Assembly (NCBI GenBank): GCA_963576725.1
Contig: OY755247.1
Location: 13,210,534 to 13,274,533, forward strand
Direction: 5' to 3'
DNA length: 64,000 nucleotides
Source of the DNA: Azorinus chamasolen
Taxonomy: Eukaryota > Mollusca > Bivalvia > Cardiida > Solecurtidae
Shown here: piece by piece, positions 1 to 64,000 of the stretch
Layout of the letters: each line of letters opens with the position of its first letter
Numbering within the stretch: the stretch's first letter is position 1
Translations under genes and position numbers: made by a program
The notes under the pieces: generated by a model
Databases searched by the model: none
Seen by the model: the letters and a program-made list of their open reading frames with translations, nothing else
What the model was told of the DNA's origin: nothing

Positions 1-406
1 CATTGTGTGTATTCTTTTGACTGGATTTTAAGGAATTTAACTGACTGCTCATCTGGGTGAGTACATCTGTTATATTGGACAGAATACTGGCTACTTCTGT
101 GTTGTAGTTTCCTGTCGTATTATTCTGTTTGTCACCTAAATCAAGCCGTGTACTGGTCTGACCTCTTGCCATGTGCTCATGTGTTGTGGACTGATTTAAA
201 TGTGTATGCGCAGAACTATGTCTTGGACTTTGCCTTTGAACAATGATCTCCGGCGAGATCGGTCTCTCGTGTATAGTTGATTCACTGGGTCTTCCCTTGG
301 GTGAGTGATAAGGGCTGGACAGTTCACTATGTGAGTTGCGTGGCGAACGGGTAACTGGTTTGAAGGAAATCACACCCTCACTATCAACGGGTCTTGGGCT
401 GTGCAT
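1..406 (-). CDS. Gag-like ORF of an LTR retrotransposon, N-terminal part
   Basis: Reading right to left from the ATG at 404-406, the frame stays open for about 135 codons to the window edge, so the C-terminus is missing. The product is hydrophilic and rich in Ser, Arg and Gln. It begins MHSPRPVDSEGVISFKPV and runs into a heptad-like stretch (SILSNITDVLTQMSSQLNSL) before the edge. It lies 85 nt downstream of a tRNA-Leu primer-binding site and an LTR, where a gag start is expected. No zinc knuckle, protease or RT is visible because they would lie outside the window. The gag role is inferred from position and composition, not from a conserved domain. Confidence 0.6.
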   Translation of the reverse strand, partial: MHSPRPVDSEGVISFKPVTRSPRNSHSELSSPYHSPKGRPSESTIHERPISPEIIVQRQSPRHSSAHTHLNQSTTHEHMARGQTSTRLDLGDKQNNTTGNYNTEVASILSNITDVLTQMSSQLNSLKSSQKNTHN

Positions 407-490
407 GCTTACTATTGGTAGCGTAAACTGTTACTAATTTACTTAAGATATTCAAAAGATAGGTTCGTATCGCTGGATCTGGTTAAAATA

Positions 491-512
491 CCAAATCCCA
501 CCGCTGCCACCA
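491..512 (-). promoter_or_regulatory. Primer-binding site, tRNA-Leu type
   Basis: Read on the minus strand this is TGGTGGCAGCGGTGGGATTT, complementary to the 3' end (including CCA) of animal tRNA-Leu whose acceptor/T-arm ends CCCACCGCTGCCA. It lies 4 nt inside the LTR edge. The tRNA-Leu primer is a known feature of the clam element Steamer and its relatives. Confidence 0.75.
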
Positions 513-516
513 TAAA

Positions 517-1293
517 TGTTACGCCCAGCTATGGACGTTGGTTAACGTGAGGGGATAAAATATAAATAAATCGAGACGATATCAATTTAAAATATTCTGG
601 TGATTGTTATTCAGAATTCTCTAGATTCTTCCACAAATAGATACATACGAACTCAAACAACTTATCATACTATGGGCCTAGTAAACACCACACACGGCAA
701 ACCTCTTGCAAATAGCTCTTGTAAGTGAATTTATCAATGGATCAAGATCCAATCGATCTGCTTATGTCAATCTCAGTCTTAATGATATAAATCTAGGTGG
801 TGGATCGGTAGCTACAGCACAACGTCAGCGACCAAAGTATTTTATAAATAAGTTGCAAAACCGCGTAATTCGAATAAAGCTTTAAATCTGTAAAATGCCA
901 AGATCTGCATTTATTCTACAGATCAGTCGAAATTCTGTCATAAAATGAAATGCTTTCATCTATGTTCTATTCGTATGCCTTAAAATGCGCACCATTAGGA
1001 TGTATATTTCTGAAACAGGCTAGCGTAGTTCTTGACCCTAGCTCAACTCCCTCAACTCTCTGATTCTCAGCCAAAAATCCGGCTCTTTTATACTCGCGCT
1101 CAGATTCCCCGTCAAAAAGTGGTAGGAAACTGACAAAAAGAAGGTTGGAAAAGGTCACGTGATTCGTCCCCGTCAAAACTGACTGGAAACCGTCAAGTTT
1201 TGACGGGCTGATCAAGTGGTTGAACAGTCAAATACTGGTTGGTGGTTGGAAATGCTAGGTAACGCGCGTGAAAACATTCAGCCTCCGGTTACA
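517..1293 (-). mobile_element. 5' LTR of a Ty3/gypsy-like retrotransposon
   Basis: The block is bounded by TGTTACGCCC on the left and GGTTACA on the right, i.e. TG..CA ends with short inverted termini on both strands. On the minus strand it carries a TATA box (TATAAAAG, 1085-1092) and, about 170 nt downstream, AATAAA (910-915), as expected for U3-R-U5. The primer site and a gag-like ORF follow directly. The internal region and the 3' LTR are beyond the left edge, so the clade cannot be set from RT. The LTR would be about 777 bp. Confidence 0.65.
1085..1092 (-). promoter_or_regulatory. TATA box of the LTR
   Basis: TATAAAAG on the minus strand inside the LTR, upstream (in element sense) of an AATAAA at 910-915. 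It is likely the U3 promoter. Confidence 0.5.
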
Positions 1294-1840
1294 TATGAAG
1301 AACTATGTTATACCGTTTGAAAATATTACAAACTAGTTTGATCATGGAAACTCGCCAACAAAATCCCAAAATAAATATGTACCATAGGGAAATAGATATC
1401 TTGAGCCTTTCTTTTTGGCATAGCTATGGTAATTCTGTCTGCTTTGAGCTTTATTTCTATAGTAAACAACCCACAATGCATCACTGTAGCAACCAAGATG
1501 GCGGACATTATGCTGTAGCATCTCGCATACTAGGCCCTAAAATCGAGTGCATTTCAGCTAAACAAATAAATATGAGGATTAAAACATGCATGTGCCAAGT
1601 CAAGTAAGAAAAGATACAGCTTTCTAGCAAGTGAAACTGGAATGACAACACGATGCACAGTGTATTTCATCCTCTGTCTCTGGGGTCAGAAGTCGACGTA
1701 CATGAGTGCATCGCGGATGCTACAATATCATATGATATGCATGCCAAATATCAAATCTCTGTCTGTACTGGCTCAAAAGTTATGATCATTAATGTTAAAT
1801 TTGGTGACAAACAAACAAACAGAGTAGACACACAGAGCTC
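1294..1840. other. Intronic stretch without recognised gene
   Basis: No exon with plausible splice sites was seen. An AAGATGGCGGAC motif at 1496-1507 matches the YY1 consensus, but there is no neighbouring first exon to support a promoter. Confidence 0.3.
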
Positions 1841-2012
1841 TAGATAAGATGCGTACATTAAAACATTTTCAAGAATAAAATCGTCATTTCTCCACCAAAC
1901 CGTATGTCACCACTCTTTAGAATCGTCTCTTCCAAACCTTATACACACAGTATACGGTTTGGTGGAGAAATGACGATTTAAGTACTTGGGTATGCACCCT
2001 TATCTGTAGCTT
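1841..2012 (-). mobile_element. Palindromic MITE, CCACCAAACC family (Pal-2)
   Basis: The arms GTCATTTCTCCACCAAACCG and their reverse complement face each other at 1883-1905 and about 1951-1975. The outer ends (AGATAAGATGCG.. / ..GCACCCTTATCTGTAG) recur in the other copies of the family. The middle differs from the usual GAATCGTCTC hairpin tip. Confidence 0.65.
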
Positions 2013-2184
2013 TGGACACAGATCAGATGGTCCCTACAAGAGTCTCCTGATCAGGGTTTGCTCTGTTTTCTTGTGATGTCATTTAAATATGATTCTGCAG
2101 TTTCTTCCATGGTAAAATATTCTCTTGTTCATAATACAAAATAAAAATTCAGCTAATAAATATTCATACCATCATAACTTCTTA
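2013..2184 (-). mobile_element. TTAA MITE, type B, truncated
   Basis: It holds the B-type core (GATCAGATGGTCCCTAC ... GATCAGGGTTTGCTCTG) and the inner right arm (GATTCTGCAGTTTCT, AATATTCAT) but lacks its left end. It abuts the next MITE at TTAA. Confidence 0.5.
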
Positions 2185-2437
2185 TTAACCCTTTACTCCA
2201 TGAATGCTCATGTTAGAAATAATGATGTCATGAATATCAATTAAGTTATTTTTTACTATGGCATAATAACACAGGAATATTTTACTGAAGCAGAAACTGT
2301 AGAAACAGATCTATATTATTCCATAAGCAAACAGAGTAGACTCTGATCAGATGGCTCCTATAGGAGCCGTCTGATCTGGGTCTACTCTGTTTGCCAAGGC
2401 GTAGAAAGGCGTATGTATGGAGGAAATTTAGGGTTAA
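2185..2437 (+). mobile_element. TTAA MITE, type B (CCCTTTACTCCAT)
   Basis: It starts TTAACCCTTTACTCCATGAA and ends TTTAGGGTTAA, with TTAA at both borders. Inside are the imperfect hairpin AGAGTAGACTCTGATCAGATGG / CCGTCTGATCTGGGTCTACTCTGTTTGC and the GTAGAAACAGATCTATATTA segment typical of type B. TTAA flanks plus CCC-starting ends are the hallmark of piggyBac-type elements. Confidence 0.8.
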
Positions 2438-2456
2438 ATACTCATGTGGTAAAGGA

Positions 2457-2704
2457 TTAGCCCTTTACATAACGAACATTTACCGGTATGTAAGAATATG
2501 AACTAGATTAATTTTTATAATGACTCATGAACATGTGAATTTCTGGCTATCGCAGAAACTGTAGAATCAGACCTAAATTATTCGATAATCAAACAGAGCA
2601 GACCCAGATCAGATGGCTCCTACAGGAGATGGCTCCTACATCTGATCTGGGTCTACTCTGTTTGCAAAGGCATAGAAAAGCGTATTTATGGAGTAAAGAG
2701 TTAA
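2457..2704 (+). mobile_element. TTAA MITE, type B, loop duplicated
   Basis: The ends are TTAGCCCTTTAC and GGAGTAAAGAGTTAA. The hairpin tip carries a repeated GGAGATGGCTCCTACA, so the loop of this copy has been duplicated. Confidence 0.75.
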
Positions 2705-2859
2705 AAAAAACCCACAATAACTGCAATTGAACAACAGAGGTTTTCGTCACAAAAACTGGTGTCTCTCCCCCTCCCCCCCTCTCACACCCACATACCACAT
2801 ATCAGTAGAACAGGAGTTATTGATCAGACAAAGATGTAGAAAAGGGAAAACAGTATTAA

Positions 2860-3205
2860 AGACAGAGTTATGGCCCTTGTTCATGACACTTTCTCTCATC
2901 ATGCTCTTTCCATGTATGAAGTTTCAATCCAATGGTATGAAGTTTCAATCCAATGGCATGAGTCATATAGGAGTTATAGTCAAGACAAAAACTGTGATTT
3001 TTTTTTACAAGGGACAATATCTCCAATATTATTGAACCCAGAGTTATGGACCTTGTGCATGACACTTCCTCTCATTATGGTTTTTACATATATGGCATCA
3101 GACATATTGAAGTTATTGTCCGGACAATAAAGTGTGACGGACAGACAGACAGCTCTCATGAAAACAATATGTCTCCCCCATATAAATATGGGGGAGACAT
3201 AATAA
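2860..3205 (+). repeat. Dispersed non-coding repeat with GACGGACAGACAGA motif
   Basis: Degenerate repeated lines (AGAGTTATGG..CTTGT.CATGACACTTYCTCTCATYATG) occur twice, around 2866-2910 and 3050-3090. They are followed by a GACGGACAGACAGACAG tract and a 16-bp-arm palindrome ATGTCTCCCCCATATA / TATATGGGGGAGACAT at 3168-3201. A short direct duplication (GTATGAAGTTTCAATCCAATGG) lies at 2914-2957. There is no coding potential. Confidence 0.5.
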
Positions 3206-3219
3206 AGACATGACCCCAA

Positions 3220-3461
3220 TTATCCCTTCACTCCATGAATATTCACAAAAGAAATGATGACATCATGAATATTAAGTAATGTTTAAAAAGGCATATAAAC
3301 ACATGAATTGTTTGCCAAAGTAGAAACTGGAGAATCAGATCTATTATCATTTCATAAGCAAACAGAGCAGACCCTATTCAGATGGCTCCTATAGGAGCTG
3401 TTTGATTTCAGTCTACGGTTTGCCAAGGCATAGAAAAGTGAATTTATGGAGAAAAGGATTC
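3220..3461 (+). mobile_element. TTAA MITE, type B, worn
   Basis: It begins TTATCCCTTCACTCCATGAA and ends GGAGAAAAGGATTCA. The core AAACAGAGCAGACCCTATTCAGATGG and the B inner segment AGAATCAGATCTATTAT are present. The terminal TTAA tetranucleotides are mutated. Confidence 0.65.
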
Positions 3462-3504
3462 AAAAGCAATAAATGCGATTGAACAATAAAGATGAAGCAG
3501 ACAA

Positions 3505-3745
3505 AACCCAAATTATTCATATCCTTAACAGAGAAACAGATAATTAAATGCGTATACCAGTACATAGATTCTAAGATTGTCATTTTTCCACCAAACTCTA
3601 TGTTGTGACCACTCTTTAGAATCGTCTCATTTTTCCACCAAACTCTATGTTGTGACCACTCTTTAGAATCGTCTCAAAGAGACGATTCTAAAGAGTGGTC
3701 ACAGAATAGGGTTTGCCGGAGAGATAAAGAAGTTATTCTTGAAAA
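3505..3745 (+). mobile_element. Palindromic MITE, Pal-2 family, arm duplicated
   Basis: It carries the hairpin TTTTCCACCAAACTCTATG..GACCACTCTTTAGAATCGTCTC and its complement. The left arm (3581-3627) is repeated immediately at 3628-3674, giving an A-A-A' structure. The outer line ATTATTCATATCCTTAACAG also begins the next copy. Confidence 0.75.
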
Positions 3746-3746
3746 T

Positions 3747-3962
3747 GATCCCAATTATTCATATCCTTAACAGAGCAACAGATAATTAAGTGTGCATACT
3801 TAGATTCTAAGATTGTCATTTTTCCACCAAACTCTATGTTGTGACCACACTTTAGAATCGTCTCGTAGAGACAATTCTAAAGAGTGGTCACAACATAGGG
3901 TTTGCTGGAGAGATAAAGAAGTTATTCTTGAAAATGTTTTAATTTAGGCATCTTATCTGGAT
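3747..3962 (+). mobile_element. Palindromic MITE, Pal-2 family, tandem second copy
   Basis: This is a head-to-tail repeat of the preceding copy, beginning with the same CAATTATTCATATCCTTAAC line. It has single left and right arms and ends GGCATCTTATCTGGATCCC. Its end lies only about 20 nt from the 5' splice site of TMEM106 exon 3. Confidence 0.75.
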
Positions 3963-3985
3963 CCCTGTTGAAGCATTAGACTCAC

Positions 3986-4154
3986 CATAAGAGTAAATAT
4001 GACAGTTTCAGTGGACACATTGACATAAACAGGACCAGTTGGATCCAGATATGGTCGTGTGCTGGACATGTCAACACTACGAGGGAACAGGAAAAACAGC
4101 AGAAGCCCAGCCACTAGCACACATAGAGACACAGCTAAACACACCCAGAGTGTC
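3986..4154 (-). CDS. TMEM106: TMEM106-like protein, exon 3 (transmembrane helix)
   Basis: This 169-nt exon has a polypyrimidine acceptor (TTGTTGTTTTTCAG|GACACT) and a consensus donor (CTTATG|GTGAGT). Joined to exon 2 in phase it codes for residues 82-138: a hydrophobic helix (LWVCLAVSLCVLVAGLLL, about 84-101) ending FFLFPRSVD, then the first strands of the luminal domain with an NVS glycosylation sequon (N127). FFLFPRS right after the helix is a signature of TMEM106 proteins, type II membrane proteins of late endosomes and lysosomes that bear a luminal LEA-2-type domain. The exon ends on a codon boundary. The next exon was not found in the window. MITEs lie about 24 and 45 nt from its two ends. 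Which vertebrate paralogue (A, B or C) it matches best was not tested. Confidence 0.88.
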
Positions 4155-4198
4155 CTGAAAAACAACAACAACACATGAACAAATCACTATGAGGCTGT

Positions 4199-4244
4199 TT
4201 AACCCTTTCCATAGTAGACAAAACAATTGCAGACAACAGTAACT
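4199..4244 (+). mobile_element. TTAA MITE end fragment
   Basis: TTAACCCTTTCCATAG at 4199 is the left end of a TTAA MITE. Another TTAA end starts at 4245, so only a fragment remains. Confidence 0.35.
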
Positions 4245-4935
4245 TAACCCTTTACTCCATAAATACGTTTTCTATGCCTTTGCAAATAGAGTAGACCCAG
4301 ATCAGGCGGCTCTTATAGGACCCGTCTGGTCAGGGTCTGCTCTGTTTGCTAACTTAATATATGGATCTTACATGTGTATTCTTTACATGTTTTTTTATGA
4401 AACAAGTTTACTATAATAATATGACACAAGCTTTAGCGAGTGTAATAGTCATTATGGTAAACGAGTTTCATGAAAACAATTTGTAATGAACACGAGTGTA
4501 AGATTCTTTTTATCACATAACCCTGAAAACCTGCCATAGAAAGTGAAACAGATCTAATGGCTGTTTCTGCTACTATTTACAGTGCAGTGCTGCCGGATTC
4601 CAACTGCTCATTTGCATTAAATATGTACTAGTGCATTTCTGTCATTTACAGCTCTCTGTTTCTACACTCCCACACAGTGAAACCCCTCTAAACCGGACGC
4701 TAAATTTAGCATAAATATCGGTCTTGGATACAGGTGGCTGCTTAATGCAGGGTGAAAGTCATACAGAAAGCTCCTAAAAGTATGTAAATTCTTCTCTACC
4801 AGAATTCTGGTTTAGAATATGATATAGATATGATTCTACAGTTTCTGTTATGGTCAACAATTCCTGTGTCCATGCGCTATCTAATTCTTATTATGTAATT
4901 ATTTCTTACATGAATATTCATGGAGTAAAGAGTTA
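4245..4935 (-). mobile_element. TTAA MITE, type B, split by insertions
   Basis: The left part (4245-4355) has TTAACCCTTTACTCCATAAA and the core hairpin GAGTAGACCCAGATCAGGCG..GTCTGCTCTGTTTGC. The matching right part resumes at about 4819 with ATGATATAGATATGATTCTACAG and ends ATTCATGGAGTAAAGAGTTAA. About 460 bp, including a TA-type palindromic element (4674-4818), lies between. Confidence 0.6.
4674..4818 (+). mobile_element. TA-type palindromic MITE (CAGTAAAACCTC / GCAGAAAGCTCC), right end lost
   Basis: It begins CAGTGAAACCCCTCTAAACC and carries ATATCGGTCTTGGATACAGG and TTAATGCAGGGTGAAAGTCA, as in the complete copies at 42205-42420 and 55435-55625. The hairpin is reduced and the terminal TTTTACTGTA is missing. 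Confidence 0.6.
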
Positions 4936-4954
4936 ATGTACAAAGAATTAAACC

Positions 4955-5199
4955 TTAATCCTTCTCTTGCTGAATTTTAAAATACATTTTTCCTTCTTTA
5001 CCCACTTCATGTTGTATAATTACATATATTCTCACTGTGTATAAATAGTTCTCTGTGCAACCACTGTTGTGCCAACTTGTGGAGTGCATTGGTTGCACAA
5101 TCAGCTTGTAAATAGTGCAGACCCTGCTGAGACAGCTCCTGCAGGGTCTTCATTATTTACAGGTATGTATAATGAAGTGAATAGCAAGGGAACGGTAAA
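4955..5199 (+). mobile_element. TTAA MITE, type F (TTGCTGAATTTTAAAATAC)
   Basis: It starts TTAATCCTTCTCTTGCTGAA and ends GAATAGCAAGGGAACGGTAA. Inside is a hairpin around TTGTAAATAGTGCAGACC..GGTCTTCATTATTTACAGG. A second copy lies at 56452-56684. Confidence 0.7.
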
Positions 5200-5294
5200 C
5201 TCCATAAATATTTCTACCCTGTGACTTTAAAAGATTGTAAAAGACAATAAATGTTGCAAAATAAAATTAAGTGCTTAAGATTTAATTTAAGTGC

Positions 5295-5544
5295 TTATCC
5301 TTTCCTTCATATATATACACATTTTCACATGTTTGCAAACAGAGTAGACCCAGATCAGATGGCTCCTATAGGAGCCGTCTGATCAGGGTCTTCTCTGTTT
5401 GCTGATGGAATTTGATAATTCTGTTTCTTTACTTTCTAAAATGGCTGCAATGTTCCACCTTGCATATTTCATAATAACCATTTTGTCCATGAATATTCAG
5501 TAGGTATTGAAATAAGGAATAAACAGAGAACAGGAAAAGGCTTA
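5295..5544 (+). mobile_element. TTAA MITE, type A (CCTTTCCTTCAT / ACAGGAAAAGG)
   Basis: The core hairpin GCAAACAGAGTAGACCCAGA..TCAGGGTCTTCTCTGTTTGC is followed by the type A inner segment TTTACTTTCTAAAATGGCTG and the right arm TGAATATTCAGTAGGTATTG. The end tetranucleotides are slightly mutated (TTAT, TTAC). Confidence 0.75.
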
Positions 5545-5595
5545 CGAATAGCTCTTAGAAATTTAAACTCTTAATTAATAGCTCTTAAGAAATTT

Positions 5596-5850
5596 AAGTG
5601 CTTAAGAATAACTCTTTTCTTTTTTCCACTAAACCCTAAGTTTTGGCCACTACTTCAGATGATTCTAAAAAGTGATTACAACAGTCTGGTGGATGACACA
5701 AAGTTACAGGAGTACCCGAATACTAAAATCACCATTTCTCCACCACTCTTTAGAATTGTCTCGAAGAGACGATTCTAAAGAGTGGTCACAGTATGAGGTC
5801 TGGTGGAGAAATAAAGGAGTTATGGTTAAACATGTTTATCTGGACCTCTG
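5596..5850 (+). mobile_element. Pal-2 MITE pair
   Basis: A worn copy (5613-5690) is followed by a better one with TTTCTCCACCACTCTTTAGA / GAGACGATTCTAAAGAGTGG at 5728-5790. The outer line TTATCTGGACCTCTGAAG matches the family. Confidence 0.6.
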
Positions 5851-5985
5851 AAGACATGATGGATTTAGTATTTAAATACACACTGTGTCTACCCTGTTTG
5901 CAATATTATCTGTTGCTCAGCCTATGTATCATGAATATTTATGCAAGACTACAGTTATAAACATTAACAGATTTAGTTTCTAGTT

Positions 5986-6235
5986 TTAACACTTTCCTCC
6001 ATTAATATTCATGTAAGAAATAATGACATCATGAATATTGATCACATTCATTTGTTATTTTAGAACATGGACACATGAATGTTTGGTCATGGCAGAAACC
6101 GTAGAACCATATCTATATTATATCATAAGCATACATAGCAGACCCTGATCAGATGGCTCCTACAGGAGCCGTCTGATCTGGGTCTACTTTGTTTGCAAAG
6201 GTGCAGAAAGGCGTATTTATGGAGTAAAGGGTTAA
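5986..6235 (+). mobile_element. TTAA MITE, type B
   Basis: 250 bp from TTAA to TTAA, with the left end TTAACACTTTCCTCC and the right end GGAGTAAAGGGTTAA. The core reads CAGACCCTGATCAGATGGCT..GCCGTCTGATCTGGGTCTAC. Confidence 0.8.
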
Positions 6236-6513
6236 CAATGTAAAATTAGAAAGTGAAGCAGACAACAACTTTGGAAAAATCCCAGATGTGAGAAGATAGT
6301 ACGATAGTCTGCACTATGCAATCTGTTACACGTTTAACATCAGGCCCTATAGCTAATTTGTCATCCTGATAATTATGTAAATGCTTTCATTTTTCAATCT
6401 CATATACTTGTTTGTGTTGATTAATGTTCGTTTCTACCAGCTGTGGATTAATTGGAAGCCCCAGAGACAGGGAAAGAGAGGGGAGTGCATACAGAGAAAC
6501 CAGGACTCTATAC

Positions 6514-6862
6514 CTAAATATACTTCTTTATTCAATTAATATTCTGGCAAGAAATTATGACATCATGAATATCAATCAGATTATTTTTTTATACCGGCAT
6601 ATGAACTCATGACATTTTTGAAACTCTAGAAGTAGATGTATATTATATCATAAGCAAACAGAGCAGACCCTGTCTTATAGGAGCAATCTGATCAGGGTCT
6701 TATCTGTTTGCAAAGGTGTATGAATGAATGAATGAATGAATGAATTTAACAAGGGTAGCTCAATTAGTCATAATGACTAATCTACCTTGAGGCCCTCAAA
6801 CAAAAGCATTTCATACAAAATACAAAACCGTAGAAAGGCATATTTATGGAGTAAAGCGTTAA
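6514..6862 (+). mobile_element. TTAA MITE, type B, interrupted
   Basis: The B-type line ATATCATAAGCAAACAGAGC and the right end GGAGTAAAGCGTTAA are present. The right arm is split after GTTTGCAAAGGTGTA by a LINE-type tail (6717-6830) and resumes with CCGTAGAAAGGCATATTTAT. Confidence 0.65.
6717..6830 (-). mobile_element. 3' tail of a LINE/SINE with (ATTC)n end
   Basis: Read on the minus strand it gives GAGGGCCTCAAGGTAGATTA, GTCATTATGACTAATTGAGC and TACCCTTGTTAAATTCATTC followed by about seven ATTC repeats. A tetranucleotide repeat at the 3' end is typical of CR1/L2-type tails. It sits inside a MITE right arm. Confidence 0.5.
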
Positions 6863-7530
6863 CGTAATTTTAGGCATTTATAAAACGCATTGCAAGTAGA
6901 GACTATCACTTCAGTAGTTAGTACACCCTTCACTACCTGTAAAAGGGTTAGCCACCAACTGCATACCTCCCATTCCGGGGAAAAATATCCATGGATGCCA
7001 CTCATTTTGAAACGTCTATCTCTTCGTTATGTCTGAAGTATTTCATGTTGCAAACTGTGAACTATCCTGCATGGTCACAGCAATTCTTCAATGCTATTTT
7101 TCATTCCGACTGCTAAAGAAACTTGCAATCAAGTTTTGACTCATTTGTTGCGCAACAAAATGGTGCTAAGCAATAGTAAGTGCAGGTGACAAGGAAGTAT
7201 TCAGTTTGTTACTGATTTGTCACATTTGTTATCTATTGTAACTAGCCCGGGTGATTTGATAATTGGTTTGTTGTATTACGGAAACATTATGTACTCGTCA
7301 TATTGGTTTTTGCCAACATAAGTTGTGATAAAAATATTCAATCAGAACACAGAATTCTGATCACATAATTTAGGAATTTTACGAGTCATGCTGGATGCAG
7401 CATCAAATTTAATTTTTAGAAGTCCAAAGCTACATTCTATATTTATAGGATGCAGGATCTAAAATTAAAATCATCTTGCGTCTGGGAAGACCCTGATTGA
7501 TCTCTCATACATTACCATTGTACACTAAAT
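6863..7530. other. Intronic stretch, nothing recognised
   Basis: A-T-rich DNA without a long frame or clear repeat. A short direct echo (AATTTAATTTTTAGAAGTCC.. versus GATCTAAAATTAAAATC) at 7405-7475 hints at a degraded inverted repeat. Confidence 0.3.
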
Positions 7531-7534
7531 ATTC

Positions 7535-7610
7535 AGTCTGACAAACAATGTAGACCACAATGATCACCCTACTCCACAAGTTTGATCAGGGTCTACACAG
7601 TTTGCTTCTC
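7535..7610 (+). repeat. Degenerate hairpin core
   Basis: CAAACAATGTAGACC and GATCAGGGTCTACACAGTTTGC form a worn copy of the MITE core hairpin, with a non-palindromic loop. Confidence 0.4.
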
Positions 7611-7661
7611 CACTTGTTTATGTTTCATTTTCAAATATCAAAATGGTGCAGAATTGCTAGT

Positions 7662-7695
7662 CCCCCCCCCCCCCCCCCCCCCACACACACACACT
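7662..7695 (+). repeat. Poly-C plus (AC)n simple repeat
   Basis: A run of about 18 C followed by ACACACACAC. Confidence 0.9.
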
Positions 7696-7755
7696 GGGTT
7701 GTAAAAACTTGACAAGTTTATTTCATTATAAACCCAACCATATTGACTCGATATC

Positions 7756-7984
7756 TTAACCCATTCCATCATAGGCTATTTTTAGACCCAACCTCTTTGA
7801 ATAAATCTACCGAAAAGGAGCATTCACTAGAGAAAAGGACATTTTTTAGAATTTTATAGTTCTGAAACCATTGTGATAAATAGAGCATTTGCTCCTTAGG
7901 AGCAAATGCTCTATTTATCACAGTGGTTTCAAGAAGTGACTATTACAGGGGCGTAGAAAGGCGTATTTATGGAGGAATGGATAG
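7756..7984 (+). mobile_element. TTAA MITE, type C (GAGCATTTGCTCC hairpin)
   Basis: The left end TTAACCCATTCCATCATAGG has a complement at GGAGGAATGG (final TTAA mutated to ATAG). The near-perfect hairpin TGTGATAAATAGAGCATTTG..CAAATGCTCTATTTATCACA has a 4-nt tip. The line CTCTTTGAATAAATCTACCG is conserved in all C copies. Confidence 0.8.
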
Positions 7985-8117
7985 ATATGAATCATATTAT
8001 TCTTCAGTTTCTGCTGAGGTCAGAACTTCCTGTGTACATGTGCTTTTATAACAATTTATCTAATTAATATTCATGATGTCAATATTTCTTACACAAATAT
8101 TCATGGAGTAAAGAGTT
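7985..8117 (-). mobile_element. TTAA MITE, type B, right half
   Basis: ATTCTTCAGTTTCTGC, CTAATTAATATTCATGATGTC and ATTCATGGAGTAAAGAGTTG are the type B inner line and terminal arm. The core is missing, apparently lost at the junction with the preceding type C copy. Confidence 0.55.
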
Positions 8118-8242
8118 GAGCAAGCATGTCATCAGCTTCTGTTCTCAAAGTACCCCATTTTTAAAAAAAAAATCTTTCCTGATAAATAACAGAGAATAGT
8201 AACAGACATTTATTGCAGACGACAATTATTTAGCATGCAGAG

Positions 8243-8756
8243 TTAACCCTTTCCTTCATTCAGTAGTAAACACCTTTTCATGCATTTCAAACAGAGTAGA
8301 CCCAGATCAGATGGCTCCTATAGGAGACGTCTTTTTTGGGCCTATCAGATGTTAGAATATCAGATGTTAGAATCCAAATTGCTGGGTAAAAATTCATACT
8401 AAATATAGAAAAATAGTCAAACAGGGAGAGCCACATACAAAAAGACCCCGCACCAAACACCAAACAAGAAACGGCACAGCCGTAATACAAAACACAACAG
8501 GACGCATATCAAGACAAAAAACATTAAACATATTAAATAACAAAGCTGACCATAGGGTGAAAGCAGGAGTATCGCCTTGGAACGGTCAGTAGCCAAAAAA
8601 ATTCATCATATCAATACAATGAATTACTGTTATAATGAAATTGAAATTCACTATATCATATATCAGAGTTTTACCGGAACTATTGTAACTATTTTGTCCA
8701 TTAATATTCAATAGGTGTTGAAATTTGGAATAAACATAGAACAGGAAAAGAGTTAA
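8243..8756 (+). mobile_element. TTAA MITE, type A, split by a Penelope pLTR fragment
   Basis: It starts TTAACCCTTTCCTTCATTC and ends ACATAGAACAGGAAAAGAGTTAA. The left arm and hairpin (8285-8335) and the right arm (8680-8756) are separated by a Penelope-like terminal repeat (8397-8605) and flanking sequence. Its right TTAA is shared with the next MITE. Confidence 0.7.
8397..8605 (-). mobile_element. Penelope-like pLTR fragment, subfamily 2
   Basis: It closely matches 30208-30410: ATAGTCAAACAGGGAGAGCC, AGGACGCATATCAAGAC, TAGGGTGAAAGCAGGAGT and CGCCTTGGAACGGTCAG occur in the same order. At 30.2 kb this segment is the terminal repeat of a second Penelope-like copy, so here it is a solo truncated copy. 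Confidence 0.6.
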
Positions 8757-8986
8757 CCCTTTCGTCCATAGGCTATTTTTAGACCAAACCTCTTTGAATG
8801 AATCTACCAAAAAGGAGCATTTACTAGAGAAAAGTAAAATTCTAGACTTTTGTAGTTTAAAACCATTGTGATGAATAGAGCATCAATATTGCTCCTCTAG
8901 GAGCAAATGCTCTATTTATCATAATGGTTTCAAAAAGTGGTTATTACAGAGGCGTAGAACTGCGTATTTATGGAGGAAAAGGTTAA
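8753..8986 (+). mobile_element. TTAA MITE, type C
   Basis: The ends are TTAACCCTTTCGTCCATAGG and GGAGGAAAAGGTTAA. The hairpin GAGCATCAATATTGCTCCTC..GAGCAAATGCTC is flanked by the ACCATTGTGAT..ATCATAATGGTTTCA arms. It shares TTAA 8753-8756 with the preceding type A element. Confidence 0.8.
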
Positions 8987-9111
8987 GGTGTATTGTTGAT
9001 ATACGGTACCCCATACAAGCATAACCGGATATCTGTTGACCTTGCATTTGAAGTGGCATATAAAAGAATAACAAAAGACCCGTGTTTTGCAACGAATTTG
9101 CGATTACCTTT

Positions 9112-9281
9112 CAGAGCAACAGATAAAGGTGCGTTCCCAAATACTGAAATCCTAATTTCTCCACCAAACTCTATACTGTGGCCACTCTTTAGAATCGTCT
9201 CGAAGAGACGATTCTAAAGAGTGGTCACTATGGGTTTGGTGGAGAAATAAAGGAGCTACTCTTGAAAATGTCTTGAAAACC
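9112..9281 (+). mobile_element. Pal-2 MITE
   Basis: The hairpin TTTCTCCACCAAACTCTATA..CCACTCTTTAGAATCGTCTC / GAGACGATTCTAAAGAGTGG..GGTTTGGTGGAGAAA is well preserved. The outer lines CAGAGCAACAGATAAAGGTG and GAGCTACTCTTGAAAATGTC match the family. Confidence 0.8.
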
Positions 9282-9295
9282 TCTGACCTTTATAT

Positions 9296-9356
9296 AGATG
9301 CAAACAGACTGGATCCAGATGAGACATTGAGTATATCGGTATCTCATCAGGATCCA
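9296..9356 (+). repeat. Type D hairpin core
   Basis: GCAAACAGACTGGATCCAGA / TCAGGATCCACACTATC around TGAGACATTGAG..ATCTCATC. The terminal arms are not recognisable. Confidence 0.45.
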
Positions 9357-9597
9357 CACTATCCGACACTTAGCTTACATTTATAAATGAAAAAAAATCA
9401 GAATTGCAGCAGACATTTTTTTCAGACTACCAATTTCTAAGCATGCAGACAATTATATAAAGTTTCCACTCAATGACATAATAAAGAGTGTGTCAATTCT
9501 TTCAGATCACTGATTATATTTCAACAAAGATAGGATCGACAGCGATTGTAAAACTTAAAATTTGTTAAGATATTTACAACTTGTCAATTGACGTCAT

Positions 9598-9812
9598 TTA
9601 ACCCTTTCCCTGTTCTATATTTATCAAACATTTCAATACCTACTGAATATTCATTGGTAAAATAGTAATAATGAAATATGGAAAGTGGAACATTGTAGCC
9701 ATTTTAGAAACTAAAGAAACGGATCTTTAAAATTCCATTAGCAAACACAGCAGACTGGGTCTACTCTGTGTGCAAATGCACGAAAAGGTGTTTATATGAG
9801 GGAAAGCGTTAA
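9598..9812 (-). mobile_element. TTAA MITE, type A, hairpin shortened
   Basis: It runs from TTAACCCTTTCCCTGTTC to GAGGGAAAGCGTTAA. The inner line AACATTGTAGCCATTTTAGA is type A. The core has lost most of its palindrome (GCAGACTGGGTCTACTCTG). Confidence 0.75.
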
Positions 9813-9878
9813 CAACACCATATTTATCTACTTGAACATTATATCCTACAAATCTTAACATGAGTGACGTGTATACAG

Positions 9879-9985
9879 TAGAACCCGTCCTAAGTGAACA
9901 TTCATTTATTGAACAACAGAGTCCTAAAAAGCAAGTGACTACTTAATGCAGGACAAAAGTAATGCAGAAAGTTCCTATATATATC
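9879..9985 (+). mobile_element. TA-type palindromic MITE, left half
   Basis: TACAGTAGAACCCGTCCTAAG, TTAATGCAGGACAAAAGTAA and GCAGAAAGTTCCT match the left half of the TA-type family. No right half follows. Confidence 0.55.
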
Positions 9986-10159
9986 GATGATCTATGCCAT
10001 GTTTCAAGTCAAACTCGGCAGAGAAAAGAAAAGCAAACACAGTCTGACAATTTAAATATGTGTGCCATTTCCTATATGTGTTTCAGTACTCACAATTTGA
10101 GTTTCAAATGCATTTTTGTATGAAAATATGTGTAAAAACTCACATATGCACTTTTACTG

Positions 10160-10327
10160 CAGCACTGAGAAGTAGACCCAGATCAGATGGCTCCTGTAGA
10201 AGTCTTGATCAGGATCTGCTGTTTGCTGATTGAATTTGATACATCTTTAGTTTCTAAAATGGCTACAATGGTCCACATTCCATTTTTTTCAATTTAACAG
10301 TTTTCTCCATGAATATTCAGTAGGTAT
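10160..10327 (+). mobile_element. TTAA MITE, type A, right part lost
   Basis: Core GAAGTAGACCCAGATCAGAT..GATCAGGATCTGCTGTTTGC, then TTTAGTTTCTAAAATGGCTA and TGAATATTCAGTAGGTAT, where a type B copy is inserted. Confidence 0.6.
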
Positions 10328-10563
10328 TTAACCATTTCCCTGTTCAGTATTCATGTGAGAATTAATGATATGATGAATATTCATTACCTGCATTTTTATA
10401 ATGTAAACTTTTCAAGGGAATTGTTTGCTCTGACAAAAAGTGTAGAATCTGATCTATATCATGTCAAAAGCAAACAGAGCAGATCCTGATCAGACGGCTC
10501 CTGTAGGAGCCGTCTGATCTGGGTCTACTCTGTTTGCAAATGTGTGAACAGGTAAAGGGTTAA
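10328..10563 (+). mobile_element. TTAA MITE, A/B hybrid
   Basis: It runs from TTAACCATTTCCCTGTTCAG to CAGGTAAAGGGTTAA, with a good core hairpin (GACGGCTCCTGTAGGAGCCG tip). It lies within the preceding type A copy. Confidence 0.7.
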
Positions 10564-10604
10564 CACCACCATATCCTGCTAATCTCGACAGTAAACATGA
10601 CTGA

Positions 10605-10647
10605 CATATATACAGTAGAACCTGTCCTAAGCAGCCATTCATTTACG
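10605..10647 (+). mobile_element. TA-type MITE end fragment
   Basis: TATACAGTAGAACCTGTCC and CTAAGCAGCCATTCATTTA match the left end of the TA-type family. Confidence 0.45.
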
Positions 10648-10835
10648 TCTGCAACAATTGTCGTCTGCTTCAATTCTTAAAAAAACTTTCTCTTGTTTCT
10701 TTGAAAAAATATGGTCAAGATGACAAACAGATTGGATCCTGATGAGACGCCGCATTGTGGGGCGTCTCATCTGGATCCAAACTGCTTGCATAGGTAATCA
10801 CAGTTTCGGCGAAAGCGTGCAAAGAGTAAATCATT
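10648..10835 (+). mobile_element. TTAA MITE, type D (GGATCC / GATGAGACG hairpin)
   Basis: AACAATTGTCGTCTGCTTCA and CTTTCTCTTGTTTCTTTG precede the hairpin TTGGATCCTGATGAGACGCC / GGGGCGTCTCATCTGGATCC. GGTAATCACAGTTTC and GCGTGCAAAGAGTAA form the right end. The left end is missing. Confidence 0.7.
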
Positions 10836-10939
10836 GAAAATCACAACGAGGACTCAATGCAAACAACTGTCAGTTGTACAGTCAAGTAATGGTAACCGCT
10901 ACAAACAACTTCGATCTGATGATCGTTACCAAACCTGTT

Positions 10940-11012
10940 GGACCAGGAGTCGTCTGATCTGGGTCTATTCTGTTTGCAAAGGTGTAGAAACGTGTGTTTA
11001 CGGAGTAAAATG
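10940..11012 (+). mobile_element. TTAA MITE, type B, right arm
   Basis: GGAGTCGTCTGATCTGGGTC, TATTCTGTTTGCAAAGGTGT and GTTTACGGAGTAAAATGATAA are the right half of a type B element. The left half is absent. Confidence 0.5.
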
Positions 11013-11262
11013 ATAACCCTTTACTGCATGAATATTCATGTAAGAAATAATTACATCATGAATATTAATGAGTTGAATTCTTATAACGGAATTGTAAACA
11101 CAGGCATTTTTGGCCACTGCAGAAACTTTAGAATCAGATCTGTATTATATCATAAGCTAACTGAGCAGACCCTGATCAGACGACCCCTTTAGGAGCCCTC
11201 CAATCTGGGTATAATCTGTTTGCAAAGATGTGGAAAGGTGTATTTATGGAGTAAAGGGTTTA
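11013..11262 (+). mobile_element. TTAA MITE, type B
   Basis: The ends are ATAACCCTTTACTGCATGAA and GGAGTAAAGGGTTTA. The line CTTTAGAATCAGATCTGTAT and the core hairpin are present. Confidence 0.75.
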
Positions 11263-11382
11263 CCAGCTCTCTTACATACAGCATATACGGAAATAAAACT
11301 CTGGCTGAGGACCACTTCCCCTTATTCCAGAGCCCTAACTAATTTGAGCCCTGGATTACAGGAAAAATCACAGTCAGTGTGT

Positions 11383-11452
11383 GAAACAGTTTGGACCCTG
11401 ATGAGACACCAGTTTAGTTGTTGTCTCATCTGGATCCAAACTGTTTGCAAAG
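11383..11452 (+). repeat. Type D hairpin core
   Basis: GTTTGGACCCTGATGAGACA and GTCTCATCTGGATCCAAACT form a hairpin with a CAGTTTAGTT-type tip. No terminal arms were recognised. Confidence 0.5.
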
Positions 11453-11791
11453 TTAATAAAGAATAGCAAGGGAAGAGTTCATATACAATGTAATTCAGTG
11501 AATTCTTCATAAGCTTTTAGCAAAGTGCCTCAACTTCTAGTCTTGGCTGATACTTGGTATATGTACATGTGCAATGCATTCTTTTAGCCAACTCTTTCAA
11601 CAGTAGGTAATTTTTCTCCACAAAACATTCATCTGCTTTCAATTCCTCCCCAAAAAATTCATCTACTTTCAATTCTTAAGCAACCCCCCCCCCCCCTTCC
11701 CCCAAACCTCTCCCCTTACTGGCTTATAATTCTGACCTCCCCTTACTGGCTTATAATTCTGACCTTTGATCTCGAATGTCGAAGTGCACGC

Positions 11792-12008
11792 TTAACTCTT
11801 TGTATGCTAAGTAATTTTTCGTCTGCAACAATTGTTGTCTGCTTCAATTCTTAAAATAAACTTTCTTGCATTTCTTTGCAAAAATATGGTTGAGGTGACA
11901 AACTGTTTGGTTCCTGATGAGGTGTATGTGGTATCTCACCCGGATCCAAACTGTTTGCACAGGTAATCACAGAAATCACATTTTCGCTGCTAGCGTGCAA
12001 AGAGTTAA
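11792..12008 (+). mobile_element. TTAA MITE, type D
   Basis: It runs from TTAACTCTTTGTATGCTAAG to GCTAGCGTGCAAAGAGTTAA, a clear terminal inverted repeat with TTAA at both borders. The core is TTTGGTTCCTGATGAGGTG..GTATCTCACCCGGATCCAAAC. Confidence 0.8.
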
Positions 12009-12539
12009 CCATGACATGAATCCACTCCAAAAGTGCAAGTTCATGAAATTAATAAACCTACAACAAAAGGAAGTCTTTATATCTAATAGTTCTAGTTATG
12101 ACCAAGATGAAACTTTTAGAAATTTGATGTTTGACCTTGACATGGCACCTCTCAAAAGTTGCAGCTGAGATGAACATACACGCAAAGTATGAAGTCTCAT
12201 CTCAAATACTTCAATAGTTATGAGCATGGTTTGTGTTCTTCAGAATTTCACCAAATACTTTGAAATTTGATCTTTTTTTTTACATAGCTCCTCTCAAAAG
12301 ATGCAGTTTCTTGACTGATAATGCATACCACTATGAAGTCTCTATCCCCTTCTAGTTCAAAAGCTATGGCTAATGGTATATAGAAATTTTATCTTTAAAC
12401 CTGGATGAGATGCCAAGTAATTAATCATTTCATCGCGATCCAAACTGTTTGACACCTTGATTGTGTTTTTCAACAGAAATGAAAGGAAAATCAAATGACA
12501 ATTTTAGGAAGAAAAGTATTTTGTAAATGCTGAAAAATA
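12009..12539. repeat. Low-identity dispersed repeat region
   Basis: Related lines recur (CACCTCTCAAAAGTTGCAG at 12145-12163 and CTCCTCTCAAAAGATGCAG at 12289-12307, each followed by a line ending in CTATGAAGTCTC or similar). This suggests an old tandem or dispersed repeat. No gene was seen. Confidence 0.35.
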
Positions 12540-13745
12540 TTAACCTTTTACTCCATACATACACCTTTCAGAAAGTTTCTACGCCTTAATTTGCAAACAG
12601 AGTAGACCCAGATCAGACGGCTCCTAAAGGAGCCGTCTGATAAGGGTCTGCTCTGTTTGCTTATGATATAGTATACAGTAAAACTTATTTATAACGAACT
12701 CTGATAAAGCGAATTTCCGCTTATAGCGAACTAAATTTCGTTCCCCGGCCGATATCTTCATTAATTCTATACAGACTATACTGTTTAGTGCGAAGTTGGT
12801 TAGAGCGAATTTTCGCTTATGGCGAACTGATTTTCCAGTACCGTTATTCACAAAACACTTTAAAATTCCTTCATTAAAGCGAAGTTTCACCTTCCTACTT
12901 TCTTCAGTCTCATGTGTATTTCGCACGATTAACACCATGTCGCATAGGTGTTAAAACACATAATAGTGTTGGGCCGAACTGTGAAGCGATCCGTAAACAT
13001 TATTCTTCACGGTGGTATGGTATAATTACACACCGCAAGCCGCGGGGCATATATGCACTTAAAAGTACGGGTTATAGCTAAACATTGTTAAGATATGATG
13101 CTCGTTTTTTATTTTCAAAAGAAAATACTTTAAGTCTTTTGGTTTTGTTATTACCTCCCCGTTCGCATATTATTTCAGCATTTTCCGCTAAAAATAGAAT
13201 CCACCGCTGACTCCGATGACGACACAGATCTATAAGGAATATTTGCCCCTGCCCACATACTTTGTCCGCTATACCCAATTTGCATCGGACATTGGAGCAA
13301 CAACCAAATACTCCTGATATTTTTTTTAAACACTGACATTTATGAAACAATTATTTGGCAAGTGTCAAGCATCTACGTGTGTTCAAAAGCATATGACCGG
13401 TTTCTGCCACAAAGAGTAAGCTATACGATGCATGATGTGCATTTTGGGAGTTTGATCGCTACGCATACATGTCTAAATTACGATTTAATAAATATTGAAC
13501 AGTCGTGTGTCAAAGTCATGATTTATAGCGAACTTCGTACTATCAATATAGCGAATAATGTTTATAGCGAAGTAAATCCTTCAGTCCCTTGGAATTCGTT
13601 ATAACCGAGTTTTACTGTAATTATGATTCAATAGTATCAGCCATGGCCAAAACGTCTTATTTTCATGTGTTATTACAACAATTTATCTAAGTAATATTCA
13701 TGATGCAATCATTTCTTACATGAATATTCATGGAGTAAAGGATAA
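12540..13745 (-). mobile_element. TTAA MITE, type B, split by a pogo-like MITE
   Basis: The left half (12540-12673) runs from TTAACCTTTTACTCCATAC through the hairpin GACGGCTCCTAAAGGAGCCG to GCTTATGATATAG. The right half (13620-13745) resumes ATTATGATTCAATAG and ends ATTCATGGAGTAAAGGATAA. The insertion sits between, with TA on both sides. Confidence 0.8.
12676..13617 (+). mobile_element. Pogo/Tc1-like MITE with CAGTAAAACT ends
   Basis: The inverted ends CAGTAAAACTTATTTATAAC and GTTATAACCGAGTTTTACTG are flanked by TA on both sides, the Tc1/mariner/pogo target signature. The interior repeats GCGAA/TTCGC lines (TAGCGAACT, AGCGAATTTTCGC). The 942-bp element has no transposase-like frame. Confidence 0.75.
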
Positions 13746-14435
13746 AACTCTTGAACTTTGACCTTGGACATTCATTCATTGATATCAAAATAAATTCAGT
13801 TCCTCTACTCATCATGACCAACCTCTGCACAAAATATGGTGGAATTTTGATATCTTAAACTCGGATAACTTGAATTTCAAACTCGGGTAACTTGAACTTC
13901 GATATAACATATTAAATATTCGGTCCCTTCCAAAATTTGTAATATGGAATTGCTTGAAAATTCGCCACTGCACACTATATCTATAAAGACCTGCTACAGT
14001 TTGATGTAGGTCATAAGTAATGTCGACCTGCATTAATCTGTCAAATCAAGAAATCAAGTTATAAATAAGCTGAATTCAAACTCCCGTTATTTCGATGTAA
14101 TTTGTATGGCCCCTTTAAGTTTGAGACACTGAGGATCCACTGTATGAATAGCAGAATACTCTATACAAAGAGTTTGACTAATTTTTGTTTTTTTGTATCA
14201 GGGCTGTATGTCGCTTCAACAGTATTTACTAATTATAGACTGGACACTATTTGGTCTACAGTTTGACCTTTAACCATGACTTTTTATTTTGAACTTCTGA
14301 AGTAAAAATCAATAGGGGCTATCATCTATTTATTCTGACAAACCTCCACAAGATATGAAAACTTTTGGTTTAAAAGGTTGATCACTTATTGATCAGAAAC
14401 CAGCTGACAGACAAACATGTGCAAAGCTATATACA
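13746..14435. repeat. Worn repeats, pogo-like fragment, no gene
   Basis: ACTCGGATAACTTGAATTTC, ACTTCGATATAAC and GGATCCACTGTA between about 13850 and 14145 resemble the ends and subterminal lines of pogo-type elements. Nothing else was recognised. Confidence 0.3.
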
Positions 14436-14792
14436 TTAACCCTTTCCTTGATATAAACACATTTTCATGCATTTGCAAGCAGAGCAGACCCAGATCAGAC
14501 GACTCCTGTAGGGGGTGTTTAATCAGGATATGCCCAGTTTGCTTTTGGCATGATACAGATCTGATTCTACTGTTTTTGTAAAACAGAGGAATTTTGACCA
14601 TGGCAGAAACTGTAGAATCATATCCTTTTGGAGCCGTCTGATCAGGGTCTGCTGTTTGCTAATGGAATCTGAAAGAACTATTTCTTTCCTGTCTAAAATG
14701 GCTCCATTGTTCCACCTTCCGTACTATTCCGTCATAACTATTTTGTCCATGAATATTCATTTAGAATAAACATAGAACAGGGAAAGGGTTAA
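14436..14792 (+). mobile_element. TTAA MITE, composite A/B with two cores
   Basis: It runs from TTAACCCTTTCCTTGATAT to ACAGGGAAAGGGTTAA. It contains a first core (GAGCAGACCCAGATCAGACG), then B-type sequence (GCAGAAACTGTAGAATCATA), then a second half-core (GAGCCGTCTGATCAGGGTCT) and the type A right arm, so two copies have recombined. Confidence 0.7.
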
Positions 14793-15033
14793 TAGATTCT
14801 GACTGGTTCTTCACTCTTTGCATACTAATAGTAACAGATTAATTCTGTAATTACTTATGCAAATAGTTTAGACCCAGCCGAGACACCACGCAATTACAGT
14901 TTGAAATTGTAGAAGACAAAAAATGTTTCTCCGTACAGTTTAGATACTGATGAGATAAGGCAAGTGACCACTGATCAGGATGTAAACTGCTTGTATTGTC
15001 TGAATTTCTTTTTTCCAGTTTCGGATGAGATTT

Positions 15034-15248
15034 TTAACTCTTTGCATGCTAAGTAATATTTCATCTGTAACAATTGTCGTCTGCTTCATTTCTGAAAATA
15101 AAATTTCGCTCATTTCTTTGTAAAAAATTGGCTCAAAGTGACAAACAGTTTGGATCTTGATGAGACACTGCATTATGCTGCGTCTCATCTGGATCCAAAC
15201 TGTCTGCATAGGTAAACACAGTTTCACCGCTAGTGTGCACAGAGTTAA
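15034..15248 (+). mobile_element. TTAA MITE, type D
   Basis: TTAACTCTTTGCATGCTAAG and GCTAGTGTGCACAGAGTTAA are the ends. The hairpin is TTTGGATCTTGATGAGACAC / GCGTCTCATCTGGATCCAAA. It lies 84 nt from the exon 2 donor of the TMEM106-like gene. Confidence 0.8.
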
Positions 15249-15332
15249 AAAGAAATGCTAAAGGAAAAGTACACATTGAGAAATCAAACAGACAGTAATT
15301 TTAGTTAAGTGCTCAAATAATTAAACACTCAC

Positions 15333-15396
15333 GTTCTTCGTGGTCGAAGTCGTTCATCTTTCATGGGAATCAAGGCCACCAGTTGTCCTTCTTGTT
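15333..15396 (-). CDS. TMEM106: TMEM106-like protein, exon 2
   Basis: This 64-nt exon is bounded by TTATTTTATTTCAG|AACAAG and GAAGAAC|GTGAGT. In phase with exon 1 it codes for residues 61-81 plus two bases of codon 82: EQEGQLVALIPMKDERLRPRR. The ALIP..D.RLRPRR line directly before the membrane helix is highly conserved in TMEM106 proteins and lies on the cytosolic side. The splice phase agrees on both sides, which makes a chance match very unlikely. A type B MITE begins 15 nt upstream of the acceptor in transcript sense, so the branch-point region of intron 1 lies inside that MITE. Confidence 0.9.
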
Positions 15397-15410
15397 CTGA
15401 AATAAAATAA

Positions 15411-15812
15411 TTATCCATTTTACTTCATGAACATTCATGAATATTAATTAGATTATTACTTATAACAGCATATTAACCCATTCCAGCATAGGCTATTTTT
15501 GAAAAATCTACCGAAAAGGAACATTTACTACTGAAAAGGAAAATTTTAGAATTGTGTAGTGTTGAAACCATTATGATAAACATTGCTCTATTTATCAGAA
15601 TCGTTTCACAAAGAGACTTTTACAGAAGCGTCAAAAGCGTCAATATGCCGGAATTGGTTAACACAGAGATTGTTTTTGCCAAAGCAGAAACTATAGAATC
15701 TTATCTTTATTATTCCATATAGCAAACAGAGCAGACCTATTGGAGCCATCTAATCTGGGTCTACTCTGTCTGCAAAGGCTTAGATAAGTGAATTTGTGCA
15801 GTAAAGGGTTAA
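15411..15812 (+). mobile_element. TTAA MITE, type B, with nested type C
   Basis: The left end is TTATCCATTTTACTTCATG and the right end CAGTAAAGGGTTAA. The core GCAAACAGAGCAGACCTATT..ATCTGGGTCTACTCTGTC is shortened. A type C element splits the left arm at TTAA. Confidence 0.75.
15473..15661 (+). mobile_element. TTAA MITE, type C, nested
   Basis: It runs from TTAACCCATTCCAGCATAGG to CGGAATTGGTTAA inside a type B copy. Host sequence GCATA-TTAA-CACAG resumes after it. The hairpin tip is partly deleted. Confidence 0.75.
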
Positions 15813-15995
15813 TATATAATTCTCTGTCCAAAAGACAAAGCTTTATAATAACAATATAGGAATAATTTAGAACAGGGAAAGGGTTAAGCGCAAATCGAGG
15901 GCTTGGTGAAAAACTATTCTAACTCCTTCTGCATCAAGCCCTCGAAATGGAATATCTTTGATATTTGTCCCAGTTGTCAATAAACTTCTCAACCC

Positions 15996-16193
15996 CAGGG
16001 CTTTTTCACCTTCTATAATAGAGGCCTATAAAAGGCCCCTTCCCAATTGAAAATTTCTTTAAAATCTTGCAGTTTTCCCAAAAATCCAAACTTACACCAG
16101 CTTTTTTGTTTCCCAAATCAGCAATTTTAGCGATAATTCTTCCCAAAATCAGCAGGCTAAGGCCCCTTCCCAATTTAGAGAGAAAAAGCCCTG
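15996..16193 (+). mobile_element. MITE with CAGGGCTTTTT ends
   Basis: The inverted ends CAGGGCTTTTTCACC and GAGAAAAAGCCCTG enclose a second inverted pair (AGGCCCCTTCCCAATT / AAGGCCCCTTCCCAATTT appear in the same sense). AACCC flanks both sides. It interrupts the left end of a TTAA MITE. CAGGG ends suggest hAT, but an 8-bp target duplication is not visible. Confidence 0.6.
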
Positions 16194-16452
16194 AACCCTT
16201 CCATTCATATAAACGCATTTTCATACATATGCAAACAGCGTAAACCCAGATCAGACAGCTCCTATTGGAACCAACTGATCTGGGTCTGCTCTGTTTGCTT
16301 TTGACATAATACTTTTGAGATGCTATAGATCCGATATATACTTTTTATCAAAGCTAAAAATACCTTTAAAAGTTTACATTATAAATTTTCAGCTGATAAA
16401 TATTCATGATGTCATAATTCATAACATGAATATTGAACAGGAAAAGGGGTAA
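16194..16452 (+). mobile_element. TTAA MITE, A/B type, worn
   Basis: Its line CCCTTCCATTCATATAAACG follows the CAGGG-type insertion. The core is GTAAACCCAGATCAGACAGC..GATCTGGGTCTGCTCTG, with the right arm AATATTCATGATGTCATAAT and the end GAACAGGAAAAGGGGTAA. Confidence 0.6.
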
Positions 16453-16829
16453 TACTTGCTCTCAAAAAAAAAATTTCAACATACTTTTTATGTCATTCCT
16501 AGAGATATATTTTTTTAAAAGGGATGAAAATTGAAACCTTTGAGAAAAATGACTGAACAAAGGAATAAAGTTAGACAACATATTGAAAACAGTATTGACA
16601 CAATCACAACTTTTTTATGTACAAAATATGCACTGTGACTGTTAGAGTCACAACTCACAAGGAGAATTACAAATGGGCAAATATCGGTACTTTAAAATTT
16701 AGTTTTTTAAAATGATATTTAAGATAGTGCTATTTTCTTTTTTATATTAGATTGACAAGATCTAATTTTCAAACCGTATATTTGTTGAACAGTCTTTTTT
16801 GCTTCTGTTTTATTTGTCGCAGTAAATAA

Positions 16830-16975
16830 TAGCAATCAGAAAGGAAATAAAGTAGATTTTCTTGAAGAGCTCTTATCTAATATTTGGACCACTATGGGCC
16901 TTTATTATCATGTCGAAATATTAGATGAGAGCTATTCAAGTAATTCTATATTATCTTGATTTCCTTATTGGAATT
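16830..16975 (+). mobile_element. Imperfect long palindrome (MITE-like)
   Basis: Arms of about 60 nt face each other: AGGAAATAAAGTAG..CTTGAAGAGCTCTTATCTAA on the left, and TTAGATGAGAGCTATTCAAG..GATTTCCTTATTGG on the right, with a loop of about 25 nt. No flanking duplication was identified. Confidence 0.5.
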
Positions 16976-17028
16976 TTATCGTCATTGAAAATAAAGTAGA
17001 TATTAGCTATAAGACATGCTCTTTTTCC

Positions 17029-17262
17029 TTAACCCTTTACTCCATAAATACTCCGTTTTACGCCATTGCAAACAGAGTTGACTCAGATCAAACAGCTCCT
17101 ACAGGAGCCATCTGATCAGGGTCTGCTCTGTTTGTTTTATTATATAATATAGATATGATTCTACAGTTTCTGCCATGGCTAAAAAGTCCTGTCACACAAA
17201 AGTTCATGTGCTGAAATAAAAAATTAATCTAATATTCATGAAGTCTTTATTTCTTACATAAT
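17029..17262 (-). mobile_element. TTAA MITE, type B, right end lost
   Basis: TTAACCCTTTACTCCATAAA, the hairpin CAGCTCCTACAGGAGCCATC and GATTCTACAGTTTCTGCCAT are clear. The right arm ends in a T/A homopolymer. Confidence 0.7.
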
Positions 17263-17336
17263 TTTTTTTAAAAAAAAAAAAATGTGACAGGCACATATCT
17301 TTTTATTAAGGAAGATGGACATGCTTAAAATTCTTA

Positions 17337-17941
17337 AGCCCCGTTTCCATGAAGACTACTTTTTATCTGCGCCGGAAAGCGTGCAGAGACTAATGCGTAT
17401 GTGCTGAAAAACTGTTTCCATGAAGCCGAAATCTTGTGTATCTGATTACACATTTAATCTCCAAGAAAATGGCTGCCATCAAGTTAAAACTGCATGTTTT
17501 CCTAGCTTCTTTGGAAGAGCTTGATGTTGAGGAAATGATGCTTGCCCATGTAGCTAAACAAATGTTATTTTATAATATATGGTCCTTGAAATCAGCCATG
17601 GAGGAGTAACAGAGACATTTGTGACTTTTCACAAGCTCTAAAATAATTTCATACACAAAACTTCATATTGTTCACTTTTGGTTGTTTGCCTAGGAAATCA
17701 AGGAAATGAAGCCATGTCCTCAATACACCATTTTCAGTGCCGACACATTAAAAAAAAATTGATACCTGAAGCGATTTTTAGTGCCGATAATATTCAGAGC
17801 TGAACGTGACTATGAAAACATCATAATGCAATTTATAAATAGAAGCAAATTATTTTAAATATGCATGTGTTGAGAGCTGAAAAAAGCCTTACTGATAATG
17901 TGTATCAGTATGTTTACAGCTTCATGGAAATGGAGCTTTAG
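17337..17941 (+). mobile_element. TIR element, CCCCGTTTCCATGAAG ends
   Basis: AAGCCCCGTTTCCATGAAG on the left faces CTTCATGGAAATGGAGCTT on the right, about 605 bp apart. A third copy of the motif (CTGTTTCCATGAAG) lies near 17410. No transposase frame. A TTA/TAA at each border could be a 3-bp target duplication of Harbinger type, but this is weak. Confidence 0.6.
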
Positions 17942-18239
17942 AGTTTTATAATAAAGCAAATTCTTAATTATTCTTTACTTTCTGTGTCAGTTAAATTCTC
18001 TTGTTGATCATTTGGCTGTTATTAATACTTGAAAATTCTAGTTAACATTAGTTTTTGCCATGTAATATATTGGTTTTCAGCGAATTGCTACAACCCTGGG
18101 CTACTTTATTACAGATATTATGAATGTACCTGCTCTAATCTAGATGTTTATTGATGGGGACACGGACATGTTAATTCCATATTAATTTCTAATGGGAGAC
18201 CCCGTATGTTTAATTTTAGCCTAGGGTGGTAATTTCTTC

Positions 18240-19335
18240 TTTCTTTTTCTTTCAATACAGAACTGGAGTGGATAGACTGTATTAAGTTCTGCGGGACTCT
18301 GCGCTATTTCCAGACACACACAGCAGTTGTCCCATAAACTATTTAGATTTACATTTAAAATTATGCACATGAAGTCATCGTTCTAGCAGTTAAAAGCAAC
18401 AGGACAAACCAAAGCTTTGCCCTGATGATGAAGGTGTTCCTGTATGTAGTGTTGTTGGTTCTTTTTAGATAGATTCTGTGTTGCCCTCTGGTTCTACTGA
18501 CACTACTTTTTATGAAACAGTCCATGTAATGATGTTGATGTCGATTAGGTTGTGTTGGATCTTGTATAGCATGCATAGACAGTTGTTTGTCCTCCGCGCT
18601 TCAAAGCTTTGCCAACCAAGGGATGCTACCATCTGCGTAACACAACCAGGTGTTCTGGTGGTGAAGTTGTTAGTTACAAAACATGCCGCTCTTCTCTGTA
18701 CATTTTCCAAAGTTTTGATTTTGTTCTGGCTCGTAGGGTCCCATACTGCAGATGCCTATTCAAGAGTTGAGCGTACAATTGTGGTGTAACTGGTCTCTCT
18801 CACAGGTTTTGGACAGTCTTTCAGGTTCCTTCTCATGAATCCAAGTGTTTTGTTACCTTTTGTCACCACATTGTCTACATGTCTATCAAAGGATAGGGTG
18901 TTGGTTAGGGTTACTCCTTAATATTTGCTGGCATTCTCTATGTCTAAGGTATGGCCATGAAGCTGGTATTGCCTGTCCAGTACTGACTTGGATTTCCCAG
19001 ATGTAACTCGTATCACTGCGCACTTGGTAGGGTTGAACGACATCTGCCACATGTTTTCCCAAGTCTCCAATGCAGTGAGACCCTCCTGGAGTAGATGTTG
19101 ATATTTACTGTTGATTACTTCTCGGAAAAGGATCATGTCGTCTGCAAAGGGTCTGGTCTCTGAGTGTTTTACTATGTCTGGCATGTCATTGATGTATGCC
19201 AGGAACAATAGTGGTCCTAGCAGTGTTTCCTGCGGTATGCCGGAAAAGACTGAGGCTGATGTTGATATAGCTGCCTCTAATACCACTTTCTGCATTCTGT
19301 TAAAGACTGAGAAAAGCCTCAATCCAGCTAATGGT
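18240..19335 (-). pseudogene. Jockey-superfamily LINE remnant (RT, 5'-truncated)
   Basis: From about 19335 downward the minus strand codes for the central and C-terminal reverse transcriptase: ISWIEAFL, then SGIPQETLLGPLLFLAYIND (palm), FADDMILF (catalytic Asp pair), the thumb, and QRRAACFV..TRTPGCVTQM near the C-terminus. One frame is followed, but stop codons interrupt it (after NASKY near 18918, and several below 18700). The 5' end with the endonuclease and RT fingers is missing, the usual result of incomplete reverse transcription. The 3' end is near 18240 with an A/G-rich tail. GIPQE instead of the usual G.PQG suggests an inactive enzyme. It lies in intron 1 of the TMEM106-like gene in the same orientation. 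Confidence 0.85.
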
Positions 19336-19544
19336 ATTCATGTCTACAGCATAAAATTTATGTTTATTTTAAATTTTTAGCACAGAAACAGATTGCAGGT
19401 TGTTGTTTTTTCAAGTGATTTTATAGCCGTTTCTGGGCTATTATGTTCCCTATGGCAAAAAGTGTTTTTTTCCCTATTTGAAAAATTCCCACTTCAGAGA
19501 AAAAAGTGCTTTGCTTGAAAATTCAGTCTGACCAAAATTTCTAA

Positions 19545-19622
19545 AATTCATAAACAAAAGCAGACCCAGATTTGATAGCTCCTGTAGGAACTGTCTGATC
19601 TTGGTCTGCTGTTTGTTCATGA
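19545..19622 (+). repeat. Worn MITE core hairpin
   Basis: AAACAAAAGCAGACCCAGAT, TTGATAGCTCCTGTAGGAAC and TCTGATCTTGGTCTGCTG form a degraded type A/B core. Confidence 0.45.
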
Positions 19623-20170
19623 ATGTTTTAGGTTTTTGTCCCGCTGGGTCTATTCACAGGCGTTCGGCTCATGAAATATGTCTAAAATAAGTTAAAATGT
19701 CTCTAAAATGATGTTTTGTAACATTTGGAGCCGAAAAAATAAAGTTTGAGGCGTTTTGAGACAAAGCTGAAATTTCGTATATTCTATATAATTATAAGAG
19801 AAAGGCAAATAACTCTCAGGCCATCCAATCCACGGGTGCTCCGCTTCAACTGCAATTATTTTTGATCGGAGTGGAATTTTCCGACAAAACATAGATTATA
19901 TAGAAAGAAAAATTAATGTTTTATATACACGCTGGTAGCAAATATCCCATACTTTTGTGTCCGTTTAAGAGAGTACAATGGGGCATATACCTTTAGAAAA
20001 CCGTGTTTTTTATTTAGTCAGAAACGATATAGTTGGCTACCAAGTGCTCCATTTCACTAAAATCTCTATTCGGGAGCAAAACTGACGCTCTATTCTGGTA
20101 GATCCTGATAACAAATGATGAAACATGTTCAAACAGAATCTCACATACCGGTGACATTACATTCTACTGC

Positions 20171-21029
20171 CACAGATTCGATTATAGCTTTTCGACCACT
20201 TCAGCACTCACAGACTCAACCATTTTGACCAGCAAGCATCTATTGGAATTGATTTAGTAACCGACTTGTCAAATTATGTAAACATTTAGAGTATGGAACC
20301 CTGAATTTTTTGTGATTGTACATGGCGAAGTGGAGAACCAGTATGCTAAGCATCACCATCGGGGTCAATCTTCTGAGTGCTTGATATGGTAAAAATGAAA
20401 CTAGCTGTTTCTGGTCCTCGAAATTGTCGTAAAAAGATATCCTGGCGTTACCGGTTGTCGAGGTATTAAGTTTTCGCCGATCGACAATTTGTACTGAAGG
20501 GATACTTTACATTTCAAAACTTGCGAGGCTCCTTTCAAGTGTCAGTTTCCTTCATAATATTTATAGTTTCAGTGTCACTGATTCGTCATAAAGTCTAATA
20601 AACTGTCCGAGAGAGACTGTGGTCTAAAAATAGCAGTCAGCAAAACAGTAACCTATTTTCGAGGTAAAGTCTAAAACGAGGCCAGAGGTAAAAATAGCCG
20701 GTCTCACAATGCGGTACAGGCATAAAACACTTTTTACAACATAAACTGTCAGATCAAAACAATTGTTATGTAAATTTCGGCTGTTTACCATTTCAGTATA
20801 ATGATTTTTCATTTGCAAGTTTATATACAGTATGAGAACACAATTTATGTTAAAATATATAAGCTTTTATATATGGTGTTATAACTTATCTTTACTCTGA
20901 ACATTTCCCGATTTTTATTGATGTTTTAATGCCGAAATGCTTTGTTTACATAGGAGGGTATTCCACTTCCTAGTAACGAGTCATAATCTTGGGAAATCGC
21001 GCGGTTTATAAATAATTTATGTGGTAATA
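20171..21029. other. Loop of the inverted-repeat element
   Basis: No reading frame above about 65 codons and no recognised domain. The line TGGCGAAGTGGAGAACCAG lies at 20323-20341. Confidence 0.35.
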
Positions 21030-21929
21030 AAATGCGATGTCACCGGTATGTAAGATTCCTTTTGAAAATATTTCAACTTTTCTCATTAGTATTTACCAGA
21101 AAGAAGTGTCAGTTTCGTTTCCAAATAGGGATTTTAGTGAACTGAAGCACTCTTCGCCAACTATATCGTTTCCGACTAAATAAAACACGATTTTCTGAAG
21201 GTATTTGCCCCTCGTACTCGCTAAAACGGAGACAGAGTATGGGACACAGGGCTTTCCCCAGGATTTTAGGAAGGCATGTCGTTTTTAAATCTAAGGGGGT
21301 CGGTGCGGGAGGGGTTTCCCCTCCTTCCTAGCGCCGCGGCGAAAATTTTGAAAAAAATTAGGTTATCATGGTGAATATTTTGCATTTTCTGATATAAAGT
21401 AAAAGCTATTATATAAATAAGTAGGGCTCTTGAAAGTTATAACTTTTTTATTGCACATGTTTGTACAAAAAAACAGAATATACATTAAGCATAACTTCAA
21501 CCACAGCACCACCTTCCTTGCACGAAACTTTAAACGTGTTCTTTTGCAAATTCACAAAGATAAAAAAATTTGCAAGTAGATCAGACACTGTCTACTTAAG
21601 TCTTAATTGCTTAAAACTTCTGGTCTGAACTACATGTAGTTTCAATATATTTGGAAAATTCACTCATAACACTGAAAGGCCTGTGCTTGGTTGCTGTTCA
21701 CATTTTCACAGCCTCTTGGTATGGAAATTCCAATGTTAGAGGACCTTGTGTGAAAGTCGTCAGAAGGGATTGGAGGTTGATGTATGTGACACTGGTCCTT
21801 TAACGTTTCAGTTCAGAGAATCATCTCTCAAAGTCTGAAAAAAAGTGAAGCTTGTGAAAAGAGTCTATGTGCCATGGAAGTAACATGAGACTACCATCAA
21901 AACCAATATTAGATAAACATCTATGAACA

Positions 21930-21981
21930 CCCCCCCCCCCCCCCCCCCCCACCCCCCCAAAAAAAAATAAAAAAATTTTTT
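21930..21981 (+). repeat. Poly-C / poly-A simple repeat
   Basis: C runs of about 20 and 7 are followed by A and T runs. Confidence 0.9.
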
Positions 21982-22019
21982 TTAATGAAACACCAAAAAA
22001 CCAAATTCAGTACCTTTAG

Positions 22020-22180
22020 ACTTCTAGACAATTTTGCATAATATATGGTCAGAAGCTTAAAACCAGGATCTAAACTACTGTTTGGTAGAAAGAGTGTAGA
22101 TACTTATCAGTCTGTTCCTATAGAAGTCGTCTAATCTGGATCCACTCTGTTTGCAAAGATGTATCTATGGAGATTTGTAT
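22020..22180 (+). mobile_element. TTAA MITE, A/B type, heavily worn
   Basis: GTGTAGATACTTATCAGTCT, GTTCCTATAGAAGTCGTCTA and ATCTGGATCCACTCTGTTTG are recognisable core parts. It lies inside the CAGGG-ended element. Confidence 0.4.
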
Positions 22181-23435
22181 TGAATAGTCAATATTCACTC
22201 GGTATGCGCATAACATCGTGTAACAAATTTAATTGACATTGAAATCGGCCGGGACGACGTGTCCCTGGGACGCTCGCATCGAACTTCAGTTCCAACAGTC
22301 ATTATTGAATATTCAAGTATTTTTATCAATATTATTTGACAAATTAAACAGATGGTGAAATGTTTTCTAAATATTGATGAATCTTGTCAAATTATCGGTA
22401 GTTTTGCCAGTCCAGGTCATAGTTGTTTCAAACATCATGCTTACGTACATTCGGCCTTTACAAATCAAGAAGGAACTTGATTTAATCATACTTGTACAAG
22501 GAATGGAAGTTCTTTGTTCCGATATAAATCGAGTATGCAGAACAAATTCAAGTGGAGTCCACGTAAATAGTCCAATTACAGTTATTAAAATCGGTAGCCT
22601 ATATTTTTTTATAAGACAAACTTACGCTTTGAACTTTCAGTGAGCCAGCGAATGTTTTTCCCCGCTTTTGTGTCCGCTCCCGACATTCGTTGTTTTTGTT
22701 GGTTTGACTTTCAGGAACCTTCTTCTCAATGGCCTGAATTGTTTGTTCGTTTAACCGTATCGCACCTCTGTACTGCTTCAGCGGTGAATTGTTTACACGC
22801 GACATGCAATCATCCATGCGTACGGCACGCGCTGCGGGTGTTAGCTGATAGCTTGAGACATTGCAACACCAGGGAAAGTCTGTGTGTATACTTGTCACTT
22901 AAAATGGCGTCGGCTCGAGAATTTTCACATGTCGGAGAAATTAAGGGGTGTCGTATTTTCGCCACCGACAAAGATCGAATGTCGGGCCCGTCATGCGAAA
23001 AGGGCCTGGGAAAGCCCTGGGACATTTGGTACCAGCGTCTAGATAACATTTTTCTTTCTGTGTAATCTTTGTTTTGTGGGAAAATTCCACTCCGATAGAA
23101 ATAATTGCAGTTGAAGCGAAGTACCCATGGATCGGTTGGCTCGAGAGTTATTTGCCTTTCTCTTATAAATATAGAATATAAAAAACTTCAGCTTTGTCTC
23201 AAAACGACCCAAAATTTATTTTTTCGGCTCCAAATGTTACAAAACGTCAATTTAGAGACATTTTAACTTATTTTAGACATATTTCATTAGCCGAACGCCT
23301 GTCGGTCTATTGTGTTTGTAATAGACATTGAATTTGTCACCGCGAATATGTTGAATCCAGACATAATTCCCAATTACAGGGGCTATATTCCCAAAATGGT
23401 TAAAACATGTCCCGGATTGTGTTATAAAAAATTAC

Positions 23436-23616
23436 CTTTCGGAACATTGCCCAGCCCTCTGCATGTCGGACATGGAACACTGCCTCTTAGGAGCTCTGTG
23501 TAGCTGGTTTCCGAATCATTTGAAGAGTCCCTATTTTGATGTGTTATGCTGTTGTAATTATTCGACTGTGGAGCTGATATAAGTCTGTTTTCATCACTGT
23601 CGTCTGTATGCTCCAT
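23436..23616 (-). CDS. TMEM106: TMEM106-like protein, exon 1 (start codon, CPTC motif)
   Basis: The ATG at 23614-23616 follows an in-frame TAG nine bases upstream, so it starts the protein. The exon codes for 60 residues plus one base: an acidic, Ser/Asn-rich cytosolic tail (MEHTDDSDENRLISAPQ..) and then YTELLRGSVPCPTCRGLGNV (residues 39-58). The CPTCxGxGxxP motif is the zinc-binding line of TMEM106 proteins. The donor is CCGAAAG|GTAATT. Joining to exon 2 gives PK-EQEGQLVALIP, as in the family. An out-of-frame ATG overlaps just upstream (ATGTCATGG) and could lower initiation. Untranslated upstream exons cannot be excluded. Confidence 0.88.
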
Positions 23617-24330
23617 GACATTCTATTAAACCATTTATTGACAAGACACTCTCTTGGAAACGGTCGAGTCACTACCAAACGAATGAGATCAACCTCCAAC
23701 GCAGTTATCTCCCCTCTTCGCCCGAGATGTGACAAGGGAGATTACTATGAGGAGTTTGGAATGAGATATGATTCATCGGTCCCGATTTGTTTCGGACCCA
23801 ATACAGTTTCGGGCCCTAGTTGTTTCGACTACCATATGTAAAATATAATCACCGATAAAAGGCAATTTCAAATGTACAAAAATGACATAATTGTCTGTTT
23901 GTTTTGAGAAATGGGATGCGATATTTTCCCTTTTCTTCGTCTTTTTTTTTTCATTTTCGATCCTAATTTAGTAAACTAACAGTTTATTATACAACAGGAC
24001 ATGGGTTAAGAAGGAGAAATGCATTTTGAAATTCAGCAAGAGAAGGGTTAACTAACTTAAATGTCATCGCCTATAGTATATATATGTAAGGTAATTATAT
24101 GATGGAGAGAAACTTCATATGATTTATGGTATTTTGTTTCAGTCCCTTTTTCTGTAATATACAATTGTTTACATGCACATTTCTGAAATAAAAGTCATTT
24201 ATTGGTCGATTTAAATTTTTATGGGTTTATTAAGCTTCATGGTATATATATCAGAGGCATATACATACATGTTTATGTCTCTGTACATATCTATACAGTA
24301 GATCTATGTTATTGTTTTCCCGCACATGTT
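23617..24330. other. Presumed 5' flank of the TMEM106-like gene
   Basis: The first about 130 nt upstream of the ATG are probably 5' UTR or promoter. No TATA box was seen. At 24010-24051 GAGAAATGCATTTTGAAATT and CAGCAAGAGAAGGGTTAA match one end of a type F MITE in reverse. The rest is A-T-rich without a recognised feature. Confidence 0.35.
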
Positions 24331-24361
24331 TAACTCTTTCAATATTGAATACTCGTGTAAA
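24331..24361 (+). mobile_element. Left end of a type B MITE split by a Penelope-like element
   Basis: TTAACTCTTTCAATATTGAA and TACTCGTGTAA match the left end of type B. The matching continuation AGAAATAACGACACCATGAA lies at 32704, on the far side of the Penelope-like element. Confidence 0.6.
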
Positions 24362-24553
24362 AGTACAAAAATGAGTCATGCAGGAAATACCACATACAGA
24401 ACAAACACTCGCCCGAACAGCAACACAAGGAAACAGCAAATGTAAAAAACAACAAGAGACGCACAAAGACAAAACAAACATACAATAGGAGGAAGATGGA
24501 AGTACCGCCTTGGAACGGTCAGTGACAAAAGTCACCGGGGGTTTAAACCGGTT
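24362..24553 (-). mobile_element. Penelope-like terminal repeat (pLTR, subfamily 1)
   Basis: This is the 3' terminal part of the Penelope-like element, separated from its body by a LINE. Read on the minus strand it has AAACCGGTTTAAACCCCCGG (which resembles a tRNA B box), GACCGTTCCAAGGCGG, and ends CTGCATGACTCATTTTTGTA. The final 35 nt also precede the coding region at 32670-32703, i.e. the same sequence occurs at both ends of the element. A near-complete solo copy lies at 33546-33747. Confidence 0.65.
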
Positions 24554-25320
24554 TAAGATAAGATAAGATAAGATAAGTTTTATTTAACGTCGGCAAGATA
24601 TATAACAAGCAACATAAGCCCTATTTGGGCTTTTGAACCGACAAGATAACAGTACATACATAGTGACAGCACATAGTCATAATCAGCATAATATTAAAAC
24701 ATAAATCTAATTTAAATACAGGCTAAAAATATATGATTTAGCTATGATACTAAGAAAGCTCTAAAACTATATCAGAGAGTAGGTGAAATCCTACTAAATA
24801 GCACACAGACTTATTATAAAACAAATTTATCAATTATAAATATCACAAGGATGGCCTGATAAGTTGTGTTTTTAAGTAAATGTAAAAGAAAAAATTCAAA
24901 TCAATGAGAGCCAAAGCTCAACAAAGAAAAGGAAATTAAAACATAAATACAAGCATACATTTTAAAACAAGCTGAGAATGAGTCAGCCCTGATACTAAGA
25001 ATTGATATAATACTCTTTAAGATCTGAAGCAAGTAGGATCACTATAGATTGCACACATACTCATATCACAAAGATATCACAAGGATGGCAAGATAAGCTA
25101 TGTATTTAGTATTGAATCAATGATAACGAATCTCAGCAAAGAAAAAAGAATTCAAAAGAGACCAGGCCTCTGTGGGACATTAAATAAGTACACGGAGAGT
25201 GATATATTATGTCACACAAGAGGAGTGGTTCTGCGTAATGTGTGCCCCTATCTATTCCTCTTACTCGAATATTAAAAACAAGCAGGCATTCATGTACGTA
25301 TAAGCAGCGGAAAAATGCAG

Positions 25321-25528
25321 TTAACCCTTTACCCGCCAAATACTTTTGCAAGAAAATTTGCCATCATCATATACCATAATCTGAATATGCATAAATTTGT
25401 TAGACATGAAATGAAAAATCATAGCATACACAACAAACTCTGATCAAAAGGTTCCTCAATGAGTCGTCTGACCTGGGTTTACACTATATGCAAATGCAAT
25501 AATAGGCATTTATGGGGAAAAAGGTTAA
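25321..25528 (+). mobile_element. TTAA MITE nested in the LINE 3' region
   Basis: It runs from TTAACCCTTTACCCGCCAAA to GGGGAAAAAGGTTAA. The worn core has ACAACAAACTCTGATCAAAA and GTCGTCTGACCTGGGTTTAC. Sequence of the LINE 3' UTR continues on both sides. Confidence 0.75.
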
Positions 25529-25790
25529 GCATATAAACATAGGGCAAGCATGGAATAGCATAGCAAGGCAAACAAGCAAAGTATTGCAACTTCAACATGG
25601 CAGTAATTTAAGCAGTCGGCATTCTACTAAGGTTCTAGAAGCACCAAATCACATAATAAGCAATGATACATATAAAGCACATTTTCTAAAGCAAACAAAA
25701 GCTGAAGTAAACATAAAGCAAATAAAATTGAACATGAACAGTAGGATACTAATTTGTTTTTCCAGCCCTGTGGAAGACAGTATATTAAAG

Positions 25791-28362
25791 CTATCCCACT
25801 TGAAAACGACATGCAGAGCATTTACAATTGTTCCCATCCCAAAAAGTTATTTGATTTTTGAACTGGTTAAATTCTGAGGTCTTTCTATAGTGATCTGGTA
25901 AGGAATTCCACAGGACTGGAGCTGCATATTTAAATGAATTCTTACCGTAAGTAGTTGTTTTAACACGAGGTACCTGTAACATATTTGAGTAACGAAAATT
26001 ATATCTGGTTTCTTTTTTTGAACAAGGTCTGATAGTACTGGAGGAGCTATTTCATTCAGAATTTTGAAGATTTCTATAGCCATAGTCCTGGTACGTCTAA
26101 TATGGAGAGCAGGCAGTTTGGCTTTTTCAAGAAGTAGTTCATATGAGTCAGTGTAATTTTCGTATACAAATCTCAGGGCTCTCTCTTGAATTTTCTCAAT
26201 CTTTCTAGTATTAGATTTTGAACAGAAATGCCAGGCCAGACTGCAGAAGTTAAAATTAGATAATACAAAGGTATGAAGTATAGTCAATCTACTCAGTTTA
26301 CATAGGTTCCTACCAATCCTCTTAAGGACATTTAGTTGTGTGGCTGATTTTCTGCAGATCCTTTGGATGTGATTATCAAAAGATAGTTTAAAGTCAATGT
26401 CAACACCCAATAAAGTCACAAGATCTTCACATTTAATATCAATACCACCTACTTTGAAAGCGGGAGATTTTGCATGGGTTTTCTTACCAATGGCTATTGC
26501 TTGGAACTTGTCAGGGTTTGCTTTCATACAATTAAAATGAAACCAGTCAATAAGAGCATTGCTTTCTTGCTGTAAAGTTAGCATTAAGGACTCAAAATTT
26601 GGACTGTGAAATGAAAGGGTGTTGTCATCAGCATAATTGTATAATGAGCATTTATCAATAAATAAAAATATATCATTTATAAAAATATTAAACAGAAGCG
26701 GCCCAATAATGGAGCCTTGTGGGACGCCTTTTGATATGTCTGCCCAATTGCTAACTATATTACCAATTTTTACCTGCTGTTTCCTTTTAGATAAGTAATT
26801 TGATATTAAATGTAATGCATTATCAGTTAGACCATAAGCAGAGAGTTTACATAACAAAATATCATGTGGCAGACAATCAAAAGCCTTCGACAAGTCCATA
26901 AGTATTGCAGCAACATATTCATTTTCATCTAGTGCACTTTTCCAGTCCTCAATCAATTTCAATAATGTAGTTTGGCATCCATGCCCTCTTCTAAAAGCAC
27001 ATAAGAAGTCATTAAAAATGTTGTCAAAATATGAGTAAAGCTGTTGTGAAATTACCTTTTCATAGATTTTTGAAGAATTTGGGAGGATACTGACTGGCCT
27101 GTAGTTAGATTTCAAGAGGGGGTCGTTTTTCTTAAACAAAGGAGTTACTTGAGCTTGCTTGAGGCGGTCTGGGAAAAAATCCACTAGATAAAGTAATATT
27201 AACAAGATTTGTAAAATGGGGAACTAGTGCCCTGTCACTAAGTTTCAAAACTTTAGCTGATATTTGGTCAACTCCAGTGGCCTTCTTTATGTGAAATTTC
27301 TGAATAATCTTGAAAATGCAGTTTTCGCTGACAGGGTTAAAATTAAAAGATCCATAGTTTAAGTTTCTCTCAGTTATTTTCATTATACTCGGATGGTTTT
27401 CTGGGTCAAAGATGTAATTTCTACCTATGTCATTTGCAACATTTGCATAAAAAGAGTTAAAAATATCTGTGACATCCTTCGAATTTGATATAACTTTGTC
27501 GTTTTCGGTTAAAATAATTTCCTGTTGTGTACTGACTGCTTTTTTTGACATGTATGGTTTAATTGTGCGCCAGAAATCAGTTGACTTACTGCCACCAGTA
27601 CATCTTTCCATGAAGTAATTATTTAGAGATTTTTTCTTTAACTTGTTGACATAATTTCTTTGCTGCCTGTATTTTTCCCAATGTTTTGAAGATCTAAACT
27701 TAGTATATCTATGATAGAGCATTTTCTTTGTCACAATGGCTTTCCTGAGAGTTTTATTCATGTATGGCAGTTGTTGTTTTTTTCTGTATCCATATTTTAT
27801 AGGTATGTGTCTGTCAATGACTTCAGTCATATCATTTTCGAAGGTGTCATAGATAGAATTTACTGCACTTTCATTCAGATTCTGGTTTGTATCTAATTTT
27901 ATTGCATGCAGATCATTAATAAAAGCATCATTATCGAAATTTCTAAAACTTCTATAAGAAAACTTCTGTTTCTCTGAGCATGGTGTAGAGTGATTTATTA
28001 TTAAGGAGATCATGTTATGGCAGTCACTTATCCCAGTAGGGAAATTCAACACATTCATGCACAGATTTTTAGAGTTGGTTAAAAACACATCAAGAAGTGA
28101 AGGTGTACAGTTTTTCTTAAAACAGGTGGCATTTTTAATCATGTTGTTCATGTCAAATAATTCACAAAAATCAGCTAAAGGTCTGCACTTAGTTTCAGAT
28201 AACATATCACAGTTTAAATCTCCAACAATAAAATAGTGGTCATATAATGTAATACATTTATCCAAGCACTTCTCAAGTGGAGGAAAGAAATCATTATGGT
28301 TTAAACTAGGTGGTCTATATACATGAATGAAGCACCATTTACTATTATTAAGAGTAACTTAT
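25791..28362 (-). pseudogene. LINE ORF2: endonuclease C-terminus plus reverse transcriptase
   Basis: The frame enters in the AP endonuclease (VYRPP near 28300, then FIVGDLNCDM), continues through the linker (28265-27180) and reaches the RT: YRPVSILP, DLSKAFDCLPHDILLCKL, GVPQGSIIGPLLFNIFINDI and YNYADDN (catalytic Asp pair). It ends with the SFKYAAPVLWNSLPDHYRK line and a CKCSACR terminus. Two frameshifts break it: one in an A6 run at 27172-27177 (between SSGFFP and DRLKQAQ), the other near 25985 before LQVPRVKTTTYG. Otherwise it is well kept, which suggests a fairly recent insertion. Jockey superfamily, CR1/L2-like by its 3' repeat; the exact clade needs a phylogeny. Confidence 0.85.
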
Positions 28363-28663
28363 GGGCGCCCAACCTCACCCTTATTCCATCCCCATCCTAA
28401 AAGACAAACAGTGTAAATAAACGTATCCCCTCTCCGACTAATCTACAACAACCGCGACAGCAAATACAGTGGTAAAGTGCATGTATAACAAAAAAACATT
28501 TAATTGAACATACTGTATCCACCTATCGCTAGTGTACTCAATGATTGAGCTGCAAACAGAGTAACTGTAGAAAAGTTATAAAGGGTACGACAAAAATGAA
28601 ATAGTACAGATATCCGACGTTCTCCTTCCATTTCTGGATTTAAGAGGTAGCCTTCATAGAGTA
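28363..28663 (-). other. 3' region of the Penelope-like element
   Basis: Downstream of the TAG at 28664-28666 one frame stays open for about 55 more codons (EGYLLNPEMEGERRISV.. to GGYSMFN, ending 28500). This may be the true C-terminus reached after a frameshift. The rest resembles the 3' region of the second copy at 30480-30620 (GTCGGAGAGGGGATACG versus GTCTGGAGGGGGAATTT; GAGGTTGGGYRCCCATAA in both). The only AUGA on this strand (about 28656) has a weak stem, so no SECIS could be confirmed. Confidence 0.45.
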
Positions 28664-30210
28664 CTAAACCTTTCTTGTCGGCGTACATGCAAAGAGGCCA
28701 GCGTGATTGCCAACTGTAAAAGGGTTCACAACCAAACATGCAGTATGTTGTAATAATACAGGATCATATCCCTTTTTAATGAATTGTTTTATATATTTGA
28801 TGAACAAAGTGAGAAAATGGGTATGTCCAATAATTCTACGAAGTTTGTAAATCACATCACCATAAAATTCAGGATGTGAAATACCGTGTCGCAAAAGTAC
28901 CTTGAGATTACATTTGTACTTGCCAATAAGCGAGAGATTTCGATAGTAAAATTTAGAGAAAGTTTTTCTTAGTTTATGGTATCTATATCCTTGTTTAAGC
29001 AGTTTTTCAGTTAAAATGAGATTTCGACTGTTAAAATCGTCAATAGATGAACAAGCTCTAGCAAAACGAATAAGTTGAGATATATAAACCCCGTAAGATG
29101 GAGCACGGGGAACATCCCCGTCAAGATGAGAAAAATTTACAATATTAAAATCAAAATCATCTCTTTTGTCATATATTTTAGAAGAAATCATTCCATTATT
29201 AATTTTAAGGTCTAGGTCAAGAAACGCTGCATAATTGTCGGACGGGTTAGCTTTATTCAATTTGAGTTCTTTAGGATAAATTGTAGGAATCAGAGCATTA
29301 AAGAAAGGGTTATCTAAGTTAAAAATATCATCCAAATATCGACAAGTATCATTGAAGGCTTTTATAACATCTTCTTGTGATTGAGGATTCAAACTCAACA
29401 TGAAATCTCTCTCATAGCAGTACAAAAACAAATCTGCGACAAGTGGTGCACAATTCGTACCCATGGGAATACCAATTACCTGACGGTATATAGCATTCCC
29501 ATAACGTACAAATATGTTATCCAAAAGAAAGGTTAGTGCTTCGCAAACTTCTGAGCAAGTCCAATTGGTGTAATATTTCATTTGCTCGTCAGTAAAGAAA
29601 GCTTTTTCAGCATTACATGCCAAGAACGATGTTTTTTCTCGGGCAAATACTTTCTGGATCAAGCTAGTAAGCTTATCCTTAATTAAAATATGAGGAAGAG
29701 TTGTGTACAGAGCAGAAAAATCGTAAGTGCTTACAGTGGATGCAAGATACCTTTTGTTCTTAAGTTTGTTTAAGACTTCTGAAGAGTTCTTAATAGACCA
29801 GAAGAGATTTATTCCAGAATTTTCATAAGTCTTATCACAGTAAAATTTTACATGTTCCTTTACCTTCGTTAAACAAGAAGTCAAAAGTATAGACAATTTA
29901 GTAGTTGTACATGAACTAGAATTTGCAATGAAACGCGCTTTATATGGTTTTTATGTAGTTTTGGTAACCAATACATAGTAGGAAGTTTATGTTGTGTAAT
30001 TTTAATATCGGTTCCAAATTGTTCACACTTTTTGACATGGTCTGAAATGATGGTCTTTTCGTCAGTGGTAACTGAAATGTATGACTTGGTATTAGTAATT
30101 TCCTGCTTCAAGACATCGATATAATGTAATCGTCAAATAATAATCACATTATTTGATGCCTTATCAGCAGGAACAAAAACGTATTTGGAATGGAAATCCT
30201 GTAAATTTAA
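28664..30210 (-). pseudogene. Penelope-like reverse transcriptase
   Basis: The segment opens with FHSKYVFVPADKASNN and continues IIII-TGA-RLHYIDVLKQE, YWLPKLHK, then (frame changed by one base near 29945) RFIANSSSCTTTKLS. STYDFSALYTTLP follows at residues 56-68 of the 29896 frame, GIPMGTNCAPLVADLF at 142-157, the catalytic RYLDDIF at 186-192, and AAFLDLDL. These are the telomerase-related RT motifs of Penelope-like elements, with the YLDD box in place of the usual LINE YADD. The C-terminal TACLVVNPFTVGNHAGLF line is typical of the bivalve family. The frameshift looks like loss of one C from a CCC run. The TGA at 30133-30135 stands where relatives have Cys. Confidence 0.85.
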
Positions 30211-30717
30211 TATGGAAAAATAGTCAAACAGGGAGAGCCACACACGGAATGACACCGCATCAAACACCATCTAACGAGAAACGATAAAGCCACAAGACAA
30301 AACAAAACAGGACGCATATCAAGACGAAACACATTAAACATTAAGCATATTAAAAAACAAAATTGACCGTAGGGTGAAAGCAGGAGTGCCGCCTTGGAAC
30401 GGTCAGCAGCCAAAAGCAATAAAAAAATTGGCTACTGGGGGACTTGAACCTGGTTTATGGGTACCCAACCTCGTCCTTATCCCACTTTCACCGAAGTCAA
30501 AATGTAAAAAAAATTCCCCCTCCAGACAACACCACAACATGCGTAACGATGTATGCCAAAATGAAAATGATTTGAAAATGAACGTTATTAGAAGTAAACA
30601 AGCGACGTCATCATGTAAATGACGTCATAATTTAAAAGTACGGGAAAACAATTTGAAACACTTCTACTGCGACATTTAAAAGATCAATCGCAAGAAAATA
30701 CAATTACCAGTGGATAT
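30208..30717 (-). mobile_element. Second Penelope-like copy, 3' end only, nested
   Basis: In the same orientation as its host it contains a 3' region (GTGGTGTTGTCTGGAGGGGG, GGATAAGGACGAGGTTGGGT) and a terminal repeat (AACCAGGTTCAAGTCCCCC, GCTGACCGTTCCAAGGCGGC .. CTCCCTGTTTGACTATTTTT). It breaks the host frame between NSCV-TGA and LQDFHSKY. TAA stops inside it are absent from the flanking host frame. Its upper border is uncertain (30640-30717). It includes a small palindrome ATGACGTCAT..ATGACGTC near 30610. Confidence 0.6.
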
Positions 30718-30720
30718 TAA

Positions 30721-31101
30721 TCATACACAACTGTTTTGTTTGCAAAAGAATAAACTTGACATCATTTTAAGATGTCTAAATGAAGTTCTAGGTTTAGGTG
30801 GAAGAAGGTGTTTATTAGAGCTGTAAAAGGAAATGCGTTTATCAATTATATCAAAAATTAGTTTTTTCCAACAAGAAAGGGCAGTAGACTCAACATGTTC
30901 TCTTCGACACCATTTAATACTAAAATTTTGTAAAGCCTCCGCAATCTGAACTCGACAAGAGTTAAAATCTATCAAGGATGGTATTCTATATTTGGGACCT
31001 TTATTCATAAGAGATCGTAGACGTTTATCTTTAATTATCTCAAAATTACCAGTAATCACATGACCAGCCGGAGAATAGCAAACTTTTGAGGTGGCGCAAT
31101 C
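30721..31101 (-). pseudogene. Penelope-like linker and RT N-terminal region
   Basis: After the TGA at 31102-31104 the frame reads DCATSKVCYSPAGHVITGNF, then RLRSLMNKGPKYRIPSLIDF, WCRREHVE and PPKPRTSFRHLKMMSSLFFC, and stops at the TGA 30721-30723. The GPKYR-P line and the basic segment after it are the N-terminal RT region of Penelope-like elements. The TGA-D-C start occupies the position of the CxC motif that links nuclease and RT in Naiads. Confidence 0.75.
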
Positions 31102-31104
31102 TCA

Positions 31105-32409
31105 ATTATCAGGAATATTATCATTAATATTAAGGTCGGCCACAATTTTATTATAGTTGAAAATTGTATTTCTGATGGGTTTGTTATATTTGTAGCAGAT
31201 GATAGGTGGTTCTGTATTTTTAAAGTATTTAGGAATAGTGTCAATTACATTTTTGTCTCTAAAAATACTTTGGAGGTCAATAAAATCAATACCTTTATTA
31301 ATAAAAGGAATTTTCGAGAAGAATCTTTGGTGTTCAGATGATTTGTCGATGTGCGGTCTGAGAACATGTAGAGTAAAGCTTTGTATCAAACTAGCCGTTC
31401 CTATGAGAGGATCTGATCGAAAAATAATTTTATCGGCTTGCTCGTCAATTTCTTTTAATGAACATATAGATAAGGAGGAAAGTCTAGAAAGCATGGCATG
31501 TTTACCCGAAATTAGGCGTAAAGTATGTAGATCAAGAAGAGTCAATTTCAAACGAGGTTTTCGTTTAATATTACCATTCTTGCGAATGCCATGCGATCGA
31601 GATTTGCGTTTTCTAATAGAAAAAAATGAAAAAATATCTATATCTGGTTCTTTTGAAATATTTCCAGTCTGGTAAATATTATCATTCAGTCCTAAAGGAA
31701 AAGGTGTTTGCAATTTTTTGATCCAATTTAATTCAGATATAAATCTAGCTTTCGATTTAAAGCTACTAGTCGCCTCCTTATCATATGTTATATGCTCAAC
31801 AATTTGTACTAAAACATCTTTAAAAGAATGGCCAGATTTCCGAAAGTGTTGGTATAAAAAATTGTTTAGTTTACGATTTCGACACTGATATGCATGCTCA
31901 CGAAATCGAGTTTTCAAAGCACGTCCTGTTTGTCCTACGTACTGTATACCGCAACTAGGCGCGTTTCAAGTTAAAACATAAATAACGTTAGTGGTAGTAC
32001 AATCAACGTCTGAGTTTATCTTGACATTAAATGTTCTACCATTAACTGTAGATTTTATAGTGGAATTACAAGAAATGTTATTACAACATATGCACCTCTT
32101 AGCAAAGCACTTTTGGATAATTGGATACACTCTGTGTCGCCTGCATAAGGACCGTTTACGAATAGAAGAAACATTTTGGATAACAGATTTTAAAGGTGAA
32201 AGTACAACTCTTGGTCCATTGAAAAAACATTTATTAATAGAAAGAGATGGTATGTGAAAAGATGAAGCCGACTGAAGATGAAGTTGTTTTAAACGAACAA
32301 AAGGTTGAAGGGAAGAGAAATTAGAAATATTTCTGGGTACTTGTACAGACGACACAGATTGCATATTTAAAGCTTTTAGTTCTATTCGAGGTATTTTAAC
32401 TTTATTCAT
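31105..32409 (-). pseudogene. Penelope-like N-terminal GIY-YIG endonuclease region
   Basis: One frame runs from 32409 to 31105, broken only by the TGA at 31966-31968. It has a basic, Cys-rich lead (KRCICCNNISC), then DCTTTNVIYVLT-TGA-NAPSCGIQYVGQTGRALKTR, FREHAYQCRNR and HFRKSGHSF. CGIQYVGQTGR is the GIY-YIG catalytic line. The second Cys (in PSC) and the two His fit the CCHH motif of Penelope nucleases, and the TGA replaces the first Cys. ELNWIKKLQTPFPLGLNDNI closes the domain. A likely upstream part (GRKKSPRTRNRCC, CHAPRGRCCVHQQFDALG) lies in another frame at 32450-32650 and carries one TAA. Confidence 0.8.
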
Positions 32410-32669
32410 ATTGGAAAGTGATAGAGGGGCACCTGTATTGTGTTCATCAACACGTCAATTACATTAGTGTAGCTACCAAGTGCATCAAATTGTTGGTGAA
32501 CACAACACCTACCACGAGGTGCATGACATACTTATGATGATGTAAGAGGCGAATGAGAGTTGTGTATGTTACTTGCATATCCTGCAAGAGAATGATAACA
32601 ACATCGATTACGTGTACGGGGAGACTTTTTACGGCCACCACACGGCACAAGCAACACTGTTGTGATAAT
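32410..32669 (-). pseudogene. Penelope-like N-terminus, other frame
   Basis: The lines VPCGGRKKSPRTRNRCCYHS and VCHAPRGRCCVHQQFDALGS read in the frame one base off from the nuclease frame, separated by a TAA (32532-32534). They join near 32450 (TNVIDV / DEHNTGAPLS). Coding character is suggested by smooth continuation across the shift. Confidence 0.45.
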
Positions 32670-32703
32670 AAAAGTATAAAAATGAGTCATGCAGGAAATA
32701 CCA

Positions 32704-32900
32704 CATAAGAAATAACGACACCATGAACATGTATTACAGTAGATCTGATTGAAATTGAAAATGGTATATAAAAACAGTTGTTTTGGCATTGGAAGAACAG
32801 TAGAGTCTGTAAGCAACCCTAGAATACCCTGAGCAGATGGTCCCTACATGAGCCGCTGGTTCTGGTTCTACTCCGTTTACAAATGTGTAAGGGTTTGTAT
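32704..32900 (+). mobile_element. Type B MITE, right part beyond the Penelope-like element
   Basis: AGAAATAACGACACCATGAA resumes the arm begun at 24331. Then come a worn core (GAGCAGATGGTCCCTACATG..TTCTGGTTCTACTCCGTTTA) and GTGTAAGGGTTTG. Confidence 0.55.
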
Positions 32901-32936
32901 GAATTGATATCGCAATTAATCTTTGCCACACTTGTC

Positions 32937-33165
32937 TAAACCCTTACTGTTTAATATATAGTAAAGAAATAATGACATCTAAATATGTCATCCTAAATTA
33001 GATGATATTTACAACGAAGGTAGATAAACACATGTAATTTGGCCACAACAGAAGCTGTAGAATCAGATCTACATTATTCCATTTAAAGCAAACAAAACAG
33101 AGCAGACCCTCTCCAGACGGACCCTACAGAAGTCACCTGATCTGGGTCGTCTCTGTTTCCTAATA
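32937..33165 (+). mobile_element. TTAA MITE, type B, right end lost
   Basis: AACCCTTACTGTTTAATA, GAAATAATGACATCTAAATA, AGCTGTAGAATCAGATCTAC and the core AACAGAGCAGACCCTCTCCA..CACCTGATCTGGGTCGTC are present. Confidence 0.55.
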
Positions 33166-33379
33166 TTTAAATACGGCACTTTATCTCAATGTTTATTTCA
33201 AAACACTACAAATGGCAGGATATCTATAGATACGATCGAATGGCAGGAGACAGTGCCAATAATATATATACAATTCAACCTTGTATGAAGTTTGTGAACA
33301 GCCTTTCATTACAGAGTTTTCTACCTTTTTGTTAACCTTTATATTTAAACGATTTTCACGCATTTGCAAACTGTAGAAT

Positions 33380-33912
33380 CTAAAATGACGACTTCAGTAT
33401 TTGGGTACACCGTTATCTGTAGCTCTGTAAAATAAAAATTGAGAAATCTGAAAATCAAAATACCTATAGATGATGATAGGTCTTGGAAAATCAAAGTATA
33501 AGAGAGACTGCAGAGCTACAGATTAAGGTGCCCACCCAAATACTAAAAGTACAAAAATGAGTCATGCAGGAAACACCACATACAGAACAAACAGTCGCCC
33601 GAACAGTAACACTAGGAAACAGCAATTGTACATAATTATAAAAACATCAAGAGATGCAAAAAGACAAAACAAACATACAATAGGGAGAAGATGGAAGTAC
33701 CGCCTAGGAACGGTCAGTGACAAAAGTCACTGGGGGTTAAACCAGTCGCCATTTCTCCACCAAACCCCATACTGTTACCACTCTTTAGAGCCATCTCTTC
33801 GAAATGATTCTAAAGAGAAATGCCACAATATAGGGTCTGGTGGAGAAATGAAGGAGCTATTCTGAAATATTTATTACCTTAAATTGTCTTATCTGGACCT
33901 CTGGATTGAACA
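33380..33912 (+). mobile_element. Pal-2 MITE with inverted flank, split by a pLTR
   Basis: A main copy (from about 33505) has GAGCTACAGATTAAGGTG, CCCAAATACTAAAA, then the pLTR, then CGCCATTTCTCCACCAAACC..CTCTTCGAAATGATTCTAAA and TTGTCTTATCTGGACCTCTG. An inverted partial copy of its outer end lies at 33390-33435. Confidence 0.65.
33546..33747 (-). mobile_element. Penelope-like terminal repeat, solo, subfamily 1
   Basis: It is nearly identical in order and sequence to 24362-24553 (AAAAATGAGTCATGCAGGAA, ACAGTCGCCCGAACAG, GGAAGTACCGCCTAGGAACG, GGTCAGTGACAAAAGTCACT). It is inserted in a Pal-2 MITE between ATACTAAAA and TCGCCATTTC. Confidence 0.7.
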
Positions 33913-34337
33913 GACACACAATTGCAAAGGGGTGGGCGGACGCACGGATGTTCTCATCAGACTAACAGTGTGATTTCTTTTGCTTGAAATGTGAAAATGA
34001 ACACTATTAGGCAAAAATAAAATACCACAACAGCAGTGGTGGGATCATAGAAATCCATAAATGGACATACATTTGTAAAAAAAACAACAAAAAAAACAAA
34101 AAACCTGATAGAGTTGTGACCCTAGGTCAGGTTCCCTTGTGACGGCAAAGTGTATGACGTTTCATAAGAAATGTATGAATAGTAAAGACGTTTTGATCAC
34201 AAATGCAGGAAACAGATGCATTTGACCTTTGAGTCCACACGATTTTCCAGTGATCGAGGACCAATGACCCACCTTGAACTACATACAGCATAATTTCTGC
34301 TCTATATATTTCTCATTTGATCATATGTCAAAGCATA
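33913..34337. other. No gene recognised
   Basis: Includes an A-rich run (34077-34103) and a GACCTTTGAGTC line. No frame or repeat was assigned. Confidence 0.3.
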
Positions 34338-34610
34338 TATACAATCTAATAAATATTCAAATGGTATATAAGCTTAGTGTTAACTTGATAATATTCAAAC
34401 AAAACTTTTCCAATTATGAATATTAATTTAATGCTTGAATCAGAAACATTAGAACATATGTTTATTTAAATGTATACAGTCTAATAAACACTCACATGGT
34501 AAACAAGGTGAGCATATACTTGATAATATTCAAACAAAACCTTTCCGATTATGAATATCAATTTCATGCCTGCATCAGAAACATACAGAACATATTTTTT
34601 ATTCGAAAAA
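34338..34610 (+). repeat. Tandem duplication, about 130 bp x 2
   Basis: ATACAATCTAATAAATATTC..CTTGATAATATTCAAACAAA..ATGAATATTAATTTAATGC is repeated once as ATACAGTCTAATAAACACTC..CTTGATAATATTCAAACAAA..ATGAATATCAATTTCATGC. Confidence 0.75.
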
Positions 34611-34644
34611 AAATGTAATGATCAATAGTAGGGAACAGTTCTGT

Positions 34645-34722
34645 AACACAGGCAAACAGAGAAGACGCAGATCAGGTAGCTCTAAAAGAAAATGTCTGAT
34701 CTGGATCTACTCTAATTGCAAC
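34645..34722 (+). repeat. Worn MITE core hairpin
   Basis: GGCAAACAGAGAAGACGCAG, ATCAGGTAGCTC and GTCTGATCTGGATCTACTCT. Confidence 0.45.
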
Positions 34723-35465
34723 CGTGAACAAAATCAGGTCTATCGGGTAAATCAAAGTAGAGTTGAACTTCGATATATGTATCTCGAACTTCAAGGGACC
34801 ACACAAGTTAGTTCGAGATAAGAAAAGTTCGAGTCTGGACAGAAAAAACGAATGCCTAAAGTAATGCTGTAAACTCATGTAGGAGGCTTTCAGTATACTT
34901 TCTACCTGTATTAAGCTGTAACGTGTGTTTCACTTCTCAAATTGTTTGTCTCAGCCATACAGAATTTCCATTTCATGATCCTTAAATGTACAAATATTTG
35001 TTTCAACCTGAGCACTTCAAAGGCAAATTCATGATACTCTTATGCAAGCAGTTTGTATCCAGGCGAGACCCTGAGTAAATGTTTTACACTATGACTGGAT
35101 GCTGAAGACAAATGAAAGAAAAATAAACGAGAAATGCACTTTAAAAAATATTAGCAGATGACATACTTTCAGACGACAAATATATAATGTACAAAGGTTT
35201 TTTTTAGTTTACTCATATTATTTACACACTGCCCTTATTATCAACTCTTGTTTTGTCAAGGACACCCGTTTAACCCTGCCGGGAAAAAATTATGTCTGCT
35301 CAAATTTGGATTTATCGCATTTTTGATTATTTCTGAATACTTACTTCTGAATAATTGACTGAGTGTAATAAGACGTCGAGTTAATCAGCTCTCATCTAGA
35401 TCCAAGCTGTTGCCAAACGTTAGTCAGGTCGCGATAGTGGGACATTGTTTGATAAAATGACCAGA
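34723..35465. other. No gene recognised; pogo-like end fragment
   Basis: AGTTGAACTTCGATATATGT and TTCGAGATAAGAAAAGTTCG around 34755-34835 resemble subterminal lines of pogo-type MITEs. The remainder holds a degraded type D echo (CATCTAGATCCAAGCTGTTG at 35395). Confidence 0.3.
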
Positions 35466-35640
35466 GCTGATGCACACACTATTTGATGCTGTGATCTTGT
35501 TTCTGAACGTACTCTTTATTCACACTGTCGAGTGTCACTTGCGAGACGTAGAGTAACTAGGATACAAACTGGTTGATGCAGTGATCTTGTTTCAGTACCT
35601 ACTCTTTATTCACACTGCCGGGCGTCACTTTGTACATTTT
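35466..35640 (+). repeat. Tandem duplication of the NHL pseudogene 3' end
   Basis: TTGATGCTGTGATCTTGTTT..ACTCTTTATTCACACTG at 35475 and TTGATGCAGTGATCTTGTTT..ACTCTTTATTCACACTG at 35572 are about 97 nt apart. The second lies at the stop of the NHL pseudogene. Confidence 0.7.
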
Positions 35641-37582
35641 GACCACATCATTTGCATACATTCCCACATAGAGCCTACTCTCTGCCTCACTGTAGCCGAT
35701 ACATTTTGGTGCGGACAAACCATCAACACTAGTCAGAAACACTTGTATCTTCCTACAGTCTGGGGTAATCTGATGAATGTTATCAAAGATCTCTCCACAC
35801 ACGTACATATGGCCACAACTGCCAGTGAGTAACCCACAGGACCCAGTGAAATCCTCGTCAGTATATATGCCAACAACAATGCCATCAAACTTCACATGCA
35901 CTACATTATGGCTGCCCCAGTTAGATACAAACAGAGAAGCGGTGTTCTGTCCAATGATCACATAGAAAGGAACGTTAAACAAGGATCTCCCTCGCTCGTC
36001 AGCTGTTATCGTGTGCAACACTGTACCCTGCAAACTAAGAACTAGAATTTTGTCAGGATGACGGAGTGACACAGCCAATTTGCCATCCCTATAGTCCACT
36101 CCACGTCATTCTCCATCCACATCCAACATGCTATCAACATTCATGGCAGAGTCTGCCACACTGACAATTACTACTTTCTTACTACATGGCAATGTAACTA
36201 CTACCTGACTGTCTTTTATCTTGGCAATATGCCAAGGAGATGAGGATAATTTCAGGTGTATGATTACCGTATCCTGCTTTATATCTACAAGTTTTACATT
36301 TTCATTACCATACATATCATTGTTGAAATCTGCGATGAACATTCTGTTATCTGACAAAACAACCATGCCAGATATAAAGCAGATTTTTCTGTCACTATCA
36401 GATTTCACTTTGATATCCTGCACATATTCAGCCTTTACAACTATCCTAGTCTCTTCCTCTTTGGCAGCTGTTGTTTGTACTGCTTGCTTGCTTGCAATGT
36501 TTATTGTTTCTTCAATTTTGACAACTGTTGTTAGTTCCGCTTGACCTACAAAGCTTGTTGCATCGTCCTTTTTGAAGGCTGTTGTTTGTTCTGCTTGCCC
36601 TACAAATGTTGTATCTTCATTTTTAGGAGCTACTGTTTGTTCCGCTTGTTCTATACAGGATAATGCTCCCTGTACTGTCAGTTTTCCGAATAATTTAGGT
36701 GGCTTCAGTGTGTCAATGGTTTCTTTGTTGGTGACAAACTTTATCTGACCATTTATAGATGATTGTCCATTCTCAGCTTCTTTGACCTTTTCCTTTATAC
36801 ACTTAAGTTTATCCTGTGTTTTCATCATTAGAGTGTACAAGTTACAGTTTTGTTTATATTTCTCGTAAGTTTCTACCATTGTTGTTAGTGCACAAAGATC
36901 TGTCTGTGCTGTTTTACAACTGTTCATAATCTGTTACATTTTCTTGATTTCCTCTGATTTCAGTGTTTCGCAACTTTTAATGAGATCGGTCTCAATGTTA
37001 TCTAGGACGTTGTTTAATTCTTTTTCTGAATTCCTGTATAGATTTAATTGCTTCTTTTCCATTTTCCCCGAGTGATTCAGTTTTCTTTTTGTAGTTTTCA
37101 GCTTATTTCCTTGACCTCTCTTCCACAGATTTCAGCTGACTCACAGATTGTTGGTATTCTTCATTGTTGGCCAAGTCGTTTACTGCATCCTGAATATATG
37201 TCACTCTGTCATTCTAACGATATGCAAACACCACATCCTAACCGGGAGTGATTCCGACAGAAGAATTTTATGAATTCGTCATCATATACAGAACATTTCT
37301 CAATGCATTAGCCAGTCCTGTTTAGGGGAACCTGACTGTAACATCTGTTCAACAGCTTGTGTCTTTTAAAAGGTCTCGCGACTTTGTGTACATCAAAGCA
37401 CCTCTGACACAAATGATCCTGACAGTCAGCGCACATTCCAACTGCCTAGTGTAGCTCGCCATCCTCCTGGCAAGGGCCACAATGACCTCAGACAAATCTT
37501 CCGATCCAAAACTTTCAGAAAAGCTTCCTTCTTGTTCTCCACCTGTAGCCATTACAGAGTATTCCGCTTTCAACACATGCAA
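35599..37582 (-). pseudogene. B-box / coiled-coil / NHL protein (TRIM2/71-like)
   Basis: Intronless on the minus strand. It starts MATGGEQEGSFSESFGSED (ATG near 37549) and shifts frame. It shows a B-box (HCGPCQEDGE-stop, then CADCQDHLCQRCFDVHK with zinc-ligand Cys/His), a second B-box remnant (CSVYDDEFIKFFCRNH..LGCGVC), a broken coiled-coil region (37300-36930), and an open segment 36927-36109 that includes degenerate repeats of AEQTTA..K.E.T. A C-terminal NHL propeller follows (DYRDGKLAVSLRHPDKILVL, LFVSNWGSHNVVHV, SRLYVGMYANDVVKMYKV). One TGA (36106-36108) breaks the last two parts in frame. The missing RING and the many lesions mark it as dead. Such genes are numerous in bivalves and linked to immunity, but no function is claimed for this copy. 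Confidence 0.8.
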
Positions 37583-38144
37583 AATGTGAAGTTAACCATT
37601 ATGAATATCCCTTCCTGTACGACTGACTGAAGTCTTCTTGTCTTCCTGGTTACTACCAAATTAATCCACATTAGCTTAATGCAAATTTGCATCCATTCAT
37701 TGTCTTCTTTACATATGTATGTTCGTCTTCTTTGTCTGCTCTTTCAAATATGAAAACGTACACGTATACAATCAACAATTTGTACCCAAATATGCGGAGT
37801 AAATACATATACATGTATAAATACGTGTACATGGTTTAAATAGCCGACTGTACATATTGGACTTTGTAATCTAGTATCTCAGATAAAGTTTACCACAATC
37901 CTCTTCCTCATGAACATTCATGTAAAAATGACATCATAAATCTCTGTTTGTTAAGTTTTACAATGGAGAATGAACACTGGATACTTTGAAAAAATAGAAT
38001 CAGATTTATATAATCCCACAAAGGATTTGCTCCATTTGCAAATGCGTCAAAAGGCAGCTTCATCGGGTACAGAGTTTATATACATGTACATGTACATCGG
38101 GTACAGAGTTAATATACATGTACCTGCCGTATATCGATACAGTA
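37583..38144. other. Intergenic, A-T-rich
   Basis: B-type MITE echoes (CTCATGAACATTCATGTAAA at 37907) and a short tandem repeat (TCGGGTACAGAGTT-ATATACATG, 38062-38120) were noted. No gene. Confidence 0.35.
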
Positions 38145-38342
38145 CACTCAGGGACTTTAAAAACGCACCATAGGTATTTTGGATTATAAAAAACTGTTAT
38201 AGCTAACAAATTTTATTCAAACTTTGTAAATATAAACATCAATATTTTGTTTACAATCTCTGTAAATTTCATTTGATTATTTTGTTAATTGATTGAACAG
38301 TATTAGTTTAAAGAGCGAAACTCTCAAAGGTCGTTTTTGCGG

Positions 38343-39523
38343 TCAAAAGCGTGTGTAACTACCATTGGCGGCAATGCACGCTGTACACCTCTGTCTCATA
38401 GATAAAATCATTCTAGCGATACGTTGCTGTGGAATCCCCCTCCACTCCTGAATGAGCGCTCGCGACAGTTCAATGACGTTGCGCGGTTGTGGACGATGTT
38501 GTTTTACGCGCCTTCCTAATTCGTCCCACGCATGCTCAATAGGAGACATGTCCAGTGATAATGCAGGCCAGTTCAAAGTAGGAACTCCGTTTGCTGCTAG
38601 GAAAGCCGTTGTTATGCGAGCCTTGTGCGCGGGGGCATTATCATGTTGAAATGTAAAGCCGCCGGCTCCAAAATTTCGTCTTAAAAAAGGAAGAGCGACG
38701 GGACGTAATACATCGTTAATGTAAGAATGCGCTGTTACATTGCCATTTAATAATACCAACTCTGTTTTGTTGAACTGTGTGATTCCTGCCCAAACTTGCA
38801 CACTTCCACCACCTCCCCTGTTAGACTTTTGAATGCACTTATCAGCAAATCTCTCCCCTTTCCTGCGATACACGCGTATGCGCCCGTCTGAATTTTGCAC
38901 ATTAAATTTAGATTCATCACTAAACATGACTGATCCCCATTGACGTCTGTTCCAACGGTGATGTGCGTGGGCCCAGGCAAGTCGCGCAGCCTTGTGTCTG
39001 TCGGTCAGAACATACCCCTTCTTCGGCCTGTGACAGTGTAGACCTACTTGTTGAATCCGACGTCTCACCGTTCGAGGATGGATAGGTCGCCTGAAAAAGA
39101 GTATGAATTGCAAATTGCTAACCTATACAGCTTTATTGACAGACAAGCGACTTTTCGTCTGTATACAAAAATGCAAGATAGAAAAAAGTCGTCTATGAAG
39201 TGTACATGGTTTCCAAGACAGAAACGTATAACAAATGTGTCTAATGAGTGGAAACTTACCCTCGGGTTCCAATGGTACGCCTGGCGCTGACAGTTGCCGG
39301 TCTGAATGGATAACGGCGATGAAGTCGACGTAAATCTGCGTCTTGACGTCGCGTCGTAACTCTTGGCTGACCCTGTCGGGGGCGATCTTTAACTGAGCCA
39401 GTAGTTTGGAAACGAGATTGTACTGCGGCTGCAATTATACGTCTGTGCCACGGCTACAAGGCCTACGCCAGCCCTAAGGAGGCCTAACGCTTCAGAACGT
39501 TGATGCTCCGTCAAACGTGGCAT
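38343..39523 (-). pseudogene. Tc1-like transposase, with spliceosomal intron and an HTH lesion
   Basis: Exon 1 runs from the ATG at 39523 (MPRLTEHQRSEALGLL) to 39260, exon 2 from 39090 to the TGA at 38343-38345. Between them lie 169 nt beginning CGAGG|GTAAGT and ending CTCTTTTTCAG|GCGACC. Joining restores TIGTRGRPIHPRTVRRR in phase. Exon 2 holds the catalytic core: FSDESKFN (first Asp), FQHDNAPAH (second Asp) and LDMSPIEHAWDELGRR (Glu, 34 residues after the second Asp), i.e. DD34E. In exon 1 the frame breaks near 39410 (between NCSRSTIS and FQTTGSVKDRPRQG), where part of the helix-turn-helix region is lost, so this copy is probably inactive although its catalytic domain is intact. Confidence 0.85.
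39091..39259 (-). other. Intron in the transposase gene
   Basis: Consensus donor GTAAGT, acceptor TACTCTTTTTCAG, 169 nt, stops in the transposase frame, and exact restoration of the protein reading when removed. Confidence 0.75.
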
Positions 39524-39856
39524 TCTCTAGTGAAGTTATATGTGTGTGCACTTGTGTTTTTTCAACTTGGAAGTCGCGAATGAGCACATTAAAATGGACA
39601 CAATTTTCATTCACCGGTTATCACGGGCGCCACGTGCAAGTCATTGGGAAATAGCTCAAGCGGAACAAACGCTCTAATGCTTTGTTGAAAGGCCGCTGAA
39701 TTAACATGTACATTTGCTGATTACACTATAGATTAGAGTTAATAACAGTTGGGACATTAAAAGTATTGTTACGTAACTAAATTTTTAAAATGGCGCGTTT
39801 TTAAAGTCCCTGAGTGTATGTACACACTTAGCTTTCACAGGCTTCTCCGTACCTGT

Positions 39857-40049
39857 TTAACCATTTCCCTGTTCAACATTCTGTAAGAAATAATGACAGC
39901 ATGAATATTTATTACCTCAAGTTTTAGAATTACATATTTAAACAGGAATATTGGGTTATTGTAGAAGCATACCCGTACCTATTACATAAGCAAACAGAAC
40001 CTTGTTTGCAAAGGTGTAAACAGTTTTTGTATGAGGGAAGGAGTTTAAG
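39857..40049 (+). mobile_element. TTAA MITE, A/B type, hairpin collapsed
   Basis: TTAACCATTTCCCTGTTCAA and GAGGGAAGGAGTTTAA are the ends. The core reads AAGCAAACAGAACCTTGTTT: the two outer stem pieces are fused and the palindrome centre is gone. Confidence 0.7.
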
Positions 40050-40176
40050 GCTGATCTGATCTTGGTCTACTGTGTTTTCAAAACACTATGAAGGGTAAGA
40101 GGCAGTGTCAATCCTATCACGGTTCCTTATTGAATGACGCTTTCGACCTTTCTGTAATTGGCTCTTTCACATTCCT

Positions 40177-40405
40177 TTAATCCATTTGCTCCCACGATCC
40201 CATATATGGGACATAGGCAAACAGTGTAGACTCTGATCAGACGCCGCATAATGCGGCGTCTGATCAGCGTCTACACTGTTTGCTGATAGGAATTTCAATA
40301 TAAAACAAAACGAAAATGAAAATTTAGGCCAGGCATTCCTTAGATCAAACATGGACAAATCCAATGTATAAACATGGAAGAATCCATTGGGTGCAAATGG
40401 GTTAA
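40177..40405 (+). mobile_element. TTAA MITE, type E (CCATTTGCTCCCACGAT)
   Basis: It runs from TTAATCCATTTGCTCCCACG to GGGTGCAAATGGGTTAA. The strong palindrome GTAGACTCTGATCAGACGCC / GGCGTCTGATCAGCGTCTAC is followed by AGGAATTTCAATATAAAAC. A near-identical copy lies at 59443. Confidence 0.85.
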
Positions 40406-40500
40406 TCCTTTTCGTGATAATTCCACTTTTTTAAACCTTTGCAAACCAAGAAAATCGATAGTGACAGTCTGATCTGAGTTCCCTCTATTTGCTTATAATA
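40402..40500 (+). mobile_element. TTAA MITE fragment, type A
   Basis: It shares TTAA with the preceding element and then reads TTAATCCTTTTCGTGATAAT..GACAGTCTGATCTGAGTTCC. The right half is not seen. Confidence 0.4.
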
Positions 40501-40512
40501 CATAAACACTAT

Positions 40513-40674
40513 ACATGTACAGAAGAACCCTTCTAATACGACCACTTAATTAATAAACGTGGGTATTTTTATAAGCAGGTGGATGGGTTGTGAAGGGCAT
40601 TAAGCTACCACCTGCCTCTACTATCCGGAATTATATCTCTTTGAGGTGGCCGCATTAGGAGTGTTTTACTGAAT
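40513..40674 (+). mobile_element. TA-type palindromic MITE, variant
   Basis: The ends are CAGAAGAACCCTTCTAATAC and GCATTAGGAGTGTTTTACTG, with AGGTGGATGGGTTGTGAAGG and CATTAAGCTACCACCTGCCT inside. Confidence 0.6.
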
Positions 40675-40847
40675 TATAAAGCAACTGACTGCGAACAACA
40701 GAATGCAGAATGCCAGGACTGTTACATATAAGCAAATAGAGCGAACTCAGATCAGACTGTCCCTATTAATTTTCTTAGTTTGCAAAGGTGCAAAAAGTTG
40801 GAATTATCAAGAAAAGAGTTAAAATATTGTGGAAGAGTCTAATAAAG

Positions 40848-41928
40848 AAACATCAGATATATAATGTACAGTAGAACATCAGATATATAATGTACAGTAG
40901 AACATCAGATATATAATGTACAGTAGAACACCAGATATATAATGTACAGTAGAGAACATCGGGTATATAATGTACAGTAGAACATCAGGTATATAATGTA
41001 CAGTAGAACATCAGATATATAATGTACAGTAGTACCTCAGGTATATAATGTACAGTAGAACCTCAGATATATAATGTACAGTAGAACATCAGATATATAA
41101 TGTACAGTAGAGAACATCGGGTATATAATGTACAGTAGAACCTCAGATATATAATGTACAGTAGTACCTCAGGTATATAATGTACAGTAGTACCTCAGAT
41201 ATATAATGTACAGTAGAACCTCAGATATATAATGTACAGTAGAACCTCAGGTATATAATGTACAGTAGTACCTCAGGTATATAATGTACAGTAGAGAACA
41301 TCGGGTATATAATGTACAGTAGAACCTCAGATATATAATGTACAGTAGAACATCAGATATATAATGTACAGTAGAGAACATCGGGTATATAATGTACAGT
41401 AGAACATCAGGTATACAATGTACAGTAGAACCTCAGGTATACAATGTACAGTAGAACCTCAGGTATATAATGTACAGTAGAACCTCAGGTATACAATGTA
41501 CAGTAGAACCTCAGGTATATAATGTACAGTAGAGAACATCGGGTATATAATGTACAGTAGAACATCGGATTTATAATGTACAGTAGAACCTCAGATATAT
41601 AATGTACAGTAGAACCTCAGGTATACAATGTGCAGTAGAACCTCAGATATATAATGTACAGTAGTACCTCAGGTATAAAATGTACAGTAGAACCTCAGAT
41701 ATATAATGTACAGTAGAACATCAGATATAATATGTACAGTAGAACATCAGATATATAATGTACAGTAGAGAACATCGGGTATATAATGTACAGTAGAACA
41801 TCGGATTTATAATGTACAGTAGAACCTCAGGTATATAATGTACAGTAGAACATCGGATTTATAATGTACAGTAGAACCTCAGATATATAATGTACAGTAG
41901 AACCTCAGGTATACAATGTACAGTAGAT
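40848..41928 (+). repeat. 26/28-bp minisatellite, about 40 copies
   Basis: The unit is CATCAGATATATAATGTACA+GTAGAA (26 nt), with CCTCAG, GTATATAATG and a 28-nt GAGAACATCGGG variant interspersed in recurring order. The last unit runs straight into TACAGTAGATCCTGTCGTTA, the start of a TA-type MITE. Confidence 0.95.
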
Positions 41929-42104
41929 CCTGTCGTTAGCATTTTTAATGCAGGGCAAAAGAAATAAAACGGGAGCTTTCTGCATTACTTTTGACCTGCA
42001 TTAAGCTATCACCTGTCTTACAGTCTTTTTGATGATCGCCGGTCTTACAGATCCATAAGTAGACGTCTTTTTGATGATCGCCTAAGACAGGTTCTACTGT
42101 AATT
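41918..42104 (+). mobile_element. TA-type palindromic MITE next to the minisatellite
   Basis: The ends are CAGTAGATCCTGTCGTTAGC and CTAAGACAGGTTCTACTG, flanked by TA. Inside are TTTTAATGCAGGGCAAAAGA, a half hairpin GGGAGCTTTCTGCATTACTT and a duplicated CTTTTTGATGATCGCC line. Confidence 0.75.
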
Positions 42105-42204
42105 GTAATCCATGGCGGTGTAATACTGCTGAATGTTAGCAGGTAGAACTAACTATTGAAACTGTAAGTAGAATAAATATGTATAATGTTTGTTTTATTT
42201 TGTG

Positions 42205-42420
42205 GAGTTGATAGAGTAAAACCTCTCTTAACCGGCAGTTAAATTTAGTATGAATATCGGTCTTGGAGACAGGTGGCAGCTTAATGCAGAGTGAAAGTCA
42301 TGCAGAAAGCTCCTAGAGGAGCTTTCTGCATGACTTTCACCCTGCATTAAGCAGCCACCAGCCTAAGAGTATCTAAATTATTATCTACTAGAATTCCGGT
42401 TAAGAGAGGTTATACTGTAC
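42205..42420 (+). mobile_element. TA-type palindromic MITE, complete
   Basis: The ends AGTAAAACCTCTCTTAACCG and CGGTTAAGAGAGGTTATACT are inverted. The centre CATGCAGAAAGCTCCTAGAG / GAGCTTTCTGCATGACTTTC is nearly perfect. Confidence 0.85.
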
Positions 42421-42768
42421 TGAAAATTGCTCCGATAGTATTTTATATGAATGTATTATGTATCCTGGAATACCAGTTGTAACGTATACAAGCGGTCATC
42501 CACAAACAGTAAAGTAACAATAAGTCCAAATGTAAAACGTAATTGTATGACGGTAGCATGATATATTCAGGATATCCTGAGTACTAGACATCTAGCATGG
42601 CAAACACACGTGTTTCCTTTTCTGACAGGTGCATTATAAGTAGCTACCTGCCTGAAAGTATCTAAAATCTCCTCTTCTAGAATTCTAGTTTAGATGGGTT
42701 TTACTGTATCAGGGAAAGGAACTTGTGTATGGTTGAGACAAACAATGTGAGAAGTTATCATCCAGTTT
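42421..42768. other. No gene; fragments of TA-type MITE
   Basis: GCATTATAAGTAGCTACCTG..AGTATCTAAAATCTCCTCTT..TAGATGGGTTTTACTGTA at 42630-42710 is the right half of a TA-type copy. Confidence 0.4.
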
Positions 42769-43302
42769 GTCAAACAGTGTAAACCCAGAATAGCACCGGT
42801 GTTTAATCAAATGTGTTCATAGAGGTTCTACTGGTTCGTCAAACAGTGTACACTCAGGTTAGCACCAGTGTTTATTCATTAGTGTTCTACTGGTTCGTCA
42901 AACAGTGTACACGCAGGTTAGCACCAGTGTTTATTCATTAGTGTTCTATTGGTTCGTCAACCAGTGTACACTCAGCTTAGCACCAGTGTTTATTCATTCG
43001 TGTTCTATTGGTTCGTCAACCAGTGTACACTCAGGTTAGCGCCAGTGTTTATTCATTAGTGTTCAATTGGTTCGTCAACCAGTGTACACTCAGGTTAGCG
43101 CCAGTGTTTATTCATTAGTGTTCAATTGGTTCGTCAACCAGTGTACACTCAGGTTAGCGCCAGTGTTTATTCATTAGTGTTCTATTGGTTCGTCAAACAG
43201 TGTACACTCAGCTTAGCACTAGTGTTTATTTATTAGTGTTCTATTGGTTCGTCAAACAGTGTACACTCAGGTTAGCTCCAGTGTTTATTCATTAGTGTTC
43301 GC
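42769..43302 (+). repeat. 59-bp minisatellite, about 9 copies
   Basis: The unit is GGTTCGTCAAACAGTGTACA + CTCAGGTTAGCACCAGTGTT + TATTCATTAGTGTTCTATT (59 nt). Substitutions are shared between neighbours (GCGCCAGTG, GTCAACCAG), pointing to local amplification. Confidence 0.92.
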
Positions 43303-43369
43303 TTTAGAGATGTTCTGTAGTATATCTGACACTCATTAGACTTTGAATAACCCTTTTGTTAATAGACAT

Positions 43370-43610
43370 GCTTTTGTACATGTACACCTTTGCAAATAGA
43401 ACAGACCCAGACTAGGCAGCTCTTGTAAGACGCCATATGAGACGGCAAATAACACAGTAACACGGGATCCAAACTATTTCATGCATTGAATACTTGTTTT
43501 GGTTGATTGAAGACATGGAGAAATAAATTGATCATTTGCGCCATGAATATGCATTTCTATGCTGAGTAGACCAATATCAGACGGCTCCTATAGGCAAATC
43601 TTGTCCGCTC
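43370..43610 (+). mobile_element. Worn A/B MITE pieces
   Basis: CACCTTTGCAAATAGAACAG, ACCCAGACTAGGCAGCTCTT, and later GCTGAGTAGACCAATATCAG with ACGGCTCCTATAGG. Confidence 0.4.
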
Positions 43611-43815
43611 TTTAATTCTAAAAGTTCTCATCCAATCTTCACAAAACCTTGTAAACATGTTTATGGCTATAATTTCATATATAAAGGCCAGATTCAATAT
43701 CCGACAAAATTGATTCAGGAACTTCAGTGTAATAGTGGCTCTTGATTTATCCAAATTTGGCCTTTTTTAGCATTGTCCACTCCCTAAGTCAAAAACGTCT
43801 TATCGAATCTTCACC

Positions 43816-46800
43816 AAACCATAGGTCTGATAAAAACACGGACTTTAGCATGTATTTAGCCGAGAAAAAGTCCGCAGCCGAAAAAACTGGATCAAGTCCG
43901 TGTTTTTCCAATGCCATAGGTCTGATAAAAACACGGACTTTAGCTGACTTCAGAAATATATGCGGCCAAAACTTCGGCAGCCCCGAGAAAAAGTCCGCAG
44001 CCGAAAAAGCTGGATAAAGTCCGTGTTTTTCCCAATGCCTTAGGTCTGATAAAACACGGACTTCAGAAATATATGCGGCCAAAAAATTCGGCAGCCCCGA
44101 GAAAAAGTCCGCAGCCGAAAAAGCTGGATAAAGTCCGTGTTTTTCCAATGCCATAGGTCTGATAAAAACACGGACTTCAGCTGACTTCAGAAATATATGC
44201 GGCCAAAAATTCGGCAGCCCCGAAAAAAAGTCCGAAGCCGAAAAAGCTGGATAAAGTCCATGTTTTTCCAATGCCATAGGTCTGATAATAACATGGACTT
44301 CAGCTGACTTCAGAAATATATGCGGCCAAAAATTCGGCAGCCCCGAGAAAAAGTCCGCAGCCGAAAAAGCTGGATAAAGACCGTGTTTTTCCCAATGCCT
44401 TAGGTCTGATAAAACACGGACTTCAGAAATATATGCGGCCAAAAATTCGGCAGCCCCGAGAAAAAGTCCGTAGCCGGAAATCCTGAATGAAGACCGTGTT
44501 TTTCCCAATGCCATAGGTCTGATAAAAACACGGACTTCAGAAATATATGCGGCCAAAAATTCGGCAGCTCCGGAAATCCTGGATAAAGTCCGTGTTTTTC
44601 CCAATGCCATAGGTCTGATAAAAACACGGACTTCAGCTGACTTCAGAAATATATGCGGCCAAAAATTTGGCAGCCCCGAGATAAAGTCCGCAGCCGAAAA
44701 AGCTAGATAGAGTCCGTGTTTTTCCCAATGCCTTAGGTCTGATAAAACACGGACTTCAGAAATATATGCGGCCAAAAATTCGGCAGCCCCGAGAAAAAGT
44801 CCGCAGCCGAAAAAGCTAGATAGAGTCCGTGTTTTTCCCAATGCCTTAGGTCTGATAAAAAACACGGACTTCAGCTTACTTCAGAAATATATGCGGCCAA
44901 AAATTCGGCAGCCCGAGAAAAAGTCCGCAGCCGGAAAAGGTGGATAAAGTCCATGTTTTTCCCAATGCCTTAGGTCTGATAAAACACGGACTTCAGAAAT
45001 ATATGCGGCCAAAAATTCGGCAGCCCCGAGAAAAAGTCCGCAGCCGGAAATCCTGGATAAAGTCCGTGTTTTTCCCAATGCAATAGGTCTGATAAAAACA
45101 CAGACTTCAGCTGACTTCAGAAATATATGTGGCCAAAAATTCGGCAGCCCCGAGAAAAAGTCCGCAGCCGGAAATCCTGAATGAAGTCCGTGTTTTTCCC
45201 AATGCCATAGGTCTGATAAAACACGGACTTCAGAAATATATGCGGCCGAAAATTCGGCAGCCCCGAGAAAAAGTCCGCAGCCGAAAAAGCTGGATAAAGT
45301 CCATGTTTTTCCCAATGCCTTAGGTCTGATAAAACACGGACTTTAGAAATATATGCGGCCAAAAATTCGGCAGCCCCGAGAAAAAGTCCGCATCTGAAAA
45401 AGCTGGATAAAGTCCGTGTTTTTCCCAATGCCATAGGTCTGATAAAAACACGGACTTCAGCTGACTTCAGAAACATATGCGGACAAAAATTCTGGATAAA
45501 AAGCTAGATAAAGTCCGTTTTTTCCCAATGCCTTAGGTCTGATAAAACACGGCCTTCAGAAATATATGCGGCCAAAAATTCGGCAGCCCCGAGAAAGTCC
45601 GCAGCCGGAAATCCTGAATGAAGTCCGTGTTTTTCCCAATGCCTTAGGTCTGATAAAACACGGACTTTAGAAATATATGCGGCCAAAAATTCGGCAGCCC
45701 CGAGAAAAAGTCCGCATCCGAAAAAGCTGGATAAAGTACGTGTTTTTCCCAATGCCATAGGTCTGATAAAAACACGGACCTGATAAAAACACGGACTTCA
45801 GCTGACTTCAGAAACATGCGGACAAAAATTCGGGATAAAAAGCTAGATAAAGTCCGTGTTTTACCCAATGCCTTAGGTCTGATAAAACACGGCCTTCAGA
45901 AATATATGCGGCCAAAAATTCGGCAGCCCCGAGAAAGTCCGCAGCCGGAAATCCTGAATGAAGTCCGTGTTTTTCCCAATGCCTTAGGTCTGATAAAACA
46001 CGGCCTTCAGAAATATATGCGGCCGAAAATTCGGCAGCCCCGAGAAAAAGTCCGCATCCGAAAAAGCTAGGTCTGATAAAAACACGGACCTGATAAAAAC
46101 ACGGACTTCAGCTGACTTCAGAAACATATGCGGACAAAAATTCGGGATAAAAAGCTAGATAAAGTCCGTGTTTTACCCAATGCCTTAGGTCTGATAAAAC
46201 ACGGCCTTCAGAAATATATGCGGCCAAAAATTCGGCAGCCCCGAGAAAGTCCGCAGCCGGAAATCCTGAATGAAGTCCGTGTTTTTCCCAATGCCTTAGG
46301 TCTGATAAAACACGGCCTTCAGAAATATATGCGGCCAAAAATTCGGCAGCCCCGAGAAAGTCCGCAGCCGGAAATCCTGAATGAAGTCCGTGTTTTTCCC
46401 AATGCCTTAGGTCTGATAAAACACGGCCTTCAGAAATATATGCGGCCGAAAATTCGGCAGCCCCGAGAAAAAGTCCGCATCCGAAAATGCTGGATAAAGT
46501 CCATGTTTTTCCCAATGCCTTAGGTCTGATAAAACACGGCTTTCAGAAATATATGCGGCCAAAAATTCGGCAGCCCCGAGAAAAAGTCCGCAGCCGGAAA
46601 TCCTGAATGAAGTCCGTATTTTTCCAAATGCCATAGGTCTGATAAAACACGGACTTCAGAAATATATGCGGCCGAAAATTCGGCAGCCCCGAGAAAAAGT
46701 CCGCATCCGAAAAAGCTGGATAAAGTCCATGTTTTTCCCAATGCCTTAGGTCTGATAAAACACGGCCTTCAGAAATATATGCGGCCAAAATTTCGGCAGC

Positions 46801-49800
46801 CCCGAGAAAAAGTCCGCAGCCGGAAATCCTGAATGAAGTCCCAATGCCATAGGTCTGATAAAAACACGGACTTCAGAAATATATGCGGCCAAAAATTCGG
46901 CAGCCCCGAGAAAAAGTCCGCATCCGAAAAAGCTGATAAAGTCCGTGTTTTTCCCAAAGCCATAGGTCTGATAAAAATACTGACTTCAGCTGACTTCAGA
47001 TATATATGCGGCCAAAAATTCGGCAGCACCGAGAAAAAGTCCGCAGCCGGAAATCCTGAATGAAGTCCGTGTTTTTCCCAATGCCATAGGTCTGATAAAA
47101 ACACGGACTTCAGAAAAATATGCGGCCAAAAATTCGGCAGCCCCGAGAAAAAGTCCGCAGCCGAAAAAGCTTATAAAGTCCGTGTTTTTCCCAATGCCAT
47201 AGGTCTGATAAAAACACGGACTTCAGATATATATGCGGCAAAAAATTCGGCAGCCCCGAGAAAAAGTCTGCAGCCGAAAAAGCTGGATAAAGTCCATGTT
47301 TTTCCCAATGTCTTAGCTCTGATTAAACACGGCCTTCAGAAATATATGCGGCCAAAAATTCGGCAGCCCGAGAAAAAGTCCGCAGCCGGAAATCCTGAAT
47401 AAAGTCCGTGTTTTTCCCAATGCCATAGGTCTGATAAAAACACGGACTTCAGCTGACTTCAGAAATATATGCGGCCAAAAATTCGGCAGCCCCGAGAAAA
47501 AGTCCGCAGCCGAAAAAGCTGAATAAAGTCCGTGTTTTTCCCAATGCCTTAGGTCTGATAAAACACGGACTTCAGATATATATGCGGCCGAAAATTCGGC
47601 AGCCCCGAGAAAAGTCCGCATCCGAAAAAGCTGGATAAAGTCCATGTTTTTCCCAATGCCTTAGGTCTGATAAAACACGGACTTTAGAAATATATGCGGC
47701 CAAAAATTCGGCAGCCCCGAGAAAGTCCGCAGCCGGAAATCCTGAATGAAGTCCGTGTTTTTCCCAATGCCTTAGGTCTGATAAAACACGGACTTTAGAA
47801 ATATATGCGGCCAAAAATTCGGCAGCCCCGAGAAAAAGTCCGCATCCGAGAAAGCTGGATAAAGTACGTGTTTTTCCCAATGCCATAGGTCTGATAAAAA
47901 CACGGACCTGATAAAAACACGGACTTCAGCTGACTTCAGAAACATATGCGGACAAAAATTCGGGATAAAAAGCTAGATAAAGTCCGTGTTTTACCCAATG
48001 CCTTAGGTCTGATAAAACACGGCCTTCAGAAATATATGCGGCCAAAAATTCGGCAGCCCCGAGAAAGTCCGCAGCCGGAAATCCTGAATGAAGTCCGTGT
48101 TTTTCCCAATGCCTTAGGTCTGATAAAACACGGCCTTCAGAAATATATGCGGCCGAAAATTCGGCAGCCCCGAGAAAAAGTCCGCATCCGAAAAAGCTAG
48201 ATAAAGTCCGTTTTTTCCCAATGCCTTAGGTCTGATAAAACACGGTCTTCAGAAATATATGCGGCCAAAAATTCGGCAGCCCCGAGAAAGTCCGCAGCCG
48301 GAAATCCTGAATGAAGTCCGTGTTTTTCCCAATGCCTTAGGTCTGATAAAACACGGACTTTAGAAATATATGCGGCCAAAAATTCGGCAGCCCCGAGAAA
48401 AAGTCCGCAGCCGGAAATCCTGGATAAAGTCCGTGTTTTTCCCAATGCCATAGGTCTGATAAAAACACGGACTTCAGCTGACTTCAGAAATATATGCGGC
48501 CAAAAATTCGGCAGCCCCAAGAAAAAATCCGCAGCCGAAAAAGCTGGATAAAGTCCGTGTTTTTCCCAATGCATTAGGTCTGATAAAACACGGACTTCAG
48601 AAATATATGCGGCCAAAAATTCGGCAGCCCCGAGAAAAAGTCCGCAGCCGGAAATCCTGGATAAAGTCCGTGTTTTTCCCAATGCCATAGGTCTGATAAA
48701 AACACGGACTTCAGCTGACTTCAGAAATATATGCGGCCAAAAATTCGGCAGCCCCAAGAAAAAATCCGCAGCCGAAAAAGCTGGATAAAGTCCGTGTTTT
48801 TCCCAATGCATTAGGTCTGATAAAACACGGACTTCAGAAATATATGTGGCCAAAAAATCGGCAGCCCCGAGAAAAAGTCCGCAGCCGAAAATCTGGATAA
48901 AGTCCGTGTTTTTCCCAATGCCTTAGGTCTGATAAAAACACGGACTTCAGCTTACTTAAGAAATATATGCGGCCAAAAATTCGGCAGCCCCGAGAAAAAG
49001 TCCACAGCCGGAAAAGCTGGATAAAGTCCGTGTTTTTCCCAATGCCTTAGGTCTGATAAAACACGGACTTTAGAAATATATGCGGCCAAAAATTCGGCAG
49101 CCCCGAGAAAGTCCGCAGCCGGAAATCCTGAATGAAGTCCGTGTTTTTCCCAATGCCTTAGGTCTGATAAAACACGGACTTTAGAAATATATGCGGCCAA
49201 AAATTCGGCAGCCCCGAGAAAAAGTCCGCATCCGAGAAAGCTGGATAAAGTACGTGTTTTTCCCAATGCCATAGGTCTGATAAAAACACGGACCTGATAA
49301 AAACACGGACTTCAGCTGACTTCAGAAACATATGCGGACAAAAATTCGGGATAAAAAGCTAGATAAAGTCCGTGTTTTACCCAATGCCTTAGGTCTGATA
49401 AAACACGGCCTTCAGAAATATATGCGGCCAAAAATTCGGCAGCCCCGAGAAAGTCCGCAGCCGGAAATCCTGAATGAAGTCCGTGTTTTTCCCCAATGCC
49501 TTAGGTCTGATAAAACACGGCCTTCAGAAATATATGCGGCCGAAAATTCGGCAGCCCCGAGAAAAAGTCCGCATCCGAAAAAGCTAGATAAAGTCCGTTT
49601 TTTCCCAATGCCTTAGGTCTGATAAAACACGGTCTTCAGAAATATATGCGGCCAAAAATTCGGCAGCCCCGAGAAAGTCCGCAGCCGGAAATCCTGAATG
49701 AAGTCCGTGTTTTTCCCAATGCCTTAGGTCTGATAAAACACGGACTTTAGAAATATATGCGGCCAAAAATTCGGCAGCCCCGAGAAAAAGTCCGCAGCCG

Positions 49801-51050
49801 GAAATCCTGGATAAAGTCCGTGTTTTTCCCAATGCCATAGGTCTGATAAAAACACGGACTTCAGCTGACTTCAGAAATATATGCGGCCAAAAATTCGGCA
49901 GCCCCAAGAAAAAATCCGCAGCCGAAAAAGCTGGATAAAGTCCGTGTTTTTCCCAATGCATTAGGTCTGATAAAACACGGACTTCAGAAATATATGCGGC
50001 CAAAAATTCGGCAGCCCCGAGAAAAAGTCCGCAGCCGGAAATCCTGGATAAAGTCCGTGTTTTTCCCAATGCCATAGGTCTGATAAAAACACGGACTTCA
50101 GCTGACTTCAGAAATATATGCGGCCAAAAATTCGGCAGCCCCAAGAAAAAATCCGCAGCCGAAAAAGCTGGATAAAGTCCGTGTTTTTCCCAATGCATTA
50201 GGTCTGATAAAACACGGACTTCAGAAATATATGTGGCCAAAAAATCGGCAGCCCCGAGAAAAAGTCCGCAGCCGAAAATCTGGATAAAGTCCGTGTTTTT
50301 CCCAATGCCTTAGGTCTGATAAAAACACGGACTTCAGCTTACTTAAGAAATATATGCGGCCAAAAATTCGGCAGCCCCGAGAAAAAGTCCACAGCCGGAA
50401 AAGCTGGATAAAGTCCGTGTTTTTCCCAATGCCTTAGGTCTGATAAAACACGGCCTTCAGAAATATATGCGGCCAAAAAATCGGCAGCCCCGAGAAAAAG
50501 TCCGCAGCCGGAAGTCCTGAATGAGGTCCGTGTTTTTCCAAATGCCTTAGTTCCGATAAAACACGGACTTCAGAAATATATGCGGCCAAAAATTCGCCGT
50601 ATGAAAATGTTTATGTCTAGGCCAAGTTGAATAACTAGCAATAGAAGATGCACTTCAAAGTTATGGCCCTTGATTTGTTGAAACAGGACATTTTTTTTTA
50701 GCTTTTTCTGCATTTTTCGGCAGCCCCGAGAAAAAGTCCGCAGCCGGAAAACCTGAATAAAGTCCGTGTTTTTCCCAATGCCATAGGTCTGATAAAAACA
50801 CGGACTTTAGCATGTATTTAGCCGAGAAAAAGTCCGCAGCCGAAACAATGCCATAGGTCTGATAAAAACACGGACTTCAGCTGACTTCAGAAATATATGC
50901 GGCCAAATATTCGGCAGCGCCGATAAAGTCCGCAGCCGAAAAAGCTGGATAAAGTCCGGGTTTTTCCCAATGCTATAGGTCTGGGAAAAAAAACACACGG
51001 ATTTCAGCTGACTTCAGAAAATTATACGGCTGAAAATTCGGCGGATAGGT
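43816..51050 (+). repeat. Satellite array, 113/124-bp units, about 60 copies
   Basis: The unit begins AAATATATGCGGCCAAAAAT and contains TCGGCAGCCCCGAGAAAAAG, TCCGCAGCCGAAAAAGCTGG, ATAAAGTCCGTGTTTTTCCC and AATGCCTTAGGTCTGATAAA. Short units (113) end ACACGGACTTCAG; long ones add an 11-nt CTGACTTCAG-type repeat (124). Each unit can fold: GTCCGTGTTTTT pairs with AAAAACACGGAC around a 20-nt loop. A short + long pair is 237 nt, divisible by three, so long frames (up to 358 codons on the minus strand) stay open. They are repetitive by-products, not genes. A non-satellite patch lies at 50595-50717. Confidence 0.97.
47640..50410 (+). repeat. Higher-order duplication in the satellite, about 1,386 bp x 2
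   Basis: Blocks starting near 47640 and 49026 match over about 1.38 kb with almost no differences (one visible change is an extra C at about 49490). Variant units recur at a constant offset of 1,386-1,387, including the marker CGGGATAAAAAGCTAGATAA. Confidence 0.85.
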
Positions 51051-51705
51051 GGACTTTAAAAAAAAACCTTAACCAACAAGAGTACCGCATATGATATATG
51101 ATACGCCAACTTGCAAACTTTCTCTGATTCAATATGCTTTATAAGTTTTGTCAATTTCTAATTTATGCTTCAGATCTTGATCTTCATATTAAGGTTATAT
51201 TATATAAAAAAAATGAAGTGAATATCTTATTTAATAAAAAAATTATGGCCATCCTCAAATTTACAGATTTTCGTAAAGAGCATAGGCCATAACTCTGTAA
51301 CGACATTTTGAATGATACTCAAAATCAACTCAGCTTCAGATTTTGCTGCATAAAACATTTGTGCGAAGTTTCATTAATATCCTTTGAATAATTTCCCCCA
51401 GAAAACAACAAACTAATAGTTGACAGACAAACAAAGCAAAAAGACATAAAGTTCAAGGGCCATAACTTTAAAATAAAATGATGCATAAAAATCGCAATAT
51501 GTGAAATCCATATTAAGGTACATGTAATATCATATAAAAATAATTGAAGTAAATATCATTTAAAATGAAAAAGGTTACGGCCATCCTCATATTTGTATTA
51601 CCTTTTTAAGTGCAAGGGCCATAACTCCAAAACGACAAATCAATTGAACCCCAGAATCGACTCAGCTTCAGATCTTGATGCATGAAACATTTGTGTGAAG
51701 TTTCA
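51051..51705 (+). repeat. Dispersed repeat, two tandem degenerate copies
   Basis: AATTATGGCCATCCTCAAAT, GGCCATAACTC, AACTCAGCTTCAGAT and TTTGTGCGAAGTTTCATTAA recur with changes at 51240-51400, 51575-51706 and again at 52020-52130. Such lines are common in bivalve non-coding DNA. No frame is present. Confidence 0.55.
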
Positions 51706-51957
51706 TTAACCCTTTCCCTCATGTAAACGTGTTTACACGCATTTGCAAACAGAGTAGACCCAGATCAGACGGCTCCTAGAGGAGCCGTCTGATCAGGGTC
51801 TACTCTGTTTGCTAATAGAATCTGAAAGATCTGTGTCTTTAGTTTCTAAAATGGCTACAATGCCCAACCTTCCATATTTCATTTTTTAACTATTTTGTTC
51901 ATAAATATTCAGTAGGTATTGAAATTTTGAATGAACATAGAACAGGGAAAGGGTTAA
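51706..51957 (+). mobile_element. TTAA MITE, type A, with empty-site paralogue
   Basis: It runs from TTAACCCTTTCCCTCATGTA to ACAGGGAAAGGGTTAA. The hairpin GAGTAGACCCAGATCAGACG..TCTGATCAGGGTCTACTCTG has the GGCTCCTAGAGGAGCC tip. The target GAAGTTTCA-TTAA-TATC appears uninterrupted at about 51378-51396. Confidence 0.9.
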
Positions 51958-52630
51958 TATCTGTAAAATAGTTTTCCCAGAAAACAGCGGACAAACTATT
52001 TGCATACATTTGCCTATTTTTTAAGTGCAAGGGCCATAACTCCAAAACGACAAATAAAATGAACCTCAGAATCGACTCAGCTTCAGATCTTGATGCATGA
52101 AACATTTGTGCTTCCCCAGAAAACAGCAGACAAAATACAATGTATGTGCATATAATTGCCTTATATTCATTAATATCTGTCTATTTGAATTTCCGAGAAA
52201 ACTTCGGACAAGCAAAATGTTGACAGACGGGCGAACGAACGAACGGACGGACAAGGCCACACCAATATACGACTACCTTTATTAGATGGGCGTATAAAAA
52301 ATCTACAATTAAGAAATATTTCAAAACAGGGGATTAATATAATACATAAATACTTTAATTAATCTGATCTAAATTTATGCAAAAATTCTAAGTTAAAAAG
52401 GGCCATATTTATGTCAAAATGCTTGACATATTTATGTACTCTCGCCTACAGATGAAGCTTGTGATGGTAGGTAGGTGTGTAAAGCTTTATCTCAAAGGGT
52501 TATGTATATAAGTGGACTTAACCAGGTTGTGCCACGGACAGACAGACAGACCAACCGACCGACCAACACACTGACTCCTATATACCCCCTCTCAAACTTC
52601 GTTTGCGGGGTATAATTAGTCCTCTACTTT
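51958..52630 (+). repeat. Dispersed repeats with (GACG/ACGG) tracts
   Basis: A continuation of the preceding repeat is followed by GACAGACGGGCGAACGAACG and GGACAGACAGACAGACCAAC, then CAAACTTCGTTTGCGGGGTA. Non-coding. Confidence 0.5.
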
Positions 52631-52697
52631 ATGGCCCGTTCAGACAGGTTCTACTGTAATCACAAATGTTCAACCATTGACCTGATAAAAATGCCTA

Positions 52698-52790
52698 TTC
52701 ACAGCTTTGCACAGAGTAGACCCAGATAAGACGGCTCGTGTAGGAACCATCTGATCAGGGTCTGTCCTGCTTACTCATGGAATATAGTAA
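52698..52790 (+). mobile_element. Type A MITE core, worn
   Basis: GCACAGAGTAGACCCAGATA, AGACGGCTCGTGTAGGAACC and ATCTGATCAGGGTCTGTCCT. Confidence 0.5.
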
Positions 52791-53050
52791 AGCCCCCGAC
52801 CCTGAAGGATGACCTTGACCTTTGACTCATGGACCAGGGAGCTGAACGCGACACATCGTCTTTGTGTGGTGAACATTTGTGCCAGATTATTTTGAAATCC
52901 ATTCACAGATAAATAATTTATAGAAAGGAAAAGAAATTTGAGACAGATGGATGGATCGAAGGACAGACGGACGGACGGACGGACAGACGGAAGGACGGAC
53001 AGTGCGATTACTATATATATGCCCGTCGTTGGAGGGTGGGGGGCATAAAA
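52791..53050 (+). repeat. Dispersed repeat with (GGAC)n tract
   Basis: ACCTTGACCTTTGACTCATG, CAGATAAATAATTTATAGAA and a GACGGACGGACGGACGGACA tract (52968-53000), then GCCCGTCGTTGGAGGGTGGG. Confidence 0.6.
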
Positions 53051-53085
53051 ACAACCAAGAACTACGTAGTGAGTGATAGAAGTTA

Positions 53086-53204
53086 TGACAATATCACTAT
53101 TAATTATATAATTGCATATGAACACTGTGCAGACCCTGATCATATAGGAGTCGATTGATCTGGGTCTATTAAGTCTGCCAAGGAGTACGAGGGTAAAGGT
53201 TTAA
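53086..53204 (+). mobile_element. Type B MITE, worn
   Basis: GTGCAGACCCTGATCATATA, GGAGTCGATTGATCTGGGTC and the end GAGGGTAAAGGTTTAA. Confidence 0.5.
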
Positions 53205-53489
53205 AGCACAACTATGAATAACTTAACGGCGCTATGATGGTTGCGCGTTCGCTCATCCGCTCCCGAGTATTGTCGGAATTTTTGTTTGGAAATTTTTGTA
53301 ATAGAAACAGTAACGTCGAGTCACTCAGTGTCTCATCTGAATTCAAATTGTTTGTATTCGCAGCGAACTCTTTGCACCTTCGCGGTTAATTAATGATAAG
53401 TTATGTATATTTTTTGCATAAACATTCCATGGACCTTGTTCAATGTTCAGGTCATAAATTTTAAAATCTGAAAGATCCATAAAATTTCT

Positions 53490-53668
53490 TTAAGCCATTC
53501 CCTCATATTGATGCCTTTTGACGCCTCTGGAAAAAGTAACCTGTTGAAACCAGTGTGATAAATAGAGCATTTATTCCTATAGGAGCAAATGCTCTATTTA
53601 TCACAATGGTTTCAAACTACAAAATTCTAAAAGTTTGATCTAAAAATAGCCTATGAGATAATGTGTTC
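53490..53668 (-). mobile_element. TTAA MITE, type C
   Basis: TTAAGCCATTCCCTCATATT, the hairpin GATAAATAGAGCATTTATTC / GAGCAAATGCTCTATTTATC, and AAAAATAGCCTATGAGATAA. Confidence 0.75.
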
Positions 53669-53727
53669 ATGTAATTTCAAAAGGGCTATCATTAGATGCC
53701 TCAATTTTGGCAAATAAACAGTATACA

Positions 53728-53885
53728 GAGATCAAGATAAGATGCGTAAATTGAATCATTTTCAGGAATAATACCTTTTTTCTCCACCAAACCCTATGCT
53801 GTGATCACTCGCTAAAGAGTGGTCACAACAAAGGGTTTGGAGGAGAAATTATGATTTTAGTATCTGAGTACATATGTTTATCTCG
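53728..53885 (-). mobile_element. Pal-2 MITE, hairpin tip deleted
   Basis: TTTCTCCACCAAACCCTATG, TGATCACTCGCTAAAGAGTG and AAGGGTTTGGAGGAGAAATT. The GAATCGTCTC tip is missing. Confidence 0.65.
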
Positions 53886-53995
53886 TGTTCCGAGTAAATA
53901 TACCATAAAGCACTGCATGCAGATGCCATTGTCCTAATACACTATCTACTTTAGTGCTGTTTGCTAGTGAGAGTCATGGCTGGGGATAGCGGGGT

Positions 53996-54731
53996 GAGGC
54001 TTTGTTAGACCACATTCGTAACAAATCACATTCGTAACACGTGTTACGAACGTGATCACATTCGTTACACGTGTTACAAAAGTGATCCGGAAATCGAGCA
54101 CATGTGTAAGACATTTTGTGACGAATGTGACCAATACCGATGTTTGATGTGACATACAATCACATTTGTAACACGTCAAATTTCATTCAGAATAGGAAGC
54201 TAAAAGGTGCACGTGCGCGTGCCCCATCACTCATTGCAAAAATGAAACCTTGTTCAATTTTTAACAGCAAACTAAATATTAATAAATAAGGTTTTCTTTC
54301 CTAAAGGTATATCATTAGATTTATAGTTTCTAAAACATTTGGCATATTGTATCAATTACTCAATTAAAAGCAAATAAAGGAACTAAGAAGTAATATTGAA
54401 TTAATCGTAGGCACACAATTAACATCATTGTCCAGGGGCATGTACACGTAATATGACAAGTTCTATGAAAAATGGAAACTCTTCAATATATTTAGGCAGA
54501 TATCCTAACACATATTACAAGCATGTACATTATATCTTTAAAATGTGTTGTTAAGGTTGTGAAAAGTTGAGACATGACCCTCAAGGAAATATAGTAACAT
54601 AATGATAATCCAATTACTATAAAGTATAAAAATATAGTATAAACTAATTGAACATAGTTATTCAAGAATAACTGTTACGAATGTAAAATTCGTAAAATAT
54701 GTTACAAATGTGATCCGTTACGAATGTAGTC
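53996..54731 (+). mobile_element. TIR element with subterminal ACATTCGTAACACGTGTTACGAA repeats
   Basis: TTGTTAGACCACATTCGTAA on the left faces TTACGAATGTAGTCTAACAA on the right. Near both ends the motif ACATTCGTAAC / GTTACGAATGT is repeated in both senses (54010-54180 and 54670-54725), forming CACGTG-centred palindromes. The 736-bp element has an A-T-rich, non-coding interior. Confidence 0.75.
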
Positions 54732-54740
54732 TAACAAGAC

Positions 54741-54895
54741 TTAACCAATTACCTCATAGAGCATTTGCTCCTATATCACAGTGGTTTCAATACTACAAAA
54801 TTCTAACATTGTCCTTTTCTCTAGTAAATGCTCCTTTTCGGTAGATTTATTCAAAGAGGTTGGATCTAAAAATAGCCTATGAGGTAATTGGTTAA
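54741..54895 (-). mobile_element. TTAA MITE, type C, short form
   Basis: TTAACCAATTACCTCATAG and CTATGAGGTAATTGGTTAA are perfect inverted ends. The usual hairpin is reduced to GAGCATTTGCTCCTATATCA. Confidence 0.8.
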
Positions 54896-54967
54896 GCTCT
54901 ATTTATCACAATGGTTTCAAGAAATGACTTTTACAGAGGCGTAGAAAGGCGTATTTATGGAGGAAAG
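54896..54967 (+). mobile_element. Type C MITE, right arm
   Basis: CTCTATTTATCACAATGGTT, CAAGAAATGACTTTTACAGA and GGCGTATTTATGGAGGAAAG follow directly after the preceding TTAA. Confidence 0.65.
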
Positions 54968-55248
54968 CATGTATAAAACATTTACGTCATGAAAATGTGC
55001 GATCATTTGTGCAGTGTTTACGCCATGATTCATTGTTGATAACATGGTGAAAACAGTAACCATTTACCTCGTGAATTTGACTGTATATTTGACAGAAATT
55101 ACAGATGAACCTGTCCTAAGCGGTCATTCATTTATGGAACATGTGAGTCTTAAAAGCAGGTACATGTAGTTGCTTAATACAGGGGAAATATGATGGCCGC
55201 TTATGACAGATTATTCTGTAGCTGATTTGTTTGTAATGGAATTCTTGA

Positions 55249-55374
55249 CCATGACACATTCATATACAGATCTGTATACATGAATAAGAAATACAGAGCA
55301 GACCCTGAATGAACGGCTCAAACAGAAGCCGTCTGATCTGGGTCTACTCTGTGACTTGCAAAGGTTAGGTTGTT
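55249..55374 (+). mobile_element. Type B MITE, worn
   Basis: ACAGAGCAGACCCTGAATGA, ACGGCTCAAACAGAAGCCGT and CTGATCTGGGTCTACTCTGT. Confidence 0.6.
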
Positions 55375-55431
55375 TGAAAACGTGATGGACCTGTGCGTAT
55401 AGTCATTCAAAGGTTTACGCCATGGACAGAG

Positions 55432-55622
55432 TACAGTAAAAACCTCTCTTAAATATAAATATCGGTCTTGGAGACAGGTGACAGCTTAATACATGGTGGA
55501 AGTCATGCAGAAAGCTCCTAAAGGAGCTTTCTGCATGACTTCCACCCTGCATTAAGCAGTCACCTTCCTAAAAGCATCTAAATACTTCTCTACTAGAATT
55601 CCGGTTAAGAGAGGTTTTACAG
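55432..55622 (+). mobile_element. TA-type palindromic MITE
   Basis: CAGTAAAAACCTCTCTTAAA and CGGTTAAGAGAGGTTTTACA are the ends. The centre CATGCAGAAAGCTCCTAAAG / GAGCTTTCTGCATGACTTCC is nearly perfect. Confidence 0.85.
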
Positions 55623-55636
55623 TAGCACATGATATA

Positions 55637-56016
55637 TGTACAGTAGAACCTGTCTAAGCGACAATTGAAAAGGTGTCTAAGTATGGGTGTGTAAGCCAGG
55701 GGATAGCTTAACCCTTTCGCTGCCAAACTCTGTCGTCTGCTACAAATTTTCATTCTTTTGATTTTCTTCATTTTTGTTTCAAAAACATAGTAACAGTAAC
55801 GAACAGTCTGGATCCTGATGAGACGCCGAGTTACTCGGCGTCTTATCTGGATCCAAACTGTTTGCATAGGTAATCACAGATCCGGCATTGGCAGCGAAAG
55901 GGTTAATGCAACAAAGGTAACTCAGAAGGTTCCTAGATAAGCTTTCTGCATTACTTTTGACCAACATTAAGTTTCCATCTTTTTAAGACTCATGTGTTCA
56001 ATAAATGAATGGCCGC
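55637..56016 (+). mobile_element. TA-type MITE, split by a type D MITE
   Basis: It starts TACAGTAGAACCTGTCTAAG and reads GGATAGC before TTAA. After the insertion it continues TTAATGCAACAAAGGTAACT..GCTTTCTGCATTACTTTTGA and AATAAATGAATGGCCGCTTAA. A type C MITE begins at that last TTAA. Confidence 0.75.
55708..55906 (+). mobile_element. TTAA MITE, type D, nested
   Basis: It runs from TTAACCCTTTCGCTGCCAAA to TTGGCAGCGAAAGGGTTAA, with the perfect tip GAGACGCCGAGTTACTCGGC. The host junction GCTTAATGCA is seen uninterrupted in the TA-type copy at 42205-42420, so TTAA was duplicated. Confidence 0.9.
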
Positions 56017-56244
56017 TTAATCTTTTACCTCATAGGCTAGTTTTAGATACCACCCCTTTGAATAAATCTACCGAAAAGGAGCATTACTAGAGAAAAGGAA
56101 ACTTTTAGAATTGTGTAGTTTGAAACCATTGTGATAAATAGAGCATTTGCTCCTATAGGAGCAAATGCTCTATTTATCACAATGGTTTTACAAAGTGACT
56201 TTTACAGAGTCGTAAAAAGTCATCAATATCAGGGAATGGGTTAA
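56017..56244 (+). mobile_element. TTAA MITE, type C
   Basis: It runs from TTAATCTTTTACCTCATAGG to CAGGGAATGGGTTAA. The hairpin TGTGATAAATAGAGCATTTG..CTCCTATAGGAG is perfect. Confidence 0.88.
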
Positions 56245-56451
56245 GGGTATGTTTGGTTGTTCAAAGGGCGTCGCATTATGAATAAATAGTATACATGTAT
56301 ATGTTTTTCATTCATATTCCTTTTCTAATTACATGTACCATGTACTAGAGTGACACTAGTAGTCTATAATTTGAACAAAAGGTCAACAGAGAACTACTCT
56401 ACAAATTACAAAAGTGCATTTGCATATAGTTACAGCAAATACGTATCATTA

Positions 56452-56684
56452 TTAACCCTTCGCTGGCTGAATTTTAAAATACATTTCTCCTTCTTTACCC
56501 ATGCCCTGTTGTATAATTACATATATCTTCACTGTCTACAATCATTTCTCTGTGTAATCATTGCTGCACTGGTGCAGCAATCGATTTGTATTGTAAATAG
56601 TGCAGATCCTGCAGGAGCTGTCTCATCTGGGTCTTCACTATTTACAGGTAGGTATATTGACGTGAATAGCAAGCGATGGGTTAA
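56452..56684 (+). mobile_element. TTAA MITE, type F
   Basis: It runs from TTAACCCTTCGCTGGCTGAA to AGCAAGCGATGGGTTAA. GTAAATAGTGCAGATCCTGC and CATCTGGGTCTTCACTATTT form the core stem. Confidence 0.85.
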
Positions 56685-56772
56685 GACAGATGGGAACTTT
56701 CAACATGACTTCACCCTGCATTAAGCAGTCACCTGCCTAAATGGGTCTAAATGCTTCTATACTACCATGGTT
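56685..56772 (+). mobile_element. TA-type MITE, right half
   Basis: AACTTTCAACATGACTTCAC, CCTGCATTAAGCAGTCACCT and AAATGCTTCTATACTACCA match the right half of the TA-type family, beginning where the type F element ends. Confidence 0.55.
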
Positions 56773-57089
56773 TCGAATGAAGAACGCTATAGCAAAACGG
56801 GTCTGAATGGCATGCTAACAGTGTAGATCCAGATAAAACAGCATCTGATAAGTAGGGAAACTGCTTCATAGTCGAGGACCGCATTACATGGCTTTTATAA
56901 ATTAAAAGTTCCCTTTTATTTGTTCTTGTTTTGTACACTTTTTACCGAGATATCTAAATATTTATTTATGCTGCATAAAAACCGTGCACACCCACATTAG
57001 ACGCCTCATCGGCTGGTTTTGTCATATATTGTAAAGCTGAACAATTGAACTTGGGCAATCTTTTGATAATTTTAATATATACATAATAT

Positions 57090-57146
57090 ATTAGCAAATA
57101 GTGTAGACCTTAAACAGTTTGATCTGGGTCAACACTATTTGCCTAA
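57090..57146 (+). repeat. Hairpin core, short
   Basis: TTAGCAAATAGTGTAGACCT and GATCTGGGTCAACACTATTT pair around AAACAGTTT. Confidence 0.5.
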
Positions 57147-57336
57147 GTTTGTCCGAATAATTGGGATAGTGTGTTAGGTCCGCTTTAACGCGTTTGTAAA
57201 TGACCTTTTACTGATGTTTTCGGAAGGGAGAATACAGGTGAATTTACTGTTAGATACCATATTTCCACATGAGAGGATCCATATATCCACATATCTCGTC
57301 ACGATCCATACATTTTGATAAAACTTCACTATTTGC

Positions 57337-57544
57337 TTAACCCATTCCCTAATATTGACGACTTTTGAAGACTCTATAAAAGTCACTTTGTGAAACCATT
57401 GTGATAAATAGATCATTTGCTCTATTTATCACAATTGTTTCAAACTACAAAATTCTATTTATCCTTTACTCTAGTTAATGCTCCTTTTCGGTAGATTGTA
57501 CAAATAGGTTGTATCTAAAAATAGCCTTTGAGGTAATGGGTTAA
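57337..57544 (-). mobile_element. TTAA MITE, type C
   Basis: It runs from TTAACCCATTCCCTAATATT to TTTGAGGTAATGGGTTAA. The hairpin tip is shortened (GATAAATAGATCATTTGCTC / TATTTATCAC). Confidence 0.82.
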
Positions 57545-57562
57545 GTGTGCTAGAATACTAAA

Positions 57563-57810
57563 GTTAATACCTACTGAACATTCATGGACAAAATGGTTAT
57601 AATGAAATATGGAATTGGAACATTGTAGCCATTTTAGACAGTAAAGAAACAGAACTTTCAAATTCAACTAACAAACGGAGCAGGCCCAGATCAGACGGCT
57701 CCTATACAAGTCTACTTACACTTATACTTATACAAGACTCTTATAGGAGCATTCTGATCTGGGTCTACTCTGTTTGCTATGCTGAAAATGCGTCTATATG
57801 AAGCTTGCTT
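57563..57810 (-). mobile_element. TTAA MITE, type A, loop insertion
   Basis: ACCTACTGAACATTCATGGA, ATTGTAGCCATTTTAGACAG, then the core GGCCCAGATCAGACGGCTCC / GGAGCATTCTGATCTGGGTC, with about 35 nt of TACAAGTCTACTTACAC-type sequence in the loop. Confidence 0.7.
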
Positions 57811-58341
57811 TGCTGTACAATCTGGCCAAGTTTTGCACGAACACATACAAGTTTTATTTTATTTCACTCGTTTTTATTTCAATATTTTGCACGTAACATG
57901 GCTTACAATACAATTAAAACTAACACCACAATGCTAATTAAAACAATACATACATAAAAAGCATGAAAACTGTAATGAACCATGTGCGTCAAAAACATCA
58001 AGGATGATTAAAAAAGAGAGGAAATGGTCACGTATTGGCTATGGTCTGACAGAGAGAGAGAGAGGCATATACATGATCTAATTGAAAATAAATTTAATTT
58101 AAATTAATAAGTTGTAGAATTAATTATGTCATAAAAATTAAAACAGAATAAGTTTCTATCACAAGAAAAGGTGTCATAAATGAAATGAAAGAAAAAAATG
58201 AAATAAAATAAATTGATAAACTTTAACACAGCTTGGCACAACTTTTGAAAATAAATGTAGTAATATTAACTACATGTATATATCTGTAAAATTAACAGTT
58301 TAAAAAGATCTAATTGTAAAGTTTTTAAGACAGTTGGTAGC
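57811..58341. other. A-T-rich, no gene; possible LINE 3' fragment
   Basis: TTTTTATTTCAATATTTTGC and ACATGGCTTACAATACAATT resemble a LINE 3' end in reverse, but no RT frame follows. A (GA)n tract lies at 58051-58066. Confidence 0.3.
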
Positions 58342-58591
58342 TTAACCCTTTCCCTCATAGAAACGTGTTTTCACGCAGTTGCAAACAGAGTAGACCCAGA
58401 TCAGACGGCTCCTAGAAGAGCCGTCTGATCAGGGTCTGCTCTGTTTGCTTATGGAATTTGATAGATCTGTGTCTTTACTTTCTAAAATAGCTACAATGTA
58501 CTACCTTCCAGATTTGATTAGAAGTGTTTTGTTCATGAATATTCAATGGGTATTAAAATTTGGACTAAACATAGAACAGGGAAAGGGTTAA
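58342..58591 (+). mobile_element. TTAA MITE, type A
   Basis: It runs from TTAACCCTTTCCCTCATAGA to ACAGGGAAAGGGTTAA. The tip is GACGGCTCCTAGAAGAGCCG. Confidence 0.88.
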
Positions 58592-58689
58592 CGTGTTTTG
58601 GCATATTTGCAAAACCATAACAGATGACTCCTGTATAAGATATAATCATGATTAGATAGGCATATGAACAAAGGAACATTTAATTCAAT

Positions 58690-58824
58690 TTTATGCTGGC
58701 AGAAATGTATAATTTATATATATATATATATATATTTATATATAGCAGGCAAACAGTAGACCCTGCACTACAGGAGCCATCTGACTTGGGTTTGAAAAGG
58801 TGTGGGAAGGTGTTCTGGTAAGGA
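58690..58824 (+). mobile_element. Type B MITE remnant with (TA)n
   Basis: A (TA)n tract (58707-58744) precedes GGCAAACAGTAGACCCTGCA, CAGGAGCCATCTGACTTGGG and GGTAAGGATTAA. Confidence 0.5.
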
Positions 58825-59074
58825 TTAACCCTTTCCCTCTTCTATATTTAGCCTAATTTTCAGTACCTACTGAATATTCATTACCATAATAGTTATAAAG
58901 AATTCTTGAAGGTGGAACATTGTAGACATTTTAGAAAGTAAAGAAACGGATCTATCAAATTCTAATAGCAAACAGTGTAGACCCTGATCAGATGGCTCCT
59001 CTAGGAGCCATCTGATCTGGGTCTACTCTGTTTGCAAATGTGTGAAATCTTGTTTGTATGAGGGAAAGGGTTAA
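58825..59074 (-). mobile_element. TTAA MITE, type A
   Basis: It runs from TTAACCCTTTCCCTCTTC to GAGGGAAAGGGTTAA, with the perfect tip GGCTCCTCTAGGAGCC. It shares its left TTAA with the previous copy. After it, GCAGCCATCTACCTAAAAAC is TA-type MITE sequence. Confidence 0.85.
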
Positions 59075-59187
59075 GCAGCCATCTACCTAAAAACCCTTAT
59101 CTTCTTAACAATCATAACAGAAAATCAACAAAAATGCACAAGTTACAGAGAAAGACATAAGTACTACAGGCGCTTCTCTCAAGCAAC

Positions 59188-59385
59188 CACTAGAAAAAAC
59201 AATATGAATGATTTATTAGGAGATTTTTTACAACGTTAACTTTTCAAAGGAATTACAAAATCTGTAGAATCAGATCAATATAACGCCAATAGCAAACAGA
59301 GATGGCTCCTATAGAAGTTGTCTGAGCTATGTCTACTTTGTTTGTAAATGCATGAAAAGGTTAATTAATGAGGGAAATTGTTAAT
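59188..59385 (+). mobile_element. A/B MITE, worn
   Basis: CTGTAGAATCAGATCAATAT, GCAAACAGAGATGGCTCCTA and GAGCTATGTCTACTTTGTTT, then GAGGGAAATTGTTAA. Confidence 0.6.
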
Positions 59386-59442
59386 GAACAGGCATTGGAA
59401 TCTATAAAAGTGTTTTTTTTGTGTTTTAGGTGCCATCCTGCA

Positions 59443-59671
59443 TTAACCCATTTGCTCCCACGATCCCATATATGTGACGTAGGCAAACAGTGTAGATTCT
59501 GATCTGACGACGCATAATGCGGCGTCTGATCAGAGTCTACACTGTTTGCTGATAGGAATTTCAATATAAAACGAAACGAAATTGAAAATTTAGGCCAGGC
59601 ACCCCTTAGATAAAAAGTGGACTAATCCAATATATAAACATGGATGAATCCACTGGGAGCAAATGGGTTAA
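59443..59671 (+). mobile_element. TTAA MITE, type E, nested in a TA-type MITE
   Basis: It runs from TTAACCCATTTGCTCCCACG to GGGAGCAAATGGGTTAA. GCAAACAGTGTAGATTCTGA and TCAGAGTCTACACTGTTTGC form the stem. The flanks CCTGCA-TTAA-GCTACCACCTGCC are TA-type MITE sequence, uninterrupted in other copies. Confidence 0.9.
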
Positions 59672-59830
59672 GCTACCACCTGCCTATAAGACCCTGAATT
59701 ATACCTCTTTTTGTTGGTTGCATTAGAGAGATTTTACTGTATGTAAGAGAAACAATGTGCTCCAAAAGCACGCCCAAAAACGTTTGGAAAAATAACTTAT
59801 ACAGGTGATGGGTGAACCCAGGCTTCTCTT

Positions 59831-60028
59831 TGAACCCTTTCCTTTACTTTCATGTATTGAAATTATGCCATTAAGAATATTTATTCACTCAATTTTTATA
59901 TCAAAACGTAAACACATGAATGTTTGAAACTGTACAGTAAGATCTACTAAGCAAACAGAACAGACTCTGATTAAACGGCTCCTACATGAGTCGTCTGATA
60001 TGGGTCTACTCTGTTTGCAAAGGGTTAA
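59831..60028 (+). mobile_element. TTAA MITE, A/B type
   Basis: GAACCCTTTCCTTTACTTTC at the left and TTTGCAAAGGGTTAA at the right. The core is AACAGACTCTGATTAAACGG / GTCGTCTGATATGGGTCTAC. Confidence 0.7.
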
Positions 60029-60560
60029 CAAACAACACAGTTGCTCTTATTGATTGTACATAATTCAAGTTACATGCATACATACATATTCTTTTGCCCG
60101 CTACAAAAATTTTATCTGCTTAAACTTGGATCTGTTACATGTTATTGCCTTTTGTTACAGTTACACATTATTTCCTGTTGTTACACATTATTTCCTATTT
60201 GTTAAAGCTTGTGAGAAACTATTCACTGTCAAACAGCTTGATTCTGATAAAATGTTGAGTTAAACAGCATCTAATCAGGCCCCATGCTGATTGCAAATGC
60301 AAGCCAGTTCGCAATTAGCAGGCAAAACAATACAAAACAATAATTATAATAATACAAAATACAAAAATATCTTGAACAAGATCAATTTTAATGAGGTTTC
60401 CATCTCTCCAGATTTGTCCCAATCTCATAAGTAGGAAATTGTTCGTACACTGTATGAGAAGAATGAAAAGTACAATAGTAACTGTTGTTAGTTTTATAAT
60501 GAAAGTGAATATATTTCTATTTGCCCAAAATATGGGGTCGAGGAAAAATCTGACGTTGAG
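60029..60560. other. No gene recognised
   Basis: A short tandem GTTACACATTATTTCCT repeat lies at 60158-60198, and a weak type D echo (AAACAGCTTGATTCTGATAA) at 60231. Confidence 0.3.
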
Positions 60561-60805
60561 ACATGTAAAAACAAGAGCCATGTGCAGTGCCAACGCTTGT
60601 CTGATTTGGTGCTTGTCCAGCTAAATTAAAAACTTTTGAAAAAATAAAGGGCTATAACTTCGAAATTTTGAAATCAAGAATTATGGTTCTTATGTAGGGG
60701 CCTTCCCCTCAATGAAGTTTCATGTTGATACCTTTTACACTTTTCGAGTAATGAGTTACATTAAAGTTTTTGCATGCCGATGCCAACAACCCAGAGATCA
60801 CAATA
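60561..60805 (+). repeat. Dispersed non-coding repeat
   Basis: AAAACAAGAGCCATGTGCAG, GGGCTATAACTTCGAAATTT and GGGGCCTTCCCCTCAATGAA resemble repeats common in bivalve genomes. No frame is kept. Confidence 0.4.
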
Positions 60806-60894
60806 GCTCGACTTTTCTTCGAAACAGACAAGCTAAAAATTATGGTATCATGACAATTATTTATATTAACTTTTATATTGACATTATGAACAAA

Positions 60895-61019
60895 GATTCA
60901 GATTAACATTATTTCATAAGCAAACTGAGCAGATCCTGATCAGATGGTGTCCTATAGGAGTCTTCTGATCTGTCTACTCTGTTGCAAAAGTGTCAAAAAT
61001 GTATAAAGTAAAGGGTTAA
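60895..61019 (+). mobile_element. Type B MITE, left end lost
   Basis: TAAGCAAACTGAGCAGATCC, CTATAGGAGTCTTCTGATCT and AAGTAAAGGGTTAA. Confidence 0.65.
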
Positions 61020-61056
61020 CATGGGACAATACCAAAATGATTAACAAGACAAGGTA

Positions 61057-61233
61057 CAGTAAAACCTCTCTATAGTAGCCACTAAATTGTGTTAATTAGT
61101 TGGTGTTTAGGGCAGGTGGCTGCTTAAAGCAAGGTGAAAGTAAAACAGAACGCTCCTATAGGAGCATTTTACCTGCCTTTAACACAAAATACTTGATGTA
61201 ATTTAGTGGCCGTTATAGAGAGGCTTGATTGTA
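61057..61233 (+). mobile_element. TA-type palindromic MITE, variant
   Basis: CAGTAAAACCTCTCTATAGT and GCCGTTATAGAGAGGCTTGA are the ends. The centre AACGCTCCTATAGGAGCATT is palindromic, and CACTAAATTGTGTTAATTAG has its complement near the right end. Confidence 0.75.
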
Positions 61234-61319
61234 TCACAAAAATATGTATGCATGTTCACAAACAGTGAATGGCTAACAAGATCACTAAATTGATTATCGA
61301 CATTAACATTTTCTAACAT

Positions 61320-61520
61320 TTAACCCTTTCAGTGCGGGAAACGAGTCACTCACTAACGTCCTTTACAAACATTGTGGACCCAGATGAGAGGACTACCAGC
61401 GGAGGCCTCTCATCAGTGTAAACACTGTTTCTTTATAACAAATCCCTGAATATTCACGGTAATTTTGACGTGTTTGAAATTTGGAATGTTCCATTTGACA
61501 ATTCTGCACTGAAAGGGTAA
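61320..61520 (+). mobile_element. TTAA MITE, type G (CCCTTTCAGTGCGGG)
   Basis: TTAACCCTTTCAGTGC and GCACTGAAAGGGTAA are the ends. The core is ACATTGTGGACCCAGATGAG..GAGGCCTCTCATCAGTGTAA. Only one copy was seen in this window. Confidence 0.8.
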
Positions 61521-61776
61521 ATGAAATACAAATGTATAATAATTGTAAATAATAATTATAATCCAAACAAATACAAACACGAATACTGAAATAAGCTATG
61601 ACAAAAGGAGTCTTCAGGGTTGAAAACAGTGTACAGAATACAGTGATCATACAATTAATGTAGCCACATTGCTTAACCTTTTCCTTCATACAAACGTCTT
61701 TCCACACACTTGCAAACAGAGTAGACCCAAATCAGACATCTCCTGTAGGAGCCATTCTATTTGCAAAATGAATTAG

Positions 61777-61969
61777 ATCTGGGCCCATGCATATAAAGCT
61801 TTTAGTTGAGTCTGAGTACGTTCTCAAGCTTTTGATTGGTCAGATTTGAGCCTCTGGCTCAAATCTGACCAATCAAAAGCTTGAGAACTCAAATCTGACC
61901 AATCAAAAGCTTGAAAACGAAACTCAAACTCAACTAAAAGCTTTATAAGCATGGACCCAGGCTACAATT
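61777..61969 (+). mobile_element. Long near-perfect palindrome with internal repeat
   Basis: GGGCCCATGCATATAAAGCT..TTTTAGTTGAGT faces ACTCAACTAAAAGCTTTATA..AGCATGGACCC. Inside, CTCAAATCTGACCAATCAAA (with AGCTTGA) occurs twice on this strand and once inverted. Confidence 0.75.
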
Positions 61970-61994
61970 TTACACCTTCCATATTTCATTGTAC

Positions 61995-62170
61995 AGTTGA
62001 ACACTTCGGTATCTCTAACTTCAAGGGACCATTCAAATTAATCTGAACAATTTCTCGAGTCCACTGCAGCTCAATGCAGATCTAAAGTAATGCTGAAAGC
62101 TCCTACAGGAGCTCTCAGCATTACTTTAGATCTGTATTAAGCTGTCACATGCGTTTCTAGATATGCATAA
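61995..62170 (+). mobile_element. Palindromic MITE, pogo-like end
   Basis: TACAGTTGAACACTTCGGTA and CTCTAACTTCAAGGGACC start it. The strong centre ATCTAAAGTAATGCTGAAAG / CTCTCAGCATTACTTTAGAT has the GCTCCTACAGGAGC tip also used by the TA-type family. Confidence 0.6.
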
Positions 62171-62354
62171 TGATACATTTTAGAACAATTCTGTATTCTT
62201 AATCCAGGAAGATATCCAAGTTCAGCTATTTTGTCAATGAATATTCAGTAGGTATTTGACTAAATATAGAACAGGGAAAGTGGGAAGATCCTTTGAAAGC
62301 AAAAGTAGCATTGCAAATAGAGAAAATTGCAGACTCTGTTTTATTGAGTCTGTT

Positions 62355-62424
62355 CATAAGTAGTAATTAAAAGCGCAACACTACTCACTCATAAGTAGTA
62401 ATTAAAAGCGCAACACTGCTCACG
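62355..62424 (+). repeat. Tandem duplication, 35 bp x 2
   Basis: ATAAGTAGTAATTAAAAGCG + CAACACTACTCAC is repeated with one or two changes. Confidence 0.85.
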
Positions 62425-62438
62425 CCCCTGGCACCAAT

Positions 62439-62647
62439 TTAACCCTTTCCCCGTTTTATATTCATGTAAGAAATAATGATGTCATTATTTTTTATAATGG
62501 TATATGAACACACAGACAGAAGCTGTAGAATCAGATCTTTATTACACCATAAGCAAATAGAGCACACCCTGATCAGACGGCCATCTGATCTGGGTCTACT
62601 CTGTTTACAGATGCTTCAAAATGCACTTACATAAGGGAAAGGGTTAA
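62439..62647 (+). mobile_element. TTAA MITE, type B, hairpin shortened
   Basis: It runs from TTAACCCTTTCCCCGTTTTA to AAGGGAAAGGGTTAA. The core is CACACCCTGATCAGACGGCC with the tip deleted. Confidence 0.8.
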
Positions 62648-62719
62648 GCAGTATTCAATTTTCAAAACTAAATCACTAATGATCCCAAAAGACCGGAAAA
62701 TAAAACAACACCAAGAATT

Positions 62720-62830
62720 ACTAAGACAGGACTAAAATAATGCAGAAAGGTCCTATAGTGAGTTTCTGCACAAGGACCATCCAGCATTCAGCTTACAACA
62801 TGTAGACAGATTTTCTAAATCAAAACAGGG
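62720..62830 (+). mobile_element. TA-type MITE fragment
   Basis: AAGACAGGACTAAAATAATG, GCAGAAAGGTCCTATAGTGA and GTTTCTGCACAAGG, with CAGCATTCAGCTTACAACAT. Confidence 0.5.
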
Positions 62831-62879
62831 CTGTCATCAGCCATAATTCTGTATTTGTTACCAACCTTTGCTTCAGGAA

Positions 62880-63077
62880 TTTTGAAAAATTAATAAGATA
62901 CATCTTTAATGATATAATTACGAACACAGAAATATTTAATTGTCAAATTAGATCTGTATTATATCATAAGCAAACAGAGCAACTCTGGTCAGACTGTCTG
63001 ATCTCGGCCTACTCTGTTTACAAATTTATTTGCATGTGCATTTGTGGGATAAATGTTCTCTAACAGAGAAAGGGTTA
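62880..63077 (+). mobile_element. Type B MITE, worn
   Basis: TTAGATCTGTATTATATCAT, AAGCAAACAGAGCAACTCTG and ATCTCGGCCTACTCTGTTTA, then GAGAAAGGGTTAG. Confidence 0.6.
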
Positions 63078-63089
63078 GGCAAGGCATGA

Positions 63090-63503
63090 CAGAAATACCC
63101 CATAAGAAGTATAGTGGCTCAAGAGCACAGAAAATTCTGCCCATGGCAGATACTAGAAAATCTATAATATTCTATCAGCAAACAGAGCAGACCATGATTA
63201 GATGACTCCTACATGAGCTGATCTAGGTCTACTCTGTTTGCAAAGACATTAATCCTTTCCTCCATAAATCGCCTTTCTACGCCTCTTAAATATCCACTTC
63301 TTGAAACCATTGTTATAATAGAGCATTTGCTCCTATAGGAGCAAATGCTCTATTTATCACAATGGTTTCAAACTACAAAATTCTAAAATTTTACTTTTCT
63401 CTAGTAAATGCTAATTTTGGGTAGATTCATTCAAAGAGGTTGGGTCTAAAAATAGCCATTGGAGGAATGGGTTACAAGATGCATCTATGGAGTCCGGGGT
63501 TAA
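63090..63503 (+). mobile_element. TTAA MITE, type B, split by type C
   Basis: GCAAACAGAGCAGACCATGA..GATCTAGGTCTACTCTGTTT leads to GCAAAGACA, then a type C copy, then AGATGCATCTATGGAGTCCG GGGTTAA, the type B right end. Confidence 0.75.
63249..63475 (-). mobile_element. TTAA MITE, type C, nested
   Basis: TTAATCCTTTCCTCCATAAA and GGAGGAATGGGTTAC are the ends. The perfect tip is GCATTTGCTCCTATAGGAGC. It lies inside the right arm of a type B copy. Confidence 0.82.
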
Positions 63504-63698
63504 TCAAGATACACAATAGACAACCAATGAACTAACACATATTATGGAAGGCCTTGCAAGGATTCACAAAACTGTATTAAATGACAATGTATCATGGGTG
63601 TAATCTAGAATATGGAAATAGAATAGGTTCAAATACGGGTGACAAAACTACCAACATGGACTCATTAAATGAAGTACCAATACATTGTTTAAAAGTTC

Positions 63699-63916
63699 TT
63701 AACCCTTTACTCCATGAATATTCATGTAAGAAAAAATCACATCATAAATATTAATAAGATTGTTATAATAACACATGGACACATGGTGGTTGTTTGGCTA
63801 TGGCACTGTGAATCATATAAGTAGAGCAGATCCTGATCAGATGGCTCCTGGATCCTACAGGAGCCATCTGATCTGGGTCTAGCATAGAAAGGCGTATTTA
63901 TGGAGAAAAGGGTTAA
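63699..63916 (+). mobile_element. TTAA MITE, type B
   Basis: It runs from TTAACCCTTTACTCCATGAA to GGAGAAAAGGGTTAA. The core GATCAGATGGCTCCTGGATC..CTACAGGAGCCATCTGATCT carries a small loop insertion. Confidence 0.85.
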
Positions 63917-64000
63917 ATGCCTACATGTAAGTAAAGGAATGAGGACATGGTCAAGCTGGTTTGTCTGAAATTTTGTCCGTATACTGACTGCCTGGCCATG

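Follow-up and report, generated by a model that had tools for sequence, protein, structure and literature searches.

Organization of the element copy in the window

The analyzed window is a 64,000-bp stretch of the Azorinus chamasolen genome (contig OY755247.1, positions 13,210,534 to 13,274,533), which carries on its minus strand a damaged copy of a repeated element with a nuclease-RT reading frame. The features of this copy are given below, with the 3,961-bp tandem unit of locus L036 as the reference unit.

33540..33743, minus strand: related upstream 3'-end fragment (unit 3501-3706; 90.3% identity)
32410..32711, minus strand: leader of the copy (unit 3703-3961) with the final bases of the upstream unit (3659-3702); 99.3% identity to the L036 unit
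30765..32409, minus strand: ORF part 1, codons 1-548, with the N-terminal region, CCHH/GIY-YIG nuclease region and CxC linker; 99.45% to the unit
31966..31968, minus strand: TGA, codon 148 (putative Sec), where the CCHH motif has its first Cys
31102..31104, minus strand: TGA, codon 436 (putative Sec), first position of CxC
30206..30764, strand not assigned: insert 1, foreign to the element; other copies are without it at that point
28359..30205, minus strand: ORF part 2 (RT) and start of the 3' UTR (unit 1650-3497); 99.62% to the unit
30133..30135, minus strand: TGA, codon 574 (putative Sec), RT N-terminus NNVIII-U-RLHY
28664..28666, minus strand: terminal stop TAG, family codon 1064
28602..28666, minus strand: SECIS-type hairpin whose helix 1 opens with the three bases of the stop codon (Rfam SECIS_1, fold, covariation)
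24556..28358, minus strand: insert 2, LINE-like and foreign to the element, breaking the unit at 3497/3495
24358..24555, minus strand: element 3' end (unit 3495-3702; 95.2% identity)

The GIY-YIG domain in ORF part 1 scores 23.9 bits against the Pfam cut-off of 22.6. Besides insert 1, the copy is damaged by a frame-breaking one-base gap in its RT part and by insert 2 in the 3' part, which contains ORFs at 27132-28265 and 25847-27205 (domain names assigned by eye). An earlier note on this DNA had cited frameshifts and an upstream TAA as signs of decay; the TAA stands 5' of the ATG that opens the family's frame, in a region taken to be untranslated leader, and is thus no such sign. The fragment at 33540..33743 is possibly a remnant of an older or upstream copy.

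Four TGA interruptions of the frame had been proposed, and all four coordinates are right, three of them in the minus-strand frame that starts at 32409 and the one at 30133-30135 in the RT frame; however, the TGA at 30721-30723 sits in insert 1, so only three belong to the element and this position was dropped as a Sec codon. Insert 1 (559 bp, 30764-30206) is missing at that point from 39 other scored copies, whose matches end at window position 30765. It adds net 555 bases, and because this number is divisible by three the frame is back in register past the insert by accident. The same frame within insert 1 also holds a TAA and a TAG (codons 578 and 582 in L004), and 207 nt of the insert are found again at window positions 8402-8598 (84%). 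As the note had maintained, the element is never interrupted by TAA or TAG: neither occurs among its codons ahead of the terminal TAG at 28666-28664.

Conservation of the three TGA codons in the genome

Codons 148, 436, and 574 are TGA in all 20 of the longer copies found in this genome, of which 14 contain no stop other than these three before the terminal TAG at codon 1064, and the remaining six carry extra stops or frameshifts. The 14 full-frame copies show a mean pairwise difference of 10.2 of 3,192 bases. The first own-genome copy search scored the best 40 of 2,822 candidates. Three further own-genome searches, which like all the genome searches score the best candidates alone and are hence biased to well-kept copies, counted one TGA in 100 out of 100 scored matches (best 100 of 13,813), two TGAs in 53 out of 54 (best 54 of 39,362), and four TGAs in 46 out of 48 (best 48 of 28,107), in each case with no TAA or TAG. 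The P0202 search yielded 48 scored matches (best 48 of 37,856) with two TGAs each, 47 of which also count one TAG. In the match C13:37167104-37169638, the same copy as L047, this TAG is the terminal stop and the last codon of the match; it is taken to be the terminal stop in the other matches as well, 46 of which end at query positions 845-847. The match at C8:89658359 extends to position 859 and has a TAA as well as the TAG. By the search with 100 scored matches, the element family occupies at least 100 well-kept places in this one genome.

Two further families in the same genome, with 69-72% amino acid identity, have the same three TGA columns, and one of them adds a TGA at codon 137, a site that is TGT in the other families; the three families (A, B, and C) carry 3, 4, and 3 UGA codons. 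Thus, the TGA columns stay TGA in 20 of 20 copies and across three families and are not private to the window copy, which settles a check that had been proposed for them, and their sharing by all longer copies and three diverged families lies beyond chance. Between families, dN/dS is 0.08-0.11 overall by a simple Nei-Gojobori count of our own in which dS is partly saturated; past codon 574, it is 0.10 for A-B and 0.08 for B-C, with dS saturated for A-C. Judged from these codon comparisons, purifying selection is acting past every TGA, and coding conservation downstream of UGA, as expected of a selenoprotein gene, was found for the A-B and B-C pairs.

SECIS-type hairpin overlapping the stop codon

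A SECIS-type hairpin is located at the stop codon in all three families. The window hairpin matches the Rfam model SECIS_1 at 28603-28665 with 23.0 bits, under the cut-off of 35; family C scores 36.8 bits, above this cut-off, and families A (26.0) and B (23.2) remain below it. A gathering-level Rfam scan over 20 family-A copies gave no match. The exact family-A hairpin was identified in 38 out of 40 loci, L055 and L071 being the exceptions; L048 is included on account of the piece upstream of it, and the hairpin at its own 3' end is off by one base.

In a set of six rows from the three families, both partners differ from row to row in 6 out of 19 hairpin base pairs; at least as many both-side-changed pairs were obtained in 18 out of 500 shuffles, and at least as many further pair types in 429 out of 500. 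The third base of the stop codon covaries with the base it pairs with: G-C in family A, G-U in family B, and A-U in family C. Like eukaryotic SECIS-containing mRNAs (Rfam RF00031, SECIS_1), the hairpin has AUGA, an unpaired AAA, two helices, and a 3' GA. Unlike the usual SECIS, it starts at the stop codon, and its 3' core (GGAU in A, AGAC in B, AGAU in C) has G or A where the U before GA is usual. For family C, the best RNAfold structure is an alternative that pairs the core bases. SECIS elements within coding regions have precedents, and a SECIS helix that has the stop codon at its foot is a less familiar feature. The SECIS looked for in relatives was therefore found as a SECIS-type structure, with one family over the Rfam cut-off. 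The host genome encodes a tRNA-Sec gene (80.7 bits, anticodon TCA), the component by which the presence of host Sec machinery would be judged here.

Homologues at the TGA sites and alternative readings

The UGA columns align with Cys in homologues, as known for selenoproteins, and the claim that the three TGAs stand at Cys positions holds for codons 148, 436, and 574. The CCHH motif and the CxC linker are both present, with Cys/Sec columns at 137, 148, and 153 and at 436/438 in the alignment of the best 120 homologues (the two His were assigned by eye). Among the P0001 homologues, the best 120 of 140 were aligned, of which 34 have no motif at site 574; the 86 that reach this site comprise 58 that end exactly there, 14 with Trp, 13 with Cys, and one with a broken frame. 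In the RT search, the best 120 of 4,636 homologues were aligned, and 21 of them begin directly past site 574, four have Cys, two have Trp, and 93 begin later or elsewhere. Scans of viral contigs detected no relative, and among genome contigs the single hit was a distant, incomplete RT on a contig of a bacterial MAG (L003), which is uninformative for codons or SECIS.

Decoding of UGA as Trp or another residue through ordinary suppression would fit the Trp residues that some homologues have at these columns (29/109 at 436, 14/86 at 574, 6/18 at 137, and 4/19 at 148, among the best 120 of 140); however, Trp is also expected from TGA-to-TGG changes in ORF-based databases that retain open frames only, more distant relatives have Cys (13 out of 86 at site 574), one site switches between TGA and TGT among families, and a SECIS-type hairpin is present, so that we regard this decoding as highly improbable. 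Even less credit is given to the UGAs being true stops of an element that yields several polypeptides. Databases do hold the pieces as separate predicted proteins, but the breaks fall inside the CCHH motif, the CxC, and a conserved RT stretch, Cys-type relatives such as P0220 and P0230 run through the break points as one uninterrupted protein, and real stops would be free to vary among TGA, TAA, and TAG, whereas the three stop-count searches show TGA alone. Random decay, in which nonsense mutations of a dead copy hit Cys codons by chance, would agree with the two inserts and frameshift in the window copy and with the further stops or frameshifts in 6 out of 20 longer copies, but it is extremely unlikely given that the three TGAs are kept in every longer copy and in two families with near-saturated synonymous sites, and that private stops look otherwise (TGA 936 from TCA in L045 and L049, TAG 529 in L030).

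We conclude, with a probability of roughly 0.93, that the one damaged copy in the window comes from a young Naiad-type Penelope-like retrotransposon with a single 1,063-codon ORF, predicted from sequence comparison to encode a selenoprotein with three Sec residues. The assignment of a three-Sec ORF draws on the TGAs kept at Cys positions both among copies of a family and from one family to the next, the purifying selection flanking each TGA, the Sec/Cys exchange at a fourth site, the covarying SECIS-type hairpin, and the host tRNA-Sec gene. Counting against it are the SECIS scores of families A and B below the cut-off, the empty scan of 20 family-A copies, the missing U in the 3' core, the alternative RNAfold structure for family C, and the shuffle counts for the six-row set. 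The Sec reading of the TGAs is thereby supported, but not its earlier restriction to an ancestor, since the use of Sec is probably current given how little the full-frame copies differ from each other.

Relation to Naiads and telomerase

Sec-coding elements of this kind are already described, and the element in the window is a well-supported instance: Craig, Yushenova, Rodriguez, and Arkhipova reportedly described in 2021 Naiads, a group of Penelope-like elements, that encode Sec in clams and spiders. A stop codon within the SECIS helix and three diverged Sec families side by side in one genome are not known to us from that work. Judged by the general description of Naiads, the element resembles them in its permuted order of N-terminal GIY-YIG, CxC linker, and RT, its pseudo-LTR layout, and several in-frame UGA codons at Cys positions. 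GIY-YIG is N-terminal to RT in one 1,063-codon frame in 14 out of 20 copies. Upstream matches stop at the unit's end in all 20 copies, and the upstream pieces extend back beyond the element 3' end in 17 of them; in L034, L040, and L052, they cover part of the leader only.

Telomerase similarity is expected for Penelope-like RTs, and telomerase RT tops the Foldseek/PDB matches of the model predicted for P0220, a Cys-type relative rather than the window copy (7trd_A, E 1.8e-9), at TM-scores of about 0.3 and 12% identity. Telomerase itself lacks both a GIY-YIG nuclease and Sec. In the literature, Craig et al. (2021, Mol Biol Evol 38:5005) appears in the reference list of PMC11167929. Searches on Naiad or Penelope-like together with selenocysteine, selenoprotein, or GIY-YIG returned, at the level of titles, none on Sec in Penelope elements.

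Proposed decoding and potential Sec demand

In the proposed mechanism, the mRNA hairpin would recruit the host SECIS-binding machinery, ribosomes would read UGA 148, 436, and 574 as Sec and terminate at UAG/UAA 1064, and the full nuclease-RT protein would serve transposition. Without Sec, translation would be expected to halt at codon 148, ahead of most of the GIY-YIG domain. We tentatively suggest, as a possibility that we consider rather doubtful, that a stop codon built into the SECIS physically couples Sec insertion and termination, because a ribosome that terminates there has to melt the SECIS, and that element mobility is gated by host selenium supply, because the first UGA precedes the larger part of the nuclease domain.

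As a rule, selenoproteins are encoded by a few conserved host genes. At least 100 well-kept multi-Sec frames, followed in those copies that were read by a 3'-end SECIS, would amount to a large unannotated potential demand for Sec, and the families may serve as naturally replicated material on Sec/Cys exchange (site 137), on how SECIS elements evolve, and on the decoding of multiple UGAs. Gene callers split such elements at their UGA codons, as is seen from the pieces in the databases.

Window copy and its in-frame TGA codons

The case for selenocysteine (Sec) coding by the Naiad-type element rests on TGA kept at Cys sites, constraint across the TGAs, a SECIS-type hairpin, and a host tRNA-Sec. 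Alignment of the window copy, which lies on the minus strand, to the 3,961-bp tandem unit of locus L036 delimits the following parts:

32711-32410, leader
32409-30765, codons of the first ORF part (99.45% identity to the unit)
30764-30206, first insert, which interrupts the ORF of the window copy
30205-28359, remaining ORF and 3' UTR (99.62% identity to the unit, one gap)
28358-24556, second insert, in the 3' UTR of the element
24555-24358, 3' end of the element

The minus-strand frame from ATG 32409 contains TGA at 31968-31966, 31104-31102, and 30723-30721, the continuing RT frame contains TGA at 30135-30133 (minus strand), and the element's codons are free of TAA and TAG until TAG 28666-28664. 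The earlier note counted four in-frame TGAs and no TAA or TAG; three of them belong to the element, but the one at 30723-30721 is located outside it, in the first insert. The start of this insert is placed at 30764, since in the DNA search of the same genome the matches of all 39 other scored copies stop at window 30765. With TGA read as Sec, the first ORF part contains a GIY-YIG domain (Pfam 23.9 bits vs. a cut-off of 22.6).

A 207-nt part of the first insert (30206-30415) recurs at 8402-8598 with 84% identity; judged by eye, this repeat, which bears a tRNA-like B-box string, is perhaps a SINE. The second insert (24556-28358) encodes two minus-strand ORFs, endonuclease-like and RT-like, and by eye their resemblance to the LINE enzymes makes it look LINE-like. 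Matches to miRNA family models at 7863-7931, 42282-42349, and 61818-61924, below cut-off and partly on both strands, are probably palindromic repeats.

Copies of family A

The N-terminal part served as DNA query against the genome from which the window comes (137 contigs, 1.72 Gb). Of 2,822 candidates the best 40 were scored, one being the window itself; the other 39 share 99-100% identity with it across window 32409-30765. Twenty of the 39 were fetched as longer copies of the window copy's own family, family A. TGA is present at codons 148, 436, and 574 in 20/20, so that, in line with the proposal of the earlier note, these columns are kept as TGA among genomic copies and are not private to the window copy. 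Fourteen copies have exactly these three TGAs followed by TAG at codon 1064, with a mean pairwise difference of 10.2 of 3,192 bases; the remaining six contain frameshifts, an indel or additional stops. An extra TGA occurs at codon 936 in L045 and L049, where the intact copies read TCA. Three protein searches of the same genome revealed one TGA and no TAA/TAG in 100/100 matches (best 100 of 13,813 candidates), two TGAs in 53/54 and three in one, again without TAA/TAG (best 54 of 39,362), and, for matches extending to the terminal stop, TAG in 47/48 (best 48 of 37,856).

The 3' ends of 19/20 copies fall at unit position 3699-3708, and L036 runs on as a tandem. All 20 copies have an upstream match ending at unit position 3961, which extends back beyond the element's 3' end in 17 and comprises the leader only in L034, L040, and L052; this arrangement is the pseudo-LTR layout typical of Penelope-like elements. 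The L036 unit comes from a head-to-tail array of near-identical units spaced by about 3,961 bp (contig C19:7148115-7173524), and smaller tandems occur at other places of the genome.

Diverged families and protein homologues

A search of the same genome with P0220, a distant Cys-type relative, gave four TGAs in 46/48 scored matches, three in one and five in one, and TAA/TAG in none (best 48 of 28,107 candidates). Eight of these loci were read and constitute family B (seven loci) and family C (L075). All seven family B loci have TGA at the equivalents of codons 137, 148, 436, and 574; L076 contains one further TGA, and the frame shifts late in L079 and L081. In family C, TGA stands at 148, 436, and 574. 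Site 137 is TGA in family B vs. TGT in A and C, which, as read from the codons, is a Sec/Cys exchange. The 1,063-codon frame was found in one copy each of A, B, and C, with pairwise amino-acid identity of 69-72%, dS of 1.9-2.4 overall (in parts saturated), and dN/dS of 0.08-0.11 overall; past the last TGA, dN/dS is 0.10 (A-B) and 0.08 (B-C), the A-C comparison being saturated.

The best 120 of 140 protein-database homologues were aligned; this database consists of predicted ORFs and hence is biased towards copies without the stop. Site 574 is reached by 86/120; of these, 58 terminate precisely at it, 14 carry W and 13 C, and the frame is broken in one. Site 436 is occupied by C 77, W 29, S 2, and L 1 (n = 109), site 137 by C 11, W 6, and L 1 (n = 18), and site 148 by C 12, W 4, and three others (n = 19). 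At other Cys columns, W was counted 0 (153), 0 (405), 1 (438), 2 (485), and 0 (501) times, and in 1/18 at column 106. A single step separates TGA, and no other stop, from both TGG and TGY; the C/W/stop columns, read as residues rather than codons, therefore point to TGA. The top structural match of the AlphaFold2 model of P0220 (mean pLDDT 80.8) is telomerase. A Naiad-like RT fragment (L003) on a bacterial MAG contig (Candidatus Thioglobus) is probably host DNA within a bacterial bin.

SECIS-type hairpin

The sole SECIS_1 match at E<=10 within the 64-kb window lies in the window copy at 28665-28603 (minus strand; Rfam scan, 23.0 bits), and three other family A copies scanned likewise score 26.0 bits in 3/3, all under the Rfam cut-off of 35; a gathering-level scan of 20 family A copies returned no match. 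A SECIS-type match in relatives, for which the earlier note asked, was obtained in family C, which exceeds the cut-off (36.8 bits, E 1.2e-4 across all 4,227 families); A and B (23.2 bits) stay under it. Six rows were hand-picked for a pairing count, three from family A, two from B, and one from C. Of their 114 cells, 95.6% are paired, and 6/19 pairs, distributed across all three helices, are altered on both sides. The covariation score and the percentage paired were attained by 0/500 shuffles, the count of both-side-changed pairs by 18/500, and the count of further pair types by 429/500; in slid versions the paired share falls to 40-52%. In RNAfold, A (z -2.4) and B (z -2.9) adopt the expected form and the window copy a weaker one (z -1.6); C folds into an alternative with core bases paired (z -2.9). 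The 3' core is GGAU (A), AGAC (B), and AGAU (C), with the quartet's GA retained and the usual preceding U absent in all three; L071, among the A rows, has UGAU.

The matches of A, B, and C all start at the stop codon, whose three bases open helix 1. The third of them forms a G-C pair in A, G-U in B, and A-U in C, and the outermost helix 1 pair is unformed in C. A limited literature search found no title on a SECIS sharing bases with the stop codon.

The hairpin would direct Sec insertion at the three (or four) UGAs, after which translation would terminate. Sec 148 would take the place of a presumed zinc ligand adjoining the nuclease, Sec 436 would make U-x-C, and Sec 574 would sit in the RT N-terminus. 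Craig and colleagues are said to have reported in 2021 that spider and clam Naiads encode selenoproteins with several Sec each, thus we regard the window element as belonging to an already known kind.

Host tRNA-Sec

The genome encodes a tRNA-Sec at contig C15:42628169-42628254 (80.7 bits vs. a cut-off of 47), which ARAGORN likewise identified as tRNA-SeC with anticodon TCA. The next two matches to the tRNA-Sec model score 47.2 bits, and the one that was fetched is a tRNA-Ser according to ARAGORN.
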